From Streptomyces durmitorensis (GTDB lineage: Bacteria; Actinomycetota; Actinomycetes; Streptomycetales; Streptomycetaceae), in NCBI RefSeq assembly GCF_023498005.1, contig NZ_CP097289.1, forward strand, positions 6,696,001 to 6,760,000: DNA of 64,000 nt. The letters run 5' to 3'. The notes under the pieces are model-generated. The model saw only the letters and a list, made by a program, of their open reading frames with translations, ran no database searches and was not told the origin of the DNA. Both the position numbers and the translations under genes were made by a program. Numbering within the stretch: the stretch's first letter is position 1; each line of letters starts with the position of its first letter. Shown here in pieces: positions 1 to 64,000 of this stretch.

Positions 1-162
1 GGACCGAACGAAAGCGGGCGGGCGAGGCTGCTCAACATGCCGACGAGTAGCGTCGCAGGAGGTCTGGAAGAAGCAGCCTGCGGGCAATCCCTCCGTGACC
101 GCTTCCCGGCCGTTGCGGCAGAGCTGATCGCAGTGGACGGCCAACCAGGACGCAAGCATGAC

Positions 163-480
163 GGCCCAGGGATTCTGCCGTCAGGTCGGCATGCGGGCGC
201 GCGTCAGTGCCGGCCGCGAGCTCCTGTCGGGCCTGCTCGCGCATGATGGCGTCGATGCGCTAACGGCTACTCCAGCATCCGCCGCAGTGGACGTACACCA
301 CGTTGCCTTCACCGATGCCCTTCTCGATCAGCCAGTCCGGGGCCGGTGGTTCGCGCTGATTGCCGCGGGTCCGCTCGGCTTCGCGTCGCTCTGCCTCTGT
401 GATCGCTCCGTCGAGCCGCTAGACCCACATGGCGTGCCTCGTCACCCAGCGCGCGCCGCGCCCGCACGGGGCAGATGATG
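163..480 (-). pseudogene. DUF6233-like remnant with two in-frame stops
   Basis: One minus-strand frame reads through a pattern I recognise from DUF6233 proteins of Streptomyces: a WVTRHAMWV stretch, a charged helix, PPAPDWLIEKGIG, VVYVHCGGCW, then REQARQELAAG. TAG codons interrupt it at 419-421 and 260-262, exactly 53 codons apart in the same frame. After ARPH the expected CRPD motif appears only in the next frame, which indicates a further frameshift near position 185. The first stop is one change away from CAG (Gln). The family is abundant in Streptomyces and its function is unknown. The assignment rests on motif memory. No complete reading frame remains, so I treat it as a decayed gene. 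Confidence 0.5.
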
Positions 481-522
481 GCCTGACCAGCGCTTCGGCA
501 CACACGACGAAGGAAGCTCGCC

Positions 523-867
523 ATGGCTCTCAGACCGTTCGGACTGGGGGTAGGCGCCTTGGTGCTACTAGCTGGCGGGACCACTACCGCCTGCGGCGGC
601 GACAGTGAGCCCACATCACCGCAGCAGCAGGAGAACCAGGACTTTCTCGACGTCCTGGAGCAGCAGGACGTGCTGTCAACGAAGACCGACAAGGGCCTGA
701 TCCAGCTCGGTCGCTCCGTGTGTAAGAACAGCGACGCGTTCAATTCGGAGCTCTCCTACCTTGCTGTCGCCGAGCTACAGGGCCAAGACCCGTCCCTCGA
801 CCAGGAGGAGGCCGAGAGGGTCATGCAGGCGGCCATCAAGACGTTTTGCCCCGGACGGGAAGGCTAG
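523..867 (+). CDS. Small secreted DUF732-type lipoprotein-like protein
   Basis: The 114-residue product starts at ATG with an AAGGAAG ribosome site just upstream. Residues 1 to 23 form a hydrophobic signal segment ending in TTAC, so Cys24 could be lipidated, although the lipobox lacks the usual leucine at -3. A Gln/Glu-rich linker follows. The C-terminal 80 residues carry two cysteines (in SVCKN and TFCPG) around a helical region, the arrangement known for DUF732 domains of actinobacterial exported proteins. DUF732 has no established biochemical role. The gene appears intact although its neighbours on both sides are decayed. Confidence 0.7.
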   Translation: MALRPFGLGVGALVLLAGGTTTACGGDSEPTSPQQQENQDFLDVLEQQDVLSTKTDKGLIQLGRSVCKNSDAFNSELSYLAVAELQGQDPSLDQEEAERVMQAAIKTFCPGREG

Positions 868-873
868 GCACGG

Positions 874-1113
874 TTAGACGGCGCCAGCGTCGAGCTGCGG
901 ATGCCGAACCGTCCGCTTCACGGCCATCCCCACCTCATGCCGCGGCTGCCCGGTCGCCTCTGCGTGCGCCGTCACGGCCGCTTGGAACGCCTCGGCCGCC
1001 TCAGCTCAGTGGCGCCACTGCGCCGCGTACTCCTCGCCGTCGAGGCCCGCGAGGCCTGCTGCCTCCTCGGCGGACCGTTTCAGCTTGATCAACTCATCAG
1101 TGATGTCTGCCAC
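874..1113 (-). pseudogene. Small conserved-type gene interrupted by TGA
   Basis: A GTG at 1113 opens a frame beginning VADITDELIKLKRSAEEA and ending HPQLDAGAV with TAA at 874-876. It would encode 79 residues, but codon 36 is TGA (1006-1008) directly after QWRH. The second half continues in the same frame as a coherent amphipathic helix (AEAAEAFQAAVTAHAEATG), and both halves use G/C-rich third positions. The pattern resembles small helical proteins that I remember from Streptomyces genomes and that carry a tryptophan here. TGG to TGA is a single transition. No function is known to me. It overlaps no plus-strand gene that I can support. Confidence 0.45.
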
Positions 1114-1248
1114 GAACGGATCTTAAGCTCGGCTCAGCGCCGATCCGACTCACCGCTCGCGCGGGTGACGCGAACGCATACACGGCACGTCGACCCACGC
1201 CAGCTCGCTACGAAGATCACGACCAGTTCGCGGTCTTCGAGGAGCCCC

Positions 1249-1915
1249 GTGCCCGCCATCGCCCGCACAGCCATCCTGCTCGCCACCACTCTCACCCTCC
1301 CCCTCCAGGCCACAGCCCACGCCGCCCCCACCGCACCCGTGGCTGGGGAGACCATCACCCAGCCACTCCATACCGCACTGAAGGCCCTCACGATCAAGGG
1401 CGAGGGCCGCAGCGGCTACCAACGTGAGAGCTTCAAGCACTGGGTCGACGCCGACAAGGACGGCTGTTCCACCCGGCACGAAGTCCTGCTCGCCGAAGCA
1501 CTCACCGACCCCGAGCGGGGAGCGAAGCGCAAGCTCACCGGGGGGCGTTGGTACTCCGAGTACGACGACCAGTACATCGACGGGCCGTCCGGGCTCGACA
1601 TTGATCACCGGATCCCGCTGGCCGAAGCCTGGGATTCCGGCGCCAAGGAATGGACTGCGGCATGGCGGCAGGAGTACGCCAACGACCGCGGCGACGAACG
1701 GGCGTTGATCGCCGTCACGGCGAAGTCCAACCGCAGCAAGTCCGATCCCCTCAACCTGGATGCCGCCGGCCGAAGGCAACCGGTGCGAGTACGCCCAATG
1801 GGTTGCTATCAAGACCCGTTGGAAGCTTGCCATCGACCCGAGTGAGGAGGCTGCCCTCGCCGAGAACTCGACGCGCTGCCCGAACACCCCGGTCAGGCTG
1901 CAGCTCGCCCGGTAG
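1249..1915 (+). pseudogene. Secreted HNH-family nuclease, frameshifted
   Basis: From GTG 1249 the product has a signal peptide ending near AHAAP, then a domain with a DADKDGC stretch and the HNH-type core DIDHRIPLAEAWDSGA, followed by NDRGDERALIAVTAKSNRSKSD. This matches secreted HNH endonuclease family proteins of actinobacteria. After codon SDPLN the reading frame diverges and stops at 1845. One base further along, the expected tail resumes: WMPPAEGNRCEYAQWV, then KTRWKLAIDP and ENSTRCPNTPV, ending at TAG 1913-1915. One extra base at about 1759-1761 explains both. The conserved Cys pair of the tail is lost in the frame that starts at 1249. Either this is a true pseudogene or the assembly has an error here. 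Confidence 0.75.
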
Positions 1916-2174
1916 CTCGATCTCGGCAGAGAGCCCCTGCCTCGAACTCGGCGCGCTTGGCCCCGAGAGGCGTTGTGCCCGCCGCCTGGGCCCACCGACG
2001 AATACGCGCAGCACGGGGCACTCGCCGAGGCCTTGCTCGATGTAGTCAGCCGAGCTTCGTGAGCCGGGCCGTCTGTGGGCCGTCAAAAGGCGGCCCGCAG
2101 TGGCCGACAACGACCAACGATGACTGTGAAATCCCTGCTCTTCGGGGGGCCGGCTTGTGTTGTCGGAGGCCGTC
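1916..2174. other. Intergenic stretch without a recognisable gene
   Basis: No frame gives a protein I recognise. A plus-strand segment near 1985-2060 reads EYAQHGALAEALLDVVS and could be a further gene fragment, but I cannot assign it. Confidence 0.3.
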
Positions 2175-2276
2175 ATGAGAGCAGGTCAGTTCCTCCGGAA
2201 CAAGAAGCAGGAGTGGGAGGAGTACCGCAGCGAGGTCACGGCGTTCGAGCTGAGGAAGAACCTGCCGGTGCTGTAA
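2175..2276 (+). pseudogene. Detached 3' end of a glutamine synthetase (GlnA2-like) gene
   Basis: The last 33 codons read MRAGQFLRNKKQEWEEYR, then SEVTAFELRKNLPVL and TAA. This is the C-terminal helix and tail that I associate with type I glutamine synthetases of the actinobacterial GlnA2 group. In Streptomyces coelicolor glnA2 lies upstream of glnE, the same place as here. No glutamine synthetase sequence precedes it: similarity starts around codon QFLRNKK, near 2187. The rest of the gene must be outside the window or lost. A sharp boundary with an intact 3' end is what a site-specific integration at the 3' end of a gene leaves behind. The family assignment is from memory, and the attachment-site reading is inference. 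Confidence 0.45.
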
Positions 2277-2286
2277 AGCTGCCGCT

Positions 2287-2404
2287 AGGGGCGCGGGGAA
2301 CTGCGCGAGCAACCACGAAAAAGCCGCAGACGCATCTGCCGAGCAACTCGGCAAACGCGTCTGCGGCTTTTCGCGCGCTGGGCGCGCAGTTCCCCGCGCC
2401 CCTA
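2287..2404. repeat. Nested palindromic intergenic element
   Basis: The outer arms (AGGGGCGCGGGGAACTGCGCG at about 2287-2307 and its inverse at 2383-2404) enclose a second stem built from AAAGCCGCAGACGC and GCGTCTGCGGCTTT. A third inner stem is TGCCGAG/CTCGGCA at 2337-2343 and 2347-2353. The whole can fold into one long hairpin. The outer arm sequence recurs at 32213-32273 in this window and belongs to a dispersed family seen between genes in many Streptomyces. It may terminate transcription of the VOC gene. Confidence 0.8.
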
Positions 2405-2836
2405 CGGGGCGCTGACGATCGCCGCCCGCAGAGGAGTCGTCCCGCGGACGCGATACTCCTGGATGGCCCAGCCATTGCCGTCCGGGTCCTTGAAGTACAT
2501 GAACGTGCCGCCGTCCTGCGGCGCATGCGCCACCGGCTCCGAGATCTCCAGGCCGCGCGCGGTCAGCTCCGCGTGCGCGGCCTTCGCGTCGGCGACGCAC
2601 AGCTGGAGGCCCTGGTAGGAGCCGGGGGCCGGGGTGGGGCCGTCCATCGTGTCCCAGAGGGTGTCGGCCAGGGCGATGGAACAGCCGGACCCCGGCGGGG
2701 TCAGCTGGACGATGCGCATGCCCGGCATGACCTCCTGGTCGATGTCCACGTGGAAGCCGAGCTTGTCGCGGTAGAACTCCATGGCCCGGTCGACGTCGCT
2801 GACGGGGAGCGGGATCACCTCGAGTGTGTATTCCAT
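2402..2836 (-). CDS. VOC family (glyoxalase-like) protein
   Basis: The 144-residue product has the paired beta-alpha-beta-beta-beta units of the vicinal oxygen chelate fold. It opens with YTLEVIPLPVSDVDRAMEFY, has RDKLGFHV in the first half and YFKDPDGNGWAIQEYR in the second. The DPDGN turn is diagnostic of the superfamily. A metal site is plausible (His29 region, Glu near the end), but the substrate cannot be read from sequence: members include glyoxalases, dioxygenases and resistance proteins. It stands alone, convergent to the palindromic element. Confidence 0.85.
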   Translation of the reverse strand: MEYTLEVIPLPVSDVDRAMEFYRDKLGFHVDIDQEVMPGMRIVQLTPPGSGCSIALADTLWDTMDGPTPAPGSYQGLQLCVADAKAAHAELTARGLEISEPVAHAPQDGGTFMYFKDPDGNGWAIQEYRVRGTTPLRAAIVSAP

Positions 2837-2956
2837 GGGCCGAGTACATCAGGGCGAGGGGGCCCTGTCAGCGCTCCGCCACACCCCGTCCGAGGGCTCC
2901 GGAAAGTGGAGTTGAAGCCTCCTGCGCGTGCGGCAGGCACCGGCCCTTCGGCCGCC

Positions 2957-3469
2957 TCACGCGAAGCGCCAGCGCGTCTGGCTGAACGGCTCGCCCTTGC
3001 CGAAGCCGAAGGCGGTACGAGGGGCCACCTCGAAGACGTACGCGTGGCCCGGACCGTGGTGGAAGCAGCCGTCCTGCACCTCGTAGTGCCAGAAGCTGCC
3101 GTACTTCTCCTCCCACGCCGCCGCCAGGCGCCGCAGCCTGTCCTCCTCGGTGATCCGGACCGCGGAGCCCTCGACGACCAGGTCGTAACCCTTGTCCCAG
3201 AGGTTGACGCCCGTGGTCAGCACGACCTCGGGGTTGGCCGCCACGTTCCGTGCCTTGCGCTCCTCGGGGCCCGTGCAGAAGTGCAGCGCGCCGTCCAGCC
3301 AGACCGCGGGCAGCGGTGTGACGTGCGGGCGCCCGTCGGGGCGCACGGACGAGATCCAGAAGAGCTCGGCCGCCTTGAGCTGCCGCACGGCGTCGGACCA
3401 GGGGGTCGCGGCTGCCCCCGCGCTGCTGTACCGGGTGTCCAGTTCCGCACGGGGTTCCTTGCTCGGCAT
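2957..3469 (-). CDS. Pyridoxamine 5'-phosphate oxidase-like flavin protein
   Basis: The 170-residue product shows the split-barrel FMN/F420-binding fold: LFWISSVRPDGRPHVTPLPA at residues 36-55, an ALHFCTGPEERKARNVA helix, then PEVVLTTG and DLVVEGSAVRITEE. Members of this group in actinobacteria bind FMN or F420 and reduce or bind small molecules, and the cofactor is not decidable here. The gene ends a short minus-strand pair with the VOC gene, but the 120-bp gap argues against tight coupling. It is divergent from glnE, with about 120 bp between the two starts. Confidence 0.8.
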   Translation of the reverse strand: MPSKEPRAELDTRYSSAGAAATPWSDAVRQLKAAELFWISSVRPDGRPHVTPLPAVWLDGALHFCTGPEERKARNVAANPEVVLTTGVNLWDKGYDLVVEGSAVRITEEDRLRRLAAAWEEKYGSFWHYEVQDGCFHHGPGHAYVFEVAPRTAFGFGKGEPFSQTRWRFA

Positions 3470-3588
3470 GTTCCGTCTCCTGACGCCGTCACCTAATGCT
3501 TCCGTCCAAGTACGGACTCCGCACGCGGGCAGAACTCATCGGTCAGGCCGTAGGCTCGGGCCAGGAGTGATCGAATGGAGGCGCGGGG

Positions 3589-6500
3589 ATGACGGTGCCG
3601 CAAGGGCGCAGAAGCAGTACGTTCACGCGGCTGCTGCGGCATGGCTTCACCGATCCGTCCGCCGCTGAGCGGCTGCTCGGGGCTCCCGAACTGTCCGCGG
3701 TGCGGACCGACCCGGTGCTGCTCGACGCCCTGGGCGCCGCCGCCGACCCCGACCTGGCCCTCCTCGGCCTCGTACGCCTGGTCGAGGGGCAGCCCGACGA
3801 CACCGGCCGCCGGGAGCTGCTGGACACCCTGGTCAGCGCCAAGCCGCTGCGTGACCGGCTGCTCGGGGTGCTCGGCGCCTCCGAGGCGCTCGCCGACCAC
3901 CTGGCCCGGCACCCCCGCGACTGGCGGGCCCTGGTCACGTACGAGCTGGCCGACCTGCACCCCGGCGTCGAGGAGTTCGAGCGCGGCCTCGCCGACGCCA
4001 CCGACCCGGTCTCGCTCCGCGTCTCCTACCGCCGCTGCCTGCTCGCCATAGCGGCCCGTGACGTCTGCGGCACGACGGACGTGGCCGAGGCCGCGGCCGA
4101 GCTCGCTGACCTGGCGACGGCGACCCTGCGTGCCGCGCTCGCCATGGCCGAGGCCGCCGCCCCCGACGACGCCGCGCGGTGCAGACTCGCGGTCATCGCG
4201 ATGGGCAAGTGCGGTGGCCACGAGCTGAATTACGTGTCGGACGTCGACGTCATCTTCGTCGGTGAACCCGCAGAGGGCACAGGCGGCACGGACGCCGCCG
4301 ACGAGGGCAAGGCCATCCAGGCCGCCACCCGCCTCGCCTCGCACATGATGCGGATCTGCTCGGAGACCACGGTCGAGGGCACCATCTGGCCGGTCGACGC
4401 CAACCTCCGCCCGGAAGGCCGCAACGGCCCGCTGGTGCGCACCCTCAGCAGCCACCTCGCCTACTACCAGCGCTGGGCCAAGACCTGGGAGTTCCAGGCG
4501 CTGCTCAAGGCCCGCCCGGTGGCCGGGGACCTGGCTCTCGGCGAGGAGTACGTCAGCACGCTCGCGCCCCTGGTCTGGCACGCGGCCGAGCGCGACAACT
4601 TCGTTCCCGACGTGCAGAAGATGCGCCGCCGGGTCGTGGAGAACATCCCGGCGGGCGAGGTCGACCGCGAGCTGAAGCTGGGCCCCGGCGGCCTGCGGGA
4701 CGTCGAATTCGCCGTACAGCTCCTGCAGTTGGTGCACGGCCGCGGCGACACGTCGATCCGCAGCGGCTCGACCCTGGCGGCCCTGGAGGCGCTCGCGGCC
4801 GGCGGGTACGTGGGGCGCGTGGACGCCGTCCAGCTCGACGACGCCTACCGCTTCCTGCGCTCCCTGGAGCACCGCATCCAGCTCTTCAAGATGCGGCGCA
4901 CCCATCTGATCCCGGAGGACGACGCGGACCTGCGGCGCATCGGCCGCTCCCTGGGCATGCGCACGGAGCCGATCACCGAGCTGAACCGCGCGTGGAAGCG
5001 GCACACCTCGGTCGTGCGCCGTCTGCACGAGAAGCTCTTCTACCGCCCGCTCCTGGACGCCGTGGCCCAACTCGCCCCCGTCGAGACCCGGTTGAGCACG
5101 GACGCGGCCCGCGAACGTCTGGTGGCCCTCGGCTACCACGACCCCGCGGCCGCCCTGCGCCACCTGGAGGCGCTCGCGTCGGGCGTCACCCGCAAGGCGG
5201 CGATCCAGCGCACCCTGCTCCCCGTGCTCCTCGGCTGGTTCGCGGACTCGGCGGACCCCGACGCGGGCCTCCTGAACTTCCGCAAGGTGTCCGACGCGCT
5301 GGGCAAGACCCCCTGGTATCTGAGGCTCCTGCGCGACGAGGGCGCGGCGGCCGAGAACCTGGCCCGCGTCCTGTCCGCGGGCCGCCTGGCCCCCGACCTC
5401 CTCCTGCGCGCCCCCGAAGCGGTGGCCCTGCTCGGCGACCAGCGTGGCCTGGACCCGCGCGACCACGCGCACCTGGAGCAGGAGGTCCTGGCCGCGGTGG
5501 GCCGCGCGGACGGCGCCGAGAAGGCGGTGACCGCGGCGCGCGGCGTCCGCCGCCGCGAGCTGTTCCGCACGACGGCGGCCGACATCATCGGCTCGTACGG
5601 CACGGAGGAGAGCCCCGCCGCCGAGGATCCCGGCGCCCTCCTGGACCGGGTGGGCAGCGCGGTCTCCGACCTGACGGCGGCGACGATCGCGGGGACGCTG
5701 CGCGCGGTGGTCCGCGAAGGCTGGGGCGACACGCTGCCGGTGCGGTTCTCCGTGATCGGCATGGGCCGCTTCGGCGGCCACGAACTGAGCTACGGCTCGG
5801 ACGCCGACGTCCTCTTCGTCCACGAGCCGCGCGAGGGCGTGGGCGACCACGAGGCCGCGAAGGCGGCGGCCCAGGTCGTCTCGGAGATGCGCCGGCTCCT
5901 GCAACTCCCCAGCAGCGACCCGCCGTTGCTGATCGACGCGGATCTGCGCCCGGAGGGCAAGAGCGGACCACTGGTGCGGACCCTCGCCTCGTACGAGGCC
6001 TACTACCGCCGCTGGTCACTGGTCTGGGAGTCCCAGGCGCTGCTGCGTGCCGAACCGGTCGCCGGTGACGCCGAGTTGGGCCGCGCCTTCATCGACCTGA
6101 TCGACCCGTTGCGCTATCCGGCGGAGGGCCTCGGCGAGGACGCGGTCCGCGAGATCCGCCGTCTGAAGGCCCGCATGGAGGCCGAACGCATGCCGCGCGG
6201 CGCCGACCCCACCCTCCACACCAAGCTGGGCCGCGGCGGTCTCTCGGACGTCGAATGGACCGTCCAGCTCATGCAGTTGAGCCACGGCTGGGTCGAGCCG
6301 GGCCTGCGCACCACCCGCACCCGGGAGGCCCTCGCGGCGGCCTGTGCGGCCGAGCTGATCCCGACCGAGGACGCGGCGATCCTGGACGAGGCGTGGGTCC
6401 TCGCCGCGCGGGTGCGCAACGCGGTGATGCTGGTGCGGGGCCGGGCGGGCGACACGTTCCCGTCGGACGGCCGCGAACTGGCCGCGGTGGGGCGCTACTT

Positions 6501-6600
6501 GGGCTACGACCCCGGGCACGTCGGGGACATGCTGGACGACTACCGACGGGTCACGCGCAGGGCGCGGGCCGTGATGGAGGAGCGGTTCTACGGGGCGTAG
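3589..6600 (+). CDS. glnE: Bifunctional glutamine synthetase adenylyltransferase/deadenylase
   Basis: The 1003-residue product has the two nucleotidyltransferase domains of GlnE. The N-terminal one carries MGKCGGHELNYVSDVDVIFV near residue 204, and the C-terminal one MGRFGGHELSYGSDADVLFV near residue 725. Each holds the GG-x9-DxD catalytic pattern, and helical domains follow each. The first domain removes and the second adds AMP on the conserved tyrosine of type I glutamine synthetase, shutting it down when nitrogen is plentiful. The target GlnA is encoded at 50.0-51.4 kb with its tyrosine intact. The ATG has a GGAGG site 9 bases upstream. Length is usual for actinobacterial GlnE. Confidence 0.97.
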   Translation: MTVPQGRRSSTFTRLLRHGFTDPSAAERLLGAPELSAVRTDPVLLDALGAAADPDLALLGLVRLVEGQPDDTGRRELLDTLVSAKPLRDRLLGVLGASEALADHLARHPRDWRALVTYELADLHPGVEEFERGLADATDPVSLRVSYRRCLLAIAARDVCGTTDVAEAAAELADLATATLRAALAMAEAAAPDDAARCRLAVIAMGKCGGHELNYVSDVDVIFVGEPAEGTGGTDAADEGKAIQAATRLASHMMRICSETTVEGTIWPVDANLRPEGRNGPLVRTLSSHLAYYQRWAKTWEFQALLKARPVAGDLALGEEYVSTLAPLVWHAAERDNFVPDVQKMRRRVVENIPAGEVDRELKLGPGGLRDVEFAVQLLQLVHGRGDTSIRSGSTLAALEALAAGGYVGRVDAVQLDDAYRFLRSLEHRIQLFKMRRTHLIPEDDADLRRIGRSLGMRTEPITELNRAWKRHTSVVRRLHEKLFYRPLLDAVAQLAPVETRLSTDAARERLVALGYHDPAAALRHLEALASGVTRKAAIQRTLLPVLLGWFADSADPDAGLLNFRKVSDALGKTPWYLRLLRDEGAAAENLARVLSAGRLAPDLLLRAPEAVALLGDQRGLDPRDHAHLEQEVLAAVGRADGAEKAVTAARGVRRRELFRTTAADIIGSYGTEESPAAEDPGALLDRVGSAVSDLTAATIAGTLRAVVREGWGDTLPVRFSVIGMGRFGGHELSYGSDADVLFVHEPREGVGDHEAAKAAAQVVSEMRRLLQLPSSDPPLLIDADLRPEGKSGPLVRTLASYEAYYRRWSLVWESQALLRAEPVAGDAELGRAFIDLIDPLRYPAEGLGEDAVREIRRLKARMEAERMPRGADPTLHTKLGRGGLSDVEWTVQLMQLSHGWVEPGLRTTRTREALAAACAAELIPTEDAAILDEAWVLAARVRNAVMLVRGRAGDTFPSDGRELAAVGRYLGYDPGHVGDMLDDYRRVTRRARAVMEERFYGA

Positions 6601-6649
6601 AAGGCCGTGGGCTCCGCAGAGAAGCCCCCGCCGCAGCCCCGCAGCGGTT

Positions 6650-7252
6650 CTAGAGCATGGTCCGCGCGTGCGCCAGGAACCCCGCGAGCGCCAGCTCGAA
6701 GGCGCGGTCGGCGCGCCCCCGTGGCGCCGCGTCAAGGGCCCGTGCGAGCGCGGGCGTCGACGTCTCGTCCGGCAGCTCCCACATGGCCTCGGGCGCGGCC
6801 AGGTCGAGCGCGGAGCCGAGCACCAGGTTCTCCAGGGCGATGATCACCGGCATGACGTCCGTGAGCGCGAACCCCGCGTCGATGAGCAGCGTCACCGCGC
6901 ACTCGTACTGCTCAAGTACGCGCGGGGCGCGCACCGGTGAGGTCATGAGGAGCGGGATGACCTTGGGGTGGGCCGCGAAGGCGGCACGGTAGGAGCGGGC
7001 CCAGCCGGACAGGGATGCGTCCCAGGGGCGTCGCGGGTCGAGGGTGCTGGTGTCGATCGCCTCGCTCACCCGCTCGCGGAGCAGCTCCACGATGCCGTCG
7101 CGGCCGTCCACGTGGTGGTAGACGGAGCCGGTCTGCGCGCCGAGGCGCTTGGCGATCTGCGGGACGCTGAAGTCGCCCTTCTCGTCGATGAGGGCGAGCG
7201 CGGTCGTAGTGATGCGGTCCCTGTCGAGCAGGGGGGTGCGCGGCCGTCCCAT
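6650..7252 (-). CDS. TetR-family transcriptional regulator
   Basis: The 200-residue product opens with a DNA-binding helix-turn-helix (RITTTALALIDEKGDFSVPQ, then IAKRLGAQTGSVYHHVDGRD at about 31-50). Its C-terminal half is of the TetR_C type, where ligands bind. It is divergent from the permease at 7401, with 148 bp between the starts, and most likely represses the permease-amidohydrolase pair. A candidate operator lies in that gap. It converges with glnE, with about 50 bp between the stops. Confidence 0.88.
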   Translation of the reverse strand: MGRPRTPLLDRDRITTTALALIDEKGDFSVPQIAKRLGAQTGSVYHHVDGRDGIVELLRERVSEAIDTSTLDPRRPWDASLSGWARSYRAAFAAHPKVIPLLMTSPVRAPRVLEQYECAVTLLIDAGFALTDVMPVIIALENLVLGSALDLAAPEAMWELPDETSTPALARALDAAPRGRADRAFELALAGFLAHARTML

Positions 7253-7308
7253 GTCTTCGATCTCCTCGCGATCTCTTCCCGTAAGCCCAACGAGAGGTTA
7301 CATTGCGC

Positions 7309-7330
7309 AAACCGAAAGCCTTTAGGTTTA
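7309..7330. promoter_or_regulatory. Candidate TetR operator
   Basis: CAAACC and GGTTTA form an imperfect inverted repeat with an 11-base AT-richer centre in the divergent gap between the TetR gene and the permease. The position fits an operator controlling both, but the assignment is only positional. Confidence 0.35.
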
Positions 7331-7400
7331 TGGCTTCCTGCGGCCGGTCCCCGCCGTCGGAAGCCCTTGCCCCGCCTGTCGTCGAAGGGCTTCTCCCCGC

Positions 7401-8852
7401 ATGTCCACAACCACCCAGGGCCCGGCCGCCGAGGCCGGTCCCACGCTCCGCAGTGGCTCACTCGGCACCGCCGACATCGCCTTCTTCGTCGTCTCGGCCG
7501 CCGCCCCGCTCACCGTCATGGCGGGCGTCGCCCCCATCGCCATCTCCCTGGGCGGCATCGGCGCACCCGTCGGCTACCTGCTCGCCGGGATCACGCTCGC
7601 CGTCTTCGCCGTCGGTTTCACCGCGATGAGCCGCCACGTCCGCAGTGGCGGCGCCTTCTACGCGTACATCACGCGCGGCCTCGGCCGCCCCGCCGGCATC
7701 GCCGCCGCGCTGCTCGCCATGCTGGGCTACAACGGCATGGAGATCGGCGTCTACGGACTCCTGGGCACCGCCACGCAGGACACCGCCCACGCCCTGTTCG
7801 GCGCGGACATCCCCTGGCTTCCGGTGTCGCTCGCCGGGCTGCTGCTCATCTGGTACGCCGGATACCGCTCGATCGACTTCGGCGCGAAGCTGCTCGGTGT
7901 GCTGCTCGTCGCAGAGACCGGGATCCTGGTGCTGCTCGCGGGTGGCGTCCTGATCAAGGGAGGGTCGGGGGAGGGCCTGAGCCTGGACGGCTTCGCCCCG
8001 GGACACGTCCTCGTCCCCGGCACGGCCGCCGTGCTCGCGTTCGCCTTCGCGGCGTTCACCGGATTCGAGTCGACCGTCATCTACCGCCGTGAGGCGCGGA
8101 ATCCGGACCGGACGGTGCCGCGCGCGACGTACATCGCGGTGGCGTTCCTCGGACTCTTCTACGCCTTCGTCGTCTGGACGGTGATCCAGGCCTTCGGCGA
8201 CGATGCGGTGGTGAAGGCCGCGGGCTCGGACCCGGCGGGCCTCTTCTTCTCGGCCATCACCACCTATGTGGGCGGCTGGGCCGCCGACTTGATGCACGTG
8301 CTGATCGTGACGAGCGTGCTGGCGTCGCTGCTGGCCTTCCACAACGCGATCAACCGGTACGCGCTCGGGCTCTCGGAGGAAGGGGTGCTGCCGAAGGCCC
8401 TCGGCAGGGTGCACGGGAAGCATCGGTCTCCCTACCTGGCGGGGGCGGCGCAGACGGTTCTCGGGGCGGTGGTGGTCGTCGCCTTCGCCGCGGCGGGCGC
8501 GGATCCCTACGCGCAGCTGCTGCTGTGGGTCAACACCCCCGGGATGATCGGCCTGTTGGCGCTTCAGCTGATCGCGGCGATCGCTGTTCCCTTCTACTTC
8601 CGGCGGATCAGCCATGGGGAGGGTGTGCTGCGGACGGTGGTGGCGCCGGGGGTGGCGACGGTGCTGCTGAGCGCGGCGCTTGTCCTGGTCGCCACGCACA
8701 TCGACGTCTTCACCGGGGCGAGCCCCTTCGTGAACACGATCCTGGTCGGGGTCGCCCCCGCGGTGTTCGTCCTGGGCCTGGCCCTCGCGATGCGGCTGCG
8801 CCGCAGCCGTCCGGAGGTGTACGAGGGCTTCGCCGCGGAGCCGCCGGGCTGA
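7401..8852 (+). CDS. APC-family amino acid/amine permease
   Basis: The 483-residue product is a polytopic membrane protein of about 12 helices. Helix 1 is near residues 25-50 (GTADIAFFVVSAAAPLTVMA), with the unwound-helix motif typical of the amino acid-polyamine-organocation superfamily, and FAFAAFTGFESTVIYRREAR lies near residue 215. It should import an amino acid or amine by cation symport. The downstream amidohydrolase in the same direction and the divergent TetR suggest an uptake-plus-catabolism unit with inducible control. The substrate is unknown. The start could also be slightly downstream. Confidence 0.9.
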   Translation: MSTTTQGPAAEAGPTLRSGSLGTADIAFFVVSAAAPLTVMAGVAPIAISLGGIGAPVGYLLAGITLAVFAVGFTAMSRHVRSGGAFYAYITRGLGRPAGIAAALLAMLGYNGMEIGVYGLLGTATQDTAHALFGADIPWLPVSLAGLLLIWYAGYRSIDFGAKLLGVLLVAETGILVLLAGGVLIKGGSGEGLSLDGFAPGHVLVPGTAAVLAFAFAAFTGFESTVIYRREARNPDRTVPRATYIAVAFLGLFYAFVVWTVIQAFGDDAVVKAAGSDPAGLFFSAITTYVGGWAADLMHVLIVTSVLASLLAFHNAINRYALGLSEEGVLPKALGRVHGKHRSPYLAGAAQTVLGAVVVVAFAAAGADPYAQLLLWVNTPGMIGLLALQLIAAIAVPFYFRRISHGEGVLRTVVAPGVATVLLSAALVLVATHIDVFTGASPFVNTILVGVAPAVFVLGLALAMRLRRSRPEVYEGFAAEPPG

Positions 8853-8860
8853 CCTTCTTT

Positions 8861-9075
8861 CTTTTCCCCAACCCCGCCCCTTCCCGAAAACTCGCTGGGC
8901 GCGAGGGCCTGACTGGGGCTCCGCCCCAGACCCCGACAAGATGGCCTCAGACGCCGGCCGGGCTGAAAGATCAGCCCGTCCGGCGTTTGAGGACGAACTC
9001 GGCGAAGCCGGTGACAAGGGCAGCCAAGGCCCCCGCGCCAGCGAGTTTTCGGGAAGGGGCGGGGTTGGGGAAAGA
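8861..9075. repeat. Long inverted repeat of the dispersed Streptomyces type
   Basis: Arms of about 40 bases run at 8861-8900 (CTTTTCCCCAACCCCGCCCC onward) and 9036-9075 (the inverse, ending GGGGTTGGGGAAAG). Between them lie a CTGGGGC/GCCCCAG hairpin near 8912 and a CGCCGG..GGGCTG/CAGCCC..CCGGCG hairpin at about 8953-8986. The segment CGTCCGGCGTTTGAGGACGA is a phrase repeated in many Streptomyces genomes. It separates the permease from the amidohydrolase and may attenuate read-through. Confidence 0.8.
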
Positions 9076-9117
9076 AGCTGCTTTGACCGAACCACCACCT
9101 ACCTGAACGGAGCCCCC

Positions 9118-10698
9118 TTGCCCCCCGCCGACCTCATCCTCACCGGCGCCCACATCCACACCCTCGACCCCACCAACCCCCAAGCCACCGCCCTCGCCGT
9201 CCGCGACGGACACATCGCGGCAGTGGGCCACGAGGCAGACGTACGCGACTGGAAAGGCCCCCGCACCGAGCAGATCGACCTCGGCGGAGCCACCCTCACC
9301 CCAGGTCTCGTCGACTCCCACAGCCACCCGGTCTGGGGGTTGGAGATGGCCACCGGCCTCGACCTCTCGGCCGTGGCCGATCTCGAAGAGCTCCGCGCCG
9401 CCCTGCGCACAGCGGCCCGCGTCGATGGATGGGTCATCGCCTGGGGGCTCGACCACAACGCCTTCGGCGGGCGGCCCGTCGACCGGGCGCTCGTCGAGGA
9501 CGCCCTCGACGGCGCGCCCGCCTTCATCCGCCTCTACGACGGCCACTCCGCCCTGGCCAGCGGCGCGGCCCTGCGCGCGGCGGGTGTCGAAGGCCCCCGT
9601 GCCTTCGCCCAGCGCGCCACCGTCGTCTGCGACGACGAAGGGCGCCCCACCGGCCACCTCGTCGAGCACGCCGCGATGGACCTCCTGAACGACGTCCTGC
9701 CCCGCCCCTCCCACGCCGAGCGCCGCACCCGCCTGGTCGAGCTGCTCTCCGCGATGGCGGCCACCGGCCTGACCGGCGCCCATGTCATGGACCTCGGAGG
9801 CGACGACGTACCCGGACTGCTCGCGGCGGTCGAGCAGGAAACGCACCTCCCCCTGCGGCTGCGGCTCGCCCCCTGGTGCATGCCCGGCGTCGACAAGGAC
9901 GGGCTCGACGAGCTGGTCGCGTTGCAGGCCGAGCGCGGCAGGCACTGGCGCGTCGGCGGTGCCAAGTTCTTCATGGACGGGACCGTCGAGGGCGGCACCG
10001 CCTGGCTGGAGCACGCGGACTGCCACGGGCAGGGGACCGACGCCTTCTGGCCGGACCCTCAGGCCTACGCGAACGCCGTGCGGCACCTGCACGCGGCCGG
10101 GGTGCGGACGGCGACCCACGCCATCGGGGACGCCGCCGTGCGGCACGTGCTCGACACCGTCGCGTCGCTCGGCCCCGGCGGGCGCCTCACGCACCGGATC
10201 GAGCACATCGAGACCGTCCCGGACGACACGATCCCGCGCTTCGCGGAGCTCGGGGTGATCGCCTCGATGCAGCCGCCGCACACCGCGTACACACGCGCCG
10301 ACCACACCGACGAGTGGTCCAAGCGGCTGGGGGACGAGCGGGCCGCGCGGGCGTGGCGGACCCGGGACCTGCGGGACGCGGGCGCTGTCGTCGCCCTGGG
10401 CTCCGACTGGCCCATCGCGCACTACGACGCACGTCAGGTGCTCGCGACCGCGCGTACGCCCCGTGGAGCGGCCTCGGCGGCGGCCGGCCTCACCGGGCTC
10501 ATGGCTCTGGAGGGGGTCACCTCCCACGCCGCGGTCGCGGCGGGCGAGGGGGAGGTCGCGGGGCGGATCGCTCCCGGCTTCCGGGCCGATCTCACGGCCT
10601 TCGGGCTCGACCCCGTCCAGGCGCCCGCCGACGAGGTGGCGCAGGCGCCTGTCCTGCTGACCGTGTCCGGGGGACGCGTCACGCACCGTCACCGGTGA
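9118..10698 (+). CDS. Amidohydrolase family protein (YtcJ-like)
   Basis: From TTG 9118 the product is 526 residues, starting PPADLILTGAHIHTLDP. It has the amidohydrolase metal motif DSHSHPVW near residue 68, a large insert domain, KFFMDGTVEGGTAWLEHADCH in the middle, HAIGDAAVRHVLD, and HRIEHIETV toward the end. These are features of the amidohydrolase_3 group, which includes N-substituted formamide deformylase and YtcJ. An upstream ATG at 8941 would extend the protein through the inverted repeat and is unlikely. GGAG lies 8 bases before the TTG. Together with the permease it probably handles a nitrogenous compound, which I cannot name. Confidence 0.88.
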   Translation: MPPADLILTGAHIHTLDPTNPQATALAVRDGHIAAVGHEADVRDWKGPRTEQIDLGGATLTPGLVDSHSHPVWGLEMATGLDLSAVADLEELRAALRTAARVDGWVIAWGLDHNAFGGRPVDRALVEDALDGAPAFIRLYDGHSALASGAALRAAGVEGPRAFAQRATVVCDDEGRPTGHLVEHAAMDLLNDVLPRPSHAERRTRLVELLSAMAATGLTGAHVMDLGGDDVPGLLAAVEQETHLPLRLRLAPWCMPGVDKDGLDELVALQAERGRHWRVGGAKFFMDGTVEGGTAWLEHADCHGQGTDAFWPDPQAYANAVRHLHAAGVRTATHAIGDAAVRHVLDTVASLGPGGRLTHRIEHIETVPDDTIPRFAELGVIASMQPPHTAYTRADHTDEWSKRLGDERAARAWRTRDLRDAGAVVALGSDWPIAHYDARQVLATARTPRGAASAAAGLTGLMALEGVTSHAAVAAGEGEVAGRIAPGFRADLTAFGLDPVQAPADEVAQAPVLLTVSGGRVTHRHR

Positions 10699-10719
10699 CC
10701 GGGTGGGGCAGGGCTCCGC

Positions 10720-11619
10720 TCAGGCCTTGGACCGGGCCTTGAACCGGGCCCTGAACCTGGCCGACAGGAGCGGAGCCCGCTCCTCCTGCACCGCCACCTC
10801 CTGAGGCATCCGGTACGGCATCGCGCCGTACCAGAGGCGCGCCACCGCGAACCCGAACGCCAGGCAGATCAGGCCGCCCACCGCGTCGAGCCAGAAGTGG
10901 TTGGCGGTGGCCACGATCACGATCAGGGTCGCCGTCGGGTAGAGCAGGCCGAGCACCTTCACCCACGGCACCGAGGCCAGCGCGAAGATCGTCAGGCCGC
11001 ACCACAGGGACCAGCCGATGTGCATCGACGGCATCGCCGCGTACTGGTTCGACATGTGCTTGAGGTCGCCGGAGGCCATGGAGCCCCAGGTCTGGTGGAC
11101 GAGGACCGTGTCGATGAAGTCGTGGCCGTTCATCAGGCGCGGGGGCGCCAGCGGATACAGGTAGTAGCCGAGCAGGGCCACCGCTGTCGTCGCGAAGAGC
11201 ACCATGCGTGTCGCCGCATAACGACCCGGGTGCTTGCGGAAGAGCCAGACCAGGACACCGAGCGTCACCACGAAGTGCAGCGTCGCGTAGTAGTAGTTCA
11301 TGCCGACGATGAGCCATGTCACCGAGTTCACCGCGTGGTTGACGCTCTGCTCCACGGCGATCCCCAGGTGCTCCTCCACCCGCCAGATCCAGTCGGCGTT
11401 GCGCAGGGCCTGCGACTTCTGTTCCGGCACCGCGTTGCGGATCAGGGAGTACGTCCAGTAACTCACCGCGATCAGCAGGATCTCGAACCAGAGCCGAGGG
11501 CGTCGGGGCGTGCGAAGACGGCGCAGGAACCGCCCATTGCGGTCTTCTTGCTCGCCCGCGATGGGTGATGTGGTGGGCCGCTGCTGGCCTTCCAGTGTCG
11601 TCACAGTCATCTCACCCAT
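10720..11619 (-). CDS. PAP2/Aur1-like membrane phosphatase or phosphotransferase
   Basis: The 299-residue product has about six membrane helices and the phosphatase pair MPSMHIGWSLW and TANHFWLDAVGG, whose histidines and aspartate form the PAP2 catalytic site. The YYLYPLAPPRL stretch between helices is typical of the inositolphosphotransferase (Aur1/Ipt1-like) branch. It probably acts on a lipid phosphate at the outer membrane face. The C-terminus ends in short basic repeats (ARFRARFKARSKA) that come from a repeated DNA unit at about 10722-10765. ATG 11619 or the ATG three codons later could be the start. Confidence 0.88.
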   Translation of the reverse strand: MGEMTVTTLEGQQRPTTSPIAGEQEDRNGRFLRRLRTPRRPRLWFEILLIAVSYWTYSLIRNAVPEQKSQALRNADWIWRVEEHLGIAVEQSVNHAVNSVTWLIVGMNYYYATLHFVVTLGVLVWLFRKHPGRYAATRMVLFATTAVALLGYYLYPLAPPRLMNGHDFIDTVLVHQTWGSMASGDLKHMSNQYAAMPSMHIGWSLWCGLTIFALASVPWVKVLGLLYPTATLIVIVATANHFWLDAVGGLICLAFGFAVARLWYGAMPYRMPQEVAVQEERAPLLSARFRARFKARSKA

Positions 11620-11694
11620 AGGCGCAGAGTCTGCCAGATACCGACCCTCCGCCCGATCATCCCAAGGTCTGGTTCAGGTCGCATTCTCTACGCC

Positions 11695-12729
11695 TTACGG
11701 ACGAGCGCGTCCCCGAGGGGAAGAAGCAGTTGAACCCCGAACGACCAGCTCCGGCATGAACACGAATTCGCTGTGCGGGGCGGGCGTGCCGCCGATCTCC
11801 TCAAGGAGTGTACGCACCGCCGCCTGCCCCATGGCCGGTACGGGCTTGCGCACCGTGGTCAGGGGCGGATCGGTGAACGCGATCAGCGGGGAGTCGTCGA
11901 ATCCCACCACCGAGATGTCGTCGGGGACCTCGAATCCACGCTGCCTCGCCGTCCGTATCGCCCCCAGGGCCATCATGTCGCTCGCGCACACCACGGCCGT
12001 GCAGCCGCGGTCCATCAGCGCGGACGCCGCCGCCTGCCCGCCCTCCAGCGTGTACAGCGAATGCTGGACCAGATCCGACTCGATCTCCTCGGGGGTCAGG
12101 GCGAGCAGGTCCTGCACCGTGCGTACGAAGCCCTCGATCTTCCGCTGCACGGGCACGAACCGCTTGGGGCCCAGGGCGAGTCCGATCCGTGTATGACCCA
12201 GGGAGACGAGATGGGTCACCGCCAGGCGCATCGCCGCCCGGTCGTCCGGCGAGATGAAGGGCGCCTGCACCTTGGGGGAGAACCCGTCGACCAGGACGAA
12301 CGGCACGCCTTGCGCGCGCAGCTGTTCGTAGCGCTGCATGTCGGCGGAGGTGTCCGCGTGCAGGCCCGAGACGAAGATGATGCCGGAGACCCCGCGGTCC
12401 ACGAGCATCTCCGTGAGCTCGTCCTCCGTGGAGCCGCCCGGCGTCTGCGTCGCGAGGACCGGCGTATACCCCTGGCGGGTCAGGGCCTGCCCGATGACCT
12501 GGGCGAGCGCGGGGAAGATCGGGTTCTCCAGCTCCGGCGTGATCAGCCCGACCAGACCCGCGCTGCGCTGGCGCAGCCGCACCGGGCGCTCGTAGCCGAG
12601 CACGTCGAGTGCGGCAAGCACGGACTGGCGGGTGGCACCGGCGACGCCGGGCTTGCCGTTGAGCACCCGGCTGACCGTCGCCTCGCTGACCCCCGCCTGC
12701 GCTGCGATGTCGGCCAGTCGCGCGGTCAC
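11695..12729 (-). CDS. LacI-family regulator, MalR-like
   Basis: The 344-residue product begins with the LacI helix-turn-helix (RLADIAAQAGVSEATVSRVL, then NGKPGV) and the hinge helix, followed by a periplasmic-binding-like sugar domain with SVVGFDDSPLIAFTDPPLTT near residue 272. Sequence style and neighbours fit MalR, which represses maltose and maltodextrin genes in Streptomyces. It lies 25 bp downstream of the alpha-glucosidase on the same strand, so the two are likely co-transcribed. The maltose transporter genes that usually sit beside malR are not in this window. I am confident of the family, less of the ligand. Confidence 0.88.
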   Translation of the reverse strand: MTARLADIAAQAGVSEATVSRVLNGKPGVAGATRQSVLAALDVLGYERPVRLRQRSAGLVGLITPELENPIFPALAQVIGQALTRQGYTPVLATQTPGGSTEDELTEMLVDRGVSGIIFVSGLHADTSADMQRYEQLRAQGVPFVLVDGFSPKVQAPFISPDDRAAMRLAVTHLVSLGHTRIGLALGPKRFVPVQRKIEGFVRTVQDLLALTPEEIESDLVQHSLYTLEGGQAAASALMDRGCTAVVCASDMMALGAIRTARQRGFEVPDDISVVGFDDSPLIAFTDPPLTTVRKPVPAMGQAAVRTLLEEIGGTPAPHSEFVFMPELVVRGSTASSPRGRARP

Positions 12730-12754
12730 AGGATTGGACTGTACCGGTCACATC

Positions 12755-14410
12755 TCAGGCTGCCCACCAGACCGTTGAATCTGCCGGGAGGATCGTCGTG
12801 TCGGCGCCGGGCGCCGTCTCCGCGCTCGACAGGAGCACGGTGCCGGTGCCGGGGGTGGGGATCGTGACGGGTGCGGAGCCGATGTTCACCGTGCAGACGA
12901 CCGAGCCCCGCGGGGTCGTGCGGCGGAAGGACAGCACGCCCTTGGGTGAGTCGAGCCACTCCACGTCGCGTCCCGCGCCGAGGGCCGGGTGTGCGCGGCG
13001 TACGGCGAGCGCGCCGCGGTAGAACTCCAGGGCCGACGTGGGGTCGCCGTCCTGGGCCTCGACCGTGAGCTCCTGCCAGTCGGCGGGCTGCGGCAGCCAG
13101 CTCGGGCCGCCCTCGGCCGGGCCGAAGCCGAACGGCGCCCGCCGCCCCGACCACGGCAGCGGCACCCGGCACCCGTCCCGCCTCCCGTCCTGCCCCGTGC
13201 TGCGGAAGAACGCCGGGTCCTGGCGCACCTCGTCCGGAAGGTCGGTCACCTCGGGCAGGCCGAGCTCCTCGCCCTGGTAGATGTACGCCGAGCCGGGCAG
13301 CGCCAGCATCAGGAGCGTGGCCGCCTTCGCCCGGCGCAGACCGCGCGCCGCGTCGCCGTCGGCCAAGCGGGTGGAGTGGCGCACCACGTCGTGGTTGGAG
13401 AGCACCCAGGTGGCGGGCGCCCGCACGGCGTTCATCGCGTCGAGGGAGCGGTCGATGACGGCGCGCAGCTCGGCCGCGTCCCAACCGGTCGTCAGATACT
13501 CGAAGTTGAAGGCCTGATGCAGCTCGTCCCCGCGCAGGTACCGCGCGCTGCGCTCCACGGTCGGCGTCCAGGCCTCGGCGACGGCGATCCGCTCGCCCGG
13601 GTACTCGTCGAGGATCCGCCGCCAGCTGCGGTAGATCTCGTGCACGCCGTCCTGGTCGAAGTAGGGGACGGCCTGCTTGCCGAGCAGCTTCACCTGCTCC
13701 CCGTGGCCGATGTCGGGCAGGCCCGCCGCCTTGACCAGGCCGTGGGCCACGTCGATGCGGAAGCCGTCGATGCCGAGGTCGAGCCAGAAGCGCAGGATCG
13801 AGCGGAACTCGTCGTGCACCGCCGGGTGTTCCCAGTTGAAGTCGGGCTGCTCGGGCGCGAAGAGGTGGAGGTACCACTCGCCGTCCGGCACCCGCGTCCA
13901 GGCCGGGCCGCCGAAGACGGACTCCCAGTCGTTGGGCGGCAGTTCACCGTCCTCGCCCTTGCCCGGCCGGAAGTGGAAGCGTCCCCGCAGCGCCGACCCC
14001 TTGCCCTCGCGCAGCGCCCGCTTGAACCACTCGTGCTGGTCCGAGCAGTGGTTGGGCACCACGTCGACGATCACCCGCAGTCCGAGCGCGTGCGCTTTCC
14101 GTACGAGGTCGTCGGCGTCGGGCAGGGTGCCGAACACGGGATCCACCGCGCGGTAGTCGGCCACGTCGTACCCGGCGTCGGCCTGCGGGGACGCGTAGAA
14201 GGGGGAGAGCCAGACGGCGTCCACGCCGAGCCGCTTCAGGTGGGGGAGGCGGGCCGTGGCGCCCGGCAGATCGCCCATGCCGTCGCCGTCGCCGTCGGCG
14301 AAGCTGCGCGGATAGATCTGGTAGATGACGGCGTCGCGCCACCACTCGCGGCGCGCGGAGTCGTCGGACGGGGCGTCGGCGGGAAGGGCGGCGGTGACGT
14401 GCTGGGTCAT
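12755..14410 (-). CDS. GH13 alpha-glucosidase
   Basis: From ATG 14410 the product is 551 residues. It has the (beta/alpha)8 amylase-family motifs: DVVPNHCSDQH (region I), DGFRIDVAHG with the nucleophile Asp (II), VAEAWTP with the acid-base Glu (III), and VLSNHDVVRH (IV). It should release glucose from maltose or maltodextrins in the cytoplasm, since no signal peptide is present. A GAGGGA ribosome site 4 to 10 bases upstream supports this start over the ATG at 14476, which lies 22 codons upstream. It forms a unit with the downstream LacI gene. Confidence 0.92.
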   Translation of the reverse strand: MTQHVTAALPADAPSDDSARREWWRDAVIYQIYPRSFADGDGDGMGDLPGATARLPHLKRLGVDAVWLSPFYASPQADAGYDVADYRAVDPVFGTLPDADDLVRKAHALGLRVIVDVVPNHCSDQHEWFKRALREGKGSALRGRFHFRPGKGEDGELPPNDWESVFGGPAWTRVPDGEWYLHLFAPEQPDFNWEHPAVHDEFRSILRFWLDLGIDGFRIDVAHGLVKAAGLPDIGHGEQVKLLGKQAVPYFDQDGVHEIYRSWRRILDEYPGERIAVAEAWTPTVERSARYLRGDELHQAFNFEYLTTGWDAAELRAVIDRSLDAMNAVRAPATWVLSNHDVVRHSTRLADGDAARGLRRAKAATLLMLALPGSAYIYQGEELGLPEVTDLPDEVRQDPAFFRSTGQDGRRDGCRVPLPWSGRRAPFGFGPAEGGPSWLPQPADWQELTVEAQDGDPTSALEFYRGALAVRRAHPALGAGRDVEWLDSPKGVLSFRRTTPRGSVVCTVNIGSAPVTIPTPGTGTVLLSSAETAPGADTTILPADSTVWWAA

Positions 14411-14927
14411 GAGTCCCTCAGGAGTACGGGGGGTGTGCGGCACTCCGGTGAACGCCGCACGGAAGGCGAAGGTCACGAGGGGCGTCCTCCGCGCGCCCCG
14501 ACAGCGACCGAGGGTACGTCGGCCGCGTACGGCGAACTGCTGAGGATTCGTGCGACCGGCCCCGCCCCCGGCCTCCGTACGGCGGGCGAGGGGTGACGGA
14601 CGCCGTTCCGCTCGCCGACGGGGTGTGCGCGGGCGCCGGGGCCTTCGCGCTGCGGCCCCGCGCTCTCCTCGTCGTCCTCAACGCCACCCCTGGAGTCTGG
14701 AAGCAGCAGGTCACACAGGCGCGGGGGGTCTCGTGCGCGCCGGGTGCCGTACAGGCCGAAGCCGGAGATTCTACTGTCAAGCGGCGTGTGGACGGGTCGA
14801 GTTCGAGGAGCTGTACCGTTCCGGGTCGAGCTGTCGCCGTCTTCTCCCCGGGGGTGCGGCGGGGCGCTAACTTGTTGGGGCAGGCACGAGTCGGCCTGCC
14901 TCGTCCCGCGGTGAGGGGCTGTCCCGC
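14411..14927. other. Regulatory gap upstream of the alpha-glucosidase and the phosphatase
   Basis: This 517-bp gap separates divergent genes. It holds an inverted repeat GTGCGGC/GCCGCAC (14435-14441, 14454-14460) about 25 bases before the alpha-glucosidase start, which could be an operator or a leader hairpin. I see no convincing gene, although open frames exist in the G+C-rich sequence. Confidence 0.4.
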
Positions 14928-16580
14928 GTGAGCGTCAAGGGCAAGGCAGTGAGCACGGTCAGCACGGTCCTGGTGGTCGACGACGTGCCCGCAAGCAGGT
15001 ACGCGCTGAGCGCGGTCCTGCGCAGGGACGGACACCGCGTCCTGCTCGCCGCGAGCGCGGGCGAGGCCCTGATCGAACTCGACGTGCGGATGCGGGCGGG
15101 GGACCTGCCGGACGTGGCCCTCGTCGACGTCGGCCTGCCCGACATGAGCGGCTATGAACTCTGCCGCCGCATGAAGCAGTTGCCGCCCATAGCGGCGCTG
15201 CCCGTCGTCCACTTCTCGGCGGCGGCCCGCCCGCCCGCCGACCGGTGCCGGGGGCTCGACGCCGGGGGCGAGTCCTATCTGACGGTGCCCGCCGAACCGG
15301 AGGAGATCCAGGCGGTCGTACGGGCCGCCGCGCGCGGGGGTCGCTGCCGCAGTGATGCCCAACTCCGGGTCGGGCGCCTGGCGTTGCTCGCCGGGACGAT
15401 CCTGGACGTGCAGTCCGCGCGCTGCCTGGGTGAGCTGGCCGAGGCGGCGGCCGTGGGCACGGCGCGGCTGACCGGCGTCCCCGCGACGGTGTTCGTGCTC
15501 GGCGAGGACGGAGAGCTCCACCTGGGCTTCTCCCGGCGCAGAGCCGCCGAATCGCTGCCGGACGCCGGGGCGCACGAGGCGGTGTCCCGGCTGATGCAGC
15601 GTGTCATGTCGGGGCGTACGGGCGTGCGGTACTCGGTCGTGCCGGCTCCGCTGTGGCCGCCGGGGTTCTTCCGCCCGGTGGGATCCGCGGCGCACTGGGG
15701 CGACGGGACGCCGGAGGACGCCGGGCTCGCCCTGGCCCGGCTGAGCCAGGGGCGCACGCTGGTGTGCCTCGCGACGCCCGCGTACCAGCAGGAGCCGGCC
15801 GGTGAGACGGGGCACCTCGTCGAGCGGCTCGCCCACGCCACCGCACTGGCCGCGGAGCCGCTCCTCATGTACGAGGAGGAGCGCCATGTCGCGCTGACCC
15901 TCCAACGCAGCTTCCTGCCCGCGCAGTTGCCGGAGCTGCCCGGCACGGACGTCGTCGTCCGCTATGAACCGGCGTCGCGCCAGGCGGAGATCGGCGGGGA
16001 CTTCTACGCGGCGCTGTCCACGCCCGCCGGTGTCCTGACCGGCATCGGTGACGTGGTGGGGCACTCGCTCGAAGCGGCCACCGTGATGGTCGAGATCCGG
16101 CACGCGCTGCGCGCGTACTGCGTCGAGGACCCCGACCCCGGAGTGCTCGCGTGGCGCCTGGACCGGATGCTGCAGCACTACCACCCGGGCGTGACGGCCA
16201 CGATGTGCCTGAGTCTGGTCGACCCGGCCACCGGACACACCCGGATCGCCAACGCGGGCCACATCCCGCCGCTGGTGGTGCGGGACGAGGGCGCTGCCGT
16301 GTACGTCGAGGCGAAGGGGCCGCTCCTGGGTCTCGGGCTCGGACTCGACCGGCCGCCGCCGAGCGAGGTGGTCCTCGCGCGGAGCGAGCGCCTGCTGATG
16401 GTGACGGACGGGCTCATCGAGACGCGGGGCACGGATCTCGCGGTGTCGATGGAGCAGTTGCGCCTCGCGGCCGCGGGCGCGCCGCTGGGCGTCGCCGCCC
16501 TGTGCGACACGCTCCTGGCCTGCTTCGGGCACGAGCGGGAGGACGACATCGCGCTGCTCGCGCTGCGCAGGACGGGCTGA
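14928..16580 (+). CDS. Receiver-domain SpoIIE/PP2C phosphatase
   Basis: The 550-residue product has an N-terminal response-regulator receiver domain (residues 13-132; acidic pair Asp18-Asp19 and phospho-acceptor Asp67 in ALVDVGLPD). A central region of GAF-like character runs about 145-310, and a C-terminal PP2C serine phosphatase domain has EIGGDFYAA, GIGDVVGHSLEAA, NAGHIPPL and EDDIALLALR. Such RsbU-like proteins dephosphorylate anti-anti-sigma factors. The usual lysine of the receiver (K-P loop) is replaced by Val120 in SYLTVPAEP, so phosphorylation control may be altered. GTG 14928 is preceded by GAGGGG. No anti-sigma or anti-anti-sigma gene is adjacent. Confidence 0.88.
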   Translation: MSVKGKAVSTVSTVLVVDDVPASRYALSAVLRRDGHRVLLAASAGEALIELDVRMRAGDLPDVALVDVGLPDMSGYELCRRMKQLPPIAALPVVHFSAAARPPADRCRGLDAGGESYLTVPAEPEEIQAVVRAAARGGRCRSDAQLRVGRLALLAGTILDVQSARCLGELAEAAAVGTARLTGVPATVFVLGEDGELHLGFSRRRAAESLPDAGAHEAVSRLMQRVMSGRTGVRYSVVPAPLWPPGFFRPVGSAAHWGDGTPEDAGLALARLSQGRTLVCLATPAYQQEPAGETGHLVERLAHATALAAEPLLMYEEERHVALTLQRSFLPAQLPELPGTDVVVRYEPASRQAEIGGDFYAALSTPAGVLTGIGDVVGHSLEAATVMVEIRHALRAYCVEDPDPGVLAWRLDRMLQHYHPGVTATMCLSLVDPATGHTRIANAGHIPPLVVRDEGAAVYVEAKGPLLGLGLGLDRPPPSEVVLARSERLLMVTDGLIETRGTDLAVSMEQLRLAAAGAPLGVAALCDTLLACFGHEREDDIALLALRRTG

Positions 16581-16640
16581 GGCGCCGCGCGGGACGGGCT
16601 GAAAGAAACCGCCGCATGGACCTGTACCCACGGGCCTACC

Positions 16641-16656
16641 CGTCAGTACATTGACG
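16641..16656. promoter_or_regulatory. Candidate -10 and operator of the hydrolase operon
   Basis: TACATT at 16647-16652 lies six bases before the ATG at 16659, the layout of a leaderless promoter. It is embedded in the inverted repeat CGTCA-N6-TGACG, which could be the operator of the TetR gene at 18735. The -35 is weak. Confidence 0.4.
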
Positions 16657-16658
16657 CC

Positions 16659-17585
16659 ATGTCTAATACGCAGAGCCGGGAGCCGAAGCCCGTCGCGTCC
16701 GAGCACATACCGCTCAAGGCACGCAAAGTCTCCTTCTCCTGGGAGGACACCCCGCTGCACTGGGTGCCGGGCGACCCCTTCGCCACACACACGATCAACG
16801 TGCTGCACCTGCTTCTCCCAGCGGGCGAACGCTGGTTCGTCCACGTGTACAAGCAGGTCCTGCCGTACATCCGTGACGACCGGCTGCGCGAGGACGTGAT
16901 CGGCTTCATCGGCCAGGAGGCCATGCACGCACAGGCCCACGACGAGGTCCTTCCGCACCTCAAGGAGCAGGGCCTGGACCCCACGCCCTACACCGCCCAG
17001 GTCGACTGGCTCTTCGAGAAGATGCTCGGCGACCGGACGCTGCCGCCCGGCAAGGCCCGCAAGTGGTGGCTGATGGAGCGCGTCGCGATGATCGCCGCCA
17101 TCGAGCACTACACCGCCTTCCTCGGCAACTGGGTCCTGAACGCCGACGAGCTGGACCGCAGGGGCGCCGACCCGACCATGCTCGACCTGCTGCGCTGGCA
17201 CGGCGCGGAGGAGGTCGAGCACCGCTCCGTCGCCTTCGAGCTCTTCATGCACGTCGACGGCAGCTACCGCCGCCGCGCCCGCACCTGGGCCACGGCCTTC
17301 TCCGCCCTGGTCTTCCTCTGGCAGCGCGGCGCGCGCTTCTTCATGGAGAACGACCCGACGCTCATCGGCGGCAAGGCGTCGTTCAAGGACTTCTACCAGG
17401 GCGGCAAGAAGGGCACGCTGCCCACGACCCCGGACATGATCCGCTCCATCCCCCGCTATCTGAGCCGCGCCTACCACCCCTCCCACGAGGGCAGCACCGC
17501 ACAGGCCGTCGCCTACCTCGCCTCGTCCCCCGCCGCCACCGCGGCCGAGGCCGCGACGGAATCGCTGCCGAAGGGAGCGCACTGA
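16659..17585 (+). CDS. Metal-dependent hydrolase-type (di-iron helical) protein
   Basis: The 308-residue product resembles the predicted metal-dependent hydrolase family (PF10118). Glu and His residues are spaced as in ferritin-like di-iron proteins: FIGQEAMHAQAHDEV near residue 86, MIAAIEHYTAFLG near 146, and HGAEEVEHRSVAFELFMHVD near 185. The next gene, one base downstream, encodes an iron-sulfur reductase, so an oxygenase or hydroxylase using reductase electrons is more plausible than hydrolysis. That is inference from context. There is no ribosome site, only a -10-like TACATT just upstream. Confidence 0.8.
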   Translation: MSNTQSREPKPVASEHIPLKARKVSFSWEDTPLHWVPGDPFATHTINVLHLLLPAGERWFVHVYKQVLPYIRDDRLREDVIGFIGQEAMHAQAHDEVLPHLKEQGLDPTPYTAQVDWLFEKMLGDRTLPPGKARKWWLMERVAMIAAIEHYTAFLGNWVLNADELDRRGADPTMLDLLRWHGAEEVEHRSVAFELFMHVDGSYRRRARTWATAFSALVFLWQRGARFFMENDPTLIGGKASFKDFYQGGKKGTLPTTPDMIRSIPRYLSRAYHPSHEGSTAQAVAYLASSPAATAAEAATESLPKGAH

Positions 17586-17586
17586 C

Positions 17587-18657
17587 ATGCCTCGCATCCG
17601 CACCGTCCTGCTCGTCACGGGCGCTGCCCTGCTCGCCAAGCGGGCCATGCGGCGCCGCATCGACGCGTCCCCGCTGTGGCCGCTGCCCGCCCTGGAGGAA
17701 CCGGTCTCGGGCCGCCCGCGCTCGCGCGCCCTTCGGCTGCTCGTCACCCGGCACGAGACGGTCGCCGACGGCGTCGTACAACTGCGCCTGGAGGGCGACC
17801 ACTTGCCCGCCTGGGAGCCTGGCGCCCACCTGGACCTGGTCCTGCCGTCGGGCCTCGTCCGCCAGTACTCACTGTGCGGCGACCCGGAGGACACCTCCTC
17901 GTACACCGTCGCGACCCGTCTGATCGGCGAGGAGCAGGGCGGCCGCGGCGGTTCGCGCGAGGTGCACGAGCAGCTCCAGGAAGGCACGGAGGTCGAGGTG
18001 CGCGGCCCGCGCAACCGCTTCCCGCTGGCCGACGCCGATGCGTACGTCTTCGTGGCGGGCGGCATCGGCATCACGCCGATCCTGCCCATGCTGCGGGCGG
18101 TCGAGGCCAGGGGCCATGAGTGGCGGCTCCTTTACGGGGGACGCTCCCGCGCCTCGATGCCCTTCCTGGAGGACGTGGAGAAGCTGGCGGGCACGACCGC
18201 GGGACGGCTCACGGTCGTCGCGGAGGACGAGGGAGGCCGCCCGGACCTCGCCGCCTTCCTCGCGGACCTGGCGCCCTCCACCGCGGTCCACGTCTGCGGC
18301 CCCGAGGGCCTGATGGAAGCCGTGGCGGCGACGCTGCCCGAGGGCGCCGACCTCCACCTGGAGCGCTTCACGCCCCACACCTCCGTGGACGGCAACGCCT
18401 CCTTCGAGGTGGAACTGCGCCGCAGCGGACGGACCCTCTCCGTGGCCGCCGACACCACGGTCCTGTCCGCGGTGCGCGCCGAGCTGCCCAACACCGCGTA
18501 CTCCTGCGAGCAGGGATTCTGCGGGACCTGCCAACAGCGGGTTCTGGAAGGGGAGATCGACCACCGGGACGAACTGCTCACGGACGCCGAGCGCGCCGAC
18601 TCGATGCTGATCTGTGTGTCGAGGGCGAGCGGCGGGCGAATCGTCCTCGACATGTGA
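17587..18657 (+). CDS. PDR/VanB-type flavin and 2Fe-2S reductase
   Basis: The 356-residue product has a flavin-binding beta-barrel (VQLRLEGDHLPAWEPGAHLD; RQYSLCGDPED with the RxYS flavin motif), an NAD-binding domain (VFVAGGIGITPILPMLRAV; VHVCGPEGLMEAV), and a C-terminal plant-type ferredoxin domain whose cluster ligands are in YSCEQGFCGTCQ (C-x4-C-x2-C) with the last Cys in MLICVSR. It moves electrons from NAD(P)H through flavin and the 2Fe-2S centre to a partner, very likely the di-iron protein encoded just upstream (stop and start one base apart). A basic, weakly hydrophobic N-terminus precedes the barrel. Confidence 0.92.
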   Translation: MPRIRTVLLVTGAALLAKRAMRRRIDASPLWPLPALEEPVSGRPRSRALRLLVTRHETVADGVVQLRLEGDHLPAWEPGAHLDLVLPSGLVRQYSLCGDPEDTSSYTVATRLIGEEQGGRGGSREVHEQLQEGTEVEVRGPRNRFPLADADAYVFVAGGIGITPILPMLRAVEARGHEWRLLYGGRSRASMPFLEDVEKLAGTTAGRLTVVAEDEGGRPDLAAFLADLAPSTAVHVCGPEGLMEAVAATLPEGADLHLERFTPHTSVDGNASFEVELRRSGRTLSVAADTTVLSAVRAELPNTAYSCEQGFCGTCQQRVLEGEIDHRDELLTDAERADSMLICVSRASGGRIVLDM

Positions 18658-18700
18658 GACATGTGGCGAGAGATGTGAACAGTTCGGGCGGACCGACCCC

Positions 18701-18728
18701 TTGGGCGGCCGGATCTGCTCGGTAAGGT
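18701..18728 (+). promoter_or_regulatory. Leaderless promoter of the TetR gene
   Basis: TTGGGC (18701-18706) and TAAGGT (18723-18728) are 16 bases apart. The -10 ends six bases before ATG 18735, so the transcript should start at or next to the start codon. Confidence 0.55.
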
Positions 18729-18734
18729 GTTCGC

Positions 18735-19439
18735 ATGACTACCGGGGTGCGCCGCAGAATGGGTGTCGAAGAGCGGCGGCAGCAGTTGATCGGGGTCGCG
18801 CTCGACCTGTTCAGCCACCGCTCGCCCGACGACGTGTCCATCGACGAGATAGCGGCGGCCGCGGGCATCTCGCGACCGCTGGTCTACCACTACTTCCCGG
18901 GCAAACTCAGCCTGTACGAAGCGGCGTTGCAGCGGGCGGCCGACGATCTGGCCGACCGCTTCGTGGAACCGATGGAAGGCCCCCTCGGGGTTCGCCTGCT
19001 GCGCGTGATGGGCCGCTTCCTGGACTTCGTGGACGGCCACGGCCCCGGCTTCTCCGCGCTGATGCGCGGCGGCCCCGCCGTCGGCTCGTCCACCACCAAC
19101 GCGATGATCGACTCCGTGCGGCAGGCGGCGTACATCCAGATCCTCGCGCACCTGGGCATCACCGACCCGCCCGCCAGGCTCGAACTGGTGGTCCGCTCCT
19201 GGATCTCGCTCGCCGAGTCCACCGCGCTCATCTGGCTCGACGGCCGCCGCATCCCGCGCGCCGAACTCGAACTGCAGCTGGTGCACGACTTCGCGGCGCT
19301 CGCCGCGGTGAGCGCCGCGTACGACGAGGAGATGGCGGGGATCCTGCGCCGCATCCTCGCCGAGGAGCCGCCGGAAGGCCCGTTCACCGAGCTGATCACC
19401 CGCCTGATCGGCCTTGTCCCGCAGGAGCAGAGCAGTTGA
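18735..19439 (+). CDS. TetR-family transcriptional regulator
   Basis: The 234-residue product has the TetR helix-turn-helix at residues 30-60 (DDVSIDEIAAAAGISRPLVY, then HYFPGK) and an all-helical ligand domain. It follows the hydrolase-reductase pair by 77 bp on the same strand and is translationally linked to the GNAT gene, whose TTG start overlaps its TGA. The family resembles regulators of fatty-acid or alkane-type genes, and control of the preceding oxygenase-like pair is the simplest reading. It has its own leaderless promoter. Confidence 0.88.
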   Translation: MTTGVRRRMGVEERRQQLIGVALDLFSHRSPDDVSIDEIAAAAGISRPLVYHYFPGKLSLYEAALQRAADDLADRFVEPMEGPLGVRLLRVMGRFLDFVDGHGPGFSALMRGGPAVGSSTTNAMIDSVRQAAYIQILAHLGITDPPARLELVVRSWISLAESTALIWLDGRRIPRAELELQLVHDFAALAAVSAAYDEEMAGILRRILAEEPPEGPFTELITRLIGLVPQEQSS

Positions 19440-19954
19440 CCCACCGCCTGGCCGGCGAAGAGGACATCCCCACCCTCGTCGCCCTCTACGACGGCGCCGC
19501 GCACTGGATGCGGGACCGGGGGATCGAGCAGTGGAAGCCGGGCGAGAAGGGCCCGGAGCACTTCCGCGGGCGCATCGCCTCGGACGAGGTCTGGCTCGCC
19601 TACGACGGCGAGATGGTCACCGGGGCGTACGAGGTGTGGTGGTCGGACGAGCCCGCCTGGGGCGAACAGCCGCCCGTCGCGGGCTATGTGCACCGCCTGA
19701 TGACGCGACGCGGCGCCCCGGCGGGAACGGGCCGCGCGATGCTGGCGCGCGCGGAACGGCGCATCGCGGAGGCGGGCCGTGACCGCTGCCGCCTGGACTG
19801 CGTGTCGTCCAACCCGCGGCTGCGGGAGTACTACGAGGCGGCGGGCTACACGGTGGTGGGGGAGCTGCCGGGGAAGGTGGCGGCGGACGGGAGCACGTAC
19901 GGCGTGACCCTCCTGGAGAAGGACCTGCGCGCCTCGGTCCCGTCCGACGCCTGA
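19436..19954 (+). CDS. GNAT-family acetyltransferase
   Basis: The 172-residue product starts at TTG 19436, whose last two bases are the first two of the TGA of the TetR gene. AGGAGC lies 9 bases upstream. It has the GNAT core: VAGYVHRLMTRRGAPAGTGR with the acetyl-CoA pyrophosphate loop, then RCRLDCVSSNPRLREYYEAA and GYTVVGE. Acceptor unknown. Overlap with the regulator indicates translational coupling. Confidence 0.85.
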   Translation: MTHRLAGEEDIPTLVALYDGAAHWMRDRGIEQWKPGEKGPEHFRGRIASDEVWLAYDGEMVTGAYEVWWSDEPAWGEQPPVAGYVHRLMTRRGAPAGTGRAMLARAERRIAEAGRDRCRLDCVSSNPRLREYYEAAGYTVVGELPGKVAADGSTYGVTLLEKDLRASVPSDA

Positions 19955-19972
19955 CGCTTGACGTCTGGCGCC

Positions 19973-21889
19973 TCAACGCAGCGTCGACACCTTCGTGCCG
20001 TCCGCGAGCCGTCCCGTGAGCCCCGCGCGGGCGCCCCGCTCCAGGGGCGCGGCCAGGGTGTTGCCGCGGGTCAAAGCCCCTCCGGCGGCCTTGACCGAGA
20101 CGACGTCCCTGCTGCCTGCTCCCAGCAGGTACCAGTTCCCGCCGCGGGACTTCCACCGCACTCCCGCGAGCACCGAAGGCTCCCGCGCCCCGCACGCCGC
20201 CGAGTCCTCGGCCTTCGCCGCGACGGCCGCCGCGCCCGACGCCTGGAACTGCGCGAGGGCCCGGCCCCCTTCGCCACGCCAGGTGTCGGCCCGGGTGCAG
20301 AGCCAGGCCGCCGAGCCGTTGGCCTCGGGCAGCGCCTGACGCGCGTACTGCCAGGAGTTCACGGACCGCACGCCGTTCGAGCGCGCGGCGGCGAGCGAGC
20401 AGGCGGTCGACGACCAGTCCACGGCCGACGCCTCGCGCGGGGCCTGCGGGCGGCCCGCGGTCAGATGGGCGGGGACGAGTTCGCCGAGGTCGGTGGAGAG
20501 GCGGTTCGTGCCCGTGTCGTCCCGCAGCTGGAGGGCGTTCCAGGACGTGCACTTGCTGGCCTGCGCCGGGCTGGCGAAGGGCCCGGTCACGCCCTCGCCG
20601 TCCCGCTCGAGGGGGGTGGCGCTCGCGCCCGGCTTCAGCAGGTCGCGTACGCCGACACCGCCCACCCAGGGCGCGGTCAAATACCGCACGTTGCCGTCGA
20701 CTCGGTTCAGGACCACGGCTCCCGCCTCGGTGCTGGTCGCGCCGTCCACGCGGGCGAAGTCGAGCGCGGCTCCGCTGGTGCCGTCCTTCGGCTCTGCGTA
20801 CCGCACGATGCGCAGGCCGTCGTAGAGGAGCACGACGCGGGCCGCGTCGACCTCGCCGGCGAAGAGGAGCTGCGCGGGCCCGGGAGGTGCGCCGGCCGCC
20901 GTGCCGGGCGTGGCGGAGACCTGCACCGACTCGCCGGGCCTCGCCCAGACGGCCAGGGCCCGCCGCAGCAGGGCCTCGTCGCCGGTGAGCGCGCCCCTGG
21001 CTGGCCACACGGAGAAGTCCGCCCGCGCGGAACGCTTCCACGCGCCGGCGGCGACCTTCGTCAGCTGCCCCGGGTCGAGCGCGGCCTGCCCGGCCGGATT
21101 CTTCGCGTACGGGGGCGCGGCGGCGCCGTCGGGCCCCCACCCGTCGCCCGGAAGTCCCAGCAGGGCCCCGCAGACCAGGGCCGCCGCGAGCGCGACGCCC
21201 GCGGCCTTCATGTGCTGCCTGCGGCGCATCAGATCGGTGGGCCGCGCCTGAAGGGAACAGGGGTCGAACTCGGGGGACTTGAGCAGGTCGTACGCCGCTT
21301 CCACGCCGTCGGCCTCGGCCAGCGCGGCGGCCGGCTCGTCGACTCCGGCGGCGTCGAGCACCTTGCGGACGTCGCCGTCGGGGAGCCGTTCGAGACCCCG
21401 CAGCACATACGCGGCCCGCGCGGCGCCCGACAGGGCCGAGAGCCGCTGGTCCAGGGCGAGTTCGTCGGCGCCGCCCGACCGCGGGAAGAGCCGAAGACCC
21501 CATACCTGCGGAAGGAGCGGCGGCAACTGCGCGCGCTTGGGCCAGGCCTTGCGCCGCAGGGGGAGCCCGGCGTCAAGCGCGGTACGGACGACGCGCAGCC
21601 GTACGTACGCGTACCCGGGGTCGCCACCCCGCCCGTCCCCCGAGCGCTGTACCGGAATGTCCTCCGCGTCGTCCGGCCTGCGGCTGCGGGGCAGCGCGCG
21701 CTGGGTCAGCGCGTGGGCGGTCAGGACCCGCCGGTTGCGCCCGAGGCTGGGCGGAAGGATCAGGTACGCGAGCCGCACCAGGCGCGGGTAGTGCTCGACG
21801 AGGGCGGCCTCGGCCTGCTCGACATCGACGACGCCGGAGAGATCCTGGGACGGGGCGGGGGACTTCACATTCGACGACACGTTCAGCAA
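19973..21889 (-). CDS. Membrane-anchored protein with sigma-factor-like N-terminus
   Basis: The 638-residue product joins three parts. Residues 25-110 resemble sigma region 2 loosely (VEHYPRLVRLAYLIL), and residues 148-182 resemble the region 4 helix-turn-helix (LSALSGAARAAYVLRGLERL, then PDGDVRKVL). One membrane helix lies at about 228-247, after an RRRQHMK basic stretch. Residues 250-638 form a large exported domain with paired cysteines. The order predicts a cytoplasmic sigma-like head and an outside sensor. I know of no described function. It could be a membrane-held transcription factor, or only a remnant fold used for binding. It lies 21 bp downstream of the TPR gene on the same strand. 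Confidence 0.75.
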   Translation of the reverse strand: MLNVSSNVKSPAPSQDLSGVVDVEQAEAALVEHYPRLVRLAYLILPPSLGRNRRVLTAHALTQRALPRSRRPDDAEDIPVQRSGDGRGGDPGYAYVRLRVVRTALDAGLPLRRKAWPKRAQLPPLLPQVWGLRLFPRSGGADELALDQRLSALSGAARAAYVLRGLERLPDGDVRKVLDAAGVDEPAAALAEADGVEAAYDLLKSPEFDPCSLQARPTDLMRRRQHMKAAGVALAAALVCGALLGLPGDGWGPDGAAAPPYAKNPAGQAALDPGQLTKVAAGAWKRSARADFSVWPARGALTGDEALLRRALAVWARPGESVQVSATPGTAAGAPPGPAQLLFAGEVDAARVVLLYDGLRIVRYAEPKDGTSGAALDFARVDGATSTEAGAVVLNRVDGNVRYLTAPWVGGVGVRDLLKPGASATPLERDGEGVTGPFASPAQASKCTSWNALQLRDDTGTNRLSTDLGELVPAHLTAGRPQAPREASAVDWSSTACSLAAARSNGVRSVNSWQYARQALPEANGSAAWLCTRADTWRGEGGRALAQFQASGAAAVAAKAEDSAACGAREPSVLAGVRWKSRGGNWYLLGAGSRDVVSVKAAGGALTRGNTLAAPLERGARAGLTGRLADGTKVSTLR

Positions 21890-21910
21890 AACGAGCGAAT
21901 CGTCAGTTGG

Positions 21911-22405
21911 TCACCTCTCGGTGAGCTCTCGCGCATAGTTGCCCATGGACCTCTGATACCGGGGGAGATGGGGCGCGAGGGCGCCGAGCACGAGCGCGAG
22001 GCCTTCGCGCTCGCGGCCAAGACTGGCGAGACAGAGGGCGAGCGTGGCCCGCACGGCGTCGTCCAACTCGTCGCTGGGGCCGTCCAATTCAGCAGTGAGC
22101 AGCGCGACGCCCTCCTCCGGCTGCCCGATGTTCCGCAGCGAACTGGAGAGTTGGATGAGGGTGCGCCGCCGTCGATACCCGTCGATCCCGCGCTCCAGGG
22201 CCTCCCGGTACAGGGGTACGGCACGGTCGGAGTGACCGGTGGAATCGAAGGCACAGGCCCGCTCGAAGGGGGCGACGGGACTCCCCTCGGGCAACTCGTC
22301 CACCAGGGCGTCGATGACGCCCCGGAACTCCCCGGCGCGGTCCTCCCCGTACTCGTCGAATGCGCCCCACGCCACGTCCAGCCGCTTCTCCCACGCCATA
22401 TCCAT
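21911..22405 (-). CDS. Tetratricopeptide-repeat protein (TPR_5 type)
   Basis: The 164-residue product, taken from ATG 22405, is helical with TPR character: WEKRLDVAWGAFDEY, then ALVDELPEGSPVAPFERACA, FDSTGHSDRAVPLYREAL, RRRTLIQLSSSLRNIGQPEE. The last strings are typical of the short TPR_5 proteins of actinobacteria, whose partners are mostly unknown. It precedes the sigma-like membrane protein by 21 bp on the same strand and may act with it. A longer open frame to 22465 exists but its start region is poor. Confidence 0.8.
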   Translation of the reverse strand: MDMAWEKRLDVAWGAFDEYGEDRAGEFRGVIDALVDELPEGSPVAPFERACAFDSTGHSDRAVPLYREALERGIDGYRRRRTLIQLSSSLRNIGQPEEGVALLTAELDGPSDELDDAVRATLALCLASLGREREGLALVLGALAPHLPRYQRSMGNYARELTER

Positions 22406-22492
22406 GGCCACACTTTCGCATGACGTGACGGGTGCCGCGGGGAATTGTGCTGCCCCCCCCGGCACCCCGAGCCGCGTCCGCGTCCGTGTACC

Positions 22493-25400
22493 TCAGTCGA
22501 TTCCCCACTCACTGAATTCCACGGTCCCCCGCCCTCCGTCGCCCCCATTGGTCGCACTCATGAACAGCCCCACATCCTGCGCCGCCGCGGCCCCCGGCAC
22601 CTCCACACTCGCCACCACCCGCCAACTGGCCCCGCCGTCGGTCGAGCACGACCCCGTCATGACGGCACCCTCCCGTCCGAGGCGCAGCAGCACCGGCGCC
22701 TTGATCCCCGTGATGCGCTTGTACGTGTCCAGCGTTCCGTCGCCGTTCGTGTCGTACGACAGGACCACCCCGTTCGCCGGCGTGACCGCCAGGTCGACGA
22801 AGCCCGGTGAACCCGCCACCCCCATCGCGTTGCGCGCGATCAGGCCCGCTCTGGCCCAAGGGCCCGTCACCGCCTGGGAGTCGACCCGGACCGTCACCGT
22901 GACCCCGTCCCGCAGCGCACCCTCCCGGTACAGCGTTGCGAACTCCGTCGTGCCCTTCCACAGGTCCGCGCCCGCGCCGTTGATCGCGTAGCGGCCGTCC
23001 AGCTCGCCGAACACCGCCGCGTTGTTCGTGAACTTCCGCCAGCTCGGCCCCACCGGGCCCGCCTCGAACAGCACGCCCTCGTGGACGGCGCGGACCCGCC
23101 GCTCGCCCTCGGGCCCGTACCGCACCTCGATCTCGTACGGAAGCGGCCGCAGCGGACGGTCCAGAGGCGTGTCCGGTGCGCTCGCGCGCCACGCCACCTT
23201 GCCCGACCCCGCCGGAGCCACCCGCGGCAGCGACACCGGGCCCGACGGCTCCGCGTCGATCCCGCTCAGCCGGAAGTCGACACGGCCCGTGGCCCGCAGC
23301 CCGTTGACGTTGCGGAAGACCGCCTCGACGCGTGCACTCCCGCCGGGCGGAAGCGACGGCGGGTCGGCCACGACCTCCAGCGACCCCTGGTAGGGCGCCC
23401 GCGCCAGCACGTCCCTCACCCGTGAAGCCGTCCGGTACGCGTCGCCGAGGCCCCGCAGCGGATAGTCCTTGCGCTCCCGGGTCCACGGCTCCTCCACCGC
23501 GAACCAGTCCACATCGCGGGGCTCGCGCCCGGCGTCCAGCGCGTCCGCCAGTTCGTCGAGCCACTTCTGCCACCGGGGGACGTAGAAGTCGGCCATCAGT
23601 CCGGCCCATTCACGGTTCCCGTACTCGTGCAGCTTTCCGCCCTCGGACGTCGCCCGGTCGCCCCACACCGTGATCAGCACCTTGGCGGTCCGCTCGAACT
23701 CCGCACGCTCCGCGTCAGTCGTGCCCATCCGGCGCGCGGACTCCACCCAAGGGCCAAGGAGGAACGCCGGGTTCGTGCCCACCAGCTCGTCCGACAGGCG
23801 CATCAGGCGCAGCCACAGCGTCGACAGTGTCCGGAACGTGGCCGCGTCCTTCCGGCCGTACGCGGCCCGCAGCTGCGGCAGCAACTGCCGGCTCCGGTGC
23901 GCGAGGGCCTGCCGTGCCACGTCCACCACGTCGTACCGGTACGCGGCGCTGCCCCGCAGCGCGCCACGGACCCCGAGCAGACCGGTGAGCGCCGCGTCGA
24001 AGCGGCCGGGGTCGTACGTCAGGGCACGCGGCGCGTACTCGGCGGCGCGGTTCGCCGCCAGGTCGGGGCGGGCCGCGAACAGCGAGTCGTGCGGGTCGCT
24101 CCGCTCGACGGCGGTGTGCCGGTAGGCGGTGTCGTGCAGCGCCCGCCAGGCGCGCCCGGCGTCGGCGTCACGCCCTCCGTAGCGGAAGCCCGCGTAGCCG
24201 TCGAACCAGGACCGGAGGTCCAACTTCTTCTCCGACCAGGCCAGTTCGGAGAAGAGCTCGAAGGCGGCCGGATCCCGGTCCGTCGCCTCCGGCATGAAGG
24301 CCGTCCCCGCGAGCGCGCTGCCGCTCTTGTCGCGCCACGCGAAGAACTTCTCGTTCCAGATGTGGGCGCGGGCACCGATGGTCGTACGGCCGCCGAAGTT
24401 CGGGATGGTGCCGAACGCGTACGGCGTGCCGCCCCAGTCCTTCTCGCGGTCGGTGACGCTCGTGAACCGGTCGGAGACCCCGTCCACGATCAGCATGCGC
24501 CGCCGGTCGATCGCGTCGAGCAGGGCAGGCAGCGGATTGGTCTCCCAGCCCAGGATCACCCAGGTCGCACCGGGGCGCGCCTTCCGCAGGGCCGCCTCCA
24601 CGCCGCGCGCCGCGTCCGGCACCGGGACGTCCCCCGCGGTGCCGCCCTCGTGCAGCAGGTCCATCTTGAAGTTCTCTGCGGCTCCGAAGAGCTGCTCCTG
24701 GTGCCGGTAGAAGGAAGCGGCGACCTTCCCGAAGGACGCGGTCCTGGGGTCCAGCCAGTCGGGCCGCTTGAAACCGTGCCAGGTGCCCTGCGGCACCACC
24801 CGCGCGTCCCCGCCGTTGCGTGCCACGAATCCGTCCGGGACGTGCCCGTAGTAACCCGGGAGCACCGGCGCCATCCCCAGCGAACGCAGCCGGTCCACGA
24901 TCCTGCGCCCCAACTCGGCGCGCTTGTCGATCAGTTCGGCCGACAGTGGGCCCCCGTACCCGGACAGGTTCTGCAGCAGCCACCACGCCTGGTGCGACGG
25001 CGCGGGCAGCCACGCGCGCGCCTCGGCGTCGCTGTAGCCGAAGTCCTGGAGAACCCGGTGGTAGACGGCCTCCGACCCCGCGATCACCAGGACTTCGTTG
25101 CAGCCGTGCAGCGCGAGCACGTCGATCATGCGCTCCCAGTACGCCCAGTCGGCGTGCGGCGCGGTGTACCCGTCGTTCGTGTCGTTCAGGGCGAACCGGT
25201 GCGCAAGCGCGGTGAACCGCTCCAGCGGGCGTGACGGCGCGGGCAGCTTGCGCGGCAGGTCCAACTGGTCGCCGTTCCAGGCGATGTGGGCCCCGCAGAC
25301 GTACTTCAGATACCAGTGGACCCCGGTGAGCAGCACGGCGGGCGTCGTGCCGGACACATCGACGCGCCCCGTCGTGCCCGAAACCCGGAACCGGTCCGTT

Positions 25401-25618
25401 CCGCCCTTCGCGGGGACGAGTCTGAGACGGAACTGTTCCGCGTGATGCGGCAGGAGTCTGTTGAGTGCTGAGCGCGCGGAATCCGTATCGAGGGCGAAGG
25501 CGGGGCCCTTGACGGGCCCTTCGGCGGCGTGGGCCGGAACCGCCACCCCGCCGACGGCGGCACCGAGGCCGATGGCCCCGGCTGTGCCGAGCACGGAACG
25601 TCGGGACGGATCGGTCAT
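22493..25618 (-). CDS. Secreted GH89 alpha-N-acetylglucosaminidase
   Basis: The 1041-residue product starts at ATG 25618 with AGGGGG seven bases upstream. A twin-arginine signal (SRRSVLGTAGAIG) predicts folded export. The N-terminal and catalytic domains match NAGLU: LTGVHWYLKYVCGAHIAWNG, ALNDTNDGYTAPHADWAYWE, MIDVLALHGCNEVLVIAG, LPGYYGHVP, and the WVILGWETNP segment. The C-terminal 200 residues form a beta-rich domain suited to carbohydrate binding. The enzyme should remove terminal alpha-GlcNAc from glycans such as mucin or heparan-type chains outside the cell. Confidence 0.92.
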   Translation of the reverse strand: MTDPSRRSVLGTAGAIGLGAAVGGVAVPAHAAEGPVKGPAFALDTDSARSALNRLLPHHAEQFRLRLVPAKGGTDRFRVSGTTGRVDVSGTTPAVLLTGVHWYLKYVCGAHIAWNGDQLDLPRKLPAPSRPLERFTALAHRFALNDTNDGYTAPHADWAYWERMIDVLALHGCNEVLVIAGSEAVYHRVLQDFGYSDAEARAWLPAPSHQAWWLLQNLSGYGGPLSAELIDKRAELGRRIVDRLRSLGMAPVLPGYYGHVPDGFVARNGGDARVVPQGTWHGFKRPDWLDPRTASFGKVAASFYRHQEQLFGAAENFKMDLLHEGGTAGDVPVPDAARGVEAALRKARPGATWVILGWETNPLPALLDAIDRRRMLIVDGVSDRFTSVTDREKDWGGTPYAFGTIPNFGGRTTIGARAHIWNEKFFAWRDKSGSALAGTAFMPEATDRDPAAFELFSELAWSEKKLDLRSWFDGYAGFRYGGRDADAGRAWRALHDTAYRHTAVERSDPHDSLFAARPDLAANRAAEYAPRALTYDPGRFDAALTGLLGVRGALRGSAAYRYDVVDVARQALAHRSRQLLPQLRAAYGRKDAATFRTLSTLWLRLMRLSDELVGTNPAFLLGPWVESARRMGTTDAERAEFERTAKVLITVWGDRATSEGGKLHEYGNREWAGLMADFYVPRWQKWLDELADALDAGREPRDVDWFAVEEPWTRERKDYPLRGLGDAYRTASRVRDVLARAPYQGSLEVVADPPSLPPGGSARVEAVFRNVNGLRATGRVDFRLSGIDAEPSGPVSLPRVAPAGSGKVAWRASAPDTPLDRPLRPLPYEIEVRYGPEGERRVRAVHEGVLFEAGPVGPSWRKFTNNAAVFGELDGRYAINGAGADLWKGTTEFATLYREGALRDGVTVTVRVDSQAVTGPWARAGLIARNAMGVAGSPGFVDLAVTPANGVVLSYDTNGDGTLDTYKRITGIKAPVLLRLGREGAVMTGSCSTDGGASWRVVASVEVPGAAAAQDVGLFMSATNGGDGGRGTVEFSEWGID

Positions 25619-25729
25619 GTGTACCCCCTGGGTCGAATGGTGCGGCGCACGGTATCCGTGCCGCGTCCTGCGCTCAACGGTGCATACGGACATGGCGAGT
25701 TCACCTCGCCTGAAGGGACTGGTGGGACG

Positions 25730-26224
25730 ATGAAGGCAGCGCGGAAGACGCTTGCGGGCGCGAGCAGGGGCATGCAAAGGCGCATGCGTACGGGCATGGG
25801 TGTGGGGATGCTGCTGGTACTCGTGGCGTGCGGCTCGGACGGCGACGACGCGGTGCCTGACACGGCGAGCGGCAGCCTGGAGCAGCTGGCGGCCAAGGCG
25901 CGGTGCGAGCCCGACATCCAGACGGATGCGGCCGAACTGCGGCAGGCCACCTGTGACAAAGGTGCCCGCCGCTACGTCCTAGTAACCTTTACAAATGCCC
26001 GTGGCCAGGCCGAATGGTTCGACGAGGCGACCGATTACGGCGGCACGTACCTCATCGGCAAGAAGTGGATCGCGGTCGGCGAGGAGAAAGTGGTCATGCG
26101 GCTGCGCGGCCGGCTCGGTGGGACGGTGGAGAAGTCCTCGCACCACTCGGGGAGTAGCGGTGGTGGGGATCACGAGGACAAGAGCCCGGGGCATTCGGGC
26201 CACTCCGGTCACCACACGAGCTGA
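25730..26224 (+). CDS. Small lipoprotein with His/Gly-rich tail
   Basis: The 164-residue product starts at ATG 25730 after GGTGGGA. A basic N-terminus and hydrophobic stretch end in LVAC with Cys34 as the lipidation site. The globular part carries two cysteines (ARCEPD, ATCDKG), and its order is ARRYVLVTFTNARGQAEWFD and GGTYLIGKKWIAVGEE. The last 35 residues are rich in His, Ser and Gly, which suggests metal binding. I do not know a named family. It is divergent from the GH89 gene. Confidence 0.75.
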   Translation: MKAARKTLAGASRGMQRRMRTGMGVGMLLVLVACGSDGDDAVPDTASGSLEQLAAKARCEPDIQTDAAELRQATCDKGARRYVLVTFTNARGQAEWFDEATDYGGTYLIGKKWIAVGEEKVVMRLRGRLGGTVEKSSHHSGSSGGGDHEDKSPGHSGHSGHHTS

Positions 26225-26274
26225 CCGCGCAGCGGTATGGGGGTCAGCCTGCGTACTGAGCCGATCAGTTCGGC

Positions 26275-27786
26275 TCAGTTGCAGCGCTTGCCGCTGTTGA
26301 TGCACTTGGCGACGCGCTGCATCAGCCTTTCGTCGAAGACGTTGATGAAGTCACCGTGGTCGGTGATCGGTTTGTGCAGCTGCTCGGGGAACGAGTCGAC
26401 GGCGAATCCCGGGCCCGGCGGTACGTCGTACACGATGCGCTGCACCAGCTGCGGAATGGCCTTGAACCCCTGCGGGCACGCGCCGCTCTGCTCGTCGGCG
26501 AAGGCCACATGCGTACGGTGGTTGGCGCTGTCGGTGTTCTGACCGTCCCAGCAGCTCTGGAAGTTGAAGGTCCGCACGACCTGGCTGCCTTCGGGGCAGA
26601 TCGGGTACTTGTCCTTCAGCTGGCGGTCCTCGAAGCCGGTGCAGCTCCAGGACGCGTTGGCATTGGCGTCGCCATTGGTGAGGGCCTTGGCGTCACCGGT
26701 GATGATGCGCAGGAAGCGCGGCATCGCGACGACCTTGCCCGTCGGATTCCCGGCGAATTTCAGCGTGACCGACGACGGCGTCTGGATCTCGCCGACATTC
26801 TGGTCCTTGCCGCCGCCGTCCGCCTGGGCGTCGTTCTCGTCCTGTCCGTTCTGCAGCCTCAGGACCGGCCAGTAATAGGTCGACTTGTCCCCTTGGTTCT
26901 GGCATGTGGTGTCGCCATTGGCGAGATCGTCATCACTGGAGAAGGCGTCCGTGGCCTGATTTCCGATGTAATCGTGCATATGGTGAGCGCCATTGCTCAC
27001 GCCGGGTGCGGCGATGACATTGTCCGGATTGAACTTGCCGTTCTCGTTCGTCCCGCATTTCGTGGTGAAGGTGCCGCGTGACGCGCCGCGCTGTTTGTCG
27101 GGGCGGTTGACGTTGGGCTGGACGGAGTTGATGTCGACGAAGTCGCCGGCCTCGGGTCCGTTGCCGTTCTGCTGGTCCGGAGGCTGCTGTGCACCGTCGT
27201 CCGGCGGCTGCTGCTGGTCGTCGCCGTCGCCGGGCGGCTGCTGGCCGCCGTCCTGCGGAGGCTGCTCCTGGCCGTCCCCGTCCTGCGGGGGCTGCTGCTG
27301 CCCGGCCGAGTCGTCGGCCCGCATGGTGCACGGCGCCATGCCGTCGATCCCCTGGGGCGGTTGACCTCCCGCCTGGTCGATCGACGAGCCGATGCCCTCG
27401 ATGGTCGGCCGCCGCTGCTCCTCAAGGGGTTCGAGCACGGCCTTGGCCTGCTCGGTGTCCTGTGCGTCGGCGAACTTCTCGTACGCGGCGGTGATCTGGG
27501 TGTCCAGCTCCGCGAGTCTGCGGTCGACGTCCTCGCGGGCGTCGTCCGGCACGTCGGAGAGCTGGGTGCCGACGTCCGGGCAGCTGATGGTCGCGAGGCC
27601 CAGGTTGTCGCCCTGCGCGCCCGACTGGGTCCTGGCGGACGGCGAATCGGGGCTTTCCCCGGCGTTCGCGTAGACATTCACCGCGACCATTCCGCCGCCG
27701 CCCAGGATGAGAGCCGCCGAGGCGGCGATCGCGCGCCCGGCGAGTTTTGATCGTTTTCGTGATGTGCGTCGTGGTGTGCGTCCCAT
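26275..27786 (-). CDS. Secreted DUF1996 protein with Pro/Gln/Asp-rich linker
   Basis: From ATG 27786 the product is 503 residues. An N-terminal signal ([20 protein letters not shown]) is followed by a helical region, then a low-complexity linker of [18 protein letters not shown] repeats (about residues 160-215). The DUF1996 domain follows, with [60 protein letters not shown] and HRTHVAFAD. The conserved His, Asp and Cys residues are kept. DUF1996 proteins occur in fungi and actinobacteria without a settled activity. A longer start at 27822 is possible. Confidence 0.85.
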
Positions 27787-27874
27787 GGGACTACGTACGC
27801 AACAGGAGCCGACCCTGTTCAATCACGCGCGGAATTGCTCCGCAATCCCTGTGGTGTTCGGTTCGGCGATCCGC

Positions 27875-28534
27875 TCAACGCTCTTGATCCAGATAGGCGA
27901 GTACGGCGAGGACCCGCCGGTTGTCGTCGTCGGAGACCGAAAGGTCCAGCTTCCCGAAGATGTTGGACGTGTGCTTGGCGATCGCCCGCTCCGTCACGAC
28001 GAGTTCCCCGGCGATCGCCGCGTTCGACCTTCCCTGCGCCATGAGTTCGAGCACCTCGCGCTCGCGCGGCGTCAGCTTGCCGAGCGGCTGGTCCGCCGAG
28101 CGCCGCGACAGGAGCTGCTGGATCACCTGCGGGTCCATCGCGGTACCGCCCGACGCGACCCGGCGTACGGCGTCGATGAACTGGTCGGCGTCGAAGACCC
28201 GGTCCTTCAGGAGATAACCGACCCCGCCGTTCCCGTCCGCGAGCAGCTCGCGCGCGTACAGCTGCTCCACGTGCTGGGAGAGCACGAGCACGGGAAGACC
28301 CGGCCGTGCCCGTCGCGCGGCGAGCGCGCACTGGAGTCCCTCGTCCGTGTGGGACGGTGGGAGCCGTACATCGACAATGGCCACGGCATCGTCGTCCGGC
28401 TCCAACTCGGCCAGGGCCTTGGTGAGTTCGGGCCCGGTCTCGACAGCGGCGGCGATCTCGAAGTCGAATGCCTCCAGCATCCGGACCAGACCGTCACGCA
28501 GCAGGAAGAGATCTTCGGCTAGGACAACTCGCAA
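27875..28534 (-). CDS. NarL/LuxR-type response regulator
   Basis: The 219-residue product has a receiver domain with the acidic Glu7-Asp8 pair and phospho-acceptor Asp55 (AIVDVRLPP). A LuxR helix-turn-helix starts near residue 150 (LTPREREVLELMAQGRSNAA, then IAGELVVTERAIAKHTSNIF). Its start overlaps the histidine kinase stop by 16 bases, so it is translated from the same mRNA. The pair is divergent from the MMPL exporter, a likely target. Confidence 0.93.
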   Translation of the reverse strand: MRVVLAEDLFLLRDGLVRMLEAFDFEIAAAVETGPELTKALAELEPDDDAVAIVDVRLPPSHTDEGLQCALAARRARPGLPVLVLSQHVEQLYARELLADGNGGVGYLLKDRVFDADQFIDAVRRVASGGTAMDPQVIQQLLSRRSADQPLGKLTPREREVLELMAQGRSNAAIAGELVVTERAIAKHTSNIFGKLDLSVSDDDNRRVLAVLAYLDQER

Positions 28535-29790
28535 GGGATCTCCATGGTCACCATGGTCGGGCCGCCCGCGGGACTGCTGACGGCCAGTACGCCGTCGAAT
28601 GTACCGAGTCGGCGTTCGATCCCGCTCAGTCCTGACCCCGCCCCGATGGACGCGCCGCCCTTGCCGTTGTCGGTGACCGCGATGCGCAGCATGCCCTGTG
28701 CGTGGTGGATGTCCACCCAGACGCGGTCCGCGCCCGCGTGCTTGATGGTGTTCGTCAGGGCCTCGCTCACCGCGAAGTACGCGGCCGCCTCCACCGGTTC
28801 ATCGGCCCGCCCGAGCAGCTCCACGTCCACGTCCGTGCGCACCGGAAGGCGCAGGGCCAGGGCCTTCACCGCGTCGCCCAGGCCGCGCTCGGCGAGCACC
28901 GGCGGGTGGATGCCACGGACCAGGTCGCGCAGCTCGGTCAGCGCCTCGCCGGAGTTCTGCCGGGCCTTGGCGATCAGTTCCTTGGCCTTGGCCGGGTTCT
29001 TCTCGATCATCGCCTCGATGGTGCCGAGGTCCATGCCCATCGCGACCAGGCGGGCCTGCGCGCCGTCGTGCAGGTCCCGCTCGATGCGGCGCAGTTCGGC
29101 GGCGGAGGAGTCCACGGCGTCGTGCCGGGTCTCGGTCAACCGGTCGACACGGAGGGCCAGTTCACGCTCCCGCATGGAGACGGTGGGCGCGAGCAGCGAG
29201 CGGGTCAGGAGGAAGTGGGCGCGCAGGATGGCGGGGCTGGAGAAGATGCCGACGACGCCGAGCGCGGTGCCGAGCAGGGCCGCCATGTTGGCGTCGGTCT
29301 GCGAGGTGACGTGGATGAAGCCGTACCACTCGCCGCCGCCCGCGTCGTAGATCGGCTTCCAGACGCCGAGGGCGAGGACGTAGCCGTACAGCGGGTAGAG
29401 CAGCAGCGCGGGCGCGAAGATCACCGTGACGTAGCCGGCGGTCATGTCGACGAGGAGCCACTGCAGGTCACGCCAGGTCGCCGGGTCCTTCAGGAGCAGC
29501 GAGGTGCGCTCCACCTGTCCGGTGACGCCCCTGCGCAGGTCCGCGGGGAAGGGGCGGTAGGGCCGCGGGATGTGGACGTCCGACCACGCGCCGGCCTGGG
29601 CGCGGCGCAGGTCGGCCCACTTGCGTACGCCGGTCAGGACCAGCGGGGTCGTGAAGACGCCGATCCCCAGCGTGATGAAGGCGATGGACAGGACCGACAG
29701 TACGAAGAGGGTGATCGAACCGGCGAGCATGATGACCGAAAGGAAGAGCCCCCGGGCTCCCGCGATCACGGATTCTCGGACCCTCGTCAT
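28519..29790 (-). CDS. NarL-type sensor histidine kinase
   Basis: The 423-residue product has membrane helices near residues 14-55, 115-150 and 170-190, and a sensor region with few extracytoplasmic residues. Its HisKA_3 dimerisation motif is ELRRIERDLHDGAQARLVAM, with phospho-acceptor His241. The ATPase domain has the N-box region ALTNTIKHAGADRVWVDI and the G-boxes DNGKGGASIGAGSGLSG. It phosphorylates the overlapping response regulator. The signal is not evident; membrane stress is common for this layout. Confidence 0.93.
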   Translation of the reverse strand: MTRVRESVIAGARGLFLSVIMLAGSITLFVLSVLSIAFITLGIGVFTTPLVLTGVRKWADLRRAQAGAWSDVHIPRPYRPFPADLRRGVTGQVERTSLLLKDPATWRDLQWLLVDMTAGYVTVIFAPALLLYPLYGYVLALGVWKPIYDAGGGEWYGFIHVTSQTDANMAALLGTALGVVGIFSSPAILRAHFLLTRSLLAPTVSMRERELALRVDRLTETRHDAVDSSAAELRRIERDLHDGAQARLVAMGMDLGTIEAMIEKNPAKAKELIAKARQNSGEALTELRDLVRGIHPPVLAERGLGDAVKALALRLPVRTDVDVELLGRADEPVEAAAYFAVSEALTNTIKHAGADRVWVDIHHAQGMLRIAVTDNGKGGASIGAGSGLSGIERRLGTFDGVLAVSSPAGGPTMVTMEIPCELS

Positions 29791-30021
29791 TTTCTGATCC
29801 CCATCTCTTCGAACGGCATGGCCACATTCTCGCCGCAGGGATCGGTGCGGGTCATTGGGTCCGGCACCCGAGCAGGGGGTGTACCTGACGACACCCCCGC
29901 ACCTCGCCCTGTGCTTCGGACAGTGGGGGGCTCGGCGGCTGGGTGGGCGGGCCGCCGATTTCTAGCGTTGTCCCCGTCATCAACCGGCTTATCCAAAGCT
30001 TACTTATGGGGGCGAAACGCC
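29791..30021. promoter_or_regulatory. Divergent control region of kinase and exporter
   Basis: The 231-bp gap between the kinase and exporter starts should carry both promoters. I see short direct and inverted GGGTGT/ACACCC-like elements near 29876-29900 (GGGGGTGTACCTGACGACAC, then CCCC), which may be the response regulator site. Confidence 0.35.
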
Positions 30022-32205
30022 ATGAGGCCAAACCTCGCGGCACGACTCGGCGTGTGGAGCGCACACCATCGCAAGACGGCCATCCTCGGTTGGCTGCTCT
30101 TCGTCGTGCTCGCCACGACCATCGGCGGGGCCTCGGGCATGGTCACCGCGTCCGACGACGAAATGGAGGTCGGCGACGCGGGCCGGGCCGCGACGATCCT
30201 CAAGGACGCGGGCGTCGAGGAGCCCGCGGGCGAGCTCGTCATGGTCAGTTCCAGGACGGCGGACGGCTGGCGGGGCGCGGCGAGCGACCTCTCCAAGGCC
30301 TTGAAGGCCACCGGCGAGACCCGGGAGATCCAGGCGCCGCTGCCCTCCGATGACGGCAAGGACGGACTGCTCCGCTTCGAGATGAAGGGCAAGTCCGACG
30401 AAGCTGCCGACCGCGTCCAGCCGGTGCTCGACGCGGTGCAGAAGGCCAAGGACGAGGGCGCCGCGAACGGCATCGCCGTCTACCAGTTCGGCGACGCCAG
30501 CTCCGAGAAGCACCTCGGCGACCTGCTCTCGGACGACCTCACCAGGGCCGAGTTCACCGCGGTGCCCCTCGCGCTCGGCATCCTCCTGGTCGCCTTCGGG
30601 GCCGTGGTCGCGGCGCTGCTCCCGGTCGGCCTCGCGCTGACCGCGTGCATCGGGGCCTTCGGCCTGCTCTCGCTCGCCAGCCACCAGCTGCACCTGTTCG
30701 AGACGACGTACTCGGTGATGTTCCTGATGGGGCTCGCGGTCGGCGTCGACTACTGCCTGTTCTACCTGCGGCGCGAGCGGGACGAGCGGGCGGCGGGGCA
30801 TGACGCCGAGACGGCGCTGCGGATCGCGGCGGCCACCAGCGGGCGGGCCGTGCTGGTCTCGGGCCTCACGGTGATGGTCGCGATGGCGGGCATGTTCCTG
30901 TCCGGCCTGCTCCTCTTCAAGGGCTTCGCGGTCGCCACGATCCTGGTGGTGTGCGTGGCCATGCTGGGCTCGGTGACGGTGCTTCCCGCGCTGCTCTCCG
31001 CACTCGGCGACCGGATCGACGCCGGCCGCATCCCGTTCCTGAACCGCAAGGGCAAGAAGGGCGCGCACGCCAGCGGCGGCATCGCGGGCAAGCTCCTGCG
31101 GCCCGTCCTCGCCAAGCCGAAGTTCTTCGCCGTCGGCTCGGCGGTCCTGCTCCTGGCGCTCGCGGCGCCCGCGCTCGGCATGAAGACCGAACAGCTGGGC
31201 CTGGAGAAGCAGTTCGGCTCGGACGCCCCGCTGTCGGTCTCCTTCCGGGAGATCACCCAGGAGTTCCCGGGCGGCCCCGCGCCGGCCCGGGTCGTCGTCA
31301 AGGCCGACGACATCGGGTCCAAGGAGATGCGCGCCGCGCTGGCCGCCGTGGTGCGGGACGCGGGCAAGGGCGCCGAACTCACCGTCCACAAGGACGCGGG
31401 CGTGGCCGAGATCGACGTACCGCTGCCCGGTGACGGCAGTGACGCGAAGTCGAAGAAGGCGCTCGGCGAACTCAGGGACGACGTGGTCCCCGCGGCCTTC
31501 GACGGCCTGGACGCGGAGGCCTACGTCGGCGGAGACCTCGCCTCGTCCGAGGACTTCAGCGACCAGCTCAGCAAGGGCATCGTGCCGGTGTTCGCCTTCA
31601 TCGCGGCGGTGACGTTCCTGCTCATGCTCTTCAGCTTCCGCTCGGTGGTGATCGCGGTGACGTCCATCGCCCTCAACCTCCTTTCGGTGGGCGCCGCCTA
31701 CGGCGTGATGACCGCGGTCTTCCAGCACGGCTGGGGCGCGGAGCTGATCGGCTCGGAGCAGGTGGGTGCGATCGAGAACTGGATGCCGCTCTTCGTCCTC
31801 GTGGTGCTCTTCGGCCTGTCGATGGACTACCACGTCTTCGTGGTCTCGCGGATCAGCGAGGCGCGGAGTCGGGGCCTGGACAACCGCGCGGCGATCCGCG
31901 AGGGCATCACGCGGACCGCGGGCGCGGTGACGGGTGCGGCCGTGATCATGGTGGCGGTCTTCGGGGTCTTCGGCACCCTGTCCATGCAGGACATGCAGCA
32001 GATGGGCGTGGGCCTCGGCGTGGCGGTCCTGCTGGACGCGACGGTCGTACGGATGGTGCTGCTGCCGTCCCTGATGACGCTCCTTGGCGAGCGCAACTGG
32101 CGTACGCCGCGGGGGCTTTCGTGGCTTCCTCGCATCTCTCATGGCGAGGCGCCCGCAGCAGCGGGGCAGCCTGAGCCCCGGCCGGTTCCGTCGGCCACGG
32201 TGTAG
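30022..32205 (+). CDS. MMPL-family RND exporter
   Basis: The 727-residue product has the duplicated MMPL layout: a first membrane helix (KTAILGWLLFVVLATTIGGA), an exported loop, five helices with GLAVGVDYCLFYLRRERDE, then a second exported loop and helices with FGLSMDYHVFVVSRISEARS. The two Asp-Tyr pairs in these helices are the proton relay of the family. Members export lipids or drugs. It starts at ATG 30022 with GGGGG 13 bases before. The divergent two-component system probably switches it on. Confidence 0.93.
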   Translation: MRPNLAARLGVWSAHHRKTAILGWLLFVVLATTIGGASGMVTASDDEMEVGDAGRAATILKDAGVEEPAGELVMVSSRTADGWRGAASDLSKALKATGETREIQAPLPSDDGKDGLLRFEMKGKSDEAADRVQPVLDAVQKAKDEGAANGIAVYQFGDASSEKHLGDLLSDDLTRAEFTAVPLALGILLVAFGAVVAALLPVGLALTACIGAFGLLSLASHQLHLFETTYSVMFLMGLAVGVDYCLFYLRRERDERAAGHDAETALRIAAATSGRAVLVSGLTVMVAMAGMFLSGLLLFKGFAVATILVVCVAMLGSVTVLPALLSALGDRIDAGRIPFLNRKGKKGAHASGGIAGKLLRPVLAKPKFFAVGSAVLLLALAAPALGMKTEQLGLEKQFGSDAPLSVSFREITQEFPGGPAPARVVVKADDIGSKEMRAALAAVVRDAGKGAELTVHKDAGVAEIDVPLPGDGSDAKSKKALGELRDDVVPAAFDGLDAEAYVGGDLASSEDFSDQLSKGIVPVFAFIAAVTFLLMLFSFRSVVIAVTSIALNLLSVGAAYGVMTAVFQHGWGAELIGSEQVGAIENWMPLFVLVVLFGLSMDYHVFVVSRISEARSRGLDNRAAIREGITRTAGAVTGAAVIMVAVFGVFGTLSMQDMQQMGVGLGVAVLLDATVVRMVLLPSLMTLLGERNWRTPRGLSWLPRISHGEAPAAAGQPEPRPVPSATV

Positions 32206-32212
32206 CTCCGCT

Positions 32213-32273
32213 GGGGGCGCGGTGATCTGCGGGCCGGCTGTGGCTGGTCGCGCAGTTCCCCGCGCCCCCGCCT
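32213..32273. repeat. Degenerate copy of the palindromic intergenic element
   Basis: GGGGGCGCGGTGATCTGCG and GCGCAGTTCCCCGCGCCCCC are imperfect inverted arms around GGCTGTGGCTGGTC. The right arm matches the outer arm of the element at 2287-2404. It lies between convergent genes and may terminate both. Confidence 0.7.
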
Positions 32274-32282
32274 TGTCTCCCG

Positions 32283-33278
32283 CTAAAGCCCCAGCGCCTT
32301 CGCTTCCTTCTCCGGGGCCAGGCCCACCACCGGGCGGTCGGGGCGCTGCGGGGCCACTCCGCCGATCGACCGGAGCCAGGCCCATGTGTCCGCGACCGTC
32401 TCCGCGACCGGCCGCGCACGGAGCCCCGCGGCCGCCGCCTTCTGTGGCGACGTGCGGTGCATGGAGTCGTGCATGTCGCCCGGCGGGGCCCACACCGGCA
32501 GCTCCATCCACGGCTCGATGCCGTGCTCGGAGATCACCGAGGGGTCGGTCCACCGCAGCTCCACGTCGTCCGCGCCGGCCACGGCCACGCACGCCTTCAG
32601 TAGCTCTTCCGTCGTCGTGTGCGCGATGGGGGAGACGATGTTGTACGGGCCGTGCAGACCCGCGAAGGCCGCGTCGAGAACCCACTCCGCGAGGTCCCGC
32701 GCGTCGATGTACTGGAGGTCCAACTCCTGTGGCCCCGGGGCCAGTACGGGACCGCCGCGGGCGACGCGATTCAGCCACCACGGAAGCCGCCCGATGTTCT
32801 CGTACGGACCGAGGATCAGCCCCGCACGGGCGAGCACCGTGCGCTCGGCCCCGAACTCCGCGAGCGCCGCGAGCTCCCCGCCCCGCTTGTCCTCGGCGTA
32901 CGCCACCGCGTCCGCGCCGGGATCACCCTCGACGAGAGGGTGGTTCTCGTCGGAACCCGCCGCGATCGGCCATTGGTACACGGAGACGCTCGACACGTAC
33001 ACGTACCGCCCCACCCGCCCCGAGAGCAGCCGCGCCGACTCGCGCACAGCCCGCGGCGCCCCCGACCAGGTGTCGACGACGACGTCCCACTCGCCGTCGG
33101 AGGCAGCGAGCGCGTCGAGGCCGCCCTCCGCCGTACGGTCACCGAGCAGCGACACCGCACCCGCGGGCGCCTCATGGCGACCGCGGTGGAAGACCGTCAC
33201 CTCCCAGCCGCGCGCAAGGGCCGACTCGACGACGGCCCGCCCCACGAACTCCGTACCACCCAGCATCAGAAGTCTCAT
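32283..33278 (-). CDS. NAD-dependent epimerase/reductase-like SDR protein
   Basis: The 331-residue product begins MRLLMLGGTEFVGRAVVESA, an extended Rossmann nucleotide site, and has GRYVYVSSVSVYQ with a catalytic-type Tyr. The YxxxK motif is not clean, which is common in the atypical extended SDR group (isoflavone-reductase or mRNA-binding-like). A conserved RAGLILGPYENIGRLPWWL segment precedes the C-terminal substrate domain. Substrate unknown. It converges with the MMPL gene. Confidence 0.88.
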   Translation of the reverse strand: MRLLMLGGTEFVGRAVVESALARGWEVTVFHRGRHEAPAGAVSLLGDRTAEGGLDALAASDGEWDVVVDTWSGAPRAVRESARLLSGRVGRYVYVSSVSVYQWPIAAGSDENHPLVEGDPGADAVAYAEDKRGGELAALAEFGAERTVLARAGLILGPYENIGRLPWWLNRVARGGPVLAPGPQELDLQYIDARDLAEWVLDAAFAGLHGPYNIVSPIAHTTTEELLKACVAVAGADDVELRWTDPSVISEHGIEPWMELPVWAPPGDMHDSMHRTSPQKAAAAGLRARPVAETVADTWAWLRSIGGVAPQRPDRPVVGLAPEKEAKALGL

Positions 33279-33362
33279 GCCGACGACTCTGCACGCCGGG
33301 AGCCGCCCGGGGAACAGGTTTCTGCTAGTGGCAGAGCCCGGCCCCGGGCGGAAAGTCCGAGG

Positions 33363-33965
33363 TCAGCGGGTCGTCGGCGGTGCGTACTTGTAGCCCACGC
33401 GCCGCACCGTCTGGATCGTCTGACGGTGGTCGGCGCCGAGCTTGCGCCGCAGCCGCGCGATGTGGACGTCGACGGTGCGCCCGTCGCCCACGTGCCCGTA
33501 CCCCCACACCGTGGTCACCAACTGGTCGCGCGTGTGCACCCGGTGGGGGTGGGCGACGAGATGGGCGAGCAGCTCGAACTCCAGGTACGTGAGGTCGAGT
33601 TGGCGGCCGTCGACGTCCGCCGCGCGCTGCACGGTGTCGATCCGGACAGGCCCGCCGGAAGCGGGCCCCCGCGCCTGACCGGCGGGCGCGGCGGGCTGCA
33701 GCGGCTCGGGCTCGGCGGCGGCGGCGTGGGGCTCCTGCCCGGCCGGTACGAGGACCAGGTAGCCGATCATCGGCGGCTGGCCCGGCAGCGTGGGCAGCGT
33801 GTGCTGGGGCGCGGGCAGCCAGGTCGCGCCCGGCGGCAGGAAGTCGGTGATCTGCACCACCTCGTCCGGGGCGACGGCCCGCAGCCGCCCCCGGCCGGGG
33901 CTGGTCAGGGGCGTGGCGGTGGCAGTGGAAGCGGTGGACGCCGAGAAGGTACGGGAGTTCGCCAT
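33363..33965 (-). CDS. OmpR-type winged-helix regulator without a receiver domain
   Basis: The 200-residue product has a disordered N-terminus, then a conserved TDFLPPGATWLPAPQHTLPT segment. After an Ala/Pro linker comes the OmpR/PhoB DNA-binding domain (residues 115-197: LDLTYLEFELLAHLVAHPHR, RDQLVTTVWGYGHVGDGRTV, DVHIARLRRKLG, VRRVGYKY). No phosphorylatable receiver is present, so activity must be set by abundance, ligand or partners. It lies downstream of glnII on the same strand, with about 390 bp and a terminator between, and a possible leader ORF lies in front of it. Confidence 0.88.
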   Translation of the reverse strand: MANSRTFSASTASTATATPLTSPGRGRLRAVAPDEVVQITDFLPPGATWLPAPQHTLPTLPGQPPMIGYLVLVPAGQEPHAAAAEPEPLQPAAPAGQARGPASGGPVRIDTVQRAADVDGRQLDLTYLEFELLAHLVAHPHRVHTRDQLVTTVWGYGHVGDGRTVDVHIARLRRKLGADHRQTIQTVRRVGYKYAPPTTR

Positions 33966-34053
33966 GGAGGTCAGCTCTTTCGCGCGGAGGAGTCGTCAGT
34001 CGTCGAGGACGTACGTACGTCGTGCGCGTCAGGCGAAGGCCGGGTGAACGGCT

Positions 34054-34176
34054 TTAGAGGGCCTGCGCGTTCCTCGCGCGGCAACACACCCGGTCGAAGT
34101 CATGGTGCTGACGGGAAGGCCAGAACGGCTCGAGGTCGTGGTGACGACCCGTCGCGGTGTTCCCGTAGCTGCCCAT
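34054..34176 (-). CDS. Possible 40-residue leader ORF
   Basis: An ATG at 34176 opens a 40-codon frame, MGSYGNTATGRHHDLEPFWP and then SRQHHDFDRVCCRARNAQAL, with about 85 percent G/C in third positions. It ends 88 bases before the winged-helix gene on the same strand. The adjacent Cys-Cys and clustered His/Arg codons recall leader peptides that sense amino-acid supply. The ribosome site (TGGGG) is poor, and no homology is known to me. Confidence 0.35.
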   Translation of the reverse strand: MGSYGNTATGRHHDLEPFWPSRQHHDFDRVCCRARNAQAL

Positions 34177-34297
34177 GACCCCATTGAAGCAGATGGGAGG
34201 GGCCGCGGTCGTTCCCTCTCGCACGCTGATACGCCTCCTTGGACAACCCTTGGCGTGAATTGGTCCCTCCGGTCCCGCCTGCCGAAGTCCCGCATGC

Positions 34298-34336
34298 CGA
34301 AGGGGGCGCCCACCGGTCCGGCGGGCGCCCCCTTCG
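34298..34336. terminator. Hairpin terminator of glnII
   Basis: Perfect 14-base arms CGAAGGGGGCGCCC (34298-34311) and GGGCGCCCCCTTCG (34323-34336) with an 11-base loop lie 22 bases past the glnII stop. Confidence 0.75.
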
Positions 34337-34357
34337 AAATCCCGCGGACGGGCGGGG

Positions 34358-35386
34358 TCAGACCTGGCCGGCCTTCTCCAGGGCGGTGCAGCACGTGTCG
34401 ACGAGCAGCCGCGTCACGACGTACGGGTCGACGTTCGCGTTCGGGCGGCGGTCCTCGATGTAGCCCTTCTGCTCCACCTCGACCTGCCACGGGATGCGGA
34501 CCGAGGCGCCGCGGTCGGAGACGCCGTACTTGTACTCGTCCCACGGGGCGGTCTCGTGCAGACCGGTCAGGCGGTCGTCGATCCCGGCGCCGTAGTTCTT
34601 GACGTGGTCGAGCGGCTTCGAGCCCTCGCCGAGGGACTCGCAGGCGGTGATGATCGGCGCGTAGCCCTCGCGCATCGCCTTCGTCGAGAAGTTCGTGTGC
34701 GCGCCCGCGCCGTTCCAGTCGCCCTTCACCGGCTTCGGGTCGAGGGTGGCCGACACCTTGAAGTCCTCGGCGGTGCGGTAGAGCAGCCAACGGGCGATCC
34801 ACAGCTGGTCGGAGACCTCCAGGGGCGCGAGCGGGCCGACCTGGAACTCCCACTGGCCCGGCATGACCTCGGCGTTGATGCCGGAGATCCCGAGGCCCGC
34901 CTTGAGGCAGTTCTCCAGGTGCGCCTCGACGACGTCACGGCCGAAGATCTCGTCCGCGCCGACGCCGCAGTAGTAGCCGCCCTGCGCGGCCGGGAAGCCG
35001 CCGACGGGGAAGCCGAGCGGGCGGTCGCCCTCGAAGAAGGTGTACTCCTGCTCGATGCCGAAGATCGGCTCCTGCGAGGCGAAACGGTCCTCGAGCTCGG
35101 CGAGCGCGGCACGGGTGTTGGTCTCGTGCGGCGTCATGTCCGTGTTGAGGACCTCGCACAGCACGAGTACGTCGTCGCCGCCGCGGATCGGGTCGGGGCA
35201 GGTGAAGACCGGCTTGAGTACACGGTCGGAGGCGTGACCCTTGGCCTGGTTGGTGCTGGATCCGTCGAAGCCCCAGTTGGGGAGCTCCGCGCCGTCCGCC
35301 ATGATCTTCGTCTTCGAACGGAGCTTGGCGGTCGGCTCGGTGCCGTCGATCCAGATGTACTCAGCCTTGAAGGTCACGGGGGCCAT
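34358..35386 (-). CDS. glnII: Glutamine synthetase type II
   Basis: The 342-residue product is the short eukaryote-like GSII. It has WIDGTEPTAKLRSKTKIM, LPNWGFDGSSTNQAKGHASD, the ATP and glutamate motifs GIEQEYTFFEGDRPLGFPVG, GISGINAEVMPGQWEFQVGP, KGDWNGAGAHTNFSTKAMRE, and GVSDRGASVRIPW at the end. It makes glutamine from glutamate and ammonium with ATP. GSII lacks the adenylylation tyrosine of GlnA, so GlnE should not control it. A GlnR-type box lies about 80 bp upstream. ATG 35386 is preceded by AAAGGATGG. Confidence 0.97.
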   Translation of the reverse strand: MAPVTFKAEYIWIDGTEPTAKLRSKTKIMADGAELPNWGFDGSSTNQAKGHASDRVLKPVFTCPDPIRGGDDVLVLCEVLNTDMTPHETNTRAALAELEDRFASQEPIFGIEQEYTFFEGDRPLGFPVGGFPAAQGGYYCGVGADEIFGRDVVEAHLENCLKAGLGISGINAEVMPGQWEFQVGPLAPLEVSDQLWIARWLLYRTAEDFKVSATLDPKPVKGDWNGAGAHTNFSTKAMREGYAPIITACESLGEGSKPLDHVKNYGAGIDDRLTGLHETAPWDEYKYGVSDRGASVRIPWQVEVEQKGYIEDRRPNANVDPYVVTRLLVDTCCTALEKAGQV

Positions 35387-35463
35387 CCTTTAAATGCTCG
35401 GTACGGCGCAGAACGTGCGGGTGCTGCGGTGCCGTGGTGATGCGGGCAGCCTGCCAACGGGCG

Positions 35464-35501
35464 ATTTCCCGTCCATTGCTCGAATGTGAACCCCGTGTTA
35501 C
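35464..35501 (-). promoter_or_regulatory. Candidate GlnR box of glnII
   Basis: On the minus strand the half-sites GTAAC, TTCAC, GCAAT and GAAAT are spaced by exactly six bases each (35497-35501, 35486-35490, 35475-35479, 35464-35468). This is the 11-bp periodicity of the GlnR consensus GTnAC-n6-GAAAC. Two half-sites are degenerate. It lies 78 to 115 bases before the glnII start. Confidence 0.55.
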
Positions 35502-35544
35502 CTGCGGTGCGTGTGGCTCACTTCACGTCCCGCGTCATGACCGG

Positions 35545-36015
35545 TCACTTGATGACGGCGTTGGCCGCCGCGATGAGCAGCCCGATCGCCGCGTCCGCCA
35601 GGCCGAGCAGCACGGCCGAGCGCCGCCGGTAGCCCGCACGGAGCGCGGCGAAGGTGCCCCAGGCGAGGAGGAGGGCCGCGTTCAGGAGGAGCGCGGTGTA
35701 GGTGACGGGCGCCTCGGGCCAGCCGAACGTTCCCGCGAGCAGCAGCAGCCCCACGGTGGGCCAGCAGGCGACCACCACCGGCCACTCGTCCATGAGCTCC
35801 CACGCCAGTTGCCGCCACCGGTGCAGGCCCGATCCCGGGCGGTGCGTGGACATGTGGTGCGCGTATCCGTGCGCGAGGGCGGCGGTGCCCGCGGTCACCA
35901 TGATCCAGGCCGCGTCGTAGTAGGGCGTGTAGGCCTGTGCCTCCGAGTGCAGTGCCGCGATCAGCGCGCTCGCGAGGATCGTGCCGTATACGCCTCCAGC
36001 GGTCAGGTTCCGCAC
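35545..36015 (-). CDS. Small polytopic membrane protein of unknown function
   Basis: The 156-residue product starts at GTG 36015, chosen for the strong GGAGAGGAG ribosome site upstream. It has four to five hydrophobic segments: GGVYGTILASALIAAL, AAWIMVTAGTAALAHGYAHH, WPVVVACWPTVGLLLLAGTF, TALLLNAALLLAWGTFAAL and AVLLGLADAAIGLLIAAANA. I recognise no family. It lies between glnII and the ArsC-like gene on the same strand. Confidence 0.75.
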   Translation of the reverse strand: MRNLTAGGVYGTILASALIAALHSEAQAYTPYYDAAWIMVTAGTAALAHGYAHHMSTHRPGSGLHRWRQLAWELMDEWPVVVACWPTVGLLLLAGTFGWPEAPVTYTALLLNAALLLAWGTFAALRAGYRRRSAVLLGLADAAIGLLIAAANAVIK

Positions 36016-36170
36016 GGTGCGCTCCTCTCCGTTCCCCGGATCCGTCGTCCGGCCGGCGGCGTGTGGAGTGCCCAACGCTATGGAGGCATATGTAACGGTT
36101 TGACGGAGATGGCTCATCGGTCGGCAGTCATCTGCCCCGGGCTCGTCCCCGCACCGGCGGGCATCGGTGG

Positions 36171-36539
36171 CTACCGGGACAGCGCGTCCCGTACCGCCTC
36201 CTCCGTGCGCCCCACCACGGCGGTGCCGTCGTCGGCGGTGATGATGGGGCGCTGGATGAGCTTGGGGTGCTCGGAGAGCGCCGTGATCCAGCGGTCGCGG
36301 CCCGAGGCGTCGCGCGGCCAGGCCTCGCGGTCCTTCAGGTTCAGCTCCTTGGCGGCGTCCTCCTGGGTGCGCGTGATGTCCCACGGCTCCAGGCCGAGCC
36401 GCTCAAGGACGGCGCGGATCTCGTCCTCGGTGGGCACGTCGTCGAGGTAGCGCCGGACGGTGTAGTCGGCACCCTCCGCGTCGAGCAGCGTGAGTGCGCC
36501 GCGGCACTTCGAACAGGCGGGATTGATCCAGATCTCCAT
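36171..36539 (-). CDS. ArsC/Spx-like thioredoxin-fold protein
   Basis: The 122-residue product starts MEIWINPACSKCRGALTLLD, the ArsC-type NPxCSKC active site, and has the RPIITADDGTAVVGR segment with the conserved Arg. It belongs to the arsenate reductase/Spx superfamily with a CxxC pair. No arsenic genes are adjacent, so a general thiol role is as likely as arsenate reduction. ATG 36539 fits the family N-terminus. Confidence 0.87.
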   Translation of the reverse strand: MEIWINPACSKCRGALTLLDAEGADYTVRRYLDDVPTEDEIRAVLERLGLEPWDITRTQEDAAKELNLKDREAWPRDASGRDRWITALSEHPKLIQRPIITADDGTAVVGRTEEAVRDALSR

Positions 36540-36682
36540 GCCGCACACGCTACCCGCGACCCATCCGTCACACCGCCTCAAAGGCCGTCTGGCCAGCGGC
36601 GATTGTCAGTGCCCGGCGGTAGAATTGAAGCAATGTTCGAGGGTTCCCGACGGGGGTTCCTGATCGCGACAGGAGGATGCCT

Positions 36683-36988
36683 GTGCCCGCTGCCGCACTC
36701 ACATCTAAGTCGAAGCGCAACGCTTCCCGGCCCGTGTTCATCGACCCGACGTACGCACCACTGGAGAAGCGACCGCTCCCCGCGGGACGGCCGCGCGAGT
36801 GGTACATCACGCACAACCGGCGCCTGAAGGCCATGCGCCTGGCGATAGCCCTGCTCGACTCGGGCGTCTATCTGGCGAACCAGGCCAACAACATCAGGAT
36901 CCGGAGCATGGCGGAGGAGGTGGGAATCCACCCGCCGTCGGACATCACCTGCCACATGGTGCGCGCCCTGATGCGGTACAGCCGCTGA
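36683..36988 (+). CDS. Conserved small basic protein
   Basis: The 101-residue product reads PAAALTSKSKRNASRPVFID and ends EVGIHPPSDITCHMVRALMR. The start is taken as GTG 36683: AGGAGG at 36671-36676 lies six bases before it, whereas the ATG at 36677 touches the ribosome site and cannot be used well. The N-terminus is basic and the rest is helical with an RIRSMAEEVGI stretch that could fold as a DNA-binding helix pair. I do not recognise the family. A -10-like TAGAAT lies at 36620. Confidence 0.72.
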   Translation: MPAAALTSKSKRNASRPVFIDPTYAPLEKRPLPAGRPREWYITHNRRLKAMRLAIALLDSGVYLANQANNIRIRSMAEEVGIHPPSDITCHMVRALMRYSR

Positions 36989-37057
36989 ACTTCCGCGCGG
37001 ACGCGTACGGGTGGGGGCCGGCGGTCCCCGCCCGTACGCGTGGTTCATGCTGGCCGC

Positions 37058-37978
37058 ATGACTCAGCCGGAAACCGCGCCCGCCCAGCAGGAGCCAGCAG
37101 GCGAGCTGCCGCTGCTCGTCACCGCTCAACTCCCGGACGGGGCGCGGTTTCCCGTCCGCGGCCTGCGCGGGAGCGGGGCCACGTCCCACCCCGCGCCGGC
37201 CGTCCTGATCCTGCCCGCCATGGGCACCCCGGCCCGCTACTACCGCGCGTTCGCACGCCAGTTGCACGCCGAGGGGCTCACCGCCCTGACCGTGGACATG
37301 CGGGGGCAGGGGGAGAGCACCCCGCGGGTCACGGACGCGGACGCCGTCGACCACGGCTACCGCACGATCGTCGAGCAGGACCTCGTGGCGGTCATCGAGG
37401 CGATACGGACCGAACTGGGCCCGGAGCCCGCCCTGTACCTCCTCGGTCACAGCATGGGCGGCCAACTGGGGCTCGTGCACGCCGCGTTGGGGATCGGCCC
37501 CGGAGTCGACGGAGTCGCCCTCGTCGCCTCGGGCTCCGTCTGGTTCCGCGCGTACGGTCCCCTGCGCGGGCCCCTGCTGCTGATCGGCGAGCTGTTCGCC
37601 GCGGCGGCGTCGACCCTGCTCGGCCGGTGGCCAGGGGTCAGGTTCGGCTTCGGCGGCAACCAGACCAAGGGGGTCATTCGCGACTGGGCACGCCAGGGGC
37701 GCACGGGCCGCTACTCGTCCCCGGGCTCCCCGCACGACTACGAGGCGGCCCTGCGCACCCTCGGCCTGCCCGTCCTCGCGGTCTCCGTGGACGGCGACAC
37801 CTGGGCCCCCGCACCCGCTCTCGACCACCTCGTCGGCAAGGTGCCGGGCGCCCGCGTCACGCGCGTCCAGTACTCCACCCAGGAGGCGGGCGGCCGTCTG
37901 GACCACTTCGCGTGGACCCGGGCGGGCGGGGCGCTCGCCAAGAAGGTGGCGGCGTGGGCGGTCGCGGGCGGAAGCTGA
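37058..37978 (+). CDS. Alpha/beta hydrolase
   Basis: The 306-residue product has the serine-hydrolase layout: VLILPAMGTPARYYRAFARQ, DMRGQGEST, LLGHSMGGQLGLVHAA with the nucleophile Ser, VDGDTWAPA with the acid, and RLDHFAWTRA with the His. The fold and the oxyanion-type HG replacement by PAMG suit the serine aminopeptidase S33/lysophospholipase-like group. Substrate unknown. The chosen ATG gives MTQPETAPAQQ; an in-frame start 6 codons earlier is weaker. Confidence 0.88.
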   Translation: MTQPETAPAQQEPAGELPLLVTAQLPDGARFPVRGLRGSGATSHPAPAVLILPAMGTPARYYRAFARQLHAEGLTALTVDMRGQGESTPRVTDADAVDHGYRTIVEQDLVAVIEAIRTELGPEPALYLLGHSMGGQLGLVHAALGIGPGVDGVALVASGSVWFRAYGPLRGPLLLIGELFAAAASTLLGRWPGVRFGFGGNQTKGVIRDWARQGRTGRYSSPGSPHDYEAALRTLGLPVLAVSVDGDTWAPAPALDHLVGKVPGARVTRVQYSTQEAGGRLDHFAWTRAGGALAKKVAAWAVAGGS

Positions 37979-38107
37979 GGTCCCGACACACGTGCGGGGA
38001 CAGTTCACCCGTTCGGCGTACCCGGCATGCGTACGCGCCCGTGGCGGCATTGGCTGCTCCTGACGGGAGGCTGTAGCGGGGCTGCCGACGGAGAGGGGAG
38101 CGGGGCG

Positions 38108-39478
38108 ATGACCACTCCGGACGAGCGTGCCCGGCAGGGCAAGGCTGCCCGCAAGCGCGCCTCCCGCTCCTCGCACGGGGCCTGGATACCCTCCGCCGAC
38201 CGCGCCGACCCGGTGGCCGTCCTGGAGCGGCAGGGCGCGGGCCGCGTACAGGAGCTGCTGCCCATCCGGTACTCCCGCATGGCCGCGTCCCCGTTCTCCT
38301 TCCTGCGGGGCGCCGCCGCCGTCATGGCGGGGGACCTCGCCGTCCAGTGGAACACCGGGCTCACCGTCCAACTCTGCGGCGACGCGCACCTGTTGAACTT
38401 CGGCCTGTACGCATCACCGGAACGCGCCCTGCTCTTCGACCTCAACGACTTCGACGAGACCTGCCCCGGCCCCTTCGAGTGGGACGTCAAACGCCTGGCC
38501 GCGAGCATCGCCGTCGCATCCCGCGACAACGGCCACCCGGAGCGCGGAGGACGCGAGGCGTGCCTCGCTGCGGTGGCGGCGTACCGCACGTCGATGCGGC
38601 GTCTGGCGAGGCTCGGCGAACTGGCGGTCTGGTACGAACGGACCGACGCACAGGCCCTGTTGCCCCTCATCCGCTCCACCCGCCACCGCAAGCGCGTGGC
38701 GAGCACCCTGGACCGGGCCCGCCGCCGCACGAGTCTCCAGGCGCTCGGCAAACTGACGGAAGAGGTCGAGGGAGCGGCGGGAGGGCGCCGCATCATCCAC
38801 GACCCGCCACTCATTCAACCGGCCGGCCCCACCGAACTCGCGGCCGTGCGCAAGATCTTCGGCGACTACCGCTCCACGCTCTCCGAGGAGCGCCGGCTCC
38901 TCCTCGACCGCTACCACTTCGTGGACGCGGCGCGGAAAGTGGTGGGCGTGGGCAGCGTCGGCACCCGCTGCTTCATCGTGCTCCTCGCCGGGCGCGACGC
39001 CGACGACCCGCTCTTCCTGCAGATCAAGGAGGCGGTCCGCTCGGTCCTGGAGGAGCACCTCCCCGCGGGTCCGTACGTCCACCCCGGGCACCGCGTGGTC
39101 GCGGGCCAGCGCCTCCTCCAGGCGGCGAGCGACATCTTCCTCGGCTGGATGACGGGCCCCCAGGGCCGCGCCTTCTACTGGCGTCAGCTGCGCGACATGA
39201 AGGGCTCGGCGGACGTCGAGGCCATGTCCGCAGCGGAGCTGCGCTCCTACGCCGGGCTCTGCGGCACGGCCCTGGCCCGCGCCCACGCACGCTCCGGCGA
39301 CCGCATCGCCATAGCCGCCTACTTGGGCGCGTCCGACACGTTCGACCGCGCCCTTGCGGACTTCGCGCTGCGCTACGCCGCACAGAACGCCCAGGACCAC
39401 GCGGCCCTGACCGACGCCATCGCCTCGGGCCTGGTGAACGCCGCAGGCCCGGACGCCGCCGGCGGCGTCCGGGCCTGA
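38108..39478 (+). CDS. DUF2252 family protein
   Basis: The 456-residue product has the conserved strings of DUF2252: RYSRMAASPFSFLRGAAAVM, LCGDAHLLNFGLYASPERAL, LFDLNDFDETCPGPFEWDVK, RLAASIAVASRDNG and RDMKGSADVE. The fold is protein-kinase-like: GDAHLLNFG and FDLNDFDE resemble the catalytic and metal loops of aminoglycoside phosphotransferases. The activity is undescribed. Its stop codon lies inside a perfect 32-bp palindrome. ATG 38108 follows GGAGCGGGGCG. Confidence 0.9.
   Translation: MTTPDERARQGKAARKRASRSSHGAWIPSADRADPVAVLERQGAGRVQELLPIRYSRMAASPFSFLRGAAAVMAGDLAVQWNTGLTVQLCGDAHLLNFGLYASPERALLFDLNDFDETCPGPFEWDVKRLAASIAVASRDNGHPERGGREACLAAVAAYRTSMRRLARLGELAVWYERTDAQALLPLIRSTRHRKRVASTLDRARRRTSLQALGKLTEEVEGAAGGRRIIHDPPLIQPAGPTELAAVRKIFGDYRSTLSEERRLLLDRYHFVDAARKVVGVGSVGTRCFIVLLAGRDADDPLFLQIKEAVRSVLEEHLPAGPYVHPGHRVVAGQRLLQAASDIFLGWMTGPQGRAFYWRQLRDMKGSADVEAMSAAELRSYAGLCGTALARAHARSGDRIAIAAYLGASDTFDRALADFALRYAAQNAQDHAALTDAIASGLVNAAGPDAAGGVRA
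39445..39476. terminator. Palindrome overlapping the stop of the DUF2252 gene
   Basis: AGGCCCGGACGCCGCC and its exact inverse occupy 39445-39476; the TGA starts at 39476. It can terminate the DUF2252 transcript and the convergent HAD transcript. Confidence 0.65.
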
Positions 39479-39493
39479 TCCGAACGAGAGACC

Positions 39494-40636
39494 CTAGCGG
39501 ATCTCGTCCGGGACCACCGTCAGCCACCGCTTGTCGGCGGTCACCTTCTGGCCGAGCTCCCGCTGCCGGTCGGCGTTCTTCTTCTTCATGCCGTCCAGCT
39601 GCTTCATGTAGTCGTCCTTGCGGTTGACCCAGACCCGCGCCCCGCCGTGCTCCACGTCCGCGGAGTGGAACAGCATCGGGCCGTCGCTCGCCGGGGTGTC
39701 GCCCGCCACCAGGACGGGCTTCTTCCACTCGTCGATGTACGTGTTGATGGCCGCGGGCTTGCCCTGGAACCAGGTCATCGGCGCCCACAGGTTCGGCGTC
39801 AGCTCACGCCCCGCGAGCTTCTTCTCGTCGAAGCGGCCCTCCGCGATCTCCTTGCGGGAGCTGGTGACCTCGCCGGTCTTGCGGTCCTTGAGCTGCAGGC
39901 CGACGCCGATGACGTTCTCGGGCTTCACGTCGTAGCCGTACTTCGGGTCGGACAGGACCATCCGCACCAGGTCCTCGCTGGCCGCGCTGACGACGTAGAC
40001 CTCGATGCCGTGCTTCCGCAGCGACTTGTGGAGCTCCTGCATGCCGGTGAAGAACTCGGGGGTCTTGACCTCGGTCTTCGTCAGCTTCCCGTCCTCGTAG
40101 TACTCGGCGGGGATGGGCTTGTCGTGGGCCAGGAGCTCGTCGACGTACCCCTTGAGCTCCTTCAGCGTGAAGCCGGAGAAGATCTGCGCGGCCCACGGGT
40201 AGCAGACCTGGTCGTCGACCTCGCAGAGCCGGTTGTAGTAGCTGTAGAGGCTCTCCTTGTGCTTCGCCGTGTCCTTGAAGGGGATGATCTTCAGCGACGG
40301 GTCCATCGACTTGCGGGTCAGCACCCCCTTCATCTCCAGGAAGGGCAGGAGGGACTCCTCCAGGTCGTTGCGGTAGGTCGTGTTGTCCGCGTCGAAGACG
40401 GCGTACGCGCCCTTGTCCTCGTTCTTCGCGATGACCTTGCCCAGCTTCTTCGCGACCGGCTCGGGCCAGTGCGCCAGCTCGGTCGCGATCTTCGCCGAGG
40501 ACTTCGCGGTCTTCGCTGAGGCGTCCGCCGCCGTCGCGTCCGTGCTGGGCCACAGCGCCGTCCCCGCGAGGACGGCCGCGGTGAGCGCGCCCGCCGTGCC
40601 GAGTACGGCCAGCTTGCCCTTTGCCTTTACTGCCAT
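39494..40636 (-). CDS. Secreted HAD phosphatase (phosphorylcholine phosphatase-like)
   Basis: The 380-residue product has a signal segment (LAVLGTAGALTAAVLAG), then the HAD motif I AVFDADNTTYRNDLEE with Asp82 and Asp84, motif II VYVVSAASEDLVR, and motif IV PVLVAGDTPASDGPML. It matches the secreted phosphorylcholine phosphatase-like HAD group, which acts on choline or ethanolamine phosphate esters. The substrate is inference. It is divergent from the AraC gene and converges with DUF2252. Confidence 0.88.
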   Translation of the reverse strand: MAVKAKGKLAVLGTAGALTAAVLAGTALWPSTDATAADASAKTAKSSAKIATELAHWPEPVAKKLGKVIAKNEDKGAYAVFDADNTTYRNDLEESLLPFLEMKGVLTRKSMDPSLKIIPFKDTAKHKESLYSYYNRLCEVDDQVCYPWAAQIFSGFTLKELKGYVDELLAHDKPIPAEYYEDGKLTKTEVKTPEFFTGMQELHKSLRKHGIEVYVVSAASEDLVRMVLSDPKYGYDVKPENVIGVGLQLKDRKTGEVTSSRKEIAEGRFDEKKLAGRELTPNLWAPMTWFQGKPAAINTYIDEWKKPVLVAGDTPASDGPMLFHSADVEHGGARVWVNRKDDYMKQLDGMKKKNADRQRELGQKVTADKRWLTVVPDEIR

Positions 40637-40831
40637 GCTTTTGTGCCCCCTGAGAGCGGTCTGCGCCCCGTCCGGAGCGGCGGGTCATCGTATGAGGTCG
40701 GGCGGCGGATTCCCATGATCGACATCACCGGACGCGGCGGGCATGGGAAGCGCGCCCGCGGGTAGTCGCGTCGGACGCCCGTCAGGCGTGAGGGCCTGCT
40801 CCGGAGCCGCGCCCATCGCATACTGGAAGGC

Positions 40832-41698
40832 ATGGAGACCGTCTCCCGGGAGTTCGTGCGGGCCGCTCCGCGGCTCGACGGCATGGTGGTGTCCGCCGTC
40901 GGCTACCGCACGGCGGGGGAGAACCCCGGATTCCACCGCGGCCTGCCGTCCCCGTATCTGACGCTGATCTTCTCGCTGGACGGCCCCGTCGTCACCGGCG
41001 AGAGCCCCGAGCAGGCGGGCGGCCCCGACGCGTCCCGCACCGACATCGTCGTCGGCGGCCTGCACCAGTCCCCGGCGTACGTGGTGCGGCCCGAGCACGA
41101 GGCGGGCATCCAGCTCGCCGTGCACCCGCTCGCCGCCCGCGCCCTGTTCGGTGTACCGGCGGCCGAACTGGCCGACGACCTGGTGACGTCCGGCGCCGAC
41201 GTGATGGGGCGCCGCGCCGCCGACGTACGGGAGCTGCTGTGCGAGCAGGGCGGCTGGGAGGAGCGATTCGCCTCCCTGTCCGCCTACTTGAGGCAGCGCG
41301 TGGCCGCCGAGGACACCGCCGGATCCGTACGCCCGGAGGTCGCGGAGGCCTGGGCCTGGCTGGCCCGGCACCGGGGCGTGGGCACCCTGCGCGGTCTCTC
41401 CCGGCACGTCGCGCTCAGCGAACGCCGCCTCACCACGCTCTTCCGCGCGGAGACGGGCCTGAGCCCCAAGCAGGCGGGACGCCTGATGCGCTTCCAGCGC
41501 GCCCGCGGCGCCGTCGCACGCTCGGTGGCGGCCGGCGTCGCTCCCGATCTGGCCCGCGTCGCCGCCGACTGCGGCTACTACGACCACTCCCACCTGGTGC
41601 GGGACTTCCGGCAGTACACCGGGGTGAGCCCCAGCGGCTGGCTGGCCGAAGAGTGCCGGAATATCCAAGCCGGGAGCTATGGCGGGGGCGAAGAGTAG
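40832..41698 (+). CDS. AraC-family regulator
   Basis: The 288-residue product has an N-terminal sensing domain (LTLIFSLDGPVVTG; LAVHPLAARALFGVPAAELA) and a C-terminal AraC pair of helix-turn-helix motifs (GLSRHVALSERRLTTLFRAE, then TGLSPKQAGRLMRFQRARG, and a second at CGYYDHSHLVRDFRQYTGVS). It lies five bases from the VOC gene it probably regulates. Upstream it shares a 195-bp divergent gap with the HAD gene. Confidence 0.92.
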   Translation: METVSREFVRAAPRLDGMVVSAVGYRTAGENPGFHRGLPSPYLTLIFSLDGPVVTGESPEQAGGPDASRTDIVVGGLHQSPAYVVRPEHEAGIQLAVHPLAARALFGVPAAELADDLVTSGADVMGRRAADVRELLCEQGGWEERFASLSAYLRQRVAAEDTAGSVRPEVAEAWAWLARHRGVGTLRGLSRHVALSERRLTTLFRAETGLSPKQAGRLMRFQRARGAVARSVAAGVAPDLARVAADCGYYDHSHLVRDFRQYTGVSPSGWLAEECRNIQAGSYGGGEE

Positions 41699-41703
41699 GA
41701 CCC

Positions 41704-42153
41704 ATGAACACCACCGAGAAGCAGCAGCAGTCCCCTCCCGCCTCCGCCGGGCGCGCCCCCGCCGTCTGGCCCACGCTCCAGGCCCATGACGCCCCGGCCC
41801 TGATCGACTTCCTGGTCGGCACGGTCGGCTTCCTGCGCACCGCCGTCTACGAGGACGGCGACCGCGTGGCGCACGCCGAGCTCGACTGGCCCGAGGGCGG
41901 CGCGATCATGCTCGGCTCGTACGACGAGAAGTCCGAGGCCTGGTGCCTGAAGCCGGGCACGTTCGGGGCGTACGTCGTCACCGACCATGTGGACGACCTC
42001 TACCGGCGGCTCACCGTCGCCGGGGTCGAGATCATCCGTGAGATCGAGGACCAGCCGTACGGCAGCAGGGAGTTCGCGATCGCCGACCCCGAGGGCAACA
42101 AGTGGTCCTTCGGCACCTATCGCGGGGCGCCCAGGCCCGACAAATCGACCTGA
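41704..42153 (+). CDS. VOC family (glyoxalase/bleomycin resistance-like) protein
   Basis: The 149-residue product has the VOC fold: VWPTLQAHDAPALIDFLVGT, VGFLRTAVYEDGDRVAHAEL, GAIMLGSYD, and REFAIADPEGNKWSFGTYRG with the DPEGN turn. The AWCLKPGTFGAYVVTDHVDD segment supports the family. It follows the AraC gene closely and the two are likely one operon. Substrate unknown. Confidence 0.88.
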   Translation: MNTTEKQQQSPPASAGRAPAVWPTLQAHDAPALIDFLVGTVGFLRTAVYEDGDRVAHAELDWPEGGAIMLGSYDEKSEAWCLKPGTFGAYVVTDHVDDLYRRLTVAGVEIIREIEDQPYGSREFAIADPEGNKWSFGTYRGAPRPDKST

Positions 42154-42171
42154 CCTCGCGTGATAGCTTGC

Positions 42172-42335
42172 GAACGCCAGTCAACCCACACCAGGGCCAG
42201 GGAATCCGGTGCGAATCCGGAACTGACGCGCAGCGGTGAGGGGGAACGGGCGGGGCCACGGCCACTGGGCGTCCACGGACGCCTGGGAAGGCGCCCCGCC
42301 CGGATGATCCCCGAGTCCGAAGACCTGCTGGCACC
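42172..42335 (+). ncRNA. Cobalamin riboswitch
   Basis: The conserved core is present: GGGAATCCGGTGCGAATCCG near 42200, then GAACTGACGCGCAGCGGTGAG, a CTGGGAAGGCG stretch near 42281, and the box CCGAGTCCGAAGACCTGCTG at about 42311-42330. GCCAG at 42176 and CTGGC at 42327 can close the outer helix. A -10-like TAGCTT at 42164 would start RNA right at this helix. It precedes a BtuF-like gene and should repress it when cobalamin is bound. Hairpin CGCTCG/CGAGCG at about 42338-42354 may belong to the expression platform. Confidence 0.93.
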
Positions 42336-42412
42336 TTCGCTCGCGCACCGAGCGGCGGAGGTGACGAAGCAGGCCAGGCTCCGCGTATGAGCCGTGAGAC
42401 TCAAGGGATCGT

Positions 42413-43483
42413 GTGTCCTCCACAGCCCGTCGTGTACGTATATCCGGCTTTCTCGCCACAGCCCTGGCCCTCACCCTGAGCGCCTGCGGCTCGCCGGGCG
42501 GCTCCTCGGACTCCGCCGGCTCCTCGGATTCCTCGGCCGAGAAGGCCGGTGGCTACCCGCTCACCCTCACCTCCTGCGGCAAGAAGGCGGAGATCAAGGC
42601 GCCGCCGCAGCGGGCGGTCTCCCTCGATCAGGGCTCCACCGAGATCCTGCTCTCGCTCGGCCTCGCGGACCGCATGGCAGGCACCGGCACCTGGACGGAC
42701 CCGGTTCTGGGGGGCCTGGAGAAGGACAACGCCAAGGTCGAGCGGCTCGCCGACAGCTACCCCTCCTTCGAGAAGGTCCTCGCCGAGGAACCGGACTTCG
42801 TCACCGCCTCCTTCCTGGCGACGGTCAGCAAGGGCGGCGTCGCCGACCGCGCCAAGTTCGCCGAACTCGGCGTACCCGCCTATGTCTCGCCCTCCGACTG
42901 CGCGGGCAAGGACAACAGCGGCGACGGCGACGGCCGCCGCGACAAGACGCTGACCATGGACACGGTGTACGGCGAGATACGGGACCTGGCCGAGGCCTTC
43001 GGGGTCGAGAAGCGCGGCGAACGCCTGATCACGGAGCTCAAGGGCCGGGTGGCGAAGGCCAAGAAGACCATCAAGGTGAGTGAGGCGTCCGACACGACGC
43101 TCCTCTACTGGTTCGCCAACTCCGACGCGCCCTACATGGCGGGCTGCTGCGGCGCGCCGGGCATCATCACCCGCGAACTGGGCGTGAAGAACGTCTTCGA
43201 CGACACCCGCGAGGAGTGGCCCCAGATCAACTGGGAGACGGTGGCCGACCGCGACCCGGACGTCCTGGTCATCGGCGACCTCACGCGCAAGTCGCAGACG
43301 GCCGAGAGCGCGAAGAAGAAGATCGAGTTCCTGGAGTCCAACCCGGTCACCAAGAACCTGACCGCCGTGAAGAAGAAGCGGTACGTGCTCCTGAGCGGCC
43401 AGGCCATGAACCCGACGATCCGCACGGTGGACGGCGTGGAGCAAGTCGCCGACGCCTTGCGCGAGTTCGGGCTCGCCAAGTGA
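42413..43483 (+). CDS. Cobalamin/iron-type ABC substrate-binding lipoprotein
   Basis: The 356-residue product starts at GTG 42413 after AAGGGA. A lipobox LSAC with Cys25 follows the signal segment, then a Ser/Gly linker. The binding domain has AVSLDQGSTEILLSLGLADR, LAEEPDFVTASFLATV, and GVKNVFDDTREEWPQINWET near the end. It has an unusual PYMAGCCGAPG with two adjacent cysteines. The riboswitch in front points to cobalamin as the ligand. It is the first gene of a three-gene operon. Confidence 0.92.
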   Translation: MSSTARRVRISGFLATALALTLSACGSPGGSSDSAGSSDSSAEKAGGYPLTLTSCGKKAEIKAPPQRAVSLDQGSTEILLSLGLADRMAGTGTWTDPVLGGLEKDNAKVERLADSYPSFEKVLAEEPDFVTASFLATVSKGGVADRAKFAELGVPAYVSPSDCAGKDNSGDGDGRRDKTLTMDTVYGEIRDLAEAFGVEKRGERLITELKGRVAKAKKTIKVSEASDTTLLYWFANSDAPYMAGCCGAPGIITRELGVKNVFDDTREEWPQINWETVADRDPDVLVIGDLTRKSQTAESAKKKIEFLESNPVTKNLTAVKKKRYVLLSGQAMNPTIRTVDGVEQVADALREFGLAK

Positions 43484-44511
43484 CGGGAGCCCTCACGGGC
43501 GGCCTACGGCAGACCCTGCTCTGGACGGCCGGCGTCGCCGCCCTCGCCCTCTCCGTGGCGGTGGCCGTCACCATCGGCCCCGCGGACATCTCCGTACCGG
43601 ACGTGTGGTCGGCGGTGGCTGCGCACCTCGGCTGGGGCGAGGCCACGCTCACGCCCATCCGGGACGGCATCGTCTGGAACCTGCGCATGCCGCGCACGCT
43701 CCTCGCGGCGGTCTGCGGCGCCGGCCTCGCGGTCTGCGGAACGGTCCTCCAGTCCCTCCTGCGCAACCCGCTCGCCGACCCCTTCGTGCTCGGTGTCTCC
43801 TCGGGGGCTTCCACGGGCGCCGTCGCGATCGTCGTCCTGGGGGTCGGCGGGGGAGTGGTGTCGATCTCGGCGGGCGCCTTCGTGGGGGCCGTGTTCTCCT
43901 TCGCCCTCGTCCTGCTGCTCAGCCACACCCTGGGCGGGAGCGCCGACCGGCTGGTCCTGTCCGGGGTGGCGGCGATGCAGCTCTTCTCCGCGCTCACCTC
44001 GTTCGTGATTCTCACGGCGGGCGACGCGGAGACGACGCGCGGCGTCCTGTTCTGGCTGCTCGGCTCGTTGAGCGGGGTGGGCTGGACGGACGTGTGGATG
44101 TGCGGGGCGGTGCTCCTCGTGTCCCTCGCCATCTGCCTGGCGCACGCCCGCACCCTGGACGCGTTCGTGTTCGGCCAGGACGCGGCGGCGACGCTGGGGG
44201 TCCGTGTCGCCCGTACCCGGCTGATCCTGCTCTCCGTCACGGCCCTGCTCACGGCGGCCCTGGTCAGCAGCGCGGGCGCCATCGGCTTCGTGGGCCTGGT
44301 CCTGCCGCACGCGGCCCGCGCCCTGGTCGGCTCCGGGCACGCGAGGCTGCTTCCGGTCACGGCGCTCGCGGGCGCGGTGTTCCTGGTGTGGGTGGACACG
44401 CTGGCCCGTACGGTCCTCGACCCGCAGGAGGTGCCGGTGGGTGTGGTGACGTCCCTGATCGGCGTCCCGGCGTTCGTCCTGGTCCTCTACCGCACCCGGA
44501 AGACGACATGA
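43480..44511 (+). CDS. FecCD/BtuC-family ABC permease
   Basis: The 343-residue product starts at GTG 43480, overlapping the previous stop as GTGA. About ten membrane helices are present. The family strings are RMPRTLLAAVCGAGLAVCGT, LLRNPLADPFVLGVSSGAST, and AGAIGFVGLVLPHAARALVG near the end. It should form the membrane channel with the ATPase encoded next. The start overlap shows translational coupling within the operon. Confidence 0.93.
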   Translation: MTGALTGGLRQTLLWTAGVAALALSVAVAVTIGPADISVPDVWSAVAAHLGWGEATLTPIRDGIVWNLRMPRTLLAAVCGAGLAVCGTVLQSLLRNPLADPFVLGVSSGASTGAVAIVVLGVGGGVVSISAGAFVGAVFSFALVLLLSHTLGGSADRLVLSGVAAMQLFSALTSFVILTAGDAETTRGVLFWLLGSLSGVGWTDVWMCGAVLLVSLAICLAHARTLDAFVFGQDAAATLGVRVARTRLILLSVTALLTAALVSSAGAIGFVGLVLPHAARALVGSGHARLLPVTALAGAVFLVWVDTLARTVLDPQEVPVGVVTSLIGVPAFVLVLYRTRKTT

Positions 44512-45317
44512 CTTCACGCTCGGACAGCACGCACACTCCTGCCGAACCCGGCCTGCGCGCCGACCGGGTGACCAGAGAGGCCGGCGGCCGCCTCATCGTC
44601 GACGGAGTGACCCTGGCCCCGCCCCCCGGAGCCACGGTCGGCCTCCTCGGCCCGAACGGCTCGGGCAAGTCCACGCTCCTGCGCATCCTGGCGGGCGTCC
44701 TGGCCCCCGCATCGGGAGTGGTCACCCTGGACGGCCGACCGCTGCGGGACGTGGGCCGCCGCACGGTGGCACGCCGGGTGGCGGTGGTGGACCAGGACGC
44801 CACCACGCAGGTCGAGCTGTCGGTGGAGGAGGTCGTACGCCTGGGCCGCATCCCGCACCGCAGGGCGTGGTCGCCCGCCACGCCCCAGGACGACGAGGCG
44901 GTGCGCGAGGCCCTGACCCGCACCGGTCTCGCCGACCGGTCGGGCCAGTCCTGGCACACACTCTCCGGCGGTGAACGCCAACGGGTCCAGATAGCAAGGG
45001 CGTTGGCCCAGACCCCCCGGGAGCTCCTCCTGGACGAACCGACCAACCACCTGGACATCCAGCACCAGTTGGACCTCCTGTCCCTGGTGGCGGACCTCCC
45101 CCTGACGAGCGTCATCGCCCTGCACGACCTGAACCTGGCGGCGATGTTCTGCGACCACGTACTGGTCCTGCGCGAGGGAGTGGCGTACGCGGCGGGCACG
45201 CCGGGCGAGGTGATCACGGAGGAGCTGATCGCGAAGGTGTACGGGGTGAGGGCGGTGGTGACGACGGCGGACGACGGCCCGCAGCCGCGCCCGTCGATCC
45301 GCTTCCTACGCGCCTGA
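44508..45317 (+). CDS. ABC transporter ATPase (BtuD/FepC type)
   Basis: The 269-residue product starts at ATG 44508 in an ATGA overlap with the permease stop. It has Walker A GLLGPNGSGKSTLLRI, the Q-loop at VAVVDQDATTQVELS, signature HTLSGGERQRVQIARALAQ, Walker B LLLDEPTNHLDIQHQL, and the switch His in IALHDLNLAA. It powers the importer. No cobalamin-modifying genes follow. Confidence 0.95.
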   Translation: MTSRSDSTHTPAEPGLRADRVTREAGGRLIVDGVTLAPPPGATVGLLGPNGSGKSTLLRILAGVLAPASGVVTLDGRPLRDVGRRTVARRVAVVDQDATTQVELSVEEVVRLGRIPHRRAWSPATPQDDEAVREALTRTGLADRSGQSWHTLSGGERQRVQIARALAQTPRELLLDEPTNHLDIQHQLDLLSLVADLPLTSVIALHDLNLAAMFCDHVLVLREGVAYAAGTPGEVITEELIAKVYGVRAVVTTADDGPQPRPSIRFLRA

Positions 45318-45319
45318 GT

Positions 45320-46123
45320 TCATGCCAGACGCAGACGGTCGGCGAGACCGGCGGCGGCGAAGGCGGACACCAGCTCGTCCCGCCCCTCGGTGAAGTGGGC
45401 CCAGCTGTCGAAGTGGACGGGGACGACCCGGCGCGCCCCGAGGATCCTCGTGGCCTCGGCTGCCTGGGCGCTGTCGAGGACGATCGGCGCGCCGTCGAAC
45501 AGGACGGGGAAGCGGGGAGCACCGGCGAAGAGGACGGCGGTGTCCACCGGGCCGAACCGTGCGGCGGTCTCCTCGACCGCGCCGAGTGAGGCGTTGTCGC
45601 CGCTGACGTAGACCGTGGGCAGGCCGTCGCCGGTCAGGACGAAGCCGACGACCTCACCGGCGATCGGTTCGACGTCCTCGCGCCTGCCGGGACCGTGGAC
45701 GGCGGGCACGCCCGTCACGGTGACCTGTCCGCCGCCGGGCCTCTCCAGCTCGACGGACTCCCAGTCGCCGAGTCCCTTCACCTTGGTGCCCAGGCTCTCG
45801 CGCAGGCGGCGCCCGCCGCCGGGAGTGGTGAGGGTGAGCGGTATGCCGGCGAGCAGGGCCCGGCCCGAGGTGTCGAGGTTGTCGGGGTGTTCGTCGTGCG
45901 AGAGCAGGACCACGTCGACGGGGCCTAGGTCGTCGGGGGAGCCCGCGGCGGGCGCGGTCTTGGTGAGGGCGGGGCCGGCGGGGGCGGGGTAGTCGCCGGG
46001 TGCGTCGAAGGTGGGGTCGGTGAGGAATCTCAGACCGCCGTACTCGAAGAGGGCGGTCGGGCCGCCGAAGACGCGTACGGGGATCTGCTGGTCGGTCGTG
46101 CCGGTCGTGCCGGAAGCAGCCAT
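45320..46123 (-). CDS. MBL-fold metallo-hydrolase (UlaG-like)
   Basis: The 267-residue product, taken from ATG 46123, has the metallo-beta-lactamase fold: GGPTALFEYGGLRFLTDPTF, VDVVLLSHDEHPDNLD, AVHGPGRR, GLPTVYVSGDNASLGAVEE and RRVVPVHFDSWAHFTEGRDE. The metal motif is HDEHPDN rather than the strict HxHxDH, as in related family members. It is divergent from the CGNR regulator across a repeat array. It converges with the ABC ATPase gene, with two bases between the stops. Substrate unknown. Confidence 0.88.
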   Translation of the reverse strand: MAASGTTGTTDQQIPVRVFGGPTALFEYGGLRFLTDPTFDAPGDYPAPAGPALTKTAPAAGSPDDLGPVDVVLLSHDEHPDNLDTSGRALLAGIPLTLTTPGGGRRLRESLGTKVKGLGDWESVELERPGGGQVTVTGVPAVHGPGRREDVEPIAGEVVGFVLTGDGLPTVYVSGDNASLGAVEETAARFGPVDTAVLFAGAPRFPVLFDGAPIVLDSAQAAEATRILGARRVVPVHFDSWAHFTEGRDELVSAFAAAGLADRLRLA

Positions 46124-46138
46124 GAAAGAAACACACAC

Positions 46139-46280
46139 CTCACGGATGGGGACCTCACGAATGAGGCCTCACGAATGAGGGCCTCACGGATGGGGCCTCA
46201 CGGATGGGGCCTCACGGATGGGGACCTCACGGATAGGAGACTTTCTATCCGTGATGAACCGTAGCTGTTTCTCACGGATG
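46139..46280. repeat. Array of repeated half-operators
   Basis: Seven adjacent copies of a 14-15 base unit, CTCACGGATGGGGC or close variants (CTCACGAATGAGGC), run from 46139 to about 46241. An eighth CTCACGGATG stands alone at 46271-46280. The last array copy forms one arm of the palindrome described next. The array fills the divergent gap between the MBL and CGNR genes, which suggests cooperative binding of one regulator. Confidence 0.9.
46227..46254. promoter_or_regulatory. Palindromic operator at the end of the array
   Basis: TCACGGATAG (46227-46236) and CTATCCGTGA (46245-46254) are perfect inverse arms around GAGACTTT. The arm is the array unit, so the array is a row of half-sites feeding one full site. 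It lies 42 bases before the CGNR start. Confidence 0.85.
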
Positions 46281-46295
46281 AAGGCAAGGCGTACC

Positions 46296-46913
46296 ATGAG
46301 GCTCGTGAAGGAGACCGTAGAAACCGCGACCGCCGAACCGGCACCGCCGCCCGCGCCGGGCGCGGAGCAGTACGTGGCACTCGACTTTGCGAACAGCGCC
46401 CTCGCCCTGCCCGGCGGCCAGTTCACCGACCTCCTCGGCACCCCGGCGGACGCGAACCGGTGGCTTACCGAACGCGACCTGGCCCCGGCCGACGCGGGCC
46501 TCCAGGAGATGTGCACGGCACAGCTGCGGACCCTGCGGGAACAGATCAGGTCCCTCCTGGCAGCGCGGCTCGCGGGCTGCGCACCCCCGGCGAGCGCGCT
46601 GTCCGCCTTGAACGAAGCCCTGACCAGAGCGCCCGCGGCCTCCCTGCTGCACTGGGACCCCGCCCGCGGCCTGTACCGCGCGGCATCCCACCCCACGACC
46701 CAGATCGTCGAACACGCCCTGGCAGCGCTGGCCGCCGACACCGCGGACCTCCTGACGGCCCCGGAAGCGGACCGCCTCACGGCCTGCGGCTCCCCACCCT
46801 GCAACCGCTACTTGCTCCGCCACGGCCGCCGCCACTGGTGCTCGACCCGCTGCGGAGGCCGGGCCCGCGCGGCCCGCGCCTACGCACGACGCGCGCAGCC
46901 GAAGGCGGACTGA
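46296..46913 (+). CDS. CGNR-type zinc-finger regulator (ABATE domain)
   Basis: The 205-residue product has the ABATE-type N-terminal domain (YVALDFANSALALPGGQFTD) and a C-terminal zinc finger with Cys164, Cys169, Cys182 and Cys186, ending RRHWCSTRCGGRARAARAYA. The family motif CGNR is CGGR here. These proteins are stress-inducible regulators whose finger binds DNA. The start ATG 46296 fits the family; an in-frame GTG at 46305 is possible. The regulator probably binds the upstream half-site array and controls itself and the MBL gene. Confidence 0.87.
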   Translation: MRLVKETVETATAEPAPPPAPGAEQYVALDFANSALALPGGQFTDLLGTPADANRWLTERDLAPADAGLQEMCTAQLRTLREQIRSLLAARLAGCAPPASALSALNEALTRAPAASLLHWDPARGLYRAASHPTTQIVEHALAALAADTADLLTAPEADRLTACGSPPCNRYLLRHGRRHWCSTRCGGRARAARAYARRAQPKAD

Positions 46914-46925
46914 GGGCTCGGGGCA

Positions 46926-46985
46926 GACGCAAGCAGCGAGGGCCGCTGCCTCCCACCGGAGGCAGCGGCCCTCGCTGCTTGCGTC
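46926..46985. terminator. Long perfect hairpin terminator
   Basis: Perfect 28-base arms at 46926-46953 and 46958-46985 (GACGCAAGCAGCGAGGGCCG onward) with loop CACC sit between the convergent CGNR and alpha/beta hydrolase genes. Strong stem and position indicate a bidirectional terminator. Confidence 0.9.
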
Positions 46986-47002
46986 AGAGCTGGAGATGTC
47001 GC

Positions 47003-47776
47003 CTAGCGGGGCCGTGGCTCGTCGAGGTACTGGTCGGCCCAGGCGCTGATGATGTGAGCGGCCCGTTGCGCCTGCCCTCGCGCGGTCAGCAGATGGTCGG
47101 CGCCTTCGAGCGAGATGAAGCTTCGCGGGTGCCGTGCCTCCTGGAAGATCTCCGCGGCATTGGAGATGTCGACGGTGGAGTCGGTGGGCGAATGCGCGAC
47201 GAGGAGCGGAAGGTCCACCTCGCCGATCCGGTCGCGCAGGTGAGCCCGGCGCACGTCCTCGACGAAGGCGCGCTTGAGAACCAGAGTCCTCCCGCCGACG
47301 AACCACTCGTGCGCACCGTCACTGAGGACCTTCTCCAGGACCGAGTCGTACTGCAGCTCGACGTGACTGGGATCGACGGGCGCCGCGATCGTGGCCAGCG
47401 CGCGCAGGCCGACGATCTCGCGCGCGGCTGCGATCGCGGCGGCACCTCCCCACGAGTGCCCCACCAGCAAATCCACCGGAGTCCCTCGCTCCGCCATGAA
47501 GGCCGCGGCACGGACGGTGTCCTGCACCTTGACGGTGAAGGAACCGTCCCCCCAGTCGCCCTCGGAGTCACCGATCCCGAGATTGTCGAAGCGCAGCATG
47601 CCGATCCCCTCGCGCGCCAACTGCTTGCAGACGCGCGAGGCGGCCGGCGACTCCTTGCCCAGGGTGAATCCATGCGCGAAGAGCCCCCAGCCCCGGATCT
47701 CGCCCTCCGGCAGGTCGATCACCCCGGCCAGCTGGGGGCCGACGACGCTCGGGAATCTCACTTTTTCGTTCTTCAT
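47003..47776 (-). CDS. Alpha/beta hydrolase (dienelactone/esterase-like)
   Basis: The 257-residue product has the serine-hydrolase catalytic set: GWGLFAHGFTLGKESPAASR for the oxyanion HG, DLLVGHSWGGAAAIAAA with the nucleophile Ser, VAHSPTDSTVDISNAAE with the Asp, and SLEGADHLL with the His. The short start sequence MKNEKVRFPSVVG fits alpha/beta hydrolases that act on small esters or peptides. Substrate unknown. Confidence 0.9.
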   Translation of the reverse strand: MKNEKVRFPSVVGPQLAGVIDLPEGEIRGWGLFAHGFTLGKESPAASRVCKQLAREGIGMLRFDNLGIGDSEGDWGDGSFTVKVQDTVRAAAFMAERGTPVDLLVGHSWGGAAAIAAAREIVGLRALATIAAPVDPSHVELQYDSVLEKVLSDGAHEWFVGGRTLVLKRAFVEDVRRAHLRDRIGEVDLPLLVAHSPTDSTVDISNAAEIFQEARHPRSFISLEGADHLLTARGQAQRAAHIISAWADQYLDEPRPR

Positions 47777-47865
47777 CTGCGGTGCTCACCTAGGCAGGGA
47801 CTGATCGTGGGGCAGGGAGACGAGAACGACACTAGCCGGTGCCGGCACGAGACCAACAGAACAGC

Positions 47866-47895
47866 GGGCCGCCTCCCCGTTCCGGGAGACGGCCC
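47866..47895. terminator. Hairpin downstream of the small minus-strand ORF
   Basis: GGGCCGCCTCCC and GGGAGACGGCCC pair with one mismatch around CGTTCC. It lies 28 bases past the stop of the 43-residue ORF on the minus strand. Confidence 0.55.
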
Positions 47896-47922
47896 ACTGC
47901 CCATGCTGACGCGGTGTCGGGC

Positions 47923-48054
47923 TCAGGCCGGGGGGCACCATCCGAGCAGCAGCAGCCCGCGTGCCAGGAGACCGACTCCGAGTTGGTGCTGCCGGTTGGA
48001 GTCGCGCGCTCCGGCCCGCAGTCTTCCCTGGGCCCGCGACAACGGCTTCCTCAT
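47923..48054 (-). CDS. Possible 43-residue protein
   Basis: An ATG at 48054 begins MRKPLSRAQGRLRAGARDSN, and the frame ends LARGLLLLGWCPPA with TGA. It has about 81 percent G/C in third positions and a hairpin right after it. The basic N-terminus and hydrophobic C-terminus could be a small membrane peptide. No homology is known to me, and the ribosome site (CGTGGA) is weak, so it remains a guess. Confidence 0.3.
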   Translation of the reverse strand: MRKPLSRAQGRLRAGARDSNRQHQLGVGLLARGLLLLGWCPPA

Positions 48055-48094
48055 TCCACGAAAGGTGTCAGAGGTCGCTCGTAAGCTCTGGAGC

Positions 48095-49873
48095 ATGGGG
48101 AGCACTGGAATTACTGAAGCCGATGTCGACAAGGCGATGACCGTCGTCGAGAGCAGCAGACAGTCACTTCGGCGGGATGATCCCGCCGTGCAAGCACTTG
48201 CCGCAGCAGTATCCGTGCAGCGTCGCTTACAGGGAGAGGGGGCTGTCACGGACGACGAACTGCTAGGGGCGCATGACAACTTGCACTCAAGGATGCCGTA
48301 CCGGCACGGGGGCTACCTGGAGATGCTGGCCGACGCGCTACTGGCCCGCGGGATAGTGCCCTCGCCCGGCGACTACGACGGTGACTGGTGGCTGTGGTGG
48401 CCCAAGAAGGGCCATGGGCCGTGTCGTGACTGCCGACAGCCTCGCTCACTGACACGCTACTCCGCCAAGTGGGGCAAGCCGTACAGATACTTGTGCGCAC
48501 GCTGCCGCAAACAGGAATTAGCAGACGATACGGCGTATCTCAACAGCGTCACCGGGGTCACCCCAGAGGAAGGTGAGTCCGCCGAATCGCTCTTCACAAG
48601 ACGTACGGCAGCTCTCGTCGGCCAATTGGGCAGCCAGGCGGCAGCAGCACCTGAGAAGCAAGCAGGTCGCCCGAGTGCCGAACAGTGGGGCGAGTACGTA
48701 GACCGGCTCATGGAAGTACTCGGCTCGCTCGACTGGGCCGGCTGGGCGATCCCGGACGAATACGATTCGGACTGGGATGCCGAAACCGGCCCGATGCTCT
48801 TCGCCACGCTGTGGCGTACCGGTGCCGCGCTAGACGTCGAGTACTACCCGCATGAAGGCCGGCTCCGGCTTCTTCCCTACGAAGACGTATGCGGCGACTT
48901 CCCGGAGTCCTTTGCCGCACTCGATGAAGAGGTCGAAATCGCGATTTCCCGCGAGGGCGACGAAGCCGTCACGGCAGTTCAGCATCGAGCCGGCGCGTTG
49001 GGATTGCTCGATGCAACTCGCGTCCGTGTGGTGGAAGGGGCTGATCCGGAGGCCGCGGAGGCGTTCGGAGCTGAGTCGCTCCGGTCCCTCTTCAGCCCGG
49101 CAGCCTCGTACCGGAAGATCCCCGTTGCCGACATTGTCAAGGAAGCTCTACAGCACCCTGATCTCAGCACCTATCTGCGCTGGGTTGTCGGTATGGCAGG
49201 CCGCGACGTGCACCCGGATCCGGTCCCCGATGCGGCGGCTCTGGGTATCGCGGCGTGGTGCTGGCGCAATGAAACGGCTGTGGAGGCTCACCACCTTCCC
49301 TCGGACGTGCAGATGGCTCGAGTGAACATCGCGGTGACTCGCGCGGTGCTGCCCCATGTCTGCCCGTACGAAGGTATCGACTGGGACGGGATCGAGCAGT
49401 CACTGACTGATGCAGACTGGGAACTCCCAAACGGTCGGACTGTCTCCTCCCTGTTCGGCGACGGGTGGCCGGAGGTGCAGTCGACGGTGCGCGAGCAGAT
49501 CCGGAAATGGCAACGCCTCGACAGTGAACTTCTTGGTCCGGATACCACTTTGAGGCTGATGACGATCGGGGGCTCGACAAGCTACACATGTCACTGGTGG
49601 GGCCAAGGGCGCTGGCGCGCGATCTGTGAAGAGATCGTCCGCGATGCTGTCGAAGCTGGTTTCACGCTGCCGCAACCGTACGACTGCCGTGGTTCTGCTG
49701 CTTTGATCGACGACTTGGAACACCCTGACATGCAGTCCGACGCAGTGCTGGACTGGCTTATCGACATGCCCGAAGCCTCCGTTTCAGGGCCTCACGGATT
49801 GCGCCACCATCCAGCTACCCAGCCGCTCGTGCGCGAATACGATCCGTGGTGGGCGACGCCGGAGGAAGACTGA
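48095..49873 (+). CDS. Large orphan protein with zinc-ribbon motif
   Basis: The 592-residue product starts at ATG 48095 (CTGGAG just upstream). Near the N-terminus is a helical segment, then WWLWWPKKGHGPCRDC and YRYLCARCRKQ, giving Cys110, Cys113, Cys134 and Cys137, a likely zinc ribbon. The rest is acidic and mixed alpha/beta, with IPDEYDSDWDAETGPMLFAT and HHPATQPLVREYDPWWATPE near the end. Base composition is clearly lower in G+C than the neighbours and codon use is less biased, which suggests acquisition. I recognise no family. It interrupts the space between core genes before glnA. Confidence 0.75.
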   Translation: MGSTGITEADVDKAMTVVESSRQSLRRDDPAVQALAAAVSVQRRLQGEGAVTDDELLGAHDNLHSRMPYRHGGYLEMLADALLARGIVPSPGDYDGDWWLWWPKKGHGPCRDCRQPRSLTRYSAKWGKPYRYLCARCRKQELADDTAYLNSVTGVTPEEGESAESLFTRRTAALVGQLGSQAAAAPEKQAGRPSAEQWGEYVDRLMEVLGSLDWAGWAIPDEYDSDWDAETGPMLFATLWRTGAALDVEYYPHEGRLRLLPYEDVCGDFPESFAALDEEVEIAISREGDEAVTAVQHRAGALGLLDATRVRVVEGADPEAAEAFGAESLRSLFSPAASYRKIPVADIVKEALQHPDLSTYLRWVVGMAGRDVHPDPVPDAAALGIAAWCWRNETAVEAHHLPSDVQMARVNIAVTRAVLPHVCPYEGIDWDGIEQSLTDADWELPNGRTVSSLFGDGWPEVQSTVREQIRKWQRLDSELLGPDTTLRLMTIGGSTSYTCHWWGQGRWRAICEEIVRDAVEAGFTLPQPYDCRGSAALIDDLEHPDMQSDAVLDWLIDMPEASVSGPHGLRHHPATQPLVREYDPWWATPEED

Positions 49874-49917
49874 CTCCGCAATCATCGGCAGTAGCCCAGT
49901 GCCCCTACCAGCAGAAC

Positions 49918-49958
49918 GAGCGTCTACCTCCAGCAGAACCTGCTGGAGGTAGACGCTC
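49918..49958. terminator. Hairpin terminator between the orphan gene and glnA
   Basis: Perfect 18-base arms GAGCGTCTACCTCCAGCA (49918-49935) and its inverse (49941-49958) with loop GAACC lie between the two convergent stops. Confidence 0.88.
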
Positions 49959-50003
49959 AGGGAGCCCTTCGGCCGACGGCTTACCGAGTTCGAGCTCTAC
50001 TTT

Positions 50004-51413
50004 CTAGATGTCGAAGTACAGCTCGAACTCATGCGGGTGCGGCCGCAGCTGGATCGGGGCGATCTCGTTCGTGCGCTTGTAGTCGATCCACGTCTCGATC
50101 AGGTCGGGGGTGAAGACACCGCCGGCCAGGAGGTACTCGTGGTCCGCCTCGAGGGCGTCGAGGACGGCCGGGAGGGAGGTCGGGACCTGGGCGACGCCCG
50201 CGTGCTCCTCGGGGGCCAGCTCGTAGAGGTCCTTGTCGATCGGCTCCGGCGGCTCGATCTTGTTCTTCACGCCGTCCAGGCCGGCCATCAGGAGGGCCGA
50301 GAACGCCAGGTACGGGTTCGAGGACGGGTCGGGCGCGCGGAACTCGACGCGCTTGGCCTTCGGGTTCGAGCCCGTGATCGGGATACGCATGGCGGCCGAG
50401 CGGTTGCGCTGCGAGTACACCATGTTGACCGGCGCCTCGAAGCCCGGGACCAGGCGGTGGTACGAGTTCACCGTCGGGTTCGTGAAGGCGAGCAGCGACG
50501 GGGCGTGCTTGAGGATGCCGCCGATGTAGTAGCGGGCGGTGTCCGAGAGGCCCGCGTAGCCCTGCTCGTCGTAGAAGAGCGGGTCGCCGTTGGCCCACAG
50601 CGACTGGTGGACGTGCATGCCCGAGCCGTTGTCACCGAAGATCGGCTTCGGCATGAAGGTCGCGGTCTTCTCGTTGCGCCAGGCGACGTTCTTCACGATG
50701 TACTTGAAGAGCATCAGGTCGTCGGCCGCGGCGAGCAGCGTGTTGAACTTGTAGTTGATCTCCGCCTGGCCGGCCGTGCCGACCTCGTGGTGCTGGCGCT
50801 CGACCTGGAGGCCGTTCTTGTCCAGCTCCAGGGAGATCTCCGCGCGGAGATCCGCGAAGTGGTCGACCGGCGGGGCGGGGAAGTAGCCGCCCTTGTAGCG
50901 GACCTTGTAGCCACGGTTGTTCTCGACCGCACCGGTGTTCCAGGCGCCCGCCTCGGAGTCGATGTGGTAGAAGCTCTCGTTCGCCGACGTCTGGAAACGG
51001 ACGTTGTCGAAGACGTAGAACTCCGCCTCGGGGCCGAAGTACGCGGTGTCCGCGATGCCGGTGGACGCGAGGTAGGCCTCGGCCTTCTTGGCGATGTTGC
51101 GCGGGTCACGGCTGTACTGCTCGCCCGTGATCGGGTCGTGGATGAAGAAGTTGATGTTGATGGTCTTGTCGCGGCGGAAGGGGTCGACCCGGGCGGTCGA
51201 CAGGTCCGCGCGCAGCGCCATGTCGGACTCGTGGATGGCCTGGAAGCCGCGGATCGACGATCCGTCGAAGGCCAGCTCCTCGTCAGGGTCGAACGCCGCT
51301 GCCGGGATCGTGAAGTGCTGCATCACTCCGGGCAGGTCGCAGAACCGGACATCTACGAACTTCACGTCCTCGTCCGCGATGAACTTCTTTGCGTCGTCGG
51401 CGTTCTGGAACAT
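50004..51413 (-). CDS. glnA: Glutamine synthetase type I
   Basis: The 469-residue product starts [20 protein letters not shown] at ATG 51413, with AGGAGG six bases upstream. It has DGSSIRGF, the metal/ATP strings [47 protein letters not shown] and [10 protein letters not shown], and [16 protein letters not shown]. The adenylylation loop [11 protein letters not shown] places the modified tyrosine at residue 397, the classical position. GlnE at 3.6 kb should modify it. Upstream is a clear GlnR box. A longer frame to 51527 exists but runs into that control region. Confidence 0.98.
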
Positions 51414-51514
51414 CCAACTCCTCCTACTCCCGGCCCCCAGGCGGGGACGGGGTTGCAGCTCGTTGTGCGGCCAGTGCGGTGGCACACGCTGGGACCCGAC
51501 CATAGGGACGGGGG

Positions 51515-51552
51515 ATTTCTCAAGCATGACCCATTTGTTTCGCCGAAGTTAA
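51515..51552 (-). promoter_or_regulatory. GlnR box of glnA
   Basis: On the minus strand TTAAC, GAAAC, GTCAT and GAAAT are separated by six bases each (51548-51552, 51537-51541, 51526-51530, 51515-51519). This is the known GlnR pattern with the b-type half-sites GAAAC and GAAAT. It lies 102 to 139 bases before the glnA start. Confidence 0.85.
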
Positions 51553-51631
51553 CCGAGCCGGGTTCGAGCCGGGTGTCATTCGCCCTACCCCGCCCGTCCT
51601 CGGACGAAATCGGGCGCAGTACCGTGGACGG

Positions 51632-52099
51632 GTGGACAACAGGCAAGTAATCGGATCGTGGCTCTCCGGCCCTCGTGCGGCGGCAGAGGATGCGGGCGTC
51701 GACTTCGGATACCGCGGCGAGCAGCTCGGCCTGCCGGAGGAGGGGCCCGGCTCGATCGCGCGGCCCGGCCGGCGCATGGGCGCCGTCGTCGTCGACTGGG
51801 CACTGTGCATGCTCATCGCATACGGCCTGTTCGCTCGCGGTGACCAGCAGGCGATGGGCAACTGGGCGCTGGGCATCTTCTTCGTCATGACCGTCCTGAC
51901 GGTCGGCACGGTCGGCTGCACCCCCGGCAAGGCCCTCTTCAGGCTCCGTGTCGTCGCCGAGGGCGGCGGCCGGCTCGGCGCCGTCCGGGTCCTCATCCGC
52001 AGCGTGCTGCTCTGCGTCGCCATCCCGGCCCTGATCTGGGACCGCGACGGCCGCGGCCTGCACGACCGCCTCGCCCGCGCCGTTCAGGTACGGATCTGA
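51632..52099 (+). CDS. RDD family membrane protein
   Basis: The 155-residue product starts at GTG 51632 and reads DNRQVIGSWLSGPRAA. It has the RDD domain: RPGRRMGAVVVDWALCMLIA near residue 45, ALGIFFVMTVLTVGTVGCTP (Cys and Pro near the loop), GKALFRLRVV, and LIWDRDGRGLHDRLARAVQV at the end. RDD proteins are small membrane proteins of unclear function, sometimes transport-linked. It is divergent from glnA. Confidence 0.87.
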   Translation: MDNRQVIGSWLSGPRAAAEDAGVDFGYRGEQLGLPEEGPGSIARPGRRMGAVVVDWALCMLIAYGLFARGDQQAMGNWALGIFFVMTVLTVGTVGCTPGKALFRLRVVAEGGGRLGAVRVLIRSVLLCVAIPALIWDRDGRGLHDRLARAVQVRI

Positions 52100-52150
52100 A
52101 ACCCGGCTGAACCGGGCTGCACCCGGCTGAACCAGCTGCACCCGCGTACG

Positions 52151-52188
52151 ACGAAGGCCCCGGAACCGATCGGTTCCGGGGCCTTCGT
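52151..52188. terminator. Palindromic terminator
   Basis: A perfect 38-bp palindrome, arms ACGAAGGCCCCGGAACCGA at 52151-52169 and inverse at 52170-52188, sits between convergent RDD and DUF4191 genes. Confidence 0.85.
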
Positions 52189-52255
52189 CAACGTAGGAGA
52201 AGACGGGAAAGGGAAGATGTCGACGTCGAAGAAGTCGCGGTCGAAGAAGTCGAGG

Positions 52256-52957
52256 TCAGCGCATCTTCGGTCCGCCGCGAGGCATCCGCATGCCCTTCGG
52301 CATCGGGCCCTTCGGCAACGGCATGTTGCTCATCAGGTCGCCCATCGCGCGCAGCCGGTCGTTCGTCGCCGTGACCTGCGGGCCCTGGAGGACGCGGGGC
52401 AGCTTCAGAAGCGTCGTACGCAGCTTCTTCAGCGGGACCTGGCCCTCGCCGGTGCCGACGATGACGTCATGCACAGGGACGTCGGAGACGACCCGCGCCA
52501 TGCGCTTCTTCTCGGCCGCCAGCAGGCTCTTCACCCGGTTCGGGTTGCCCTCGGCGACGAGCACGATGCCGGCCTTGCCGACCGTGCGGTGCACGACGTC
52601 CTGGCTGCGGTTCATCGCCACCGCCGGAGTCGTCGTCCAGCCGCGGCCGATCTTGTCGAGCACCGCGGCCGCCGCACCGGGCTGGCCCTCCATCTGCCCG
52701 AAGGCCGCACGCTCAGCCCTGCGCCCGAAGACGATCGCCATCGCGAGGAAGGCGAGCACAAAGCCGAGAATGCCGAGATAGATCGGGTGACCGATCAAGA
52801 AGCCGATCGCGAGGAAGACACCAAAGGTGACGATTCCCACAGCCGCGATGATGAGACCGATCCGCGGATCGGCCCTGCGGGTCATCTTGTAGGTCTGGGC
52901 AATCTGCTTGAGTCGCCCGGGGTTCGCGGCGTCCGCCGCGGTTTCCTTCCTCGCCAT
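52256..52957 (-). CDS. DUF4191 membrane protein
   Basis: The 233-residue product has a basic N-terminus, two membrane helices at about residues 33-55 and 57-78 (GLIIAAVGIVTFGVFLAIGF; LGILGFVLAFLAMAIVFGRR), and a cytoplasmic part with GWTTTPAVAMNRSQDVVHRT, VGKAGIVLVAEGNPNRVKSL, and LKKLRTTLLKLPRVLQGPQV. This is the DUF4191 pattern. The gene lies near the lip genes in actinobacteria and has no described role. The end is proline/methionine-rich. Confidence 0.9.
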   Translation of the reverse strand: MARKETAADAANPGRLKQIAQTYKMTRRADPRIGLIIAAVGIVTFGVFLAIGFLIGHPIYLGILGFVLAFLAMAIVFGRRAERAAFGQMEGQPGAAAAVLDKIGRGWTTTPAVAMNRSQDVVHRTVGKAGIVLVAEGNPNRVKSLLAAEKKRMARVVSDVPVHDVIVGTGEGQVPLKKLRTTLLKLPRVLQGPQVTATNDRLRAMGDLMSNMPLPKGPMPKGMRMPRGGPKMR

Positions 52958-52987
52958 GTCGTGAAGTCTACGTGTCCCTGGAAGTGA

Positions 52988-53191
52988 CTACGACGTGCGG
53001 GTTGTCATCGCCTCTTCGAGCACGCGCAGCGCCTCTGCCCGGTCCTTGGCGCGACGCCGGTCGTCGAGCACTGACGTCCAGGCGTTGCGGCGAGCGGTGC
53101 GCTGGCCGCTGCTCATGAGAAGCGACTCGACGACGCGCAGCGCGTCGGTGACGGACGGGATGGCGGTGGCGCGAACGGGCGCGGCCTGCAT
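52988..53191 (-). CDS. Small conserved helical protein
   Basis: The 67-residue product, MQAAPVRATAIPSVTDALRV and on to LRVLEEAMTTRTS, is helical and charged. It sits between DUF4191 and lipA, where a small gene like this is common in Streptomyces. GGAGGG lies upstream of the ATG at 53191 (minus strand). No function known. Confidence 0.7.
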   Translation of the reverse strand: MQAAPVRATAIPSVTDALRVVESLLMSSGQRTARRNAWTSVLDDRRRAKDRAEALRVLEEAMTTRTS

Positions 53192-53321
53192 GGTGGGGCC
53201 CTCCTGAGCGGCTATGGGTAGGGCTGTACGTGGGGTAATTCCAGGGTCACTGATTGGTGTTACCAGGGCGTGACCGACCGGTCAAACACGGATGAAGCCT
53301 TGACGCCGCACCCCGAAACAT

Positions 53322-53373
53322 TGACGCGGCCCGTACGGTCCCCTCACCTGCGGGGACCGTACGGGCCGCGTCA
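53322..53373. terminator. Hairpin terminator of lipA
   Basis: Perfect 22-base arms at 53322-53343 and 53352-53373 (TGACGCGGCCCGTACGGTCC onward) with loop TCACCTGC lie about 95 bases past the lipA stop. Confidence 0.85.
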
Positions 53374-53467
53374 TCTCGGCCACTACCGGCCAGTAGTCAC
53401 TTGTGCGCCGATTCACACAGTCGGGCTCTCGCCCGAAGCGCGAGCGCCGTCGGGCTCTCGCCCGCGA

Positions 53468-54433
53468 TCACACCGCCTGCGAGGCGACGTACGCCCCACG
53501 CTTCTCGACCGCCATCTGGAAGAGGCGCCCGGCGCGGTACGAGGAGCGGACCAGCGGTCCCGACATGACGCCGGAGAAACCGATCTCCTCGGCCTCCTCC
53601 TTCAGCTCCACGAACTCCTGCGGCTTGGCCCAGCGCTCCACGGGGTGGTGCCGCGGCGTCGGACGCAGGTACTGCGTGATCGTGATGAGCTCGCAGCCCG
53701 CGTCGTGCAGCGCGTGCAGCGCCTCGCTGATCTCCTCGCGCTCCTCGCCCATGCCGAGGATGAGGTTCGACTTGGTGACCAGACCGGCCTCGCGGGCGCG
53801 GGTGATGACCTCGAGCGAGCGCTCGAAGCGGAAGCCGGGGCGGATCCGCTTGAAGATGCGCGGCACCGTCTCCACGTTGTGCCCGAGGACCTCGGGGCGC
53901 GAGGAGAAGACCTCGGCCAGCTGGTCGGGGTCCGCGTTGAAGTCGGGGATGAGGAGCTCGACCTTGGTCTGGCCCTCGGCGCGGTCCGCCGTCATCGCGT
54001 GGATCTGGCGCACGGTCTCCGCGTACAGCCAGGCGCCGCCGTCGTCCAGGTCGTCGCGGGCTACGCCGGTGATCGTGGCGTAGTTCAGGTCCATCGTGAC
54101 GACGGACTCGCCCACGCGGCGGGGCTCGTCGCGGTCGAGTGCCTGCGGCTTGCCCGTGTCGATCTGGCAGAAGTCGCAGCGCCGGGTGCACTGGTCACCG
54201 CCGATGAGGAAGGTGGCCTCGCGGTCTTCCCAGCACTCGTAGATGTTGGGACAGCCCGCCTCCTGGCAGACCGTGTGCAGGCCCTCGCTCTTCACGAGGT
54301 TCTGCATCTTCGTGTACTCGGGGCCCATTTTCGCCCGGGTCTTGATCCACTCGGGCTTGCGCTCGATGGGGGTCTGGGCGTTCCGGACCTCCAGGCGCAG
54401 CATCTTGCGTCCGTCGGGTGCGACTGCGGACAC
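53468..54433 (-). CDS. lipA: Lipoyl synthase
   Basis: The 321-residue product starts at GTG 54433 with GGGAG six bases upstream. It has two iron-sulfur cysteine sets: [12 protein letters not shown] (auxiliary cluster) and CTRRCDFCQ (radical-SAM cluster). The core reads [28 protein letters not shown]-type neighbours, [20 protein letters not shown] and RTAHDGC-like segments. It inserts sulfur at C6 and C8 of the octanoyl group on lipoyl domains. It follows lipB with about 136 bp between. An in-frame ATG at 54469 would add twelve residues. Confidence 0.97.
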
Positions 54434-54569
54434 ATCGGCTCCCTGTAGCTTCGATTCTTCGGCGCACACCAGGGTACGCCCGTGATGTCGTTGGGCTTAC
54501 GTTCGGCCAACCTCTGGCCGACGGGGTGCATTCCCACACGGCCCCGACGGCCCCGGCAGCCCGAGCTGT

Positions 54570-55406
54570 CTAGGCGGTCGCCTTCTCGGTTTCCGGGTTC
54601 TCAACCGTCGTCCCGACGGGCTTCTCGACGGTGCGCGGCTTGAGCTCCGCGCCCTCCAGGACCTCCCGCAGATGCTTCTCGGCGACGGGCAGGACGTCGG
54701 CGATCGTGACCTCGCGGCCCAGTTCGTACGAGAGCGACGTCACGCCGGCGTCGCGGATGCCGCACGGGATGATCTTGTCGAACCAGGTGTTGTCCGGATT
54801 CACGTTCAGGGCGAAGCCGTGCATCGTCACGCCCTTGGCGACGCGGATGCCGATGGCCGCGATCTTGCGGTCCTCCCGGCGCTGGCCCGCGTTGGACGGG
54901 GCGTACTCCGGGCCGTTGAACCGGGCGTCGAACTCGTCGTCCTGCGTCCGTGGATCGAAGTCCAGGGTCAGCCCGCCGAGCGCCGGACGCCGCTCCACCG
55001 GGTCGCCAAGGACCCATACGCCGCTGCGGCCCTCGACCCGGCTCGTCTCCAGGCCAAACTCCGCACACGTACGGATAAGTGCCTCTTCCAGGCGGCGCAC
55101 ATGTGCTACGACGTCCACCGGGCGCGGCAGCTTCTGGATCGGGTACCCCACGAGCTGTCCGGGGCCGTGCCAGGTGATCTTGCCGCCGCGGTCCACGTCG
55201 ACGACGGGGGTGCCGTCAAGGGGGCGCTCGCTGTCCTGGGTGCGGCGGCCCGCGGTGTAGACCGGCGGGTGCTCGAGCAGCAGACAGGTGTCCGGGAGCT
55301 CGTCGGCGAACCGGGCGGCGTGCACGCGGCGCTGCTCGTCCCAGGCCTCCTGGTACTCGACCGAATCCGGGCCGAAGCCCAGACGGACGAACTGAAACTC
55401 ACTCAC
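54570..55406 (-). CDS. lipB: Octanoyltransferase
   Basis: The 278-residue product starts at GTG 55406 with GGGAGG ten bases upstream. It has [34 protein letters not shown] with the substrate loop, the [10 protein letters not shown] and [20 protein letters not shown] segments, and [20 protein letters not shown] with the catalytic Cys. It moves octanoate from acyl carrier protein to lipoyl domains, the step before LipA. The C-terminal extension [18 protein letters not shown] is extra. Confidence 0.97.
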
Positions 55407-55626
55407 GGCAAGTGCCTCCCTAGAACCTGCACCGTGCACATATCGCGCCCCCAGCCACTGTACGGGCCGCGGATTCTCGTCAGTCGTCCGGTCAATCCTC
55501 ACACGATCGGATGAATGCGGGTCGAAGGCCGCGTCGAGGGCGGTGGGGGCCGCTACATTCACGCCGTTCACAGAGCCATAAGGGCTGCTCAAGGCAACGC
55601 CCGAAAGGCAGGAGACCGCACAGCTG

Positions 55627-57072
55627 ATGACGGAACGACCTCCGCAGCGCACCCCCAACCGCCAGCTAGCCTCGCTCATCTCAGAAGCCGGGTTCTCCAA
55701 TGCGGGGCTCGCGCGCCGCGTCGATCAGCTGGGCCTCGAGCACGGTCTCGATCTGCGGTACGACAAGACATCCGTGACCCGCTGGCTGCGCGGGCAGCAG
55801 CCGCGCGGCACCACCCCCGCCCTCATCGCCGAGGTCTTCACCCGGCGGTTAGGGCGCCGCCTCTCCGCGCAGGATCTCGGGCTCGACGCGTGCGCGCCGG
55901 TGTACGCCGGGCTCGAGTTCGCGGCGAGCCCCGAAGAGGCGATCGACATCGTCGGCGGGCTCTGGCGCAAGGACTCCGGAAGCCATGCCGAACTGCGGAA
56001 GATCGCGTTCACCCCGGCAGGACTCGTCGTCCCCAGCAGGGACTGGCTGATCGGCCGCGCGGACGACCGCGTGGGCCGCGGTGACCTCGGGCCGAGCACC
56101 GGCCGCGTGCCCACGCAGGGCCGTCCGGCCATACCGCGCCAGCGCAAGGAGCCGGAGCGGGGCGTCGGGGCGAAGGTGACCAGCGGCGACATCTCGGCCC
56201 TGCGCTCCGTCGGCGAGCTCTTCCGCGCGCTCGACCACGCGTACGGCGGCGGGCACGCCCGGCAGGCCCTGGTGCGCTATCTGGAGCACGAGGCCGAGCC
56301 GATGCTGCGCGGCTCGTACGGCGAGCAGGCCGGGCGGCGGCTCTTCGCGGCCGCCGCCGACCTCACCCGGCTCGCGGGCTGGACGTCGTACGACATCGCG
56401 GCGCACGGTCTCGCCCAGCGCTACTACGTCCAGGCGCTGCGGCTCTCGCAGGCGGCGGGCGACCGTGCGTACGGCTCGTACGTCCTGGTCACGATGAGCC
56501 GCCAGGCCGTCTACCTCGGGCACGGCAGAGAGGCGGTGCAGCTGGCGCGGGTGGCCCAGCAGGGCGTCGGCTCCTCCGCGCCGCCCGTCGTGCAGGCCCT
56601 GCTGCACGCGGTCGAGGCGCGCGGGCACGGCGTGCTCGGCGAGGTGCGGGCGTGCACGGCGTCGATGGTGCGCGCCGAGCGCGCCCTGGAGACCGCGCGG
56701 CCCGGCGACGAAGTCCCCTACTGGGCGCGCTTCTTCGACGAGGCGCAGCTCGCGGACGAGTTCGGGCACTGCCACCGGGACCTCCAGCAGTACCGCGTGG
56801 CCGCTCAGCACGCGGAGCGCTCGCTCCAGCTGCGCGCCCCCGGGTACGCCCGCAGCCGCCTGTTCTGCCGGGTGGTGCTCGCCTCGTCGCGGCTTGGCCT
56901 CGGCGAGCTGGAGCAGGCCTGCCAGCTGGGCGCGGAGGCGGCGCAGGCGGCGGGTGAGATGCGCTCGGTGCGAGCGGTGGAGTACGTACGCGACTTCGAG
57001 CGGCGGCTCGAGCCGTACCGCGACGCGGCGGCGGTGCGCGGCTACCGCGACCGGGTGGCGGCGCTGGGCTGA
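55627..57072 (+). CDS. HTH-TPR regulator
   Basis: The 481-residue product has an N-terminal region with [15 protein letters not shown] and [16 protein letters not shown] (about residues 20-65), a helix-turn-helix of the XRE kind. It is followed by a linker and TPR-like helices from about 190 to 470 ([60 protein letters not shown]). This architecture occurs in Streptomyces regulators of development and antibiotic production such as NsdA. The specific role is unknown. It is divergent from lipB across 220 bp. Confidence 0.87.
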
Positions 57073-57096
57073 GTGTCCATACCGGACTGATGTGCG

Positions 57097-57134
57097 AGGT
57101 AAGGGGCGGGCCTGCGCAGGCCCGCCCCTTACCT
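57097..57134. terminator. Palindromic terminator
   Basis: A perfect 38-bp palindrome with arms AGGTAAGGGGCGGGCCTGC and inverse lies between the convergent regulator and hexosaminidase genes. Confidence 0.85.
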
Positions 57135-57150
57135 GTGTGCTCCACGCGGG

Positions 57151-59364
57151 TCAGCGCAGGCGCTCGACCTCGTCGGGGGACAACGCCTCGTCCCACGTGG
57201 TGAGTTCGTCGAGGTCGCCCCGCAGGCTCGCCTTCTCCGTCCCGATGGACCGCAGCGGCAGGGGGATCGACGCCGCGACGGACCCGACCCGCTCACCGTC
57301 GGCGTACAAGGTGGTGTGCCCCGGGGTCGTCACCCACGTCAGCCGCGTCCAGCGGTCAAGGGGCAGCGTGAAGTCGAAGCTGTGGTCGGCCTCGCCGTAC
57401 CGCGTGAAGCCGACCTTCCCGGTGCCGTGCTGCATCAGCTTCAGCGCGCCAGCCCTGGAGCTGAGCAGCACCTGGTCCCCGGTCCTTGCCGTCGGACGGA
57501 CCTGCACCGACACGGTCCACGGCTCGGCGACGTCGAGACCGCCGAAGCCCACGCCGTCCCGGTCGGAGTCGAAGCGCCAGGCCTGGCCGCGCACGCCTGC
57601 CACCGGGGTGGGGTTGTTGATGATGTACGAGGTGCCGGGCAGGGCGCCCGCCACGTCCTCGGCGATGATCGTGTTGCCGGGACTGCCCGCGTACGTCCAG
57701 CCGCTGGGGTACGAGGCGTCGTCGAACGTCCAGTGGTGGCTCGGCCGGCCCTCCACCCGTGGCGGCACCGGCGCGGGCGTCGTGCCCGGCGGGTCACCGA
57801 TGCGGGCGGCGCGGGCCCTGAAGTCGGCGAGCGTGTCCGGCGTCGTGGACTTGTTCCAGGTGCGGTCGGCGAGGATCGCGCGGGCGCCCGCCATGCTCTT
57901 CTCGAAATAGCCGTCGTCGGCCCAGAAGTTGTAGTCGGCCCAGTTGGTGACGCCGGAGCCGAGCATGTCCGGGTCGGAGTTCGGCGCCCAGCTGTCGTAC
58001 ATCCAGGGCTCGTCCGGATACAGGTGGTGGTAGTTGTTCGGGGTGTCGTAGAACGGGCCGATGGCGATCTCGTCGTGCCCCGGGATCTCCGGCTCGGCGC
58101 CCGTGCCCTCCCAGGTGAGGAAGACGACGGGGGCGTGGACCTTCTGCTGGGGCGCGGCCAGGTGCTCGGAGCCGTTGTAGACCGCCGTGCGCTTGCCGTG
58201 CGAAGTGACCACGTCGTCCAGGGTGTTGATGTAGCGGTTGAGCAGGTCGCCGAGCGTGGACACGTCGGGCGCGCTCGCCAGATGGTTCTTCACCCGCGGG
58301 CACTCGGCCAGCTGACCGGGGACCTCCTCCGCGCCGATCGAGAACAGCGGTGCGTCGAACCAGCCCGCGAACTCGTCGACGATCTCCTTCGACTTCGCGA
58401 TCGCCTTGTCGCTGGTCATGTCGATGATCCAGTCGGGCGTGAGGTGCGAGTGCGTGTGCGCGCCCGTGCAGGCGTCGGCGCCCGATCCGAAGCCGATGCC
58501 GAAGGCCTCGCTGATCACGGTGGCGTGGCCGGGGAGTTCGAGGCCGGGCATCAGCTGGACGTGATGGCGGGCCGCGAAGGTCTTCAGGCGCTCGATGTCG
58601 GCGCGGCTGTAGCTGTGGTCGGGGTCGGCGAGGCCCGGGAACTTCGGGCTGTGGAGGCGGAAGCCCTCGGACTCGGAGAGGTGCAGGAAGAGGGTGTTGA
58701 GCTTCTGGTCGCCCATCCTGCGGATCAGATTCTCCAGGTAGGAGATCTTCCAGTACTTGCGGCCCGCGTCGAGGTGCACCATGCGGATGGCCTGCGCGGG
58801 GCGGTCGGTGGAGCGGGCGCGGGGGACGGCGCGGTGGTCGTCGGCCGTGGAGCGCAGGAGCTGGAGGAGCGTGCGGGTGCCGTAGTAGAGGCCGTGGGTG
58901 GAGGCGGCCTCTACGCGGATGGGGCCCGCGCTGTCGAAGCGGTAGCCCTCGGCGCCGAGGTCCCCCTTGGCGGTGAGGCCGAGCGTGATGTCGCCGTCGG
59001 CGGGGCGGCCCTGGCTGGGGGCGATCCGGGGGGTGATGCCGGTGACCTGCTTGATCTCCGTACGGAGCTGGGTGGCGAGTTTGCGTACGGACTGGTGTGC
59101 GGGGCCCGGGAATTCACTGCGGCCCGAGGGGAGCGCGGTGGTGGATCCGGCGCGCGGGTCGATCAGGATGCGGGTGCGCTCGGTGAGTCGCGTGCGGCCG
59201 TCGAGTGCGGTCCAGTCGGTGGGGCGGGGGACGACGGAGGGCGCTGCGGTCTCCGTGGCTGCTGTGTCATCTGTGTCATCTGTGGCGGCTGTGGCGGTCG
59301 GCAAAGATAGACCTCCTATGAATAGGCCGAGGATGAGCGATATCACCGGCATGGTGCGACGCAC
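57151..59364 (-). CDS. Secreted GH20 beta-N-acetylhexosaminidase
   Basis: From GTG 59364 (GGAGG five bases upstream) the product is 737 residues. A signal peptide (ISLILGLFIGGLSLPTATA) is followed by a GH20b domain, then the barrel with HLDAGRKYWKISYLENLIRR, NTLFLHLSESEGFRL, HHVQLMPGLELPGHATVISE and LFSIGAEEVPGQLAE. The catalytic pair is Glu-Glu (GAEE) where most GH20 enzymes have Asp-Glu (GDE or ADE). A C-terminal LamG-type beta-sandwich follows (about 560-737). It should cleave terminal beta-GlcNAc or GalNAc. Confidence 0.9.
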   Translation of the reverse strand: MRRTMPVISLILGLFIGGLSLPTATAATDDTDDTAATETAAPSVVPRPTDWTALDGRTRLTERTRILIDPRAGSTTALPSGRSEFPGPAHQSVRKLATQLRTEIKQVTGITPRIAPSQGRPADGDITLGLTAKGDLGAEGYRFDSAGPIRVEAASTHGLYYGTRTLLQLLRSTADDHRAVPRARSTDRPAQAIRMVHLDAGRKYWKISYLENLIRRMGDQKLNTLFLHLSESEGFRLHSPKFPGLADPDHSYSRADIERLKTFAARHHVQLMPGLELPGHATVISEAFGIGFGSGADACTGAHTHSHLTPDWIIDMTSDKAIAKSKEIVDEFAGWFDAPLFSIGAEEVPGQLAECPRVKNHLASAPDVSTLGDLLNRYINTLDDVVTSHGKRTAVYNGSEHLAAPQQKVHAPVVFLTWEGTGAEPEIPGHDEIAIGPFYDTPNNYHHLYPDEPWMYDSWAPNSDPDMLGSGVTNWADYNFWADDGYFEKSMAGARAILADRTWNKSTTPDTLADFRARAARIGDPPGTTPAPVPPRVEGRPSHHWTFDDASYPSGWTYAGSPGNTIIAEDVAGALPGTSYIINNPTPVAGVRGQAWRFDSDRDGVGFGGLDVAEPWTVSVQVRPTARTGDQVLLSSRAGALKLMQHGTGKVGFTRYGEADHSFDFTLPLDRWTRLTWVTTPGHTTLYADGERVGSVAASIPLPLRSIGTEKASLRGDLDELTTWDEALSPDEVERLR

Positions 59365-59487
59365 GTGAGCCTCCTGCGGCTTGGCGATCCGGAGGGGACC
59401 GTAGCCGTGGGGTACCCGTGTGGCAAGGGGAGTTGCAGGGGTGGGTGAGGTTCGGTGGGTCCTACGAAGTGGGCGTGCGGGAAGGCG

Positions 59488-59519
59488 GAAGCCCTCGCGT
59501 GGGGGCGCGAGGGCTTCCA
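59488..59519. terminator. Hairpin terminator
   Basis: Perfect 13-base arms GGAAGCCCTCGCG and CGCGAGGGCTTCC lie at 59488-59500 and 59507-59519, downstream of the FAD gene. Confidence 0.75.
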
Positions 59520-59570
59520 GGGGATGTGGCATATAGGTCGGATGGATCGGTCTGGTCAGGCGGCAGTGTC

Positions 59571-59605
59571 AGCCGGGGGCAGCCGGGGGCAGCCGGGGTC
59601 AGCCA
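59571..59605. repeat. Short 10-bp tandem repeat
   Basis: About three and a half copies of TCAGCCGGGG/GCAGCCGGGG lie just downstream of the FAD gene stop. No function is evident. Confidence 0.7.
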
Positions 59606-59610
59606 GGGCG

Positions 59611-60951
59611 TCAGGCCGCCATCGGTAACTGCCCCGTCCCGTGCGCGGGGTCCACGCCGAAGTCCGCGAGCGCGGCCCGCGCCGCGCGACGGCCCGAGTA
59701 CAGCGCGCCCTGCACCGTGCTGGTGTCCCGGTGGTCCCCGCACACGTAGAGCCCCGAGAGCAGCCGCACGGGGCGGCGCAGATCGTGCGGGGGCGGCATC
59801 GCGGGCACCGCCTCGCGGGTGTGGTGGACGGCGAGGGACTCCCACCGGGCGGTCGACGTGCCGTACAGCTCGGCGAGATGGGCGAGGACGGCGCGCTCGT
59901 CCGGCGGCGGGCCGAGGACCGTCGAGGAGATGAGCGCCCGGCCCGCGGGCGCGCGCGACGGGTCGACGTGGCTGATCACGGCCGTGTGCGCGACCGGCCC
60001 CGAACGGTCGGCGTCGAGCAGCAGGGCCGGTTCGGCGAGCGGCGGCTCGGGGGCCGCGTGGTGCAGGACCGTCACCTGGTGGAAGGGCGGCACGCGCAGG
60101 CCGGGCAGCAGCTCGGCGGCGGCGCGCGCGTCGGTGGCCAACAGGACGGCGCGGCAGCTCACTTCGCCGTGCTCCGCGGTCGTGACCGAGGTCGTGGAGA
60201 CGGCCGTGGCGCGTACGCCGGTGCGCACCGTGCCCGGTGGCAGTGCGGCCGAAAGGAGCTCGGGAAGCGCCTCGGCGCCGCCTTCCGGCAGACACAGACG
60301 GCCGCGCGCGAAGGAGTGCAGGGCGAGGTCGGCGCACCGGCTCGACGTCGTCAGGTCCGGGTCGCACAGGAGCGCCGAGAGCAGCGGGCGCAGGAAGCCG
60401 TTGACGGTGCGCGCGGGCAGGCCGCGGTCGAAGAGGGCTTGTGCCGCCGGGAGTTCGGGGCGGGCGAGGAGGCGCTGCGGGGGCGTCGCCGCGATCCTGG
60501 CGAGTGCCGCGCCGAGCCGGGCCTGGTCGAGCGCGCCGCCGAGGGGGGTGGTGCGGGGTGCGGTCCGAGCCGTGCGCGGACCCCGGGGGGCGCTTGCGAG
60601 GGCGCGCGCGGCGGTGAGTGCGCCCCTTGCGCGCCGGGGGCTCGTGGGCTCGACGGCGCGGTGGTGCCGACCGTCGCTGTGCATCAGGACACCGGGCACG
60701 AAGGGCCGCAGTACGAGGGCGTCGAGCCCCGGTGTGTGGCGCAGCTCGGGATACGAGGTGGTGAGCAGCTGCCCGATCCTGTCGAGCCGGAACCCGTCGA
60801 CCTTCTCCGTCGACATGCGCCCGCCGACGTAAGGGGCGGCTTCCAGGACGACGGTCGTTACACCGGCACTGGTCAGCTGGTGGGCGGCCGAGAGTCCCGC
60901 GACCCCCGCTCCCACGATGACGACATCCGCATGGTGCGCAGGCTCTAGCAC
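59611..60951 (-). CDS. FAD-dependent oxidoreductase (amine oxidase/desaturase-like)
   Basis: The 446-residue product starts MLEPAHHADVVIVGAGVAGL with the dinucleotide motif GxGxxG, and VVLEAAPYVGGRMSTEKVDG completes the FAD site. A C-terminal LLSGLYVCGDHRDTSTVQGA is typical of the amine oxidase/phytoene desaturase group. No carotenoid genes are near, so the substrate is open. Confidence 0.88.
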   Translation of the reverse strand: MLEPAHHADVVIVGAGVAGLSAAHQLTSAGVTTVVLEAAPYVGGRMSTEKVDGFRLDRIGQLLTTSYPELRHTPGLDALVLRPFVPGVLMHSDGRHHRAVEPTSPRRARGALTAARALASAPRGPRTARTAPRTTPLGGALDQARLGAALARIAATPPQRLLARPELPAAQALFDRGLPARTVNGFLRPLLSALLCDPDLTTSSRCADLALHSFARGRLCLPEGGAEALPELLSAALPPGTVRTGVRATAVSTTSVTTAEHGEVSCRAVLLATDARAAAELLPGLRVPPFHQVTVLHHAAPEPPLAEPALLLDADRSGPVAHTAVISHVDPSRAPAGRALISSTVLGPPPDERAVLAHLAELYGTSTARWESLAVHHTREAVPAMPPPHDLRRPVRLLSGLYVCGDHRDTSTVQGALYSGRRAARAALADFGVDPAHGTGQLPMAA

Positions 60952-61208
60952 GGGCCCCTCCCCGGGGTTGCGCGGCTGCTGGGGACGTCATGCCCTCAAC
61001 AGGGCTTCGGAATCACCGAGTTCCGCACGAGGGTAGGAGCCGAAACGCATCGAGGCAGTCGCGCATCGACCGAGCACGGTCGCACGCCGGTCGCACGGCG
61101 ATCGCAGACGCGAAGAAGGCGATCGGAAGGCGTCAGAGCAGATGTGTCGGGAGTGGTTTCGCGTTCACCGAAGCGCTGTTCACCGCGGTGCCGGCCGCCG
61201 CGTGCCGT
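60952..61208. other. Gap between the FAD and TIGR01777 genes
   Basis: No gene is seen. It should hold the promoter of the FAD gene. Three GTTCACCG-like copies lie near 61160-61210. Confidence 0.4.
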
Positions 61209-62144
61209 TCACCGCAGCGCGGCGCGGATCGACTCCTCGATGCCCGGGAACGCGAACGAGAAGCCCGACTCCAGGAGCCGGGTCGGCAGGACCCGCTGGC
61301 TGCCGAGCACGTCGCCGGACATCTCGCCGAGCACGACGCGCAGCGCGGGCCGCGGCGCCGTGAAGAGCGTGGGCCGGTGAAGCACCCGCCCCATCGCCGC
61401 CGTCACCTCACGGTTGGTGAGCGGATCGGGCGCCGTCAGGTTGACGGGACCCGACAGTGTCGGGGTGTCGAGCAGGTGCCGCAGCGCGGCCACCGCGTCG
61501 TGCAGCGAGATGTAGCTCCAGTACTGCCGGCCGTTGCCGAGGCGTCCGCCGAGCCCCGCCTTGAAGAGCGGGAACATCCGCGCCCAGGCGCCGCCCTCGC
61601 GCGCCACCACCAGGCCGTTGCGCGAGAAGACCGTGCGGATGCCCGCTTCGTGCGCCGCGGCCGCCGCACCCTCCCACTCCACGCACAGGGAAGGCAGGAA
61701 GCCCTCTCCGGCAGGCGCGCTCTCGTCCACCGCGCGCTGACCGGTCTCTCCGTAGTAGCCGATCGCGCTCGCGCTCAGGAAGACGCGCGGCGGCTCGTCC
61801 AGCGAGGCCGCGGCCTCGGCGAGCGCGGAGGTGCCGAGCACCCTGCTGTCACGGATCTCCTGCTTGTAGGCGGCCGTCCAGCGGCGGTCGCCGATCCCGG
61901 CCCCCGCCAGGTTGACGAGCGCGTCACAGCCCGCGAGCCCCGCCGTGTCGACGTAGCCCTCCTTGGGGTCCCATCGCACCTCGTCCTTCGTACGAGGTGC
62001 ACGGCGCACGAGCCGCACCACCTCGCGGCCGTCGTCGGCCAAGGCGCGGGTCAGGGCCGTCCCGATGAGGCCGGACGCGCCGGCCACGGCGATACGGGAC
62101 GGCCGCGAGGACGGGGCTGACTGCTCGGACTCGGTGGGCTCCAT
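61209..62144 (-). CDS. TIGR01777 family SDR epimerase
   Basis: The 311-residue product has RIAVAGASGLIGTALTRALA at residues 16-35 for nucleotide binding, KEGYVDTAGLAGCDALVNLA, and RVFLSASAIGYYGETGQRAV with the catalytic-type Tyr. A C-terminal DUF1731 tail has RVLHRPTLFTAPRPALRVVL and GEMSGDVLGSQRVLP. The group is often called cell-division inhibitor SulA-like, without real evidence. Substrate unknown. Confidence 0.9.
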   Translation of the reverse strand: MEPTESEQSAPSSRPSRIAVAGASGLIGTALTRALADDGREVVRLVRRAPRTKDEVRWDPKEGYVDTAGLAGCDALVNLAGAGIGDRRWTAAYKQEIRDSRVLGTSALAEAAASLDEPPRVFLSASAIGYYGETGQRAVDESAPAGEGFLPSLCVEWEGAAAAAHEAGIRTVFSRNGLVVAREGGAWARMFPLFKAGLGGRLGNGRQYWSYISLHDAVAALRHLLDTPTLSGPVNLTAPDPLTNREVTAAMGRVLHRPTLFTAPRPALRVVLGEMSGDVLGSQRVLPTRLLESGFSFAFPGIEESIRAALR

Positions 62145-62206
62145 GACGCCATCCTGCCCCGGAAACCCGCCGTGAGGCGCGTTGCGCCCGTCGTACAGTG
62201 ACGCGC

Positions 62207-62695
62207 ATGCCGGACACGCACATACGTACCGCTCTGCCGGACGACGAAGAAGCCCTGGGCCGCATCGACCGCGTCACCTGGTCCACCCTGCACGCGGTGC
62301 AGCCGGCTCCGCAGCTCCCGTACCCGCCGTTCTTCAGCGACCGCTTCGGCCCCCGCGACCACTTGGTCGCCGAGGTCGACGGCGTGGTGGTCGGCTACAT
62401 ACGGCTCGGTTTCCCCACCTCCCTCCTCGCCAACGCCCACGTGCGCCAGATCCTGGGCTTCGCCGTCGCGGACGAGGCACGCGGCAAGGGAGTGGGCCGC
62501 CTCCTCGTCAGGGCCGCGGTGGAGGAGGCCCGCCGCCAGGGCGCGCGGCGCGTCACGCTGCGGGTGCTCGGCCACAACACCCCCGCCCGGACGCTCTACG
62601 CCTCCGAGGGCTTCGTGGTCGAGGGGGTGCTGCCGGGTGAGTTCTTCCTCGACGGCGCGTACGTGGACGACGTGCTGATGGGGCGCGTGCTCTGA
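62207..62695 (+). CDS. GNAT-family acetyltransferase
   Basis: The 162-residue product starts at ATG 62207. TACAGT lies seven bases upstream, which suggests a leaderless transcript. It has IRTALPDDEEALGRI, LGFAVADEARGKGVGRLLVR with the acetyl-CoA loop RGKGVG, VLGHNTPARTLYASEGFVVE, and ends in FLDGAYVDDVLMGRVL. Probably protein or small-molecule acetylation; the target is unknown. GTG 62198 is another possible start. Confidence 0.9.
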   Translation: MPDTHIRTALPDDEEALGRIDRVTWSTLHAVQPAPQLPYPPFFSDRFGPRDHLVAEVDGVVVGYIRLGFPTSLLANAHVRQILGFAVADEARGKGVGRLLVRAAVEEARRQGARRVTLRVLGHNTPARTLYASEGFVVEGVLPGEFFLDGAYVDDVLMGRVL

Positions 62696-62814
62696 CCGCC
62701 CCGGGCCCGCGATGACCCCCGCCCGGGGTTCGGCACCCGACGGACCGGCCCGGCGTGCGGTGGGCACGCGCGCGTAGGAGCGTGGGAAGGCCGACCGGAG
62801 GGAGGAGCGAACCG

Positions 62815-63972
62815 ATGTTCAGGGTCGCTGCTGCCAGTCGGCGGGACCGGGAGGAGCCGGGCTGGCTGCGCGGCGCGCCGAGACCACGCTGGGTGCGCTG
62901 GCCCCCGCCCGTGCTCCTGGCCGTCATGTGCGTCATCCAGCTGGCCACCCCGGAGACGGTCGACCTCAGCTTCCTGCTCGCCGCCGTGCCGCCGCTTGCC
63001 GCGCTGTCGTACGGCGCCTCCGCCACGGCCCTCTTCGGCGGCACCGTGGTGCTGCTGCTCGCCCTGCCGGACGTCGGACTCGGCCGCCCGGGGGACAGCG
63101 ATCTGCTGACGGTCGCCTTCGTGGCGCTCCTGAGCATCCTGTTCGCCTGGGTACGCAGCCGGCGCGACGCCCAGCTCGTCACCGTGCGCACCGTCGCGGA
63201 GGCCGCCCAGTTCGCCGTCCTGCCGCCGCTGCCCGAGCGCGTGGGCCCGGTGCGCTGCGCGGGCCTCTACCGCGCCGCACAGGGCGGGACGCTGGTCGGC
63301 GGCGATCTCTTCGACGTACGCAAGGGCCCCTGTGGCGTACGGGCGCTGGTGGGCGACGTGCAGGGGCACGGCCTCGCGGCCGTCGGGACCGTTGCCGCGC
63401 TGCTCGGCGCCTTCCGGGAGGCGGTGCTCGACAAGACCGACCTGGAGGGGGTGGCCGCCCGCCTCGACCGGCGCCTGGTGGTCGACTCCGAGGAGGCCGA
63501 GCACGCCGAACTCTTCGCCACCGCCGTGCTCCTGGAGTTCCGGGAGGACGCCCCCGAGCTGCGGATCGTCTCCTGCGGCCACCCGCCCCCGCTGCTGCTG
63601 CGCGGGGGAGTCGTCGAGGAGCTCGCCGTGGCGCCGGGCGCTCCGCTGGGCCTGGGGATCGCCGGTGTCGCCCCGCCCGAAGAGGTGACCGTGGGCCTGA
63701 AGCCCGGCGACCGGCTGCTCGTGGTGACCGACGGCGTGACCGAGGCGCGGGACGCGTCCGGCGCCTTCTACCCGCTGGCCGAGCGCCTTTCGGTGCTCTG
63801 CGCCGACCTGCTGGACGACCCGGCGGCCATGACGTCCGCGGTGTGGAGGGACCTGATGCGGTTCTCCGGCGGGGTCGGGGACGACGTGGCGCTGCTGGCG
63901 TTCTCGCTGGACCTGGGGCTCGATCTGCGGCTGGAGCGGGGGCCGGGGCCGGAGCCGGATCCGGAGATGTAG
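62815..63972 (+). CDS. Membrane-bound SpoIIE/PP2C phosphatase
   Basis: The 385-residue product starts at ATG 62815 after GGAGGAG. Three to four membrane helices lie in residues 28-120 (PPPVLLAVMCVIQLATPE, LLAAVPPLAALSYGASATAL, LLTVAFVALLSILFAWV). The cytoplasmic PP2C domain has GGTLVGGDLFDVRKGPCGVR, ALVGDVQGHGLAAVGTVAAL, SCGHPPPLLLRGG, VVTDGVTEARDASGAFYPLA and GDDVALLAFSLDLG. It should dephosphorylate an anti-anti-sigma or similar protein. The C-terminus ends in a GP/E-rich tail. Confidence 0.92.
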   Translation: MFRVAAASRRDREEPGWLRGAPRPRWVRWPPPVLLAVMCVIQLATPETVDLSFLLAAVPPLAALSYGASATALFGGTVVLLLALPDVGLGRPGDSDLLTVAFVALLSILFAWVRSRRDAQLVTVRTVAEAAQFAVLPPLPERVGPVRCAGLYRAAQGGTLVGGDLFDVRKGPCGVRALVGDVQGHGLAAVGTVAALLGAFREAVLDKTDLEGVAARLDRRLVVDSEEAEHAELFATAVLLEFREDAPELRIVSCGHPPPLLLRGGVVEELAVAPGAPLGLGIAGVAPPEEVTVGLKPGDRLLVVTDGVTEARDASGAFYPLAERLSVLCADLLDDPAAMTSAVWRDLMRFSGGVGDDVALLAFSLDLGLDLRLERGPGPEPDPEM

Positions 63973-64000
63973 CGGGGCACTGCGGGGGAGTGGGGGCGTC

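Follow-up and report, generated by a model that had tools for sequence, protein, structure and literature searches.

Among ABATE-CGNR proteins, which carry the Pfam domains PF07336 and PF11706, the closest described system is Jann_2411, whose structure (3H0N) revealed the new ABATE fold and a treble-clef finger considered 'likely' to bind DNA (PMC2954205). According to the part of that paper available here, a dimer and a possible ligand were proposed for the protein, and its binding to DNA was predicted from the structure; in that same part no operator is given and the word 'promoter' is absent (PMC2954205). The finger of Jann_2411 reads CQNR, so that the family name is not to be taken strictly (PMC2954205), and it compares with CGGR in the regulator studied here and CGDR in the other loci read in which the regulator is partnered by an MBL-fold hydrolase gene. 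An earlier note on this DNA had stated that no CGNR operator of this kind was known, and none was found in the open-licence PMC literature either, although a subscription paper could exist.

The window, that is, the whole stretch of 64,000 nucleotides of Streptomyces durmitorensis that was analysed, contains a regulator with the same two domains as Jann_2411, for which 3h0n was the only sequence relative found in the PDB (E 1.5e-5). While no operator, target or sequence specificity was found for the ABATE-CGNR family in the literature searched, an operator and partner genes are proposed here from comparison of sequences.

One-component repressors of the LacI and TetR types are autoregulated and control a divergent target. 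The locus resembles these systems in that dyads lie over both putative divergent promoters, the regulator gene is adjacent and a putative ligand domain is present, but it differs from them in having a treble-clef finger fold instead of a helix-turn-helix, a gap of 16 bp between 7-bp half-sites, and two dyads about 45 bp apart. Arrays of half-sites or iterons are known from plasmid iterons and antitoxin operators, which the locus recalls in that a recognition element is repeated in tandem next to the gene for its presumed binder; here, however, the intact seven-copy array occurs in one of 123 loci.

Layout of the region between the MBL gene and the regulator gene

The features of the locus are as follows (window coordinates).

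45320..46123, minus strand: MBL-fold hydrolase gene, 267 aa from ATG 46123; Pfam Lactamase_B_2, E 4.5e-20
46139..46225, plus strand: six extra tandem half-sites in the MBL leader, without counterpart in L010 and L039
46226..46255, no strand assigned: dyad A-B, CTCACGG-N16-CCGTGAT; geometry conserved in relatives
46258..46263, minus strand: putative MBL -10, TACGGT; A-N3-TA at the matching place in 101/117 stacked loci
46271..46300, no strand assigned: dyad C-D, CTCACGG-N16-CCATGAG; spans the putative CGNR promoter
46282..46287, minus strand: putative MBL -35, TTGCCT, 18 bp from the -10; GCAA fixed in 106/117
46292..46297, plus strand: putative CGNR -10, TACCAT; overlaps the right arm of dyad C-D
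46305..46913, plus strand: ABATE-CGNR regulator gene from GTG 46305; ABATE E 5.6e-29, zf-CGNR E 1.8e-8

Seven forward, CTCACGGAT-like units with a pitch of 14-15 bp start at 46139, 46154, 46168, 46183, 46197, 46211 and 46226, in steps of 15, 14, 15, 14, 14 and 15 bp, and are recognised by TRF with a score of 146 (period 14, 6.7 copies, 90% matches). The nine-base half-site is exact in five of the seven, the remaining units differing by one base at most. Positions 46245-46254 are the inverted partner of the seventh unit, the two making up a perfect inverted repeat of 10 bp; a further forward copy, the eighth, occupies 46271-46280. Within the window, the array 14-mer at up to one mismatch is confined to the array, while at up to three mismatches its 21 matches against 17 expected are close to chance; CCTCACGGATG occurs 19 times in the 9.86-Mb genome, four of them inside the array. 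The recount agrees with the earlier note on the seven units of 14-15 bp, their coordinates and copy number, on the perfect 10-bp palindrome, on the eighth copy near the CGNR start and on the confinement of the unit, as a 14-mer at up to one mismatch, to this one place in the window.

The same note had taken the half-site array as the basic unit, which was not supported: the half-sites belong to inverted pairs, or dyads, with 16 bp between the two arms, and the two 30-bp dyads at 46226-46255 and 46271-46300 had been missed. Array unit 7 is the left arm of dyad A-B, whose right arm is the inverted copy, and the eighth copy is not solitary but forms the left arm of dyad C-D. The 9.86-Mb genome contains just two exact CTCAYGG-N16-CCRTGAG sites, each at the start of a CGNR gene: one is C-D itself, and the other belongs to a paralogue at 1259264. 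With one mismatch, 21 places were found in the whole genome compared with 10 for the reversed control, including A-B and a dyad at 1261172 ahead of a third, frameshifted copy. In this genome two further regulator-MBL copies lie side by side (L207, G000:C1:1256500-1263500), of which one has an intact CGDR regulator, a truncated MBL gene, a degraded A-B and an exact C-D, while in the other the regulator is frameshifted, the MBL gene is intact and both dyads contain mismatches.

Both domains of the regulator pass their Pfam cut-offs (ABATE, 101.8 bits against 24.4; zf-CGNR, 34.4 bits against 24). The MBL protein, which is likely encoded by a target gene of the regulator, shows weak sequence relatedness to the PDB entries for NAPE-PLD and SaxA, and the search for an NCBIfam name gave matches below threshold only. 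Judged from the translated open reading frames, the genes before the MBL gene (42413-45317) resemble an ABC uptake system of the iron-siderophore type, its ATPase matching PF00005.

To place the promoters, 117 of the 123 MBL loci were superimposed in a stack at dyad C-D, which revealed three fixed elements beyond the half-sites, and all promoter assignments made here are inferred from this conservation. In 98 of the 113 loci with a recognised element, an ATG or GTG (searched from 5 nt onward) follows a -10-like hexamer by exactly 7 nt, which is the spacing of a leaderless message, and the regulator start was therefore placed at GTG 46305; the regulator message is likely leaderless from this codon, with the in-frame ATG at 46296 as the alternative. 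An inverted-repeat site thus lies over the regulator's own putative promoter, since C-D spans TACCAT just before the start and its right arm, CCATGAG, overlaps this hexamer. On the minus strand of the stack, TTGC (GCAA, 106/117) and TANNNT (101/117, at one position) are 18 bp apart, and these elements would drive the MBL gene from about 46251.

Conservation of the dyads and their link to the regulator family

The closest named relatives found for the stretch are Streptomyces. Regulator relatives at E 1e-20 or better were found in 76 of 246 genus genomes, to which the best 80 of 257 named relatives from a species-genome collection were added; taking the best match of each, 170 loci were examined, of which 167 have a CGNR match and three have none, with 159 unique upstream regions. 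A divergent MBL gene lies within 800 bp in 123 of these 159 unique loci (68 of the 72 named ones), and the recurring intergenic order is a forward, an inverted and a forward half-site, followed by a fourth arm, CCATGAG, at the regulator start. A census of CTCAYGG/CCRTGAG pairs with up to one mismatch and spacers of 0 to 40 gave, in the 123 MBL loci, 198 pairs at N16, 36 at N15 and at most seven at any other value, while equal lengths within the regulator genes yielded nothing in the MBL loci and a single pair in the other 36. Calling dyads at up to two mismatches and a spacer of 15 or 16, at least one is present in 122 of the 123 unique loci with both genes and at least two in 114, mostly 44-46 bp apart from centre to centre. 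The sole MBL locus without a dyad (L241, in G069) has lost the intergenic region and the fronts of both genes. In this broken pair, residue 58 of the regulator is abutted by residue 162 of the MBL protein. Overall, the MBL loci have 248 dyads in their operator regions, 43.9 kb in total, compared with 15 in 645 kb of flanks of the 159 loci. All 14 genera represented, as assigned from record titles, have at least one locus with two dyads, including Geodermatophilus, Rhodococcus, Saccharopolyspora, Nonomuraea and Actinomadura. It had been suggested that the half-site belongs to the CGNR regulator and that copies should be sought upstream of its orthologs; it is indeed conserved there, in the form of dyads, and is nearly absent from gene bodies. 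These loci share ancestry and their counts are not independent events, and stronger evidence is provided by separated gene pairs, by a second branch of the family and by finds led by the motif.

Fourteen genomes were checked for an MBL orthologue, and in nine of them a regulator relative lacks an MBL neighbour. In eight of the nine (G001, G007, G049, G063, G097, G104, G207 and G243) an orthologue of 66-77% identity lies elsewhere, and in all eight it retains both dyads, which lends support to the regulatory half-site of the earlier note at the partner gene too. The fourth arm at these separated MBL genes keeps CGTGAG in 8/8 and reads TACCAT in none; a TANNNT hexamer remains within it in four (L269, L272, L273 and L274), where a promoter may thus persist and which weakens the case slightly, and the other four have kept the arm without any -10-like hexamer. 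Four of the eight separated regulators have C-D (L024, L034, L035 and L218) and four are without a dyad of their own (L013, L014, L015 and L017), so autoregulation does not hold throughout. In G046, the ninth genome, the regulator (L232) has no dyad, and the two MBL relatives, at about 52% identity, lack an operator-like pair. G217 has its regulator inverted beside an MBL gene that retains both dyads. Among seven less similar or partial MBL relatives (L275-L281, whole loci), L279 and L280 each have a single match with two mismatches and the others have no dyad. Further loci in which the regulator has no MBL gene beside it, and which lie outside the 14-genome check, include L062, L091, L100, L110, L244, L245 and L263.

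A search led by the motif alone, using TCACGGAT-N12-ATCCGTGA with up to one mismatch in the 246 genus genomes, gave matches in 72 genomes and none with the reversed pattern. Among the matches listed there are at least 75 dyad places, of which 41 are at an ABATE-CGNR gene or an MBL partner and 34 are off the system, the latter comprising 19 occurrences of one recurrent sequence and 15 others. Exact dyads among the matches listed number 17, and 16 of these belong to the regulator-MBL system or to another ABATE-CGNR gene, the sole exception being in G156. In the 4-kb locus around this last dyad (L209, position 1836) no ABATE-CGNR or MBL gene was found. The recurrent one-mismatch dyad, present in 19 genomes, was considered as an operator and rejected: when ten occurrences were compared, one of them matched each of the other nine at 91-94% along about 400 bases, and it therefore represents conserved sequence rather than an operator. 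For the 15 other places, a profile search for an ABATE-CGNR frame found none in 13 loci (L134-L136, L141, L155, L156, L209 and L438-L443) and one in a fourteenth, L437, the fifteenth (G007:C1:4016084) being outside this search. The dyad search also reached distant ABATE-CGNR genes that the protein search had missed (L210, L436 and L153), and in L210 and L436 both Pfam domains are above cut-off. In G230, two dyads 38 bp apart precede the distant gene of L436; in L437 of the same genome a one-mismatch dyad overlaps the putative start of an alpha/beta hydrolase gene, which is a possible further target, and the ABATE-CGNR frame lies further upstream. A phage origin was considered and not adopted; the exact dyad occurs in six stretches of a viral contig collection, a number that may reflect chance.

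The second branch consists of 13 loci (L249 and L251-L262) whose regulators are about 38-44% identical and have no MBL neighbour; they carry a dyad pair at the matching spacing, mostly with CTCACGGAGAA replacing CTCACGGATGA. All six second-branch loci inspected have a long divergent SufS-like ORF, and that of L249 belongs to the SufS family above cut-off. Further out, 7-N15..17-7 repeats numbered 20 against 7 in shuffles in a set of 52 CGNR loci (65 minus 13 in which the search pattern recognised no finger). In 135 loci outside the window clade (29 of the 167 loci having been dropped because the pattern found no finger, and the partial paralogue L176 kept), spacers of 15, 16 and 17 were found 10, 11 and 13 times against 6.7, 6.5 and 7.4, an excess like that of other spacers, and among 60 representatives the counts were 4, 6 and 9 against 2.7, 2.6 and 2.4, N17 standing out somewhat. 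A spacing rule for the whole family was considered but is not adopted, and the dyad geometry is claimed only for the window clade and the branches named here, within a family whose zf-CGNR domain is matched at E 1e-10 or better in 77 of 108 class genomes. An ABATE-CGNR gene of G261 (L331) has two dyads of another half-site, CTAATGC-N16/17-GCATTAG, which suggests a similar geometry with altered specificity.

The finger motif could be read in 120 of the 123 MBL loci and is CGDR in 119 and CGGR in one, that of the window, which is therefore without the literal CGNR motif; CGNR itself is found in 16 of the 17 readable among 18 loci without MBL at up to 50% identity, second branch included. The zinc-ligand cysteines C164, C169, C182 and C186 are invariant in 33 aligned sequences. 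The earlier note read CGGR correctly; the different specificity that it considered for this finger need not be invoked for the site, as CGDR relatives use the same half-site. Since the CGGR, CGDR and CGNR groups all use CTCACGG, core specificity is not set by the finger residue alone. Taken as a whole, the comparison of sequences establishes the site, its geometry and conservation, its co-occurrence with regulator and partner, and its survival when the two genes are apart.

Proposed operator mechanism and the place of the array

The two-dyad region is probably the operator of the adjacent ABATE-CGNR regulator. According to this proposal, a regulator dimer would bind the 30-bp dyad, with each zinc finger reading one CTCACGG(AT) half-site; the two lie in inverted orientation with 16 bp, or in some cases 15 bp, between them. 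Dyad C-D would cover the leaderless promoter of the regulator together with the -35 region of the divergent MBL gene, and dyad A-B, 45 bp off, would cover the MBL transcription start, so that occupancy would shut both promoters until a ligand of the ABATE domain frees the protein. In this lineage, half-site A and the spacer bases that follow would have been duplicated in tandem to give six additional forward half-sites, which may provide weak added binding, titrate the regulator or represent tolerated slippage. The cooperative, copy-number-sensitive repression suggested in the earlier note is a hypothetical role of the array. Protein binding, repression as opposed to activation, the dimer stoichiometry, the promoters, ligand release and any role of the array are inferred components of this scheme, in which the CGNR protein is most likely a repressor that also controls itself.

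Regarding the array, the chances are about even that the two-dyad operator is real while the repeats are a neutral minisatellite that arose by slippage or unequal exchange in an MBL leader tolerant of insertions. When nine-base half-sites with up to one mismatch are counted, 90 of the 123 MBL loci have two in forward and one in inverted orientation, and the window locus, with eight forward and one inverted, is the maximum of all 123. The closest loci by regulator identity, L010 (86%) and L039 (83%), have the gene pair and one A half-site each, so the array is not conserved in the closest relatives, an outcome that the earlier note had named as refuting its reading. The A region of L039 reads CCTCACGGATGGGG once, identical to the array unit, and the array is therefore most simply explained as a tandem copy of this region, half-site A having expanded within the MBL leader in this lineage specifically. 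A neutral origin also fits the presence, in certain other intergenic regions (for example, L032 and L217), of tandem repeats with different periods, as does the 14-15 bp pitch, which by simple arithmetic rotates successive sites around the helix. Against neutrality, the nine-base half-site has been kept within one base in all seven units and exactly in five, and a second species, S. spongiae (L042), has multiplied the corresponding region at an equal period of 14 bp, although its array is degraded and counts in favour of a neutral origin as well, while L043, next in number, has four forward half-sites; these two and the intact seven-copy array are single cases among the 123 loci. A third complete dyad is found on the MBL side in L048, L050 and L051, and on the regulator side in a group including L018, L023, L027 and L058. 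Across the genus, a tandem half-site pattern occurs in 24 of 246 genomes, several cases being 7-bp overlaps, and among the tandem places listed, the window array aside, none coincides with a CGNR match. A functional interpretation, which we regard as unlikely, is that the change of the finger from CGDR to CGGR weakened or shifted its grip and that the operator compensated by a sevenfold outer half-site, gaining avidity from weak sites, or that the array insulates or titrates between paralogues. The compensation rests on the single coincidence of the CGGR finger and the seven-copy array in one protein and locus; the two other copies of the system in this genome use related dyads, one of them with an intact CGDR regulator. 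If true, the interpretation would provide an example from nature in which a zinc-finger regulator and its operator have evolved through copy number.

As for the direction of control, it is unlikely that the CGNR protein activates the MBL gene or is a dual regulator. The putative MBL -35 region is overlapped by dyad C-D, which also extends just upstream of it, a position that activators also use, yet A-B at the putative MBL transcription start and C-D on the regulator's putative -10 are both placed where a bound protein would block polymerase. That the half-sites belong to another regulator controlling the gene pair appears quite improbable: the link between protein and site is drawn from sequence here, but 16 of the 17 listed exact dyads accompany an ABATE-CGNR gene or a separated MBL partner, and one ABATE-CGNR subfamily was reached by the motif alone. 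It is very improbable that the repeats exert their effect within the MBL leader RNA, through structure or through ribosome-binding-like motifs (GTGAGG), rather than as protein sites on DNA. Half-site A does look, on inspection, like a ribosome-binding site on the MBL strand, and the 146-nt leader segment that includes the array (46106-46251, minus strand) folds more stably than shuffles (z -3.31), probably as a by-product of the repeats. Good folding, however, leaves the conserved parts unexplained, and an action in the leader was rejected on this ground: dyad C-D lies upstream of the putative MBL transcription start, some regulator genes that have no MBL neighbour carry dyads too, as do loci with sufS-like genes, and the leaders of close relatives are short and without arrays.

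With repression by the ABATE-CGNR protein as the preferred reading, the significance of the locus extends to a family of proteins that is widespread, yet for which no operator was found in the literature searched and DNA binding is only predicted. Genes of three kinds accompany the site, encoding an MBL hydrolase, a cysteine desulfurase of the SufS type and, as a possibility, an alpha/beta hydrolase. With its graded copies, the natural array is a ready dose series on the effect of extra half-sites, and the two-dyad operator makes the DNA binding, targets, specificity residues and ligand of these regulators testable with short DNA probes.
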